A stretch of DNA of 33,571 nt, taken from the NCBI GenBank assembly GCA_031180805.1, contig JAPSLL010000007.1:61966-95536 (forward strand), read 5' to 3'. The position numbers were made by a program, and so were the translations under genes. Below, in pieces: positions 1-33,571 of the stretch. The DNA is from Bacillus sp. (in: firmicutes) (lineage in GTDB: Bacteria; Bacillota; Bacilli; Bacillales; Bacillaceae). Within the stretch, counting starts at the first letter, position 1. Every line of letters begins with the position of its first letter. The notes beneath the pieces were generated by a model, which was given only the letters and a program-made list of their open reading frames with translations, was not told where the DNA came from and did not search any database.

Positions 1-179
1 ATACTTTCAAAAATGGAGAAATACTTTCGAATTTCAGAGAATACTTTCAAAAATGGAGAAATACTTTCAATTTCAAGTAATACTTTCAAAAATGGGGAGT
101 TACTTTCGAATTTCAGGGAATACTTTCAAAAATGGGGAAATACTTTCGAATTTCAGAGAATACTTTCATATTGAAATTA
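1..179. repeat. Tandem repeat, 40-bp composite unit, open at the left edge
   Basis: The octamer ATACTTTC (once TTACTTTC) begins at positions 1, 21, 41, 61, 80, 100, 120, 140 and 160, so the basic period is 20 bp. Two half-units alternate, one continuing as AAAAATGGRGAA and the other as GAATTTCAGRGA, giving a 40-bp composite unit of about four copies. The last copies diverge and stop near 179, just before the terminator of the 3D-domain gene. Reading frames through it are only repeat translations and are not called as genes. The true copy number is unknown because the array starts outside the window. Confidence 0.9.
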
Positions 180-189
180 ATGAGCCTGC

Positions 190-225
190 AAACAAAAAAG
201 AACAACCCATGAAGGATTGTTCTTT
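190..225 (-). terminator. Intrinsic terminator of the 3D-domain gene
   Basis: AAAGAACAA at 197-205 pairs perfectly with TTGTTCTTT at 217-225 around an 11-nt loop. Read on the minus strand the stem is followed by a T run (complement of the A run at 194-199). It lies 7 bp beyond the stop codon at 232-234. Confidence 0.8.
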
Positions 226-231
226 GTATGA

Positions 232-1467
232 TTAATCTAAGATGATAATTTTTACAGTTTTGCGGCCCCATTGTAATGCTTTGGCTTTGTTAGGCATGAG
301 GACATCGATTTTATGACCGATAATTGCTCCACCAGTATCACCGGCAATCGCAACTCCGTAACCTTCAACCCATACCTTTGAGCCGAGTGGTATAACACCA
401 GGGTCTACAGCGATTAATTTCATATTTGGATTTTCTTTAATATTGTAGCCTAAATACGTAACATCACTTTTCGTATCTTCATGGCTATATGCAGTTGCTG
501 TTACATATAATTCTTTGCCAGACTTAGTCGATGACTTAGATGATTCTTTAGCTGAATTATTATTAGATGAACCTTTATTTTTAGTTGTAGAAGAAGATTT
601 AGGTTTAGATTCTGATTTAGTAACAGGTGGTTCAGCTATTTGCTGTGCCTCAGCTTCCTCTTTTGCTTTTTTCGCTTTTGCTAGCTCAGCAGCTCTAGCC
701 TTTGCAGCGTCTTCTTCTTTTTTAATTTGCTCTCTAATTGAGCTAATTTGTGATTGGATTTTACTCTTTTCCTGCTCGGCAAGGCTTATTTCAGAAGCTA
801 GCTTCGTATATTTCTCTTGCATTTTTACGAGCGCTTCAGTTCGTTTTGCATAATTCTCTTCTAGCGTTGCCTTTTTTGATTCAAGTTCAGCTTGTTGAGT
901 AATTAATAGCTGCTCTTGGGTATCTATTTCTTTCTTATCTTCTTCAATTTGTTTTAAGTCAGCCTCTTGTTCATCGAGTATTTTTTTGTCGGCATTTAAT
1001 AGTGTTGTAACTGCACCGATTCTTTCAAAGAAATTTCCAATGCTGTCAGAGTTGATGAGAGTTTCAATGACAATCGTTGTATGATCACTATGCTGCAGTG
1101 CTTTTAGGCGCTGCTCCATAATACCTTCGCGAGCATAAACCTTGTCTTGAAGCAGGACAATTTGCTCTTTCTTTTCCTCTATTTTTTGTTGAATTTCTGT
1201 TATTTTTGTTTGAACATCTGATAGACTTTGTTCATTTTTAGAGATTTCTGCTTCAATAGCTTGGACATTTTCTTGAATCTCTTTGACTTCTTCATCAACA
1301 GCTTGCTGTTCTTTTTCCTTTTGAAGAATGGTTTGTTGATTCTGCTCTAGCTGTTTCTCTGCACTATTTAAAGTGTCATTAGTTGATGCTGCATTTGCCA
1401 CATAGGAAATAGGTAAAGATAATAAAAGAATCATAAGTGTGGCAATTGTTCGCTTTAAAGCTCGCAT
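232..1467 (-). CDS. Secreted coiled-coil protein with C-terminal 3D domain (cell-wall hydrolase-like)
   Basis: 411 aa. Residues 1-26 form a Sec signal peptide (RALKRT, hydrophobic core, AANA-type end). Residues about 30-275 are a long Glu/Lys/Gln-rich coiled coil like the N-terminal regions of CwlO and PcsB. A Ser/Lys/Asn-rich linker follows (about 280-320). The last ~85 residues are a 3D domain with its three conserved aspartates visible in VDPGVIPLGSKV, AGDTGG and KIDVLM. This domain is shared with YocH, Sps and Rpf-like wall-lytic proteins and resembles the MltA fold. A role in peptidoglycan turnover outside the membrane is therefore likely, the coiled coil perhaps acting in partner binding or autoinhibition. 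The start is supported by AGAAAGGGG 6 nt upstream of ATG, which lies in a hairpin described separately. The combination of a CwlO-type coil with a 3D catalytic end instead of NlpC/P60 is notable. B. subtilis yocH and cwlO are WalR-controlled, but I could not find a clear WalR box here. Confidence 0.85.
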   Translation of the reverse strand: MRALKRTIATLMILLLSLPISYVANAASTNDTLNSAEKQLEQNQQTILQKEKEQQAVDEEVKEIQENVQAIEAEISKNEQSLSDVQTKITEIQQKIEEKKEQIVLLQDKVYAREGIMEQRLKALQHSDHTTIVIETLINSDSIGNFFERIGAVTTLLNADKKILDEQEADLKQIEEDKKEIDTQEQLLITQQAELESKKATLEENYAKRTEALVKMQEKYTKLASEISLAEQEKSKIQSQISSIREQIKKEEDAAKARAAELAKAKKAKEEAEAQQIAEPPVTKSESKPKSSSTTKNKGSSNNNSAKESSKSSTKSGKELYVTATAYSHEDTKSDVTYLGYNIKENPNMKLIAVDPGVIPLGSKVWVEGYGVAIAGDTGGAIIGHKIDVLMPNKAKALQWGRKTVKIIILD

Positions 1468-1474
1468 AAAGCAA

Positions 1475-1510
1475 CCCCTTTCTCTTAACTAGTTATAACA
1501 TAGAAAGGGG
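1475..1510 (-). promoter_or_regulatory. Hairpin covering the ribosome binding site of the 3D-domain gene
   Basis: CCCCTTTCT at 1475-1483 and AGAAAGGGG at 1502-1510 are perfect 9-bp inverted arms with an 18-nt loop. In the minus-strand mRNA the downstream arm is the Shine-Dalgarno sequence AGAAAGGGG, so the upstream arm is an exact anti-SD. The loop holds the palindrome TAACTAGTTA. The structure could limit translation, serve as a protein binding site, or be fortuitous. It ends 8 nt before the start codon. Confidence 0.6.
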
Positions 1511-1564
1511 CCTCGTAGGTTACAATTAGATTAAAAATCCATGAAAATACTTACAAAAGAGGTA

Positions 1565-2812
1565 TTATTTTCCTTTTTGCCACTCTAAAAGCGTCTGATC
1601 AGATGGTAAAAGAAATGCAAGAATACCAATTAAAGGTAAAAATGAAATAGAAATCATTGTCGGTGTTAATCCGATAAAATCAATTAACGCACCTAAAGCG
1701 ATGGAGCCAATAGCACCCATTCCAAATGCGAGGCCAACAGTTAAACCAGACATCGTGCCAATTTTTCCAGGGACAAGCTCTTGAGCGTAAACAACTGTTA
1801 CTGAAAAGCTAGACATTAATATTAGGCCGATCAACGCTAACACAATCAGTGAAACAGTTGGTCCAATAAAAGGCAAGAGAATTGTAAGTGGTACTGTTGC
1901 AAGCAAGGAGACAATAATGACGTTTCTCTTGCCGAATTTATCTGCTAACGGTCCACCTAAAAATGTACCGACTGCACCAAGTAATAAAAAGATAAAGATA
2001 TAAACTTGTGATTCGGCTATTGATAAATGGTATTTTTCCATCGCATAGAAGGTATAAAAATTTGATATCGCACTTCCATACCACGATCGAGCAAAAATGA
2101 GGAAGATAATGATGAGCAGTGCATTTCTTACAGCCTTAGTAATAGAGCTACCATTTGAATTTACCTTACTATTAGTTTGTTGCTTCCGAATCGGTTGTAA
2201 ATCCTGTAATCTACTAGAATACCATTTCGCAATATAGACTAAAAAAGCAACTGCTATTGCAGCAACAATCGTAAAGTAAATCGAACCGAATTGGCCAAAT
2301 GGGACAAGGATAAGCGCGGTTATAAGCGGCGCAAGAGCCTGACCGCTGTTTCCACCTACCTGATAGATTGATTGAGCTAAGCCCCGACGTTTTCCTGCAG
2401 CCATATGAGCAACTCTCGAGCCTTCGGGATGGAATACAGCTGAGCCTAGTCCGATAAATATTACAGATAGCAGTATCGTAATAAAGGAAGGGGCAAATGC
2501 AAGTCCTAACACCCCGAGCATACTAAAGGTTAAGCCAATCGGAAGGGCATAGGGCATCGGACGTTTATCTGTGTAAAGCCCAACGACAGGCTGCATGACG
2601 GATGAGACCATGTTTAATGCAAAGCCAATGAATCCAAGCTGTGTAAAGGTTAGCCCCATTGAGTCCTCTAAAATCGGAAACATGGCAGGAATAACTGATT
2701 GAATACTATCGTTTAATAAATGACATAAGCCAATAATAAATAGAATGTTGTAAACCGTACCTGTGTCCTTCGAATATGGAACAGGCTGCTTTTGTACTGT
2801 GGCAGTGGACAT
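1565..2812 (-). CDS. MFS transporter, fosmidomycin-resistance (Fsr) type
   Basis: 415 aa, close to the ~400 aa of E. coli Fsr. About twelve hydrophobic segments are visible, split by a polar loop near residues 205-225 (QDLQPIRKQQ region). The segment GLGSAVFHPEGSRVAHMAAG near residue 120, followed by KRRGLAQSIYQVGGNSGQA, is characteristic of the Fsr branch, as is the N-terminal HLLNDSIQSVIPAMFPIL. The protein is expected in the cytoplasmic membrane as a proton-driven exporter. The true substrate cannot be read from sequence. The ATG is preceded by AAAAGGGGAT at about 9 nt. It is transcribed in the same direction as the 3D-domain gene 97 bp downstream, but that gene has its own hairpin-bearing leader, so co-transcription is uncertain. 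Confidence 0.85.
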   Translation of the reverse strand: MSTATVQKQPVPYSKDTGTVYNILFIIGLCHLLNDSIQSVIPAMFPILEDSMGLTFTQLGFIGFALNMVSSVMQPVVGLYTDKRPMPYALPIGLTFSMLGVLGLAFAPSFITILLSVIFIGLGSAVFHPEGSRVAHMAAGKRRGLAQSIYQVGGNSGQALAPLITALILVPFGQFGSIYFTIVAAIAVAFLVYIAKWYSSRLQDLQPIRKQQTNSKVNSNGSSITKAVRNALLIIIFLIFARSWYGSAISNFYTFYAMEKYHLSIAESQVYIFIFLLLGAVGTFLGGPLADKFGKRNVIIVSLLATVPLTILLPFIGPTVSLIVLALIGLILMSSFSVTVVYAQELVPGKIGTMSGLTVGLAFGMGAIGSIALGALIDFIGLTPTMISISFLPLIGILAFLLPSDQTLLEWQKGK

Positions 2813-2976
2813 GAGTATAATCCCCTTTTCGTTTGATATTATTACGAATTCCGAAATAGTCCTTTAAAAGATATTATTGCCATTAATGTGGAAAAATTCA
2901 AGAGAATTATATATTGTTATAAACAGAAGGAAGCTTAAGTATAAATAGGGGAAAATTGAACAGAAAAGGTGGGAGT

Positions 2977-3429
2977 ATGTCGAGCATTCTGTTTTTAGCA
3001 TCACCGAGACCTTTCGATTTACCAGTTGAAATCGAAAGCTACAATAATCGTACTATATTTGAGGAACCTTGGTGTGGTTTCGATATTTCGGAAACTGATA
3101 AATACTGGGTTGAAATAATAAAGCCAATTATTACATTGCCATATGTGTACGAAGTGACGGGACTAGGTAATCAATATTTTTTCGTTTATTTAGAAAAATA
3201 TTTTGCAGAAGGCGACATCCTTGAATTATATGAAATACCAGTGCAAAACTGGTACAACGATTCCATTCAGCGTGCCTTGGAATATGATGAAACAATCACG
3301 ATCGATCTTAAGAATTATGTGTATCAAAATCATTTAGGAACCTTTCAATTAAACCGGAAAAATTTGGTCGAGGATTTAGAACATCGCACTTTGGTAACTG
3401 AGCGTGGAGTTACAACGATTGTTAAATAG
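2977..3429 (+). CDS. Conserved-looking hypothetical protein
   Basis: 150 aa from the ATG at 2977. The frame is open from a TTG at 2956, but AAGGTGGGAG directly precedes the ATG and decides the start. No signal peptide or membrane segment is evident. The protein is rich in aromatic residues and acidic overall. It starts MSSILFLASP and contains EEPWCGFDI and YFFVYLEKYF. I do not recognise the family. It sits alone between an MFS gene on the other strand and a strong bidirectional terminator, so context gives no function. The coding reality is supported by the good ribosome binding site and ordered codon use. Confidence 0.7.
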   Translation: MSSILFLASPRPFDLPVEIESYNNRTIFEEPWCGFDISETDKYWVEIIKPIITLPYVYEVTGLGNQYFFVYLEKYFAEGDILELYEIPVQNWYNDSIQRALEYDETITIDLKNYVYQNHLGTFQLNRKNLVEDLEHRTLVTERGVTTIVK

Positions 3430-3444
3430 TCGTTTAGAACAAAA

Positions 3445-3506
3445 AAAGAGAAGAGGGTAGCTCAAAACCAAGGGTCAGACCCTTTTGAGTTACCCTCTTT
3501 TTCAAT
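3445..3506. terminator. Bidirectional terminator between convergent genes
   Basis: AAGAGGGTAGCTCAAAA (3451-3467) pairs with 3483-3499, with a single G-T wobble. The arms are flanked by an A run on the left and a T run on the right, so it can stop transcription from both sides. The loop contains a second palindrome, AAGGGTCAGACCCTT (3470-3484). Confidence 0.88.
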
Positions 3507-3512
3507 TTAAAC

Positions 3513-4592
3513 TTAAAGCAGATTTTCAGCATATTCATTTATCATTGATGGCTGTTTTAATATTATTGATACGTGATCCCCAACACGAAACGGTTTCTTT
3601 AGGGCATCCTCGTGAATTGTAAGCAGACCTAATTCAGTTTTAATTGAATAATGAATCTCTTTTCCTTGAAACTGCACGGTCATGACTTCACCTGGAAAGC
3701 CTTCCTCACCATCCGATAATGAAAACTGTTCAGGTCGAATTGGACAAAGGTTATTTTCCTTTAATTGCGGTTCGACTCTTATGTTTTTCCATTGAATAGG
3801 GGGCGAAGTACCAAACGGTTCAAAGGTGATTTCATCGCGCCAAGTTCCTTCAATCATATTCGCTTTACCAACAAACTTAGCCACAAATTCAGTTAGCGGA
3901 TTGTAGTATATTTGCTGTGGTGTATCGAATTGTTCAATCTTACCATTATTCATGACAACAATTTTATCAGCCATTGCAAGAGCCTCTTCTTGATCATGGG
4001 TCACATAAATAATCGTTGCTCCTGTTATACGGTGGAGCTGTTGGATTTCTCTACGCATATCCATTCGTAACTCTGCATCTAAACTACTTAATGGCTCATC
4101 CATCAATAATAGTGCTGGCTTTGGGGCAATTGCCCGCGCTAATGCAACTCTTTGCTTTTGCCCTCCGGAAAGCTCGTGTGGCATTCGATGTGAGAACGAT
4201 TGAAGATTAACAATTTGTAGTACCTCCTCAACTCGTTTTTCAGGATTTGCTTTCATCTCCTTTTTCACAAATTGGTGATGTAGAAGGGGAAAGCGAATAT
4301 GCTCCTTAACATTCATATGAGGCCATAATGCAAATGACTGAAACACCATTCCAATATTCCGTTTTTCTGGTGGAGTAGCTTTATTTTTTTCACTGACACA
4401 TTGTCCATTCATATAAATTTTACCCTCTGATGGGGAATCAAATCCTGCTAAAAGCTTCAATAATGTTGTTTTTCCGCAGCCTGATGGACCTAATATTGCT
4501 ATGAATTCTCCGTCATTAATAGAGAGATTAATTGAGTGTAGGGCGGTTGTCTTACTAAATACCTTGCTTACATTTCTAATGTCTGTTGCCAT
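3513..4592 (-). CDS. ABC importer ATP-binding protein, Fe3+/2-aminoethylphosphonate type
   Basis: 359 aa. Walker A GPSGCGKTT (residues 35-43), Q-loop VFQSFALWPH, signature LSGGQ (141-145), Walker B LLLMDE (161-166) and the H-loop histidine in YVTHDQEEA (about 199) are all intact. A C-terminal TOBE-like region follows (about 280-355). The closest families are FbpC/AfuC and the PhnT2 branch. It overlaps the permease gene by 17 bp and is the last gene of a three-gene unit (binding protein, permease, ATPase), so translation is probably coupled. AAGGTGATG precedes the ATG. It energises uptake at the inner face of the membrane. The substrate is discussed under the binding protein and promoter. Confidence 0.88.
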   Translation of the reverse strand: MATDIRNVSKVFSKTTALHSINLSINDGEFIAILGPSGCGKTTLLKLLAGFDSPSEGKIYMNGQCVSEKNKATPPEKRNIGMVFQSFALWPHMNVKEHIRFPLLHHQFVKKEMKANPEKRVEEVLQIVNLQSFSHRMPHELSGGQKQRVALARAIAPKPALLLMDEPLSSLDAELRMDMRREIQQLHRITGATIIYVTHDQEEALAMADKIVVMNNGKIEQFDTPQQIYYNPLTEFVAKFVGKANMIEGTWRDEITFEPFGTSPPIQWKNIRVEPQLKENNLCPIRPEQFSLSDGEEGFPGEVMTVQFQGKEIHYSIKTELGLLTIHEDALKKPFRVGDHVSIILKQPSMINEYAENLL

Positions 4593-6303
4593 TATGCATC
4601 ACCTTGCTTTCCCAAATCTTTTGAATAAGAAACATAAGAAGAAATCCGACTAGCATGAGAAAAAGGATAACCATTGAAAATGCAGTTGCATGTGTTGTAT
4701 ATCCTGCTTGTTCAAAATTAAAAATAACGAGACCGATTGTTTCTGTTCCACTTGACCATAGTAAGGAAGAAACCGTTAATTCAGTTAAAGCGGTAAGGAA
4801 GACTAAAAAGGCTCCACTCATTAATCCTGGCAAAATAAGTGGAATCAGGATCCTTTTCCATTTCGTAAACAAGGAGGCACCACTCGTTCTTGCAGCATGC
4901 TCCATCGATACATCAATTTGCAGAAGTGATGTCACACTACCCCGAACCTGTAAAATTAGAAACCTCGTAAAATACGCGATATACATTATCCAAACTGATC
5001 CATATATTCCTGGATTCCATCCGGGAATAGGCTCCATCCATGTGAAAATAAGGGCAAGAGCAAGCACTGTTCCAGGAAGAGCATATGGAATGGCAATCAT
5101 TATTTCGAGCGTTTTCGTTAAAAGCGTCGGTTTTCTTACACGTAAATAGGCGATGATAGTACCGATAAAAAGCCCTATTAACGTTACTATCGCTGCTAGC
5201 TTTACACTATTTTCGATTGCATTCGCTGTTTTAGAGCTTGAGAAAAGGACAAATTCAAAATGCTTTAAACTAATATTTTGTAAAGTAAATTCAAGCCCAT
5301 ATGCCTTGATAAGGGAAGTTGCTGCCATTGATAATAAAGGGACGATGCTTGTTGAGATGAGGAAGATCCATAGTATTCCTTGAACAACTAAGCGCTTTTT
5401 CTTAGACAGTGTGAACCGCGGATCCATATCCTCTCTAGATGCTTCAATTTGCTTTGAACGCTTTAAAAGTAACCATTGAATGAGTGTACCGATGATAGCT
5501 ATTAGCCCTAACATAACGGAAAGTACAGCTCCTTTAGCAAATGCAGAAGGTCCAAAGCCGATAATCTGCTCATAAATATAGGTGCTTAACACACGAATAT
5601 TGGCTGGTATCCCTAAAAATGCAGGAATTCCGAAATTATCTAAATTTGCTAAAAAGGCTAAAAGTCCGCCACTAGCAATCCCTGGTAGTGCAAGAGGCAA
5701 TGTGATTCTCCGAAATGTTTTCCATCCTGAGCTTCCAGAAACACTAGCCGCCATTTCAAGCTCTCTCGGAATTTTTCGTAATACACTAACTGTTAACAAG
5801 TAAACTAAAGGATAATGAGAAAAGCCCATTACAATGATAATCCCAGGTATGCTATATAAATTAATCGGTTGTAGCTGACCTGGTAATAGGTTTAGAAAGG
5901 CTGCGACAGGCCCATTTACGCCCATAAACTGTGTCCATGCTAACGTCGTCATATATGATGGAATAATAAATGGTAAAAAGATAAAGATTTGCAGAAGCCT
6001 TTTATGGTGAATATTTGTATAAGCAATGATCCATGCTGTTGCCACTCCTAAGCAAACGGATAGAATGGTCGATCCAGTGACAATGATAAGGGTGTTATAT
6101 ATTGTTTTCCATGTTGCCTGCTCGGATAAAATCTCTTGAAAATGCTCGATGGTTAATCCGTTTTCAGAGGAGATGCTTAAAAGAATGAGTCTGACAACTG
6201 GAACAAAAAAGATTAGAAAGACGAGAAGAAATCCAAGTGCTTTTAGAAAAACAGAGGGGAATCTTTGAGATAGATTCCCCTTTAAACGTGCTAAATGAAA
6301 CAT
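4576..6303 (-). CDS. ABC importer permease, two fused transport domains (FbpB/PhnU2-like)
   Basis: 575 aa, about twelve membrane segments. Two BPD-type domains are fused in one chain. The cytoplasmic EAA-like loops are visible twice: EMAASVSGSSGWKTFRRITL near residue 185 and EHAARTSGASLFTKWKRILI near residue 470. Fused permeases of this length occur in ferric-iron transporters (FbpB, SfuB, HitB) and in the putative 2-aminoethylphosphonate permeases called PhnU2. The gene starts 20 bp after the binding-protein gene, with AAAGAGGC as ribosome binding site, and overlaps the ATPase gene by 17 bp. Confidence 0.87.
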   Translation of the reverse strand: MFHLARLKGNLSQRFPSVFLKALGFLLVFLIFFVPVVRLILLSISSENGLTIEHFQEILSEQATWKTIYNTLIIVTGSTILSVCLGVATAWIIAYTNIHHKRLLQIFIFLPFIIPSYMTTLAWTQFMGVNGPVAAFLNLLPGQLQPINLYSIPGIIIVMGFSHYPLVYLLTVSVLRKIPRELEMAASVSGSSGWKTFRRITLPLALPGIASGGLLAFLANLDNFGIPAFLGIPANIRVLSTYIYEQIIGFGPSAFAKGAVLSVMLGLIAIIGTLIQWLLLKRSKQIEASREDMDPRFTLSKKKRLVVQGILWIFLISTSIVPLLSMAATSLIKAYGLEFTLQNISLKHFEFVLFSSSKTANAIENSVKLAAIVTLIGLFIGTIIAYLRVRKPTLLTKTLEIMIAIPYALPGTVLALALIFTWMEPIPGWNPGIYGSVWIMYIAYFTRFLILQVRGSVTSLLQIDVSMEHAARTSGASLFTKWKRILIPLILPGLMSGAFLVFLTALTELTVSSLLWSSGTETIGLVIFNFEQAGYTTHATAFSMVILFLMLVGFLLMFLIQKIWESKVMHNGNRH

Positions 6304-6323
6304 GTTTGCTGCCTCTTTTCTAT

Positions 6324-7349
6324 CTATTGATCTCCAAATAATTTGCTGAATTCTTCCTTATCTGCTTCACGATCCTGATATAACTCATTCAATTCAGCAT
6401 CTAATACTTTCATTTCTTCAATTGTTTTTAGTCCTTCTGGTGCTTTTATGCCTTTGCGAATCGGTGTATAGCCGATTTCAGCAGCGAGGTTTTGACCATC
6501 CTCAGATAAAACGAAGTCCACGAATGCTTTTGCCGCTTTCTCGTTTTTCGTCTCTTTCATAATCGCAATTGGTTCCGTAATAACTGGAACACCTTCTTTA
6601 GGGTAAATTAAATCTATTGGTGAACCTTCTGCTTTTGCCCGAGCGACAATGTAGTCAACAACCATACCATACGATTTTTCCCCAGAGGCTACTGCTTGTT
6701 GGACTGCACCGTTTCCCTCTGTCACCATAATCTGATTGTCCTTTAACTTTTCATAAAACTCCCAATTGAATTCATCATTTCGAGTAAATACGCCGAGATT
6801 ATACGCAGCAGCTCCTGAATATAACGGACTTGGCATAATGCCTTGCTCCTTTGCCTCCTCAGAAGCTAATACCTGCCAGGAATCTTGTGCATCAGTTACC
6901 TTATCTGTGTTAATTGCTAAAATCGTCGCCATTACCTTTGTTCCTGTGTACATGCCATCTTTATCAACAAATTCTTCAGGAATTTCACTTGTCTCATTAG
7001 ATTTATAGGATAATAGCATATCCTCTGCCTTTAAGCTTTCAAATGTAACTGCATCTGCGACAAGAAGAACATCTGCTTGAACCTCACCAGCCTGTTGCTC
7101 TGCTTGAATTTTACTAATTACTTCTTCTGTACCTGAGCGGAAAATTTCCACATTTACATCTGGATATTTTTCATTAAATGCATCAACAAGCTTTTGAGCA
7201 TCCTCGTCAGGCTGTGAAGTGTAAAAGGATAAATCGCCTGAGATATCGCTTGATTCTCCACCGTTAGTTGATGAAGAAGAATTGCTACTACATGCAGCTA
7301 ATAAGAAAAGAATAAGAAAAAAGCTAAGTAGTTTTTTAACCTTTGCCAT
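6324..7349 (-). CDS. Substrate-binding lipoprotein, Fe3+/phosphonate-type ABC importer
   Basis: 341 aa. The signal ends in the lipobox LAAC (cysteine 20), followed by a Ser-rich tether, so the mature protein is a membrane-anchored lipoprotein. The fold is that of extracellular binding proteins of the FbpA/AfuA/PhnS2 group, seen in SFYTSQPDEDAQKLVDAFNE, the LYSGAAAYNLG segment and YPKEGVPVITEPIAI. I do not see the adjacent tyrosine pair that binds iron in classical FbpA, which makes a non-iron ligand more credible. First gene of its operon, with AGGAGGATTT ahead of the ATG. The promoter carries PhoP-like repeats, which favours a phosphorus compound (phosphonate or phosphate ester) over iron. 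No Fur-like palindrome was found upstream. The ligand remains inferred. Confidence 0.85.
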   Translation of the reverse strand: MAKVKKLLSFFLILFLLAACSSNSSSSTNGGESSDISGDLSFYTSQPDEDAQKLVDAFNEKYPDVNVEIFRSGTEEVISKIQAEQQAGEVQADVLLVADAVTFESLKAEDMLLSYKSNETSEIPEEFVDKDGMYTGTKVMATILAINTDKVTDAQDSWQVLASEEAKEQGIMPSPLYSGAAAYNLGVFTRNDEFNWEFYEKLKDNQIMVTEGNGAVQQAVASGEKSYGMVVDYIVARAKAEGSPIDLIYPKEGVPVITEPIAIMKETKNEKAAKAFVDFVLSEDGQNLAAEIGYTPIRKGIKAPEGLKTIEEMKVLDAELNELYQDREADKEEFSKLFGDQ

Positions 7350-7432
7350 GAATGAAATCCTCCTATATAAATCAATTATTGCTGAGATTAAACGAGCGAC
7401 GAATCTCTCATACGTTCTAGTCTATTGATTTA

Positions 7433-7483
7433 ATATTAAGGAGTAGTAAAGGGATGGTAGAGCTTTTGTAAAATTAATGTAAA
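7433..7483 (-). promoter_or_regulatory. PhoP-box array and promoter of the Fe3+/phosphonate-type importer
   Basis: On the minus strand, hexamers TTTACA (7483-7478), TTTACA (7472-7467), TCTACC (7461-7456) and TTTACT (7450-7445) recur at an exact 11-bp period with 5-nt spacers. This matches the known B. subtilis PhoP box (TT-A/T/C-A-C-A repeats spaced about 5 nt). TAATAT at 7438-7433 lies 17 bp from the third hexamer and is a plausible -10. The operon's ATG is about 85 bp further on. A further TTTACA at 7503-7498 lies out of phase, 20 bp from the first. Confidence 0.65.
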
Positions 7484-7530
7484 AAAATATCGGATTTTGT
7501 AAAGGGAGATAGAAAGAAGCTTGCGAAGGA

Positions 7531-7590
7531 AAAATAAAAATCCTTTATGCTGATTGTTAGTCGCTTTCCCTAACGAATCAGCATAAAGGA
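7531..7590 (-). terminator. Intrinsic terminator of natAB
   Basis: The arm at 7541-7560 pairs with 7570-7590 along about 20 bp, interrupted only by one bulged base. The minus strand continues into T runs (complement of 7531-7540). It lies 13 bp beyond the natB stop codon. Confidence 0.88.
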
Positions 7591-7602
7591 ATTAACTGAA
7601 GC

Positions 7603-8769
7603 TTATCCTTTCCCAAGCACCCATTTGCTTTTAGAAAACATGACATATGCAATGAGGAAAGAGATTATGATAAAGATTGTTGAGCTGCCGACAACGAGGA
7701 GGATACTCGTTGCATCGTAAATGCCATAGATTAATTGCTTAATAAGTGCATAGATATTTAAAAACGGAATCATGAAATATGTTGATGATAATTCATTCGC
7801 TGAAGTTCCGATTAAGATAAAATAAGGAACCATCGCTAATGTTGTCACTGGCGAAATATAGTTTTGTGCTTCCTTCATCGTATTAGCTAATAAGCTAAGC
7901 ACCATTTCTAAGCTTGAAATAAGTAGGGCAAAGAAAATAATTCCGACAAGTAAGCTTACTGTGAAAAAACCAATATTTTTATCCAGTTGAAGAGCATCTG
8001 CAAGCTTTTCGGTAAACAAGTTCACACCAACAATAAATGTTATGACTGAGAAAATACCACTAATCATACTTAGCGCGGAAATCGTTAACCATTTTCCAAC
8101 AATAATATGAAGTCGATGAACGGGCGTCATAAGCAATGCTTCCATTGTCTTTCGTTCCTTTTCACCTGCGAATAAGTCATTTGCAGCAGGTAGTCCTCCC
8201 ATAAGTACTGCAAGGACAATAATGAGCTGAGCAAAAATACTAACCATATAAAGGGACATATCGTCACCTTCACTTACGCTCTTTAAACTAATTTGAAAAG
8301 GTTCAATTTCTGTCGGGTCAATTTGATGCTCAATAAGCCGTTGCTGAATAAACTCTTGTTTTTTCATTGTTAATGTATTTGCAATGAGGTCTGAGGCATT
8401 TCCACCCTTTGTGCTTGTTGGATCAGCCTGGATAATGACTTCTGGCATTTCACCTTTTTCTAGCTGTTTCATAAAATCTGAATCTGTTGAAATAGCGACA
8501 ACCGCGTCTCCATTTTCGACCATTTTTAATGGGTCCTCAGATAAAGCAATCTCTAATTCTTCAATTTCCTCTAACCATTTCGTTACTTCTTTGTCTGAAG
8601 CAGAATCAACAGCTACTTTTACTTGTTCAACCTCATCATTCATAAATACTTTTTCCATAAAAAAGAGTAATCCGATATTGAATAAAATAGGTAGAAGGAT
8701 GCTTAAAACAATTGTTTTTCGATCACGTAATGCATCCTTTAATTCCTTCATAAATACATGCCAAGCCAT
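7603..8769 (-). CDS. natB: Sodium-exporting ABC permease NatB
   Basis: 388 aa, versus about 386 for B. subtilis NatB. It has the ABC-2 permease layout. There is one N-terminal membrane segment (about 18-38), a large extracytoplasmic domain (about 40-170), then five or so segments from about 175 to the end. The conserved loop is seen in LFAGEKERKTMEALLMTPVH (about 205). With NatA it is expected to extrude Na+ at the cost of ATP. Its start codon overlaps the natA stop (TAATG), so the two are translationally coupled. The neighbouring LytTR two-component pair matches the natKR-natAB association of B. subtilis, although there the genes are arranged differently. Confidence 0.85.
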   Translation of the reverse strand: MAWHVFMKELKDALRDRKTIVLSILLPILFNIGLLFFMEKVFMNDEVEQVKVAVDSASDKEVTKWLEEIEELEIALSEDPLKMVENGDAVVAISTDSDFMKQLEKGEMPEVIIQADPTSTKGGNASDLIANTLTMKKQEFIQQRLIEHQIDPTEIEPFQISLKSVSEGDDMSLYMVSIFAQLIIVLAVLMGGLPAANDLFAGEKERKTMEALLMTPVHRLHIIVGKWLTISALSMISGIFSVITFIVGVNLFTEKLADALQLDKNIGFFTVSLLVGIIFFALLISSLEMVLSLLANTMKEAQNYISPVTTLAMVPYFILIGTSANELSSTYFMIPFLNIYALIKQLIYGIYDATSILLVVGSSTIFIIISFLIAYVMFSKSKWVLGKG

Positions 8770-9509
8770 TATTTAGCCCCCCTAACAATTCGAGACATAA
8801 AGATGTAATTTAAATCTTCACTTTCTTCTTGTTTGTATAATTCTTCGATCGTGCCGTTATATACCATTTCTCCTTTGTGAATCATTACAATCGATTGGCA
8901 AAGCTGTTTCACTTCCTCCATAATATGGCTAGAGAAAATAATCGTTTTGCCTTCCTTTCGAAGCTGATGAATCAATTCACGAAACATATTTGCAGATGTG
9001 ATATCAAGTCCTGTTGTTGGTTCGTCAAAAAGGATAATTTCCGGGTTATGGATAAGTGTCCGAGCGATTGTAACCTTTTGACGCATACCTTTTGAAAATC
9101 CTCCCACTCTCCGATCTAAGTAATCCTTCATTCCGAAGCGAACAGCAAGATAATCAATTCTCGTCTTCGTTTCATGCTGGCTCATGCCGTATAGCTTTGC
9201 GAAATACGCTAGATTTTCACGAGCTGTTAATCTGTCATATAAGCCTGTTTCACTGCCGAATAAAACACCAATTTTTGCTTTGATTTTCATTGGATCCTTA
9301 TGGATGTTGATGCCTTCGATATGAATGGTTCCTGCTGAAGGCTCTAATATTGTTGATATCATTCGAAGCAATGTTGTTTTTCCAGCGCCATTTTCTCCAA
9401 GAAGTCCAACGACATCACCTTTTTTTATTTGAAATGAAACATCTTTAACAGCTTCAATTGTTTTTTTCTTATCTTTAAAAAATCTTGATACGTGTTGGAT
9501 ATCAATCAT
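8769..9509 (-). CDS. natA: Sodium-exporting ABC ATPase NatA
   Basis: 246 aa from the ATG at 9509, the same length as B. subtilis NatA. The frame extends upstream to 9629, but AAGGGAGG 7 nt before this ATG and the family length settle the start. Walker A GENGAGKTT (38-46), signature FSKGMRQKV, Walker B IILFDEPTTGLD and the H-loop SSHIMEEV are intact. Partner of NatB. The divergent natRK genes begin 167 bp away, and the shared intergenic region carries a 21-bp-spaced direct repeat likely to be the NatR binding site. Confidence 0.88.
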   Translation of the reverse strand: MIDIQHVSRFFKDKKKTIEAVKDVSFQIKKGDVVGLLGENGAGKTTLLRMISTILEPSAGTIHIEGINIHKDPMKIKAKIGVLFGSETGLYDRLTARENLAYFAKLYGMSQHETKTRIDYLAVRFGMKDYLDRRVGGFSKGMRQKVTIARTLIHNPEIILFDEPTTGLDITSANMFRELIHQLRKEGKTIIFSSHIMEEVKQLCQSIVMIHKGEMVYNGTIEELYKQEESEDLNYIFMSRIVRGAK

Positions 9510-9581
9510 TTTTTTATTTCCTCCCTTGATTGCTTTAACTGTCTTCATCATAAGGAATTTCTTGTTTACATACACCGATAA

Positions 9582-9612
9582 TGTCGTGAAACTTCCTTTT
9601 TTTGTCGTGAAA
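9582..9612. promoter_or_regulatory. Direct repeat, probable LytTR (NatR) binding site
   Basis: TGTCGTGAAA occurs at 9582-9591 and again at 9603-9612, start to start 21 bp, or two helical turns. It lies in the divergent natA-natR region. LytTR regulators typically bind pairs of direct repeats on one face of the helix. A third partial match (CGTGATAAA) lies near 9633. From here NatR could control natAB and its own operon. Confidence 0.55.
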
Positions 9613-9676
9613 ATACCAAATCCTCTCATGAACGTGATAAACTATTGATAAATCTATACTTGGAACGAGTGGGAAC

Positions 9677-10378
9677 ATGATTAAGGTTGGATTAGTAGAT
9701 GACCAGAAATATGACTTAGAGAAATTAACAATTACTCTATCAAAGGAAGAGAATATTGAAATTGTCTTTGCGACAAATAATTCTGAGGAAGCCTATGCCC
9801 TAATTAAAGAGGGGAATATTGATTTGCTCATTACCGATATCGAAATGCCGGCGTTATCAGGCTATGAGCTTGCTGATTTTATTAATAGCTATGCAATGGA
9901 TATAAGCGTCATTTTTGTAACGGGTCATAGTGGCTATGCTGTTCATGCCTTTGAGCTAAATGTTCTGGATTACATTATGAAGCCTTTTTCAAAGGAACGG
10001 TTGTTAAAGGGAATTAATCGGCTTCAAAAGAAAAACGAAGTAGTCGATAAAGCAAAATTAGTGTTGAAAAATAAATCAGAAATCTTTTTTATCGATAAGA
10101 AGGATATTATTTATATTGAAAGAACGGGCCGATCAACAACGATTAATACAAGCGAGGGAGAATATACAACATACCAAACGCTAAACGAGCTTGAAGAGGA
10201 GCTTTCAGGCTCACATTTTGTCAGGTCACATCGAGGATTTATTATTAACATTCATTATGTAAAAAACTTCTCACTATATACGAAGAATTCATATACAGTA
10301 CATTTTCAAGGGACGAAAAAAACCGCAATCATAACAAAAATGAGTCTTGATAAGCTACAAGACAAGTTTTACAACTAG
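9677..10378 (+). CDS. natR: LytTR-family response regulator NatR
   Basis: 233 aa. The N-terminal receiver domain (1-~118) has acidic residues D8/D9, phospho-acceptor D54 in LLITDIEMP, and the conserved Thr and Lys in VTGHSGYAVHAFE and YIMKPF. The C-terminal LytTR DNA-binding domain (~130-233) shows the DIIYIERTGRSTTINT and SHFVRSHRGFIINIHYVKN signatures. B. subtilis NatR is of similar length and controls natAB. It overlaps or abuts natK, which follows directly. A weak ribosome binding site (GAGTGGG) precedes the ATG. Confidence 0.85.
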   Translation: MIKVGLVDDQKYDLEKLTITLSKEENIEIVFATNNSEEAYALIKEGNIDLLITDIEMPALSGYELADFINSYAMDISVIFVTGHSGYAVHAFELNVLDYIMKPFSKERLLKGINRLQKKNEVVDKAKLVLKNKSEIFFIDKKDIIYIERTGRSTTINTSEGEYTTYQTLNELEEELSGSHFVRSHRGFIINIHYVKNFSLYTKNSYTVHFQGTKKTAIITKMSLDKLQDKFYN

Positions 10379-10388
10379 GGGAATGAAA

Positions 10389-11390
10389 GTGAAATCTTTT
10401 TATTATCCAGGCATCATTTTTATCATCCATTTTATTGGCTGGACTCAGCTTTTCGTAAGTCATTCATATTTATCGCTAATCATCCTGCTTTGTATAAGCG
10501 GGGGAATCTCATTTTATTATCGCAATGAGTTAAAACAGATGCGTTTTTTACTCGCGACATTGCCGATAGAGGAGACAATGTATATTGTTGGTATACAATT
10601 CGTATTCTTACTAGTTGTTATCTTGGCAGAAACAGTTGAAATACAGATTGTTGGAATGTGTGGAATTCTTTTTTGTGAGTTTATCCGAATAAAGCTCTAT
10701 CCTCGTTTAGCCAAGGAAAAGGAACAGATTGTTCAATTTGAAGCGAAAATAACCGAAATGAATGAGCAATTTCTTACAATTCGTAGCCAAAGGCATGACT
10801 TTTTAAAACATGTTAATGCGATTGATTATTTAATTGAGCAGGATGAAAGCGTTGAGGTGAAGCAATATTTTCGTGAGCTACTAGGTGAGTATCAGGAAAT
10901 CAATCAGACAATAAAAGGTGAAGAAGCTCATATCGCGGCAATTCTTTTGAAGGAAAAGAAGCGAGCTGAGAAAAATGGCACGAAGGTAGTTTATAAGCTA
11001 GATGCACCTGTTTCGGCGATTCCGATGAACAAAATCGACCAGGTTCAATTTGTAACGAACTTAGTTGAAAATGCAGTAGAGGGTGCACATAGCTATCATC
11101 TGCGATATAACCGATCGAGCTTAGTTATCCGAACGGAAATTCACGGAGGCATATATATTTTTGAAATAAAAAATAGTGCATATTTTCCAGATAAGCATCT
11201 GTTGGATAAATTGTTTGTTAGCTTTGAAATAAGTTCAAAAGGTGCGAACCATCAAGGGCTTGGGACATATATTATTTCAAAACTGGTGGAATCACACAAA
11301 GGGCGTTTAAGCTACAATTATTTTCAGGATGAATTATTAATTAAAATAAAACTTCCATTAATTGTTGGGAATGAAAAGAGTGCGAAATAA
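10389..11390 (+). CDS. natK: Sensor histidine kinase NatK
   Basis: 333 aa from GTG at 10389. The SD AGGGGA at 10377-10382 abuts an in-frame ATG at 10383 but stands 6 nt from this GTG, so GTG is the better start. Using the ATG would add two residues. Five or so membrane segments lie in the first ~115 residues. A coiled linker follows, then the HPK_10-type H-box RHDFLKHVNAIDYL, N-box NLVENAVEGA and G-box HQGLGTYIISKLVESHKG. It should phosphorylate NatR. The stimulus is not evident from sequence; sodium or membrane stress is only an analogy with B. subtilis. Confidence 0.8.
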   Translation: MKSFYYPGIIFIIHFIGWTQLFVSHSYLSLIILLCISGGISFYYRNELKQMRFLLATLPIEETMYIVGIQFVFLLVVILAETVEIQIVGMCGILFCEFIRIKLYPRLAKEKEQIVQFEAKITEMNEQFLTIRSQRHDFLKHVNAIDYLIEQDESVEVKQYFRELLGEYQEINQTIKGEEAHIAAILLKEKKRAEKNGTKVVYKLDAPVSAIPMNKIDQVQFVTNLVENAVEGAHSYHLRYNRSSLVIRTEIHGGIYIFEIKNSAYFPDKHLLDKLFVSFEISSKGANHQGLGTYIISKLVESHKGRLSYNYFQDELLIKIKLPLIVGNEKSAK

Positions 11391-11796
11391 AAGCTTTAGT
11401 ATTTTAGAAATACCGAAGTGGGGAAGATATTTACGAGAACGGTGGCGTGAATTATTTGCAGGTCATCTTACATATGAGGAACAAAAGGAAATTGGGATTG
11501 ACTATTTCTTATTGGCATTTGTGTAGTTGGAAAAGAGTAGGGTGCTTGGAGAAGGAAGCAGCAATAGTAGCTTTTCACAAACAAGCAAAGCATAAATGCA
11601 TGGTGTTTTATCAATTTGTTGACGAAGCATACCTTTTTGAACATGCCAGGTCTCTTAAGCATCTGACCTTCCTTATGTTGAGGCTCATATGAACTATAGC
11701 GATATGTACGTTTTGGATTGGGATAACGATAACGGTTGGTCATTTATTTTAACCCATGAAAGTGAAATAGGGCCGTTTTTTATTAAAAGAAACTAG
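11371..11796 (+). pseudogene. Broken DUF4275-like gene, two frameshifts
   Basis: Three consecutive reading-frame pieces join into one ~140-aa protein. Frame A runs from ATG 11371 to TAG 11524, including KWGRYLRERWRELFAGHLT. Frame B carries YWHLCSWKRVGCLEKEAA and KHKCMVFYQFVDEAYLFEHA until about 11657. The last piece returns to frame A, SDLPYVEAHMNYSDMYVLDW and THESEIGPFF, and ends at TAG 11794. The first shift is near 11505-11512 and the second near 11657-11664. The order of motifs (W..YLR.RW, CLEKE.A..AF, FYQ, MYV.D, THE...GPFF) fits my recollection of DUF4275, a small Bacillus family of unknown function. The first 20 bp overlap natK, and the SD is weak (GGGA). Sequencing error is the alternative explanation for the shifts. 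Confidence 0.68.
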
Positions 11797-11797
11797 G

Positions 11798-11838
11798 AAA
11801 CAAGCGAATCTTCAGTGTGGAGGTTCGCTTGTTTTATG
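11798..11838 (+). terminator. Intrinsic terminator after natRK and the pseudogene
   Basis: AAACAAGCGAA (11798-11808) pairs perfectly with TTCGCTTGTTT (11824-11834), followed by a short T run. It starts 2 bp after the DUF4275-like stop codon, so the decayed gene probably once shared the natRK transcript. Confidence 0.85.
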
Positions 11839-12020
11839 TGGAAATATACTTCACCTTTTATGGAAATACTTTGAATATAGGCTTTTTAACAAAAAGAATA
11901 AAAAGAAAAGTATTGAGCAACTATAAAGAGAGGATTCCATTTGTTGTAAAGTCATTTGCACGAAACTGAAATACTGTCTGTGAAAAAAGCTTAGTTAGAA
12001 AAGAGAATTGGAGAACGAGC

Positions 12021-12488
12021 ATGGTAGCTACATATGTCATTCCGTATACAACAGCAATTATATTTTGGTTAATTATTATTTTTTCAAAAAAGCATATTAC
12101 GAAAATGGAAATGTATACAACATCGTTTTTTGCCCTTTACTTTGAATTATTAGCCAATCTTATTTTAGATATTAAGTATGATTTATATGGTTATTTTGAT
12201 AAGGGTGTAAGCTTTCGAACAATACCAATCGCTTTATTGATTTTTCCTGCCGTTAGTATTTTATATTTGAATTTTTATCCTTACAGTAAATCTCCTTTAA
12301 AACAGTTTCTCTATATTATGATTTGCACGATAGTTGGCGTTTTTTTTGAATGGGTGTTTTTACATGGTGATTTTTTTTATCATAATGGATGGAAGCTATG
12401 GTATTCGTTCGTAAGTTATCCACTGATTTTTTATATCCTTACGTTAAATTTACGAATCACCCGCAAATTAAAACGTAAGGGGAGTTAG
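12021..12488 (+). CDS. CBO0543-family membrane protein
   Basis: 155 aa with four to five hydrophobic segments (about 5-20, 33-50, 68-88, 98-115 and 133-150). Motifs typical of the CBO0543 family are visible: KYDLYGYFDKGVSF (about 52-66), FPAVSILYLNFYP (about 75-87), and FEWVFLHGDFFYHNGWKLWY (about 113-133). The function is unknown. Members are common as small integral membrane proteins in spore-forming Firmicutes. GGAGA lies 6 nt before the ATG. The gene stands alone on its strand and overlaps the convergent acetyltransferase gene by 4 bp with no terminator hairpin between them, so the transcripts probably run into each other. Confidence 0.78.
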   Translation: MVATYVIPYTTAIIFWLIIIFSKKHITKMEMYTTSFFALYFELLANLILDIKYDLYGYFDKGVSFRTIPIALLIFPAVSILYLNFYPYSKSPLKQFLYIMICTIVGVFFEWVFLHGDFFYHNGWKLWYSFVSYPLIFYILTLNLRITRKLKRKGS

Positions 12489-12976
12489 TTTTCCACTTTT
12501 AAGACCATTCTTACTGTTTTTAAAATATGTCCATCAAAATAATCATCAAATTCCGAAACGACCTTGAATCCTTTTGCTTTGTAAAACGACGTTCCGATAT
12601 GATTATCCTTTTCGACATTTAGTAATATTTCTTTTACACCTTCTAAGTTGTTAATTCCTTTTTTTAATAAGGCTGTACCAATCCCTTTACCGTGGTGCTC
12701 AGGAAGGATATAAACAGCACCAAGCTCAGCTTTACCATCCTCTCTTACGGGGGAAAAGTTAATAAAGCCAACAATTTTTCCCCCAACCTCTGAAACGAAA
12801 ATGAATGAATTTTTTAATCGCTTTTGCATCATCTCATCACTATAAGCTGAATTTAGGAAGCTTTCTTGAATATCATATGGAATAATTCCTTCGTATGTAT
12901 AATGCCAACTTGTTTTCGCGACTTGTTGTACTTGTTTGATATCTTCTATTTGCATTTCCCGAATTGTAACGTCCAC
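12485..12976 (-). CDS. GNAT-family N-acetyltransferase (PaiA-like)
   Basis: 163 aa. The acetyl-CoA binding motif A is YILPEHHGKGIGTALLKKGI (about 92-111), with motif B around NVEKDNHIGTSFYKAKGFKV (about 119-138). The N-terminal part (KTSWHYTYEGIIP, SAYSDEMMQKRL) resembles the PaiA group, which acetylates polyamines in B. subtilis, but the substrate here is not determinable. The start is GTG at 12976, chosen because GGAGGG lies 10 nt upstream and no ATG is nearby. The 3' end overlaps the convergent CBO0543 gene. Confidence 0.83.
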   Translation of the reverse strand: MDVTIREMQIEDIKQVQQVAKTSWHYTYEGIIPYDIQESFLNSAYSDEMMQKRLKNSFIFVSEVGGKIVGFINFSPVREDGKAELGAVYILPEHHGKGIGTALLKKGINNLEGVKEILLNVEKDNHIGTSFYKAKGFKVVSEFDDYFDGHILKTVRMVLKVEN

Positions 12977-13044
12977 CTTTATCTGCCCTCCTACTATGAG
13001 TTATTTTTGAACGAAGTCTTTCCTGTGCTAAAGGTATAAAAAAT

Positions 13045-13260
13045 GGCTCTTTTCTAAAAGTTTGTTGTTTTTAGTAACTAACTTTATAAGGGGTGATTGG
13101 AGCGTAAGTGCGAGACTCCTGCGGGATGTGTGGGAGAGGTTAATCTTTAATTTAATCAGGTATTTACACTGAGGAGGCTCACCACCCACCCCACAGAAAG
13201 CGAGCACTGTATGACGAACGACTACACTGTAAAAAAGCAACATAGTTTACGAAAATGGCT
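13045..13260 (+). repeat. Bacillus-type intergenic repeat, copy 1 (MITE-like)
   Basis: About 216 bp with imperfect terminal inverted repeats. The left end is GGCTCTTTTCTAAAAG.TTTGTTGTTTTT. The right end is AAAAAAGCAACATAGTTTAC.GAAAATGGCT. The core carries TGATTGGAGCG, GCGAGACTCCTGCGGG and GAGGAGGCTCACC, which I recognise as a high-copy noncoding element of many Bacillus genomes. Copy 2 (15100-15320) is inverted and copy 3 (19094-19157) is truncated. Together with the terminator at 13263 it fills the 340-bp gap between the GNAT and chrA genes. Confidence 0.8.
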
Positions 13261-13262
13261 CA

Positions 13263-13298
13263 AAAAATAGAGCATCTCGAAAGAAACGCCCTATTTTT
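13263..13298 (-). terminator. Terminator of padR-chrA
   Basis: AAAAATAGAGC (13263-13273) pairs with GCCCTATTTTT (13288-13298) with one mismatch. The flanking A and T runs allow it to work on the minus strand after chrA, 20 bp beyond the stop. Confidence 0.75.
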
Positions 13299-13317
13299 AT
13301 TGATTATTACTGTATCA

Positions 13318-14511
13318 TCAAAGGTATGGAAGAATCAACCATCCGCCTAAAGCTCCAGTGACAACAATGATCCAGGGTGGGAGCTTCCAATAAACTAACA
13401 TGCTAAAGAGAATCGCAGCAAAGGCAAAGTCCGGAGCACTTAAAATAGAGCTTTGCCAAATCGGTTGATAAAAAGCTGCGATTAAAATCCCAACAACAGC
13501 AGCATTAACACCTAATAATGCCCCATGTATGCTTTGGTTACTGCGAAGCATATTCCAAAATGGCAGCGTACCAAGGATGAGCAAAAATGCTGGTAAAAAG
13601 ATGGCGATAGTTGCAATGACTCCACCTTGCCACCCGTTAATGATAGCTCCAAGATAGGCGGCGAATGTAAATAACGGACCAGGAACAGCTTGTGCTGCAC
13701 CATAGCCGGCAAGAAAGGCTTCCTCTGACATCCATCCGGTTGGGACAAACTCCTTTTCTAGTAATGGTAAGACGACGTGTCCGCCTCCAAACACTAATGA
13801 TCCTGAACGATAAAAGCTATCGAACATCGCGATCCAGCTTAATGATGTAAGATCGTTAATAATCGGCAATGCAATTAATAATCCAAAAAACAGTGCTAAA
13901 CAGATGAGTGCAAATTTTTTTGAAATCGGGAATTGAACTGTTTTTTCCTTGCTGACCTGTTCATTTTTATAGAATAGGAACCCAGCAAAAGCTGCAATAA
14001 GAATGACTCCTACCTGGGTTAAGGCCGATTCCCATAAAAGCGTGCCGACTATTGCAATGAGAGCGATCGTTTTTCTTTTTAAATCAGGTGTTAATTTTTG
14101 TGCCATCCCAATAATTGCATGAGCAACTACAGCAACGGCAACGATTTTTAACCCATGGATAAAGCCTGAAGTACTAATATCTAAGCCTTGAAGCAGAACA
14201 GCAAATAAAATAAGGACAATGACAGATGGGAGGGTAAAGCCAATAAAGGACGTGATTCCGCCGAGCATTCCTCCTCTCATAACACCAATCCCAATGCCGA
14301 CTTGGCTACTTGCTGGTCCAGGGAGGAATTGACAAAGTGCCACTAAATCAGCATAGCTCTTTTCATCGAGCCATTTTCTTCGGCGAATATATTCCTCGTG
14401 GAAATAGCCAAGATGTGCGACAGGACCACCAAAGGAGGTTAAGCCAAGTCTAGTTGAAACAAGGAGAATTTCCCATAATGTTGCTAAGGTTGTTTTCGGT
14501 TTCATCTTCAA
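13318..14511 (-). CDS. chrA: Chromate transporter ChrA, two-domain form
   Basis: 397 aa, the usual length of the long CHR type with two homologous membrane halves. The N-terminal half shows LGLTSFGGPVAHLGYFHEEY and LCQFLPGPASSQVGIGIG (about 22-75). The C-terminal half repeats this as GSLVFGGGHVVLPLLEKEF and AGYGAAQAVPGPLFTFAAYL (about 235-285). About ten to twelve membrane segments are expected. The family expels chromate; some homologues move other oxyanions or have unknown roles. A PadR regulator is encoded 6 bp upstream on the same strand, so the pair is one operon with probable autorepression. Confidence 0.88.
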   Translation of the reverse strand: MKMKPKTTLATLWEILLVSTRLGLTSFGGPVAHLGYFHEEYIRRRKWLDEKSYADLVALCQFLPGPASSQVGIGIGVMRGGMLGGITSFIGFTLPSVIVLILFAVLLQGLDISTSGFIHGLKIVAVAVVAHAIIGMAQKLTPDLKRKTIALIAIVGTLLWESALTQVGVILIAAFAGFLFYKNEQVSKEKTVQFPISKKFALICLALFFGLLIALPIINDLTSLSWIAMFDSFYRSGSLVFGGGHVVLPLLEKEFVPTGWMSEEAFLAGYGAAQAVPGPLFTFAAYLGAIINGWQGGVIATIAIFLPAFLLILGTLPFWNMLRSNQSIHGALLGVNAAVVGILIAAFYQPIWQSSILSAPDFAFAAILFSMLVYWKLPPWIIVVTGALGGWLILPYL

Positions 14512-14517
14512 GCTCCT

Positions 14518-14826
14518 TTACTCTTTTATTTCCTTAAAAAGTTCATAAGCTTTCTTTCTGGCTTCTTCTAAAACAGTCTCACCTTTTGCTGTTGTTGTAT
14601 AATACTTTCTTATTTTTCCATCAATATTTTTATCCTCACGCATAAGCAGTCCATCTATCTCCATCGTGTGGAGGATTGGATAGAGTGTACCGGCGCTGAG
14701 GCTATAACCATGCTCCTTTAATTCCTCAAGCATCCAAAGTCCATAAATTGGGTGTTCCTTTGCATGATGGAGAATATGAATATGGATAAATCCTAGAAAT
14801 AGCTTTCTAAGTACTTTATCATCCAA
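14518..14826 (-). CDS. PadR-family transcriptional regulator of chrA
   Basis: 102 aa from TTG at 14826. AAAGGTGG lies 10 nt upstream of this codon, whereas the in-frame ATG at 14847 (109 aa) has no SD; the start remains debatable. The winged-helix signature is clear: HPIYGLWMLEELKEHGYSLS, then GTLYPILHTMEIDGLLMRED and GKIRKYYTTTAKGE. A short C-terminal helix serves dimerisation. The first gene of the chrA operon. A perfect palindrome upstream (14860-14876) just after a plausible -10 suggests it represses its own operon until an effector, possibly chromate or a related stress, releases it. Confidence 0.83.
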   Translation of the reverse strand: MDDKVLRKLFLGFIHIHILHHAKEHPIYGLWMLEELKEHGYSLSAGTLYPILHTMEIDGLLMREDKNIDGKIRKYYTTTAKGETVLEEARKKAYELFKEIKE

Positions 14827-14859
14827 CGATTTATAACCACCTTTCATAATCGAAAACCA

Positions 14860-14896
14860 ATATCGAAATTCGATATCAAGATTCGAAAAGAGTATA
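14860..14896 (-). promoter_or_regulatory. Promoter and palindromic operator of padR-chrA
   Basis: ATATCGAAATTCGATAT at 14860-14876 is a perfect 8-1-8 palindrome. On the minus strand a -10 like TATACT lies at 14896-14891, so the operator falls at or just after the transcription start, suited to repression. TTCGAA recurs on either side (14882-14887 and, partly, 14849-14853). The -35 is weak. Confidence 0.6.
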
Positions 14897-15099
14897 CCAT
14901 ATTAAACTTATAAAGGGGAAGAGGATGAAATATTATAGCATTAGGAAGTGTTGAAACTTATAAGTCATTCTACTCGGCAGACGATTGTTTTATTGGTAAA
15001 CTAAACTATATATTTTTAAAAGATGTTTATAATTGAAACCCCTTTCTTGGTTTGTAAATATTGCTGAAAACGTATCATTATTTTCTTTAGATATATAAA

Positions 15100-15320
15100 G
15101 GTTGTTTTCGTTAACCTTGTGGCTTTTTATTAAGTTAGCGTGTTGGTGTTGATTCCGCTCTAAGTACTTACTTTCCGCCGGGTATGCGGTGAGACTCCTC
15201 AGTGTGAAAAACTTGCGGGGTCTCACTTGTCCCACACTTTCCACAGGAGTCTCGCGCTTTCGCTACGATCAACTTTTATAATATTAGTACACAAAACAAT
15301 AATCTTTTTACAAAAGGGCC
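15100..15320 (-). repeat. Bacillus-type intergenic repeat, copy 2 (inverted)
   Basis: About 221 bp, in reverse orientation to copy 1. Read on the minus strand it begins GGCCCTTTTGTAAAAAG (from 15320), contains GCGAGACTCCTGTGG, ACACTGAGGAGTCTCACCGC and GCGGAATCAACA, and ends at GGTTGTTTTCG (15100). It occupies most of the 513-bp gap between padR and the ABC exporter. The remainder, 14900-15099, shows nothing I can name. Confidence 0.78.
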
Positions 15321-15360
15321 TAAACAAGAGTATTCTAAATGCCAAACTTGGAGGAAATTG

Positions 15361-17091
15361 ATGGTGAAAATTCGTTCATTTTTAAAACCATATCGAATAC
15401 CGATGGCCATTGCACTGAGCTTAATGCTAATAGAATTAGCGGTTGAGCTCATTCATCCATTGCTAATGGCAAAAATAATTGATGAAGGAATCGTAAATAA
15501 GGACCTTCATGTTGTTTTACTGTGGGGGGGAGTGATGCTTGGAATTTCCCTTCTTGCTTTTGCATCAGGTATTATTAATTCCTTTTATGCTTCACATGTC
15601 AGTCAAAGCTTTGGATTTGATATTCGGAAACAACTTTTTGAAAAGGTACAGCAATTTTCCTTTGAACAATTAAGTCGTTTTCCGACCTCTTCTCTCATTA
15701 CACGGATGACTAATGATATTACCCAGCTGCAAAACACCTTGTTTATGGGACTGAGAATTATGTTAAGAGCCCCGCTTCTCGTCATTGGTGCAGTGATTAT
15801 GTCATTTATCGTCAACCCTCTGTTAGCAGGCGTGTTTGTTTTCGTTATTCCGATGATTATTCTGACTCTTATTTGGATTATGAGAAAAGGTAGTACATTG
15901 TTTAATAAAGTTCAGGCAAAGCTTGATTTTGTTAACGGTGTTTTACGAGAAAACTTAGTCGGGATGAGATTGATTAAAGCGTATGTAAGACGTAATCACG
16001 AAATCAAAAGGTTCACAAAAGCAACGGATGAGTTGAGAGATAAGACGATTACAACTTTTCGTCTCATTGAAACCTCAATGCCAGTTCTTTTATTTGTTAT
16101 GAATATCGCAATTCTCGTTATTTTATGGTTTGGTCATGCCCAAGTGATAAATGGGAATATTCAGGTTGGTGAGGTTGTTGCCCTCGTAAACTATGGATTA
16201 AGGGTGACATCAGCCTTATCAATGTTTTCGTTTATCGTTATGTTTTTATCACGCTCGCGGGCATCAGCAGCCCGGATTTCTGAAGTGTTACATATCGAGG
16301 GAAAAAATGAAGCCTCGGAAAATAAATTTACGTTAACAGATGGAAAGGTAAGCTTTGAAAATGTTTCGTTTACGTATCCTGGAACAAAAGAAGTTGTCTT
16401 AAAAGATATTTCCTTTACAGCAGCTGCCGGCTCGACGATTGCCATAATGGGTGGAACAGGATCAGGAAAATCTTCTCTCTTTCAGCTGTTACCACGTTTA
16501 TATGATGTAAATGAAGGTGACATTTTCCTTGATGGGGTATCAATTGCTGAAATGGATAGCAAAAGCTTGCGCCGGCAAATTGGCTATGTACCACAGGAGG
16601 CCATTTTATTTACTGGAACGGTGAAGGAAAATGTTTCATGGGGAAAAGAGGATGCATCATTAGCCGAAATCATTGAGGCAACAGAGGCAGCACAAATCCA
16701 TGAAACAATTGAACAGCTTCCACATCAATATGAAACGAAGATTGGTCAAAAGGGTGTTAATTTATCAGGTGGGCAAAAGCAGCGTCTTTCTGTTGCACGT
16801 GCATTAGTGAGAAGGCCTAAATTGCTTTTGCTTGATGATAGTACAAGTGCATTGGATGTTAGGACGGAAAGAAAGTTATTAGAGGCCTTGCGGATTTACT
16901 CATGTACAACGCTGCTTATTACGCAAAAGGTAAGTACAGCACAGCAGGCGGATAAAATTTTACTTCTTGATGATGGTGTACTAATTGCAGAGGGTACACA
17001 TGAACAGCTGCTGAAAACATCTCCTCTTTACGAAAAAATTTGCCAATCACAAATGATGGAGGAGGTTCGACATGTTAAAGCAACTAACTAG
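15361..17091 (+). CDS. Heterodimeric ABC exporter, degenerate-site subunit (YfiB-like)
   Basis: 576 aa: a six-helix type-IV exporter domain (about 1-310) fused to a nucleotide-binding domain. Walker A is GGTGSGKSS (near 363) and the signature is an intact LSGGQ (near 467). The residue after Walker B is Asp rather than Glu (LLLLDDSTSALD), and the H-loop has Gln instead of His (LITQKVST). These changes are typical of the subunit with impaired catalysis in exporters such as BmrCD, LmrCD and TM287/288. The start is ATG 15361 with GGAGG 6 nt upstream, not the TTG one codon before. It overlaps the next gene by 20 bp. Multidrug or lipid export is a family-level inference. Confidence 0.85.
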   Translation: MVKIRSFLKPYRIPMAIALSLMLIELAVELIHPLLMAKIIDEGIVNKDLHVVLLWGGVMLGISLLAFASGIINSFYASHVSQSFGFDIRKQLFEKVQQFSFEQLSRFPTSSLITRMTNDITQLQNTLFMGLRIMLRAPLLVIGAVIMSFIVNPLLAGVFVFVIPMIILTLIWIMRKGSTLFNKVQAKLDFVNGVLRENLVGMRLIKAYVRRNHEIKRFTKATDELRDKTITTFRLIETSMPVLLFVMNIAILVILWFGHAQVINGNIQVGEVVALVNYGLRVTSALSMFSFIVMFLSRSRASAARISEVLHIEGKNEASENKFTLTDGKVSFENVSFTYPGTKEVVLKDISFTAAAGSTIAIMGGTGSGKSSLFQLLPRLYDVNEGDIFLDGVSIAEMDSKSLRRQIGYVPQEAILFTGTVKENVSWGKEDASLAEIIEATEAAQIHETIEQLPHQYETKIGQKGVNLSGGQKQRLSVARALVRRPKLLLLDDSTSALDVRTERKLLEALRIYSCTTLLITQKVSTAQQADKILLLDDGVLIAEGTHEQLLKTSPLYEKICQSQMMEEVRHVKATN

Positions 17092-18886
17092 TCCTTTCAA
17101 ATATGAACGAATAGACATAGACAATCAAGCAAGTATAAAAGCGAAGAAAGACAGGAAAAAGGTGAACCTATCAACGTTAAAACGATTGTGGGTTTACTTA
17201 TCTGAAAAGCGAATGCTACTTTGCTTAGTCCTTCTTACGGTTGTCTTAAGCTCTGGCTTAGGCCTATTAGGACCATATTTAATCGGACATACAATTGATC
17301 ACTTTATTGTGACAAAGGAAATAAATGGGTTATTACTTTTAATGGTCAGTTTAACGGTTGTTTTTGCCTTTCATTCGCTATCTTTATTTTTACAAAATTA
17401 CTGGATGATCAGTGTCTCACAATTTACAGTCAATCAAATGCGAACAGATTTATTTAGACAACTTCATCAGCTTCCGATTTCCTTTTTTGATAAAAGACAG
17501 CATGGAGAATTAATGAGTCGTGTAACAAATGATATTGAAAACGTCAGCTCAACATTAAATAGCTCATTTATTCAGGTTATATCAAGTGTTTTAACCTTAA
17601 TTGGTACAGTCACAGTGATGATTATTCTTAGTCCACTGCTTACCGTTGTGACAATGATCATTATTCCTTTAATGGTCATTGGGATGAAGTGGATTACAAA
17701 ACGGACCGGGAAGCTGTTTAAGCAGCAGCAACAAAACTTAGGAGAATTAAATGGTTATATCGAGGAGATTATTTCTGGACAAAAGATGATTAAGGCCTAT
17801 TCCCAAGAGGAAAAAGTCATCTCTCAACTTGTTGAGAAAAGTAATCAGCTCAAACTTTCGGGCTTTTGGGCACAGACGATTTCAGGCTTTATTCCAAAGG
17901 TTATGAATATGTTAAACAATATAAGCTTCGCGATTGTCGCTGGAATTGGAGGTCTATTGGCGTTAAATGGCTTGGTCACGATTGGGGTTATTGTTATATT
18001 TGCCGAATATGCGAGACAATTTACTCGTCCTTTAAACGATCTAGCAAACCAATTTAATACGCTTTTATCAGCAATCGCGGGGGCTGAAAGAGTTTTTGAC
18101 GTTCTTGATGAAGAGAAAGAAATAAACGAATTCGAGGCTAAAGGAGCTGTTCCGGCATTACAAGGTGAAGTCGAGTTTTCAAATGTGTCTTTTTCTTACG
18201 ATGACGGTGATGACAAGCAAACAATCGAAAATGTTAGCTTCCATGCTTCTCCTGGTGAAACAATCGCTTTAGTAGGACCAACAGGTGCAGGGAAAACAAC
18301 ACTAATTAATTTAATCTCAAGATTTTATGATGCAAGTGAAGGAGAAATTTTAATTGATCGGTTTCATATTGGGCAGTTGAACCGTGATGAACTCCGTAAG
18401 CAGATGGCATTTGTGCTGCAGGATACATTCCTATTCCATGGAACCGTGCTGGAAAATATTCGCTATGGAAGATTAGATGCAACAGATGAAGAAGTAATTG
18501 AAGCGGCTAAATTAGCAAATGCTCACTTCTTTATACAAAAGCTACCGAATCAATATGAAACGGTTATTAGCTATGATGGTAATGGCATCAGTCATGGACA
18601 AAAGCAGCTGCTTGCTATCGCTAGGGCAATGCTAGCAAATCCAACAATTTTAATTTTGGATGAAGCAACAAGCAGTATCGATACAATTACTGAACTGCGA
18701 ATTCAAGACGCTTTGGCAAGGCTTATGAAGGGAAGAACAACCTTTGTAATTGCACATCGCCTCAATACGATAAAAAAGGCTGACAAAATTCTCGTTTTAA
18801 AGGAAGGAAAGATTATTGAAAAAGGAACACATGAGGAATTACTCCAATTAAAGGGCTTTTATTATGAGATGCAGCATAAAAATTGA
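17072..18886 (+). CDS. Heterodimeric ABC exporter, catalytic subunit (YfiC-like)
   Basis: 604 aa, the length I associate with B. subtilis YfiC. It has a short polar N-terminal extension (about 1-40), six membrane helices (about 45-330) and an NBD. Walker A is GPTGAGKTT (near 402), Walker B ILILDEATSSIDT has its catalytic Glu, and the H-loop IAHRLNTI is intact. The signature is SHGQ rather than SGGQ (near 507). Together with its partner this gives one full ATP site (these Walker motifs plus the partner LSGGQ) and one degenerate site. GGAGGAGG precedes the ATG. It forms a two-gene operon closed by the terminator at 18899. Confidence 0.86.
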   Translation: MLKQLTSPFKYERIDIDNQASIKAKKDRKKVNLSTLKRLWVYLSEKRMLLCLVLLTVVLSSGLGLLGPYLIGHTIDHFIVTKEINGLLLLMVSLTVVFAFHSLSLFLQNYWMISVSQFTVNQMRTDLFRQLHQLPISFFDKRQHGELMSRVTNDIENVSSTLNSSFIQVISSVLTLIGTVTVMIILSPLLTVVTMIIIPLMVIGMKWITKRTGKLFKQQQQNLGELNGYIEEIISGQKMIKAYSQEEKVISQLVEKSNQLKLSGFWAQTISGFIPKVMNMLNNISFAIVAGIGGLLALNGLVTIGVIVIFAEYARQFTRPLNDLANQFNTLLSAIAGAERVFDVLDEEKEINEFEAKGAVPALQGEVEFSNVSFSYDDGDDKQTIENVSFHASPGETIALVGPTGAGKTTLINLISRFYDASEGEILIDRFHIGQLNRDELRKQMAFVLQDTFLFHGTVLENIRYGRLDATDEEVIEAAKLANAHFFIQKLPNQYETVISYDGNGISHGQKQLLAIARAMLANPTILILDEATSSIDTITELRIQDALARLMKGRTTFVIAHRLNTIKKADKILVLKEGKIIEKGTHEELLQLKGFYYEMQHKN

Positions 18887-18898
18887 TGTGAGTTGATC

Positions 18899-18960
18899 CA
18901 TCCCTCCTACAATAGACAGTATTAATCAGAATGCTGTTTTCGTAGGAGGGATTTGTTTTT
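18899..18960 (+). terminator. Terminator of the exporter operon
   Basis: ATCCCTCCTAC (18900-18910) pairs perfectly with GTAGGAGGGAT (18942-18952) across a 31-nt loop, followed by a T-rich tract. It lies 13 bp beyond the stop codon. Confidence 0.85.
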
Positions 18961-19093
18961 TTAGCAAAAATTGTAATGACAATTTCCTGTTTTCGTATTA
19001 TTCTATAAAGGAAATATATGGTTTTCCGATTCTTTAAATCTGCTGATTATCATTAACGTAGTCCCTTTTTAAAATATTGGTGTTATAAACATT

Positions 19094-19157
19094 GTAAAGC
19101 GGAAATCAACCATACCGAATACTAATAAATAGCAACAAAGTTTATACGAAACCAGCC
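19094..19157 (+). repeat. Bacillus-type intergenic repeat, copy 3 (right-end fragment)
   Basis: GTAAAGCGGAAATCAACC followed by AATAGCAACAAAGTTTATAC and GAAACCAGCC matches the right end of copies 1 and 2, including the terminal inverted repeat. The left two thirds are missing. The rest of the gap (18966-19093 and 19158-19250) shows nothing I can name. Confidence 0.65.
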
Positions 19158-19259
19158 TTAACTTACAAATGAATGATGGAATTAATGGACAAGTAAGTAA
19201 AATTATATAAGTGGATGGCAAATAGACTAGAGAGATAAAAGGGAATAAAGGAGAAATAT

Positions 19260-19868
19260 ATGAAAAGAATTTTAGGTTTACTACTTGCTATTCCGATAGT
19301 AATTACACTCGTTTCTTGTATTCAAAAGGAAACGAAAGAAGAAAATACCATTTCTGTTGCAAATTTAACTAAAAGAGAAAAGGCTATACTTTCGACAACG
19401 TCTGAGAACTTTTCTGTATTTGATTTTCAAATAGATAACAGGAAGTATAAACAATTAACGCTTTGGGTGGAAAAGTACGAATTAGGAAAGTTAGTCAATG
19501 ATAAAATTGACTTAATGACGACTGGTATTGAAGGAAAAGGTACGATTATTTTTACGGTATCTCATCCAGATGACAAGCAAAATCAGTTTGAGTTTCATGT
19601 AGGAGTCGAAAGCAATGGCTCAACAAGTAGTGCAATAGCTGTTGATTCCTTTTCAAATGATGGACCTGATGGTGTTTCATATGCTTTGGAAACAAATCCT
19701 ACAGAAACCATCGAAAACGGGATGGTCTTTTCTAGCATATGTATTTCAAAGCCAGGAGCTGAGGTCATGTCATCGTTGTCTACAGAATTTTATCAAGATG
19801 TAGATAAACATATAGATAAGCTTAAAGAGTATGATACTGTTTATCTCCTAAGAGGTGTATTTAAGTAG
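19260..19868 (+). CDS. Putative lipoprotein of unknown function
   Basis: 202 aa. The N-terminus is a lipoprotein signal, basic KR, a hydrophobic stretch and LVSC with the lipid-bearing cysteine at 20. The mature part is charged, with no membrane segment, probably beta-rich (KGTIIFTVSHPDD, FEFHVGVESNG). I do not recognise the family. It has a clean ribosome binding site (AAGGAGAAATAT before ATG) and its own terminator, so it is probably transcribed alone. It should sit on the outer face of the membrane. Confidence 0.75.
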   Translation: MKRILGLLLAIPIVITLVSCIQKETKEENTISVANLTKREKAILSTTSENFSVFDFQIDNRKYKQLTLWVEKYELGKLVNDKIDLMTTGIEGKGTIIFTVSHPDDKQNQFEFHVGVESNGSTSSAIAVDSFSNDGPDGVSYALETNPTETIENGMVFSSICISKPGAEVMSSLSTEFYQDVDKHIDKLKEYDTVYLLRGVFK

Positions 19869-19885
19869 TACATGTGCAACTCCAT

Positions 19886-19922
19886 AAAAAACGTTTGGAA
19901 AAATAGAATCCAAACGTTTTTT
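19886..19922. terminator. Bidirectional terminator, lipoprotein and VOC genes
   Basis: AAAAAACGTTTGGA (19886-19899) pairs perfectly over 14 bp with TCCAAACGTTTTTT (19909-19922) around a 9-nt loop. Its A and T runs let it serve both convergent genes. Confidence 0.9.
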
Positions 19923-19931
19923 AGGCTAGTC

Positions 19932-20336
19932 CTATTGTACTGCACTCTCATCCATGTAAAGAAGTTCCCAAAGATGTCCGTCGATATCCTGAAAACTCCA
20001 TTGGTACATAAATCCATAGTCCTGTTTGTCAGTTGCAGCTGTTCCACCAGCTTCTAGAGCTTTGTTAACGATTTCATCTACTTGCTCCTTACTGTCAACA
20101 GACAATGCGATAATCACTTCCGTACTTTTAGTTGAATCTGCAATCTCTTTTTTCGTAAATTCCTTAAAACGCTTCTCTACTAATAACATCGCATAAATAC
20201 TATCATTAATCACCATACATGCTGCTGACTCATTGGTAAATTGAGGATTAAATTCAAATCCTACTTTTGAAAAAAATTCTTTTGATTTGTCTAAATCTTT
20301 TACAGGTAAGTTAACGAATATTTTTTGCACACCCAT
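19932..20336 (-). CDS. VOC-superfamily (glyoxalase-like) protein
   Basis: 134 aa from the ATG at 20336. The frame is open to 20456, but AAAGGAGAT 7 nt ahead of this ATG and the family length settle the start. It shows the paired beta-alpha-beta-beta-beta modules: IFVNLPVKDLDKSKEFFSKV at the N-terminus and YQWSFQDIDGHLWELLYMD at the C-terminus, with the usual metal-ligand Glu in WELL. The group includes glyoxalase-like and PhnB-like enzymes. No substrate can be assigned. Transcribed alone. Confidence 0.82.
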   Translation of the reverse strand: MGVQKIFVNLPVKDLDKSKEFFSKVGFEFNPQFTNESAACMVINDSIYAMLLVEKRFKEFTKKEIADSTKSTEVIIALSVDSKEQVDEIVNKALEAGGTAATDKQDYGFMYQWSFQDIDGHLWELLYMDESAVQ

Positions 20337-20602
20337 GTTTCCCATCTCCTTTGTTATTAGGATTACCCCTTGATTAAAAGAAAAAGGATAGCTTAACTTT
20401 ACAAAAGGTAAATAATCTTTTGAGTTTATCATAAAGCATAATTTACCACTTATCAAGTTATACTTTGTAGTTGGTAAACTATTTTTTTAAGGTTGATTGA
20501 TTTATAAGCGTTAGGTGAAAGTAATATAGTATTCGTGCAGAGAGGCGATAAAAATGGAAGACAAACAATTGTTAAGGAATGAATTACATGGTAAAATTTA
20601 CA

Positions 20603-20632
20603 TTAATAGTTAGTCGGTTGAATAACTAATAA
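20603..20632. promoter_or_regulatory. Inverted repeat, candidate TetR operator
   Basis: TTAATAGTTA (20603-20612) and TAACTAATAA (20623-20632) match as inverted arms at 9 of 10 positions around a 10-nt spacer. The site ends 11 bp before the start codon and overlaps the ribosome binding site region of the TetR gene, a usual place for autorepression. Confidence 0.5.
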
Positions 20633-20643
20633 GGAGTGATGAA

Positions 20644-21225
20644 ATGGCTAAACCAAATGTTATTACGAAAAACGATCTTCTTCAAAGTGCAAAGCAATGT
20701 TTGGTGGAAGGTGGGATTGAGAAATTTACATTAAGAGCTGTAGCGGAAAAATCGGGAGTAACGCAAGGAACGGTTTATTACCATTTTCGCACAAAGGAAC
20801 AGCTAATATTAGAGCTAGTGAAAGGGATTTGTGAGGATTCCTGGAATAGCTTATCACATACAGATGGGGACGTCTTAAAGGAGGCAATTGAGTCAGCAAA
20901 AAGTCGCTGTTCCTACAACTCCTTTTACCATAAATTATTTATTACAATAGTATCAGCAGGCTTTACGAACGAAAAAATTAGATATCATCTTGGAGAGATG
21001 ATCAGTAGAGAGAATGATACGCTCACACAGCAATTGGAAAAACTGTGGACTGAATCACCGATAAAAGGTGTTTCCTTTGAGACGTGGGGGATTTTCTTTA
21101 ATTCACTTGTCGATGGAATTGCCCTACAGGCTATATTGAAGGAGGATTTTCCAATTGAAAAAACATATGCGGAGCTTGAAAAATTCGTAACAGGACTTAG
21201 TTCTTTACAAAACAAGGAGGGATAG
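20644..21225 (+). CDS. TetR/AcrR-family transcriptional regulator
   Basis: 193 aa. The N-terminal helix-turn-helix is clear: GIEKFTLRAVAEKSGVTQGT then VYYHFRTKEQLILELV (about 24-60). The C-terminal part (about 65-193) is the variable ligand-binding and dimerisation domain. AAGGAGTGATGAA precedes the ATG. The stop is 2 bp from the start of a small membrane protein, so the two form an operon, probably autorepressed through the inverted repeat at 20603-20632. The regulated target is most likely the membrane protein; the ligand is unknown. Confidence 0.85.
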   Translation: MAKPNVITKNDLLQSAKQCLVEGGIEKFTLRAVAEKSGVTQGTVYYHFRTKEQLILELVKGICEDSWNSLSHTDGDVLKEAIESAKSRCSYNSFYHKLFITIVSAGFTNEKIRYHLGEMISRENDTLTQQLEKLWTESPIKGVSFETWGIFFNSLVDGIALQAILKEDFPIEKTYAELEKFVTGLSSLQNKEG

Positions 21226-21227
21226 GA

Positions 21228-21626
21228 ATGAAAAGTTATATCGTAACTGCAATTTGGGGAATGTTTATATGGCTTTTTGCAACGCTTTTCTTCGTATTTT
21301 TCGGTGACCGTGTATTATTTAACCCTGGAACAGAGGAGTTTATGATAAGCTTGCTTTTATTACTTATTGGAACAGCACTTCTTTTATGGCTCGCTACGCA
21401 TTTCTATTTATTAGTTGATAAATCGGAGTATGCAGCGATTAAGTTTGGTGTCATCGGTACGATGCTTGGTTTAGCTTTAGATACGTTTTCTTTGGCAAAT
21501 CACCAGCTGCTTTTTCCGAAACTAAATTATCAACAGGTCATTGCATTTACCGCATGGTTGACATTTGCTTATGCAATTTATTTATTCATTCCAGCTGTCA
21601 TGAACCTACAAAAAAGAAAGCAATAA
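21228..21626 (+). CDS. Four-helix membrane protein, DUF5367-like
   Basis: 132 aa with four hydrophobic segments (about 5-25, 38-60, 71-90 and 100-122). The N-terminal WGMFIWLFATLFFVFFGDRV and the central SEYAAIKFGVIGTMLGLALD are the parts that suggest DUF5367, from memory. No charged pore or enzymatic motif is obvious. AACAAGGAGGGATAGG precedes the ATG. Being the downstream gene of a TetR regulator, it may take part in resistance or envelope maintenance, but that is inference from context only. Confidence 0.7.
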   Translation: MKSYIVTAIWGMFIWLFATLFFVFFGDRVLFNPGTEEFMISLLLLLIGTALLLWLATHFYLLVDKSEYAAIKFGVIGTMLGLALDTFSLANHQLLFPKLNYQQVIAFTAWLTFAYAIYLFIPAVMNLQKRKQ

Positions 21627-21665
21627 AGTCGTAATCGGTTCGATAAAAACAAAACGGAGGCATAT

Positions 21666-22211
21666 ATGGAAATTTCAAAAAAGGAATTTTACGTTAAAGA
21701 TCAACATTATGTGATAAGGTCTGCTGCTTTGAACGATGCGAAACAATTGTCTGAAGTACGAGTACAGATTGATGGAGAAACAGAATATCTCGATCGGGAA
21801 AGAGGAGAAGGATTTATTGATGAAGAAGGCTTTAAGCAGCTTATCATGAAAGACATAGAAGCAAGCAATCATCTCTTTTTAGTTGCCGAAGTAAACGGAG
21901 AAATCGTTGGGTTTTCTCGATGTGAAGGAAGCAGTTTAAAAAGACTTTCACACAAGGTAGAATTCGGTGTATGTGTATTAAAGAGCTATTGGGGCTATAG
22001 TATTGGGAGAAATCTATTAAAGGAATCAATTCGTTGGGCAGATGCCAATCATATTAAAAAAATGAATTTAGCTGTTTTAGAAACGAATAAAAAGGCAATT
22101 TTGCTATATGAGTCAGAAGGCTTTGAAGTAGAAGGAATATTAAAAAATGATAAGCTTCTCTCAGACGGAAACTATTATCATACTGTTTTGATGGGAAGAT
22201 TTAACCTATAG
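21666..22211 (+). CDS. GNAT-family N-acetyltransferase
   Basis: 181 aa. Motif A is visible in FGVCVLKSYWGYSIGRNLLK (about 99-118) and motif B in MNLAVLETNKKAILLYESEG (about 136-155) followed by FEVEGILKNDKL, the pattern of RimJ/YkkB-like acetyltransferases. The N-terminal IRSAALNDAKQLSEVRVQID begins the fold. The substrate is unknown. ACGGAGGC lies 6 nt before the ATG. It follows the TetR operon by 39 bp with no terminator hairpin seen, so read-through from that operon is possible. Confidence 0.83.
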   Translation: MEISKKEFYVKDQHYVIRSAALNDAKQLSEVRVQIDGETEYLDRERGEGFIDEEGFKQLIMKDIEASNHLFLVAEVNGEIVGFSRCEGSSLKRLSHKVEFGVCVLKSYWGYSIGRNLLKESIRWADANHIKKMNLAVLETNKKAILLYESEGFEVEGILKNDKLLSDGNYYHTVLMGRFNL

Positions 22212-22371
22212 CATGATAGAGGCAGGTGGTTATACCCTGCCTTAACTTATTGATAAGATATACTTATCGATCTTGTTAAAAATAATCAAATTTATTTATT
22301 GGTATTATTCGTGTACTATTTATATAGAGTGTTATAGCATGAGGATTTATCAATGCTAAGGGGGAGTATAT

Positions 22372-22740
22372 ATGATTATTGGTTTACACCACGTGCAAAT
22401 AACAATTCCTAAAGGTGCTGAAAAAGAGGGGAAGAACTTCTATTGTCATCTGTTAGGACTACCCGAAATCGGAAAACCTAAGTCTCTTAAGGGCAGGGGA
22501 GGATTTTGGCTGCAAGTAGGAAAAGATCAAGTACATGTTGGAATAGAGGAAAATGTTGATAGGCTCGCAACAAAGGCCCACATCGCTTATCAAGTAGATG
22601 ATCTCTCACATTGGAGAAGGGTTTTAGAGGGAAATGGAGTGAGTTTGATTGAATCTGTCCCAATACCTAATTATGAACGTTTTGAATTTAGGGATCCCTT
22701 TGGTAATCGAGTTGAGATGATCCAACTATTAAGAATATGA
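22372..22740 (+). CDS. VOC-superfamily protein (glyoxalase/bleomycin-resistance fold)
   Basis: 122 aa, a single two-module VOC subunit. Landmarks are the N-terminal GLHHVQITIPKGAEKEGKNF with candidate metal ligand H6 or H7, VHVGIEENV in the middle, AHIAYQVDDLSHWRRVLEGN starting the second module, and the C-terminal FEFRDPFGNRVEMIQL with the ligand Glu. It may bind a divalent metal and act on a small organic compound; the reaction is unknown. GGGGGAG precedes the ATG. It is separated from the upstream GNAT by 160 bp and is followed by a terminator shared with the convergent mpfA-like gene. Confidence 0.82.
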   Translation: MIIGLHHVQITIPKGAEKEGKNFYCHLLGLPEIGKPKSLKGRGGFWLQVGKDQVHVGIEENVDRLATKAHIAYQVDDLSHWRRVLEGNGVSLIESVPIPNYERFEFRDPFGNRVEMIQLLRI

Positions 22741-22777
22741 AAATGGTAATTCTCTATGTATGATGGGAAAGTATAGA

Positions 22778-22822
22778 AAAACACTGTATCAACTATGAGC
22801 AGTTCATAGAAATACAGTGTTT
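22778..22822. terminator. Terminator between the VOC and mpfA-like genes
   Basis: AAACACTGTAT (22779-22789) pairs with ATACAGTGTTT (22812-22822). An inner stem, CTATGA (22793-22798) with TCATAG (22804-22809), closes a small loop. On the minus strand a T run follows, so it certainly suits the mpfA-like gene and plausibly both. Confidence 0.82.
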
Positions 22823-22826
22823 ATTA

Positions 22827-24161
22827 TTATTGCTTTTCATCTATTAATTCATTTTGTTCCTTGTTTGAAATCGTCACAATGACATTTTCAATCCGATTTT
22901 CTGATACTTCAGTTACTTCAAATACGAGGTTTTTATATGTAATGACTGGACGAGCCTCATTCGATGGAATATAGCCGATTTCTCCAATAAGGAAGCCGCT
23001 TAATGTGTCGTAATCATCTGTTGGAAAATCGATAAGTAAAATGTCCTCAAGCTTGTAGAGGTGGGTAATTCCTGAAATTGAAAATTTATTAGTTGCAAGC
23101 TGCTTCACTTCTTCATCCTCAGGACCATCAGACTCACTAAAGATTTCGCCGACAATTTCTTCGATAACATCCTCAATTGTAATTAATCCTTCTGTACCAC
23201 CATATTCATCGACAACGATAGCGATATGAACATTGTTTTTTTGCATGACGGTAAATAATACGTCAATGCTTTGTGTTTCAAGGACAAAGTATGGTTTGCG
23301 AATTAAATTCTTTAAATCAAATTCTTTATCATTGTCCTGATCGATAAATTGGAATAAGTCTTTTACATGCAAGATTCCGACGATATTATCAACATCACCT
23401 TCATAAACAGGGAATCTTGTATATTTTTCTAAATTGACTAATTTCACCGTTTCTTGCAAGGTTGCGTCAATTGAAAGAACCGACATATCTGTTCGATGGG
23501 TGAAAATGTCTGAAACGATTTTATCATTAAACTCAAAGATGTTGTTGATCATTAGTTTTTCAGTGATTTGAATCGTTCCTTGCTCACCACCAACATCAAC
23601 CATCATGCGAATTTCCTCTTCTGTTGCTTCTTCATTTTTTGCATTCGGATCAACTCCGAATAAACGAACAACAGTATTTGTTGAAAAGGTCAAAAATTTA
23701 ACTAAAGGCAGACATATTTTAAATAACAAAGTAAGAGGTGTAACTGCAAAATTTGCGATTGTTTCAGACTTTTGTAAGGCCAGCTGCTTTGGTACAAGCT
23801 CACCGAAGACAAGTGTGAAATACGATAGAAGGATTGTAATCACAACAACTGAAGCTGTGCCAAGTACATTCATGGATAACGGAACTCCTAAATTGTATAA
23901 AAGCTCTGCTAAAGGTCCAGCAAAGAAGTCAGCAGCAAACGCACTCGCTAAAAATCCTGCTAATGTAATCCCGATTTGGATTGTGCTTAAAAATTGGCTT
24001 GGTTGAGATATTAGCTTATAGAGCATTTTAGCCTTTTTATCTCCATCTTCAGCCATCCGTTTTACTCTGTTATCATTTAGGCTAACCAATGCCATTTCTG
24101 ATGCTGCAAAAAAAGCATTTACAATAATAAGTATAATAAGTGTCGTTAGTGCAAAAGCCAA
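22827..24161 (-). CDS. CNNM/CorC-type membrane protein with CBS pair, MpfA-like
   Basis: 444 aa, the length I recall for B. subtilis MpfA (YhdP), a magnesium efflux protein. Order of domains: DUF21/CNNM membrane domain with four hydrophobic segments (about 1-175, including AFFAASEMALVSLNDNRVKR and GFLASAFAADF), a CBS pair (about 215-335, IVDEYGGTEGLITIEDVIEE), and a C-terminal CorC_HlyC domain (about 350-430). Paralogues YugS, YqhB and YrkA share this layout, so the precise orthologue is uncertain. Start is TTG at 24161 with GGAGGGT 7 nt upstream. No magnesium riboswitch was recognised upstream. It ends 5 bp from a terminator shared with a convergent gene. Confidence 0.83.
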   Translation of the reverse strand: MAFALTTLIILIIVNAFFAASEMALVSLNDNRVKRMAEDGDKKAKMLYKLISQPSQFLSTIQIGITLAGFLASAFAADFFAGPLAELLYNLGVPLSMNVLGTASVVVITILLSYFTLVFGELVPKQLALQKSETIANFAVTPLTLLFKICLPLVKFLTFSTNTVVRLFGVDPNAKNEEATEEEIRMMVDVGGEQGTIQITEKLMINNIFEFNDKIVSDIFTHRTDMSVLSIDATLQETVKLVNLEKYTRFPVYEGDVDNIVGILHVKDLFQFIDQDNDKEFDLKNLIRKPYFVLETQSIDVLFTVMQKNNVHIAIVVDEYGGTEGLITIEDVIEEIVGEIFSESDGPEDEEVKQLATNKFSISGITHLYKLEDILLIDFPTDDYDTLSGFLIGEIGYIPSNEARPVITYKNLVFEVTEVSENRIENVIVTISNKEQNELIDEKQ

Positions 24162-24422
24162 TGAGTGTACCCTCCATCAATTCCCTAATTCATTTTTAAA
24201 ATTCAAGTGAACGCAAAGACGACATTTGAGTATGAGCTAATCTTTTTTGATCACTACATTAATAATAGTCGATTCAATTCAATGTTTCAAATATTTGTCA
24301 TTCTATGTGGGGTTAACTCTGTCTGGTGATGTGAAAAGTGGATATAACTCCTTCGAAATATAGTTTGTCTAATTTATGTACTATACACCGATCGTGTGCT
24401 TAGCGTCCTTTCCAAAAGCATC
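24162..24422. other. Intergenic stretch without recognised content
   Basis: This is the left half of the 554-bp divergent gap between the mpfA-like gene and the glpP-ugp operon. It must hold the mpfA-like promoter, but I could not place a convincing -35/-10 pair, riboswitch or small ORF. The right half holds the ugp promoter and leader, described separately. Confidence 0.6.
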
Positions 24423-24473
24423 TTTACAAAATCAAAACAATAAATTTACAAAATTATACATGTTCTTTATATT
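24423..24473 (+). promoter_or_regulatory. PhoP-box array and promoter of the glpP-ugp operon
   Basis: Hexamers TTTACA (24423), AAAACA (24434), TTTACA (24445) and ATACAT (24456) recur at an exact 11-bp period on the coding strand. The third, TTTACA at 24445-24450, is a fair -35 and is followed after 17 bp by TATATT at 24468-24473, a good -10. Transcription would start near 24480. The geometry is the same as at 7433-7483 and matches known PhoP-activated promoters of Bacillus. Ugp systems are phosphate-starvation genes in other bacteria, which supports the reading. Confidence 0.68.
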
Positions 24474-24542
24474 CACTTTAAATTCGACACGTAACATAAT
24501 GCAATGAAGGACAAGTGAATAGCAATAGGTTGTGAATAAGAG

Positions 24543-24611
24543 AAACCACCAAAAGAATTAGGAGTATGACGAAATCGTTACCCCTGTGTTTTTTTGTGGT
24601 TTTTTATTTTT
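24543..24611 (+). terminator. Leader terminator ahead of glpP-ugp, probable GlpP target
   Basis: AAACCAC (24543-24549) pairs with GTGGTTT (24596-24602), extended by AAAA with TTTT after one bulged C. An inner imperfect stem (AGG, GTA and ACG pairing with CGT, TAC and CCT) closes the loop. A T-rich run follows to 24611. It lies about 65 nt into the predicted transcript and 100 nt before the first start codon, the typical place of an attenuator. GlpP of B. subtilis binds leader inverted repeats of glp operons and prevents termination with glycerol-3-phosphate. A second weaker hairpin (GCTCTGT 24630-24636 with ACAGAGC 24669-24675) follows. Confidence 0.7.
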
Positions 24612-24715
24612 AGCTAGGGCTTTATTAACGCTCTGTGCGTCCGCTTCGGAAGTGGGCAAATGAATGTAACAGAGCATTAGCTTGAAAAGTGAATAAGTAA
24701 TAGGAGTGAGTAAGG

Positions 24716-25315
24716 ATGAATGTTTATCAGGAGTTTACGAGACGATTGAAGGAAGATCGGTTGATCGCATCAATAAAGGATCCGAAAAGCTTAGATATGT
24801 TTCTTAAAACAAACATACAATCTGCGATTCTATTAACAGGAAATATAAGTGTTATTAAACGATATGTCGAGCTTCTAAAAAAGAATAATCGATTTGTTTT
24901 TTTACATATAGAAAAGATCCCTGGTATTAGCTATGACCGGGAAGGGTTAAAGTTTATCGCGAAATTTGTTAATCCAACAGGAATCGTAACAACGAAAAGC
25001 TCGCTTATCCAATTAGCGAAAAGGGAAGGACTTATTACAATTCAAAGGCTTTTTTTAGTTGATACAGAGGCTGTGGAAAATGGTTTACATTCAGTAGCTG
25101 AAATCCAGCCACATGCTTTAGAAATCATGCCAGCACTCATTCCCGAAATGATAGCAAAACTAAAAAATGAAACGAATCTACCTATTATTACTGGTGGGCT
25201 TATTCAAGAGCAGCGCCATATCGATGCAGCATTAAAGAGTGGGGCTGTTGCTGTATCGACAGGGAGGCCTTGGCTTTGGAAGGTGCAGCAGCCCACGCTT
25301 TCAATGAATAGCTAG
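24716..25315 (+). CDS. glpP: Glycerol-3-phosphate-responsive antiterminator, GlpP family
   Basis: 199 aa, close to the ~190 aa of B. subtilis GlpP, with a TIM-barrel-like G3P_antiterm pattern throughout. Segments typical of the family are FVFLHIEKIPGISYDREGLK (about 62-81), NPTGIVTTKSSLIQLAKREG (about 88-107), TIQRLFLVDTEAVENGL, LEIMPALIPEMIAKL and ITGGLIQEQRHIDAALKSGA followed by VAVSTGRPWLWK. Bound to glycerol-3-phosphate it should act on leader RNA so that transcription reads through a terminator. It is the first gene of the ugp operon, 59 bp before ugpC, behind a leader terminator. It may be a second GlpP dedicated to this operon rather than the orthologue that controls glpFK and glpD. 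Confidence 0.85.
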   Translation: MNVYQEFTRRLKEDRLIASIKDPKSLDMFLKTNIQSAILLTGNISVIKRYVELLKKNNRFVFLHIEKIPGISYDREGLKFIAKFVNPTGIVTTKSSLIQLAKREGLITIQRLFLVDTEAVENGLHSVAEIQPHALEIMPALIPEMIAKLKNETNLPIITGGLIQEQRHIDAALKSGAVAVSTGRPWLWKVQQPTLSMNS

Positions 25316-25374
25316 TAAAGCAGTTTTGAAAAGGACATTCGGTAAAAAAATTTTGTTATAAAGGAGGAGCTTTC

Positions 25375-26496
25375 ATGAAACGCGTTGAGCTAAAAAATGT
25401 CTCCAAATCGTATGATGGAAAGACGAATGTAATGAAGGATATAAATGTTGCAATTGAACCAGGTGAGTTTTTTGTTTTAGTAGGTCCTTCTGGTTGTGGG
25501 AAGAGTACGATGCTGCGAATGATTGCAGGTCTTGAAGAGGTTTCGGCTGGTGAGCTGTATATTGGAGAGCAATTTTCCAATAAATTGCCACCAAGTGCGC
25601 GAAATCTCTCAATGGTTTTTCAAAATTATGCTCTTTATCCACATTTAAGTGTGCAACAAAATATTACCTTTGGGCTACATACGAAGAAAATCTCAAGGCA
25701 GGAGCAGCAGCAACGGTGCCTAGAGGCAGCTGAAATGTTAGGGTTATCCGAGCTATTAAATCGAAAGCCAAGACAATTATCAGGTGGTCAGAGGCAACGT
25801 GTTGCTTTGGCGAGAGCAATTGTTACACATGCCCCTATTTGTCTTATGGATGAGCCGTTGTCGAATTTGGATGCGAAGCTAAGAGCCAAAATGCGTTCCG
25901 AAATTCGGCAAATTCAGCGGAAATTAGGAATTACGATGATTTATGTTACACATGATCAAACGGAAGCGATGACAATGGCAGACCGGATGATGATATTACA
26001 TAATGGAGAAATTCAACAAATCGGCAAGCCGTTGGAGATTTACAATCATCCGAACAATACTTTTGTTGCATCGTTTATTGGCTCTCCACCAATGAATCTA
26101 GTAGATGTCATGATAAGTGATGGAAAAGTCGTTCTTGACGATGAACGTTCAGTGCTAATAAACGGTGCAAACCTTAAATCCTATTCAAAGGGAAATGAAG
26201 TGACAATAGGAGTTCGCCCTGAGCATGTTCAGCTCGCAAAGGATGGTCAATTAAGCTTTATGGCTGATGTTGTGAACGTCGAGGTACTTGGCACTGAAAC
26301 GCTTTTAACCTTTGGAATTGGAAAAGGACAATGGATTGCAAAATGGAACGGTCAGTGGAATATTGATGTCGGTGAGCGGGTACCTTTGTACATTGAGGAA
26401 AAGGATCTCTTTCTATTTGAAAAGGAAAGTGGAAAGTGTATTTGGCATCAGCCGAAAACGGAACAGCGCAAGGCGGTTAGGGAGGCTATCCTATGA
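25375..26496 (+). CDS. ugpC: Glycerol-3-phosphate ABC importer ATPase UgpC
   Basis: 373 aa, MalK/UgpC type. Walker A GPSGCGKST (37-45), Q-loop VFQNYALYPH, signature LSGGQ (135-139), Walker B ICLMDE (155-160) and H-loop YVTHDQTEA (H193) are intact. The C-terminal ~130 residues form the TOBE/regulatory domain (GVRPEHVQLA near 280). AAAGGAGGAGC precedes the ATG. The stop overlaps the ugpA start by 4 bp (ATGA). It drives uptake through UgpA-UgpE. The specificity is assigned from the binding protein and GlpP neighbour, since UgpC-like ATPases alone serve many sugars. Confidence 0.87.
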   Translation: MKRVELKNVSKSYDGKTNVMKDINVAIEPGEFFVLVGPSGCGKSTMLRMIAGLEEVSAGELYIGEQFSNKLPPSARNLSMVFQNYALYPHLSVQQNITFGLHTKKISRQEQQQRCLEAAEMLGLSELLNRKPRQLSGGQRQRVALARAIVTHAPICLMDEPLSNLDAKLRAKMRSEIRQIQRKLGITMIYVTHDQTEAMTMADRMMILHNGEIQQIGKPLEIYNHPNNTFVASFIGSPPMNLVDVMISDGKVVLDDERSVLINGANLKSYSKGNEVTIGVRPEHVQLAKDGQLSFMADVVNVEVLGTETLLTFGIGKGQWIAKWNGQWNIDVGERVPLYIEEKDLFLFEKESGKCIWHQPKTEQRKAVREAIL

Positions 26497-27431
26497 GTAG
26501 TTTGCCAGACGTATCTGCACAAGACGTAAAGGTAACAAATCGCCAGTTTGGTAGGAAAAGAGAGTGGCCAAACTTTGTTGTAGGACTTCTGTATTTACTG
26601 CCATCGATTATTTTGTTTAGTCTTTTTCTCTTTTACCCGATGCTTAGAACGCTTTACTTAAGCTTCTTTTTAACGGATGGACAGGGGTTGCCTGTTTCAT
26701 TTGTTGGGTTTGAAAACTTTACCTACTTATTACAATCCCAAAGCTTTCAAAATAGTATTAAAGCGACATTGCTTTTTGTCCTTTTTACAGTTCCTGCAGG
26801 CGTCATTTTAGCGCTGTTTTTAGCGTTAATTGCAAATGAAAAGGTAAGAGGAATCGGCATTTTTAGAACGCTATTTTCTTCAACAATGGGAATGAGTGTA
26901 GCGGCATCATCTGTTATTTGGATGTTTATGTACAATCCGACAATTGGAATATTAAACAAAATCATTGGCATATTCGGCATATCAGATATAGAGTGGCTGC
27001 TTGATCCGAAGTTTGCTTTACTAGCAGTCTCGATTTCTACAATTTGGATGAATACAGGTTTTGCCTTTCTCATTTTATTAGGAGGACTGCAAAATATCGA
27101 TGATACGCTCTACGAGAATGCTAATATCGCTGGGGTGAGCTACATGTATAAATTACGAAAGATTACCCTTCCGATGCTATCACCAACGCTTTTCTTTATC
27201 ATAACGGTATCATTAATCAATGCCTTCCAAACCTTTGGACAGATCGATATTTTGACAAAGGGAGGCCCAATTGAATCAACAAATGTTATTGTCTACTCGA
27301 TTTATAAGGATGCCTTTGTTAATTACAATGTCGGCTCAGCAAGTGCTCAAGCAACTATCCTGTTCTTCTGTATTCTAGTGATTACGATTCTTCAATTTAA
27401 ACTAGGAGAAAGGAAGGTTCATTACCAGTGA
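26493..27431 (+). CDS. ugpA: Glycerol-3-phosphate ABC importer permease UgpA
   Basis: 312 aa, six hydrophobic segments after a polar N-terminus of about 28 residues. The EAA loop is ENANIAGVSYMYKLRKITLP (about 208-227), the contact site for the ATPase. GGGAGG lies 8 nt upstream of the ATG. It is translationally coupled to ugpC (4-bp overlap) and to ugpE (GTGA overlap). First of the two MalF/MalG-type permease subunits. Confidence 0.87.
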   Translation: MSSLPDVSAQDVKVTNRQFGRKREWPNFVVGLLYLLPSIILFSLFLFYPMLRTLYLSFFLTDGQGLPVSFVGFENFTYLLQSQSFQNSIKATLLFVLFTVPAGVILALFLALIANEKVRGIGIFRTLFSSTMGMSVAASSVIWMFMYNPTIGILNKIIGIFGISDIEWLLDPKFALLAVSISTIWMNTGFAFLILLGGLQNIDDTLYENANIAGVSYMYKLRKITLPMLSPTLFFIITVSLINAFQTFGQIDILTKGGPIESTNVIVYSIYKDAFVNYNVGSASAQATILFFCILVITILQFKLGERKVHYQ

Positions 27432-28240
27432 GCATTTTAAAAAAAGTCATCTTATATTGCTTATTAATTATTTCAGTTGTGTTTATGATGTTTCCGATTT
27501 TTTATGCGTTTATGATTAGCTTTATGCAAGGCGGTGAGGTGCTAAAAGGGAATTTAATTCCCGATTCCTTTTCACTTACAAACTACATGACAGCATTTGA
27601 AAAGGTACCGCTTATTCGCTATTTATGGAATAGCTTCTTCGTTTCAGCAATTGTGATGATTGGTCAATTAATTGTCTCAAGCTTAGCTGCTTTCGCGTTT
27701 GTCTTTATTCCCTTTAAAGGGAGAGAGTTCATTTTCTTTTTGTTTATTTCAACGATGATGATTCCATGGGAAGCGACGATGGTTCCCAACTTCTTGTTAG
27801 TTCAAAAGCTTGGCTGGATTAACGAGTATACAAGCTTAACAATACCATTTTTTGCACTAGCCTTTGGAACGTTTTTAATGAGGCAGCAATTTAAAACAAT
27901 TCCAAAGGAGTTATTCGAAGCATCTCAGGTAGCAGGGATCAGTCGGTTTCGATTTTTCTGGAATATCGTGTTGCCTGTTTCGAAGACTAGTTTTATAACG
28001 TTAGGGATTTATAGCTTTTTAACAACTTGGAATATGTATTTATGGCCTTTGCTTGTCACGAATAACGAGAGTGTTCGTACAGTGCAAATTGGCTTAAAGC
28101 AATTGCAATCTCAAGAAATTTCCACTGAATGGGGGGTGGTGATGGCAGCAGTCGTCGTTGTAATACTTCCGACTCTCATCTTGTTGTTTTTAGGGCAAAA
28201 ACGTCTTCAAAAAGGGTTAACTCAAGGTGCAATTAAATAA
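27428..28240 (+). CDS. ugpE: Glycerol-3-phosphate ABC importer permease UgpE
   Basis: 270 aa, MalG-type permease with six hydrophobic segments. EAA loop EASQVAGISRFRFFWNIVLP (about 164-183) and the C-terminal MAAVVVVILPTLILLFLGQK are typical. Start is GTG at 27428, within the GTGA overlap with ugpA, so coupling is likely; AGGAAGG lies 11 nt upstream. Forms the membrane pore with UgpA. Confidence 0.87.
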   Translation: MSILKKVILYCLLIISVVFMMFPIFYAFMISFMQGGEVLKGNLIPDSFSLTNYMTAFEKVPLIRYLWNSFFVSAIVMIGQLIVSSLAAFAFVFIPFKGREFIFFLFISTMMIPWEATMVPNFLLVQKLGWINEYTSLTIPFFALAFGTFLMRQQFKTIPKELFEASQVAGISRFRFFWNIVLPVSKTSFITLGIYSFLTTWNMYLWPLLVTNNESVRTVQIGLKQLQSQEISTEWGVVMAAVVVVILPTLILLFLGQKRLQKGLTQGAIK

Positions 28241-28267
28241 TTTTATGCAAATCGAGGAGGATTTACC

Positions 28268-29638
28268 GTGAAGAAAAAATTGTTAATCGTCATTTCTGCG
28301 TTATTTTTATTACTTTTAGGTGCGTGCTCTACTAGTACAAATTCGAATTCTTCTGAATCAGATGTAAAAGGTGATGGAGAGGAAACTGGCAGCACAGGGA
28401 AGCAGGAAGTAGTATTTTGGCATGCGATGAGTGGAGAGCTTGAAACGGTATTAAATGATATTGTTGCAGATTTTAATAAATCTCAAGATAACATTGAGGT
28501 TAAGCCTATTTTCCAAGGTACATATGAAGAGTCATTAACAAAGTTTAACTCAGTTGCAGGAACTGATGATGCGCCAACGATAATGCAAGTGTTTGAGGTT
28601 GGAACAAAGTATATGATTGATAGCGGAAAAATCCAACCAGTGCAAAAATTTATTGATGAGGATAACTATGATACATCACAATGGGAAGAGAATATTTCAA
28701 ATTATTATACAGTTGATGGTGAACAATATTCGATGCCTTTCAACTCATCAACACCAATTTTAATCTACAATAAGGATGCGTTTAAAGAGGCTGGATTAGA
28801 TCCGGAAAAAGCTCCAATGACATATAGTGAATTAAAAGAAGCAGCAAAAAAATTAACGAAAAAAGAAGGTGGAGAAACGACTAGATACGGCTTCTCTATC
28901 TTAAATTATGGCTGGTTCTTTGAAGAGATGCTTGCTGAGCAAGGCGGTCATTATGTAGATAATGAAAACGGTAGAAAAGGAAATGCAGAAAAAGCAACTT
29001 TTAATGACGAAAAGGGCTTAAAGGTTTTCAATTTAATTAGTGAAATGTATAAAGAAGGAACATATTATAATGTAGGACAAAACTGGGATGATATGCGTGC
29101 TGCCTTCCAATCTGGAAAAATTGCTATGTATCTCGATTCATCTGCTGGGATTAAAGCAATGGTTGATAACTCAGACTTTGAAGTAGGAGCATCATACTTA
29201 CCAATTCCAAATGATTCAGAGCGTGAAGGTGTTATCATTGGTGGTGCTTCAATCTGGATGTCTAGCGGTATCGATGAAGAGAAGCAAAAGGCTGCATGGG
29301 AATTTATGAAATATTTGACTACACCAGAGATACAAGCTGAATGGCATGTGAAATCAGGGTACTTTGCGATTAACCCTGCTGCTTATGAGCAAGATATTGT
29401 TAAAGAAGAATGGGAAAAATATCCGCAATTAAAAGTAACAGTTGATCAGCTTGCTGAGACAAAGAAAAGCACAGCAACTCAAGGTGCATTAATTTCTGTA
29501 TTCCCTGAATCTCGTCAAAAGGTTGTAACGGCAATGGAAAAGCTCTATCAAGGAATGGAGCCGAAAGAGGCATTAGATCAAGCAGCTGAAGAAACGAACC
29601 GAGCATTAGAGGTTGCGAATAAAAAGCAAGGAAAATAA
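28268..29638 (+). CDS. ugpB: Glycerol-3-phosphate-binding lipoprotein UgpB
   Basis: 456 aa. Lipoprotein signal ending LGAC (cysteine 20), then a Ser/Asn-rich linker. The mature part matches E. coli UgpB as I recall it in several places: VVFWHAMSGELETVLNDIVA, PTIMQVFEVGTKYMIDSG, MPFNSSTPILIYNKDAFKEA, GVIIGGASIWM, and AEWHVKSGYFAI. This makes glycerol-3-phosphate, and possibly glycerophosphodiesters, the likely ligand. Start is GTG with GAGGAGG 8 nt upstream. Last gene of the operon, followed by a terminator. The order ATPase-permease-permease-binding protein differs from the E. coli order. Confidence 0.9.
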   Translation: MKKKLLIVISALFLLLLGACSTSTNSNSSESDVKGDGEETGSTGKQEVVFWHAMSGELETVLNDIVADFNKSQDNIEVKPIFQGTYEESLTKFNSVAGTDDAPTIMQVFEVGTKYMIDSGKIQPVQKFIDEDNYDTSQWEENISNYYTVDGEQYSMPFNSSTPILIYNKDAFKEAGLDPEKAPMTYSELKEAAKKLTKKEGGETTRYGFSILNYGWFFEEMLAEQGGHYVDNENGRKGNAEKATFNDEKGLKVFNLISEMYKEGTYYNVGQNWDDMRAAFQSGKIAMYLDSSAGIKAMVDNSDFEVGASYLPIPNDSEREGVIIGGASIWMSSGIDEEKQKAAWEFMKYLTTPEIQAEWHVKSGYFAINPAAYEQDIVKEEWEKYPQLKVTVDQLAETKKSTATQGALISVFPESRQKVVTAMEKLYQGMEPKEALDQAAEETNRALEVANKKQGK

Positions 29639-29649
29639 TAGTTAAAAAC

Positions 29650-29686
29650 TAACCCTTGGAGGATTACACACCTTCAAGGGTTTTGT
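29650..29686 (+). terminator. Terminator of the glpP-ugp operon
   Basis: ACCCTTGGAGG (29652-29662) pairs with CCTTCAAGGGT (29671-29681) with one mismatch, followed by TTTT. It begins 12 bp after the ugpB stop. Confidence 0.83.
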
Positions 29687-30020
29687 CTGTCAACGAAGCG
29701 GATTTCAGCTTGGAAAATCAAGTGTTTTACTGAAAAGAATTCCTGTCATTGCACATGATCGGGCTGGATTTGGAAGTGCATTGCTAAGTGTAGGTTTGCT
29801 TGTATTGATGCTTGCCTTGTGGGGAATTCGTGAAGTAGAAGGTTGGGTTTGGTGGACATTTACTATCGGAGCGATCCCTGCATTTCTCTCTGGAATTATT
29901 ACGCATTTTATAATTAATTATACCGTTTTTATTCATTTATTACCTGCATACATTGCAGTAGCTTTATACTTAATAGGAGTTATTTTCACTGCACCGTTCT
30001 TATTAAAGAGAACTAGATGA
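29687..30020 (+). pseudogene. Remnant of a membrane-protein gene, 5' end missing
   Basis: An open frame ending at TGA 30018-30020 runs back past the TTG at 29781 to about 29687, without a credible start or ribosome binding site. The upstream in-frame codons still read like protein (SSVLLKRIPVIAHDRAGFG) and lead straight into three hydrophobic segments (SVGLLVLMLALWG, WWTFTIGAIPAFLSGIITHF, LPAYIAVALYLIGVIFTAPF). It looks like the C-terminal third of a larger integral membrane protein whose front was lost next to the ugpB terminator. If it is expressed, it would be from TTG 29781 as a 79-aa protein. I cannot name the parent with confidence. Confidence 0.5.
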
Positions 30021-30071
30021 GAGGCTGCCTCATAGTCTGGAAACAGACTATATTGAGGGAGTCTCTTTTTT
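30021..30071 (+). terminator. Intrinsic terminator after the membrane-protein remnant
   Basis: TAGTCTG (30033-30039) and CAGACTA (30044-30050) form a perfect stem closed by a GAAA-type loop. Imperfect outer arms (30021-30032 with 30054-30065) extend it. TTTTTT follows. The retained strong terminator agrees with a formerly complete gene upstream. Confidence 0.85.
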
Positions 30072-30168
30072 AGGTTTGCTGTATTTGCATTGCTTCAGTG
30101 AAATTTTAAGAATGGAAATGAAGAAGATGTACATAGTAAGGATGAAAACCATTTAAGGAGTGAGGAGT

Positions 30169-30324
30169 ATGTCAAATCAAGGAATGCAAAATAAGGAGCA
30201 GACCTATAAGCAAATTGAAAAACAGCAAGGGAAAAATGATATTGAGCTAGGAAATGACTTTCAAATAGGAAATAGTGAACATCAAAGTCAAAAGAAAAGC
30301 GGAAAACAAGCAAACAAAAAATAA
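30169..30324 (+). CDS. Small hydrophilic Gln/Lys-rich protein
   Basis: 51 aa, MSNQGMQNKEQTYKQI at the start and KKSGKQANKK at the end. It is strongly polar (Gln, Lys, Asn, Ser) with no hydrophobic segment or cysteine. AAGGAGTGAGGAGT just before the ATG is one of the best ribosome binding sites in the window, which is the main evidence for a real gene. Size and composition recall minor small acid-soluble spore proteins (SspK, SspN, SspP type), but I see no diagnostic motif, so that is only a suggestion. It is flanked by terminators on both sides and so is probably monocistronic. Confidence 0.62.
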   Translation: MSNQGMQNKEQTYKQIEKQQGKNDIELGNDFQIGNSEHQSQKKSGKQANKK

Positions 30325-30332
30325 ACGAAAAT

Positions 30333-30369
30333 AGAGCTGCTCACCACATAGATTCGGGGGAGCAGCTCT
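30333..30369 (-). terminator. Terminator of the YtrB-like transporter genes
   Basis: AGAGCTGCTC (30333-30342) pairs perfectly with GAGCAGCTCT (30360-30369). On the minus strand ATTTTC follows, and further T runs lie beyond. On the plus strand the tail is not T-rich, so it mainly serves the permease gene ending at 30375. Confidence 0.75.
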
Positions 30370-30374
30370 TCCTG

Positions 30375-32378
30375 TTATTTATTAAATAAATTGCTTACCT
30401 CTTTTGGTACTAGATCGTTAGCAATCGTAACAAACCAATGTGTACCATTTGTTAAGGTGAATTTAATATAGTATTTATTTTGTGACGGATAATCTACATA
30501 ATCAATTGATTTTTCAAGTAGTTCAGTTAAGACAGCCTTGTCTGTAATTGTATGGACTGTTTCTCCCATTGGATAAATTTCTTCAATGTCATAGATTTCA
30601 AGCTCATCTAAGTTTTCGTCTACCATTGTTACTTGGGCTTGTTTAATATGACTTATGTTAATATGAGCATCTGGTAAGTACCCATGTTTATCAAGCCAGC
30701 TGGAGAGACGATGAAATGATTTGAGCCAATCGATCGGGTAACCAGATAATGGGGAATTATCAAAGATTTGTGTTCCATTTAATGTAATATAGCCCCATGC
30801 AGGTGATGTTGATAGGAAATCATCAACTGTCATATTAAGCAATTCTTCCTCTAGTATTTGTTTGAGTTCATTTATTTCTTTCTTATCATTAATGACAATT
30901 TGTTTTGCAATCGGGTCATTTGATTCGAATTCTATACTTCGAGTCTCATTCTGCAATTGTAAAAATTCAGGAAGACTTTTCTTGTATTCTTTAGAATCCA
31001 TAATTGGCTTTAGCTCTTCTTTTAGAAACTGTAACGGGAGTGTGTATTCCCGAGAAAGGATCTGCCCATTTTCTAAGCGATAGGCAATTATCATGTCCTC
31101 TGAATTTATAGAGCTGTCATTGCGTTTTGAAAGAATAAACTCTTTATCATCAATAATCGATTGATGGAGATTTCTTACAGATTCAATATACTCCTTTGAT
31201 TCTGAAAAGATATCATAGTCTTTATAATCGATTAATTCGTTTAATAGATAGCTATTTCCGAAATAAACTTCACTTACTTCGTCTAGGCTAGGAATCTTCT
31301 TTTCAAAATTAAGTAAATCTGTTTTTATTACACCTAAAATAATAATGACGATAATACTAAAGCCGATTAATCCAGTAAAGGCTCGGATATGAAAGATTCT
31401 CCAAGATTTTTGCAGAATCATTTCAGCGATGATATAGCCTAAGAACGCACCGCTAATATATCCAAAGATAAGCCAGCCCCATACTCCGTTCGTCGTACTA
31501 TAAAAATAAGTACCTCCTAATAGCATGCTGCACAGGGTCATTCCATATTTGAAAATAGGTCGTAACAATGGAAAGACGATAACATCTGTTGCTCTTTCTA
31601 AATGGCGAGCCTTATAAAGCATGAGACCGATGAAAATAAGGATTATTGTAATTAAGGTATAAATTAAAATTTCCTTAGCAGTAAAGGGCATATCATAACT
31701 GTTAATGTTGAGATATCTAATGAATAAAGATAAATATTCAATTTTCTTCTCTATAAAAGCTGAAGAAAAGCCGTATAGTAAAAAGGAAAAATTATAAATG
31801 ATCAACGTTACTAAACCAACTGGGAGGAACAAAAATATATACGTAAGAATCGCTTGCGCACTACTCATCCCAGTCATCATACCTATTGTGATCGTGATGC
31901 TAAATAATAAGCAGGTCATAAGTAAATAAATCCCAGTCCATGAAAGAAGCTCAGAGCCTGTTAAAATTGAATCAAACTCTTTAACGGATTTTGTGACAAA
32001 AAAGGTTGTTATCGAAGTTACGATTACAGGAAGAATCAATAATAACAATCCACTTATAAGATGGTTAAAAAAGATAGCTTCTCTTCGTATTGGCAGGCTA
32101 TGGATCATATCAACGGATGCTTCATTTTGAATATATCGAAACAAAAGTAGCCCTGCTGCAACCGGAATAATAAATAAAAAGATGATTTGTAAATCTGTAT
32201 TGATAAAAAAGTAATTTGAATAATCCTTAAATATGACATATTCTTGTGATGATAATTGCAGGATTTCTAAGGGTACAGCGAAGAGAAGGCATAATAAATA
32301 GGCAATGCCAATCCATCCATTTTGTCTAAAGTCTTGTTTAATAATACTCATATTAAAGAAGGATTTCTTCGATTTCAT
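30375..32378 (-). CDS. Large ABC transporter permease with extracytoplasmic C-terminal domain
   Basis: 667 aa from ATG at 32378, chosen because GGAGG lies 9 nt upstream; the frame is open to 32399, and a further ATG (MSIIKQDF) lies just after the ATPase stop. About ten hydrophobic segments span residues 20-375, arranged in ABC-2 style and including EASVDMIHSLPIRREAIFFN, which resembles the coupling loop of bacitracin/YtrC-type permeases. The last ~280 residues are hydrophilic and probably face outside; NCBI-style families give such tails the name DUF6449, from memory. It overlaps the ATPase gene by 26 bp. Export or envelope-stress function is likely; the substrate is unknown. Confidence 0.78.
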   Translation of the reverse strand: MKSKKSFFNMSIIKQDFRQNGWIGIAYLLCLLFAVPLEILQLSSQEYVIFKDYSNYFFINTDLQIIFLFIIPVAAGLLLFRYIQNEASVDMIHSLPIRREAIFFNHLISGLLLLILPVIVTSITTFFVTKSVKEFDSILTGSELLSWTGIYLLMTCLLFSITITIGMMTGMSSAQAILTYIFLFLPVGLVTLIIYNFSFLLYGFSSAFIEKKIEYLSLFIRYLNINSYDMPFTAKEILIYTLITIILIFIGLMLYKARHLERATDVIVFPLLRPIFKYGMTLCSMLLGGTYFYSTTNGVWGWLIFGYISGAFLGYIIAEMILQKSWRIFHIRAFTGLIGFSIIVIIILGVIKTDLLNFEKKIPSLDEVSEVYFGNSYLLNELIDYKDYDIFSESKEYIESVRNLHQSIIDDKEFILSKRNDSSINSEDMIIAYRLENGQILSREYTLPLQFLKEELKPIMDSKEYKKSLPEFLQLQNETRSIEFESNDPIAKQIVINDKKEINELKQILEEELLNMTVDDFLSTSPAWGYITLNGTQIFDNSPLSGYPIDWLKSFHRLSSWLDKHGYLPDAHINISHIKQAQVTMVDENLDELEIYDIEEIYPMGETVHTITDKAVLTELLEKSIDYVDYPSQNKYYIKFTLTNGTHWFVTIANDLVPKEVSNLFNK

Positions 32379-33255
32379 AGCCGACATCCTCCATTTCATA
32401 GATAAAGATTTCTTCTAAAGTTAGCGGTAATAAATCAAATAGAATGACCTCAGTCGATTGAATAACCTTTTTAATTTTGTCTTCATCGCCTTTGACGATT
32501 AAAAGTAAAACACTGCCCCGTTTTTCTTGATGGAGAATATGTAATTGGTTTAACAAATGCTCTTCATGTGTTGGGTCCGATAAGGCGATTTGAATTTTAT
32601 GGGTATCTGATTTTAAATCGTCAATTTCCTTTTCAACGATGATTTTCCCTTCATGCATAATTCCGACATGATCACATAAATCTTCAATTTCCCTAAGGTT
32701 ATGGGAGGAAATGAGAACGGTCATCTCTCGTTCTGCTACATCCTGAAATAAAAGGTTTTTAATTTTCTTCCTCATGACCGGATCAAGTCCATCGATTGGC
32801 TCATCTAATATGAGGTAATCTGGCATGGCGGATAGTGCTAGCCAAAAAGCAACCTGGCGCTTCATTCCTTTTGATAAGCGATTAACCTTGCGAGTGACAT
32901 CAATCGCAAAGGCCTGCTTCAATTGTTCAAAGCGTTGCTCATTCCAATTTGGATAAAATTCTTTATACTGTGCAGCCATTTGCTTGATCGTTGTTTGTGG
33001 AAAGAAGTAAAGAACATCTGGGATGAAAATCGTCCGTTCCTTTACAGCAATATTTTCATAAGCGATTTGATTATCAATTTTTATCGTCCCGGAATCTTGG
33101 CGGTTAATACCAGCAATAATTTTCAGTAAAGAAGTTTTCCCAGCCCCATTTGAACCGAGCAATCCATAGATAGAGCCCTTCTTCACTGTTAATGAAAGGT
33201 CGTTAACAGCATGGTGTTGTTGATAACTTTTACTAACGGAATGAACTTGAATCAT
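32353..33255 (-). CDS. ABC transporter ATPase, YtrB-like
   Basis: 300 aa. Walker A GSNGAGKTS (near 34-42), signature LSKGMKRQV (near 135), Walker B YLILDEPIDGLD and H-loop SSHNLREIEDLCDHVG are present. The LSKGMKRQ signature and the ~70-residue C-terminal extension are typical of the YtrB/EcsA-like exporters. AAAAGGGG precedes the ATG. It forms a two-gene operon with the overlapping permease. In B. subtilis such pairs lie downstream of a GntR regulator (YtrA), but none is visible in the 316 bp that remain upstream. Confidence 0.85.
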   Translation of the reverse strand: MIQVHSVSKSYQQHHAVNDLSLTVKKGSIYGLLGSNGAGKTSLLKIIAGINRQDSGTIKIDNQIAYENIAVKERTIFIPDVLYFFPQTTIKQMAAQYKEFYPNWNEQRFEQLKQAFAIDVTRKVNRLSKGMKRQVAFWLALSAMPDYLILDEPIDGLDPVMRKKIKNLLFQDVAEREMTVLISSHNLREIEDLCDHVGIMHEGKIIVEKEIDDLKSDTHKIQIALSDPTHEEHLLNQLHILHQEKRGSVLLLIVKGDEDKIKKVIQSTEVILFDLLPLTLEEIFIYEMEDVGYEIEEILL

Positions 33256-33354
33256 ATGTTTATCCCCTTTTGTTTTAAATGTTTAATGATGCATTTACCA
33301 TTTTTTGATTTTCAGCCTCTCGGGTAAAGAAGACCTTATTTCTTTTACCTTCCA

Positions 33355-33393
33355 CATAGGAAATGAAGGTAAAGAATACCTTCATTTCCTATG
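33355..33393. other. Perfect 17-bp stem-loop
   Basis: CATAGGAAATGAAGGTA (33355-33371) and its exact reverse complement (33377-33393) enclose a 5-nt loop. Neither strand continues into a T run, so it is not a standard intrinsic terminator. A shorter hairpin, GGTAAAGAA pairing with TTCTTTTACC, lies just before it (33313-33340). It lies upstream of the YtrB-like operon. Confidence 0.75.
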
Positions 33394-33399
33394 CGTCTT

Positions 33400-33571
33400 G
33401 TGCTTGTCGGGGCTGTTCAAGGCGCTTCCGCTTTTCGAATATGTCTAGCTGCAGCGCCTAGCGACTAGTAAACTTCACAATCCTCCTTACGATAAGTCAA
33501 CATCGAATCGCTTACGCTCTCCGTGTTTCCTTTATCTCATACGGATTGCTCCAGTTTATACGTCGCTGTTC
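33400..33571. repeat. Second type of Bacillus intergenic repeat, open at the right edge
   Basis: GCTTGTCGGGGCTGTTCAAG, GGCGCTTCCGCTTTTC and TGTCTAGCTGCAGCGCCTAG are recognisable pieces of a noncoding element that is frequent in Bacillus genomes. AGGCGCT (33420-33426) and AGCGCCT (33453-33459) form inverted arms within it. After about 33465 the sequence is less familiar and I see no gene up to the window end. Confidence 0.65.

Follow-up and report, generated by a model that had tools for sequence, protein, structure and literature searches.

A putative PhoP-activated ABC importer of phosphate esters behind an iron-type annotation in a Metabacillus-like genome

The UgpBAEC system is a starvation importer of phosphate esters, with glycerol-3-phosphate or glycerophosphodiester as its cargo. 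Pho-controlled importers that employ 'iron-type' binding proteins are already known, as are organophosphate-binding proteins of the FbpA/AfuA fold; according to PMC8316502 and PMC5082522, AepX of Pseudomonas putida, annotated as an Fe3+ binding protein, is PhoBR-dependent. The 2-aminoethylphosphonate (2AEP) importers AepXVW, PhnSTUV and PhnS2-T2-U2 likewise use a binding protein of the 'Fe3+ type' (PMC8316502). Hexose and heptose phosphates are imported by AfuABC (PMC4546632) and pyridoxal phosphate by P5PAB, whose binding protein P5PA has a fold common to the protein described here (PMC8427247).

The locus compared with these systems lies in a stretch of 33,571 nucleotides (the window) from a Metabacillus-like genome, and the binding protein of the operon shares 98% identity with a binding protein of Metabacillus niabensis Q2603. 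On the basis of sequence comparison, it probably encodes an importer that PhoP activates and that takes up phosphodiesters or nucleotide-like esters, which would be hydrolysed in the cytoplasm.

The importer operon and its tandem hexamers

The operon occupies 7349-3513 of the minus strand and consists, as the sequence-only reading had it, of genes for a binding protein, a permease and an ATPase. The first encodes a substrate-binding lipoprotein of 341 aa (6324..7349) with the FbpA/AfuA fold and conserved FYTSQ, RSGTE, SPxYSGAA, GNG and VVD(F/Y) segments, the second a fused (double) BPD permease of 575 aa with two BPD_transp_1 stretches (4576..6303), and the third an ABC ATPase of 359 aa with a TOBE_2 domain (3513..4592). 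Upstream, at approximately 7530..7580 of the minus strand, an inverted repeat (TCCTTTATGCTGATT...AATCAGCATAAAGGA) that leads into a T-rich stretch resembles a terminator; this hairpin, recognized by reading the sequence, would form the end of the upstream ABC-2 permease gene and isolate the importer operon. On the other side, a plus-strand reading frame of 157 aa (2956-3429) lies between the ATPase gene and an MFS gene; it has no match in a Pfam search and only a partial match in the nearest relative (L006). After the MFS gene comes a minus-strand gene (232-1467) for a protein that combines a 3D domain and a PcsB-like coiled coil, a candidate wall hydrolase, and this order is the same in the nearer Metabacillus relatives.

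The operon is preceded on the minus strand by five hexamers with an exact 11-bp period, spanning 7483-7434. These are TTTACA (7478..7483), TTTACA (7467..7472), the degenerate TCTACC (7456..7461), TTTACT (7445..7450) and TTAATA (7434..7439), the last of which stands in the register of the other four and is aligned in orthologous promoters. A -10 element, TAGACT (7419..7424), follows after 9 bp. The sequence-only reading had proposed four hexamers, with the third 17 bp from a -10 of sequence TAATAT; its period and its arithmetic are correct, but it missed the fifth hexamer, and TAATAT (7438-7433) overlaps that hexamer and is not the -10. The site has the features of a Bacillus-type PhoP promoter, namely TT(A/T/C)A(C/T)A-like repeats with an 11-bp period upstream of a -10. 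Direct repeats of the same period, also upstream of a -10, characterize the Pho regulon promoters of Bacillus in the review PMC4415409, from which the window site differs only by its fifth repeat and its degenerate third hexamer.

A pattern of four TTWACA hexamers with N5 spacers and up to three mismatches occurs once in the window and in none of 100 shuffles. With a position weight matrix (PWM) built from eight further sites in this genome, the array scores 21.4, a value reached by none of 5000 first-order Markov sequences modelled on the intergenic region. A Fur-like 7-1-7 site was also sought. As the sequence-only reading had claimed, none was found above chance, the best match covering nine of 14 positions and being equalled by 86% of 300 Markov sequences. 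Together with the phosphate-type promoter, this result speaks against an importer of Fe3+ (or metal-citrate), the function that automatic annotation would assign and that is highly improbable here.

Conservation of the array and its counterparts in the genome

The PWM from the eight other sites was applied to two sets of 250-bp upstream regions: those in front of the first gene in 38 orthologous operons, and those in front of 187 control genes from the same loci. The best four-hexamer score is at least 8 in 26 of the operons and in five of the control genes (Fisher 4e-20, a p-value that overstates the evidence, as the genomes are related and the counts not independent), and at least 12 in 18 operons and one control gene. 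The 12 remaining operons fall below 8 for the PhoP box, four of them (L104, L109, L114 and L115) below 0. In several genera the array is preserved even though the upstream sequence around it is not. In 18 selected orthologous promoters, the mean identity to TATAAT peaks at an offset of 9 bp among offsets 4-15, and in all 18 the hexamer found 9 bp after the fifth repeat begins with TA and has T as its sixth base.

Across the genome, the four-hexamer pattern has 11 matches, compared with three for a reversed control pattern. The genes beside the ten matches outside the importer operon were read from fetched stretches and named by NCBIfam and Pfam. Two of these arrays precede PstS genes, and one each precedes ppk, the gene for a choice-of-anchor I protein, and a gene for an unassigned membrane protein that is followed by an ABC ATPase (L050). 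One each is also found next to a Na/Pi symporter gene, next to a DUF47-PiT pair, and between phoR and hflK, and the last two are at loci without a phosphate link (L048 and L051). Eight of the ten were tabulated for -10 spacing, and five of these (both pstS genes, choice-of-anchor I, hflK behind phoR, and L050) show a TANNNT-like -10 at a distance of exactly 9 bp from their last hexamer, while the ppk, Na/Pi and PiT arrays have no -10 at that distance.

Some of these sites deserve separate mention. The arrays beside the Na/Pi symporter and DUF47-PiT genes (1501-1539 in both L041 and L042) are oriented opposite to the genes and could be repressor-type sites. The array between phoR and hflK (L144, 3119-3157) has its -10 at 9 bp, which suggests that hflKC may be phosphate-controlled in the window genome. 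At L050 (1501-1539), the -10 is TACACT; the membrane protein has no NCBIfam or Pfam match, and the ABC ATPase behind it reads as ECF-like. In the window itself, a weaker PhoP-like array on the plus strand (24412-24500), with a score reached by eight of 2000 Markov sequences, precedes genes at 24716-29638 (plus strand) for a glycerol-3-phosphate antiterminator (PF04309) and a Ugp-like operon (25375-29638). UgpC exceeds its cut-off, and UgpA, UgpE and UgpB are best matches that stay below theirs; the window would thereby carry another importer of phosphate esters.

The regulator genes stand on the contig of the phoR-hflK array (G000:C93), where a response regulator and a kinase are adjacent and are followed by hflK, hflC and genes read as polA and mutM. 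The kinase scores 513 bits against the PnpS cut-off of 400. The response regulator passes no NCBIfam cut-off, its best score being 287 of 340 for YycF, and we call it PhoP by position.

This YycF score is one reason to consider that the array is a site of WalR (YycF), or is common to WalR and PhoP, and that the importer is tied to cell-wall turnover, for example to wall teichoic acid fragments. Hexamers 1 and 2, read on the plus strand, form a perfect TGTWAH-N5-TGTWAH (7467-7483), the sole perfect match to the WalR consensus in the window, and the 3D-domain wall protein at 232-1467 would suit such a role. WalR reads a near-identical motif in reverse, and since the two motifs overlap, the perfect match is not decisive; with one mismatch allowed, the pattern has 17 matches compared with 10.6 expected by chance and is not specific. 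The five repeats and the fixed 9-bp gap to the -10, as before both pstS genes, and the preference of the remaining genome matches for phosphate genes also count against WalR, which is the weaker rival to PhoP and an improbable one.

The array pairs the 11-bp period with the 9-bp distance to a -10 that is also seen in front of both pstS genes, and it is kept before orthologous operons; PhoP control of the importer operon is very likely and well supported. The earlier proposal of a PhoP-type promoter thus stands, on the strength of the array, its counterparts in the genome and its conservation. Under phosphate limitation, phosphorylated PhoP would bind the tandem repeats head to tail, cover the -35 region and recruit RNA polymerase.

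Hydrolases beside the importer in relatives

Among the 38 relatives, a xylose-isomerase-like TIM barrel (an Endo IV-like phosphodiesterase) and/or SurE adjoin the operon in 20 and neither does in 18. The TIM-barrel gene is full-length and directly joined to the importer in 15 relatives, with fragments in three more, whereas SurE is joined in 16 and a PHP-domain phosphatase in nine; eight relatives have the gene order PHP-TIM-SurE-binding protein-permease-ATPase. All 16 SurE matches and 16 of the 17 TIM matches from the 39 importer genomes, a set that includes the window genome, are located at the operon. Across 299 genomes of the order, SurE is found in 17, comprising 14 of 26 importer genomes and three of 273 others (Fisher 1.5e-14). 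The three SurE genomes without the importer belong to one genus, and SurE stands alone in the two that were fetched. In one relative (L091/L011), in-frame stops break the binding-protein and permease genes, and the TIM gene and a PhoP-like array persist.

The TIM-barrel residues H110, E149, D181, H184, H205, D208, H215 and E242 align with His/Glu/Asp positions of Endo IV that serve as zinc ligands there, while H69 aligns only with MJ1311. The family also aligns with the CbiR phosphodiesterase, below cut-off. Two SurE copies score 204.7 and 193.6 bits against the TIGR00087 cut-off of 135.1, and the NDDG, Ser and Asn motifs are kept in 16 copies. No signal peptide is evident at the N-termini of four copies each of SurE, TIM and PHP, one TIM start being long and uncertain, which suggests that the phosphate ester is probably imported whole.

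In the genus of the window, SurE and TIM occur in only one of 12 importer genomes (G058, locus L121), and the binding protein there is about 71-75% identical to that of the window. Both enzymes are absent from the window genome, so its ligand is approached through orthologues.

Homologues with 38-50% identity are also found on plasmids of Alphaproteobacteria, Enterobacterales and Aerococcus, 452 records matching at E 1e-5 and 105 at 1e-30. Twenty plasmid neighbourhoods were viewed, chosen by hand to sample diverse taxa and without prior knowledge of their gene content; they include those of Thermus and Agrobacterium, which are only about 30% identical to the window protein. In nine of the 20, an MBL-fold hydrolase and an unrelated phosphatase stand beside the importer. 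The phosphatase is SurE in Nitratireductor and Aminobacter, a histidine phosphatase in two Paracoccaceae, Enterobacter and Phaeobacter, and an annotated protein or dual-specificity phosphatase in Salipiger, Pannonibacter and Paracoccus pantotrophus; the dual-specificity calls are those of the records, and the two that were tested fall under the Pfam cut-off. Another phosphoesterase (HAD, PhoX or metallophosphoesterase) is adjacent in three neighbourhoods, and eight lack an adjacent phosphoesterase. When one MBL protein was compared with the PDB, its closest matches were RNase TTHA0252 and CPSF73. The exchange of phosphatase families beside the same importer is what would be expected of a phosphate-ester cargo. 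The proteobacterial operons have neighbouring regulators of the DeoR, LacI and sugar-binding type, which suggest that these operons are under carbon control and that the carbon skeleton may matter there.

The binding protein, its probable cargo and known importers

An AlphaFold2 model of the lipoprotein (pLDDT 88) shows the FbpA/AfuA fold, and its structural matches to AfuA, MctA and FbpA are practically tied. When 62 homologues are compared with one another, no adjacent conserved tyrosine pair of the kind that binds Fe3+ in FbpA is seen, position 233 being F, Y or A and position 234 never Y; this may further count against iron as the cargo. By sequence, the nearest solved proteins are the G6P-binding VcA0625 (8x1a), P5PA and AfuA. 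With residue roles in AfuA and P5PA taken from PMC4546632 and PMC8427247, alignment indicates that anion-binding loop positions are kept in the window lipoprotein, T74 aligning with AfuA Ser37 and P5PA Thr37, and S178-G179 with AfuA Ser148-Gly149. In the His205, Asp206 and Glu229 motif of AfuA (PMC4546632), His205 and Glu229 are not kept in either of two alignments, the former aligning to Y233 or V231 and the latter to I257, whereas Asp206 matches D232 in one of the two.

These similarities leave some room for an importer of phosphate monoesters of the AfuABC/HptA or P5PA kind, with a sugar phosphate or cofactor phosphate as cargo and an accessory role for the hydrolases. The solved relatives and the kept anion-binding positions agree with such an importer, and monoesters are substrates of SurE and histidine phosphatases. 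However, the loss of the AfuA sugar residues His205 and Glu229, and the pairing of a diesterase-type fold with a monoesterase, make it doubtful.

A further alternative is an importer of 2AEP or another phosphonate, like AepXVW or like PhnS2-T2-U2, the branch raised by the sequence-only reading. PhnS2, PhnU2 and PhnT2 are indeed the best NCBIfam models for the three proteins, and the PhoBR-dependent AepX offers a precedent, but the scores (136 of 393, 215 of 593 and 334 of 458 bits, respectively) are all far below cut-off. A search for two phosphonate routes found neither PhnX (TIGR01422) nor PhnJ (PF06007) in the window genome. Of the 39 importer genomes, nine have PhnX, 17 have PhnJ, and 17, among them that of the window, have neither. 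No phosphonate gene was seen in the 20 annotated plasmid neighbourhoods. Phosphonate import has little probability, and of the earlier alternative of phosphonate or phosphate ester only the latter is retained, through the neighbourhoods of relatives.

A phosphate ester is thus a more likely cargo than a phosphonate or iron. That the cargo is a phosphorus ester is likely, and the earlier preference for a phosphorus compound over iron gains support from the phosphate-type promoter and the hydrolase neighbours of relatives. Within this class, a phosphodiester or nucleotide-like ligand, to which the diesterase-monoesterase pairing points, is favoured, at roughly even chances. The lipoprotein would capture the ester extracellularly, and import of the intact compound would fall to the fused permease together with the ATPase. 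In relatives, a cytoplasmic phosphodiesterase (the Endo IV-like TIM barrel, or the MBL-fold enzyme in proteobacteria) and a phosphomonoesterase, which may be SurE, a histidine phosphatase or a dual-specificity phosphatase, would then release phosphate, a step that enzymes other than SurE and TIM would perform in the species of the window.

More tentatively, the operons may represent a previously undescribed family of PhoP-activated ABC importers for intact nucleotides or small phosphodiesters (2',3'-cyclic nucleotides, dinucleotides or glycerophosphodiesters), which in most lineages would be delivered to a co-transcribed pair of cytoplasmic enzymes, a phosphodiesterase and a nucleotidase, whose members have been swapped for unrelated enzymes of the same activity between Bacillota and Pseudomonadota. 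The reading as a phosphate-ester importer gives a widespread family of binding proteins, which annotation labels as iron transport, a function that can be tested. It also predicts that organic phosphate esters enter some soil and marine bacteria whole, with no cleavage outside the cell. The recurring, swap-prone pairing of diesterase and monoesterase narrows the ligand to a short list.

Compared with UgpBAEC, which has two separate permeases, the window importer has a fused one and belongs to another binding-protein family. It shares with P5PA the Ser/Thr/Gly positions of the phosphate-holding loop, but its gene context and the residues at the ring-binding positions differ (PMC8427247). The 2AEP importers are related to it far below the model cut-offs, and instead of phosphonate catabolic genes nearby, its relatives have a phosphodiesterase and a phosphatase as partners. 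AfuA, at about 22% identity to the window protein, belongs to a system that differs from this family in its His205 and Glu229 (PMC4546632), while the family is distinguished by its fused permease, hydrolase partners and phosphate-type promoter.
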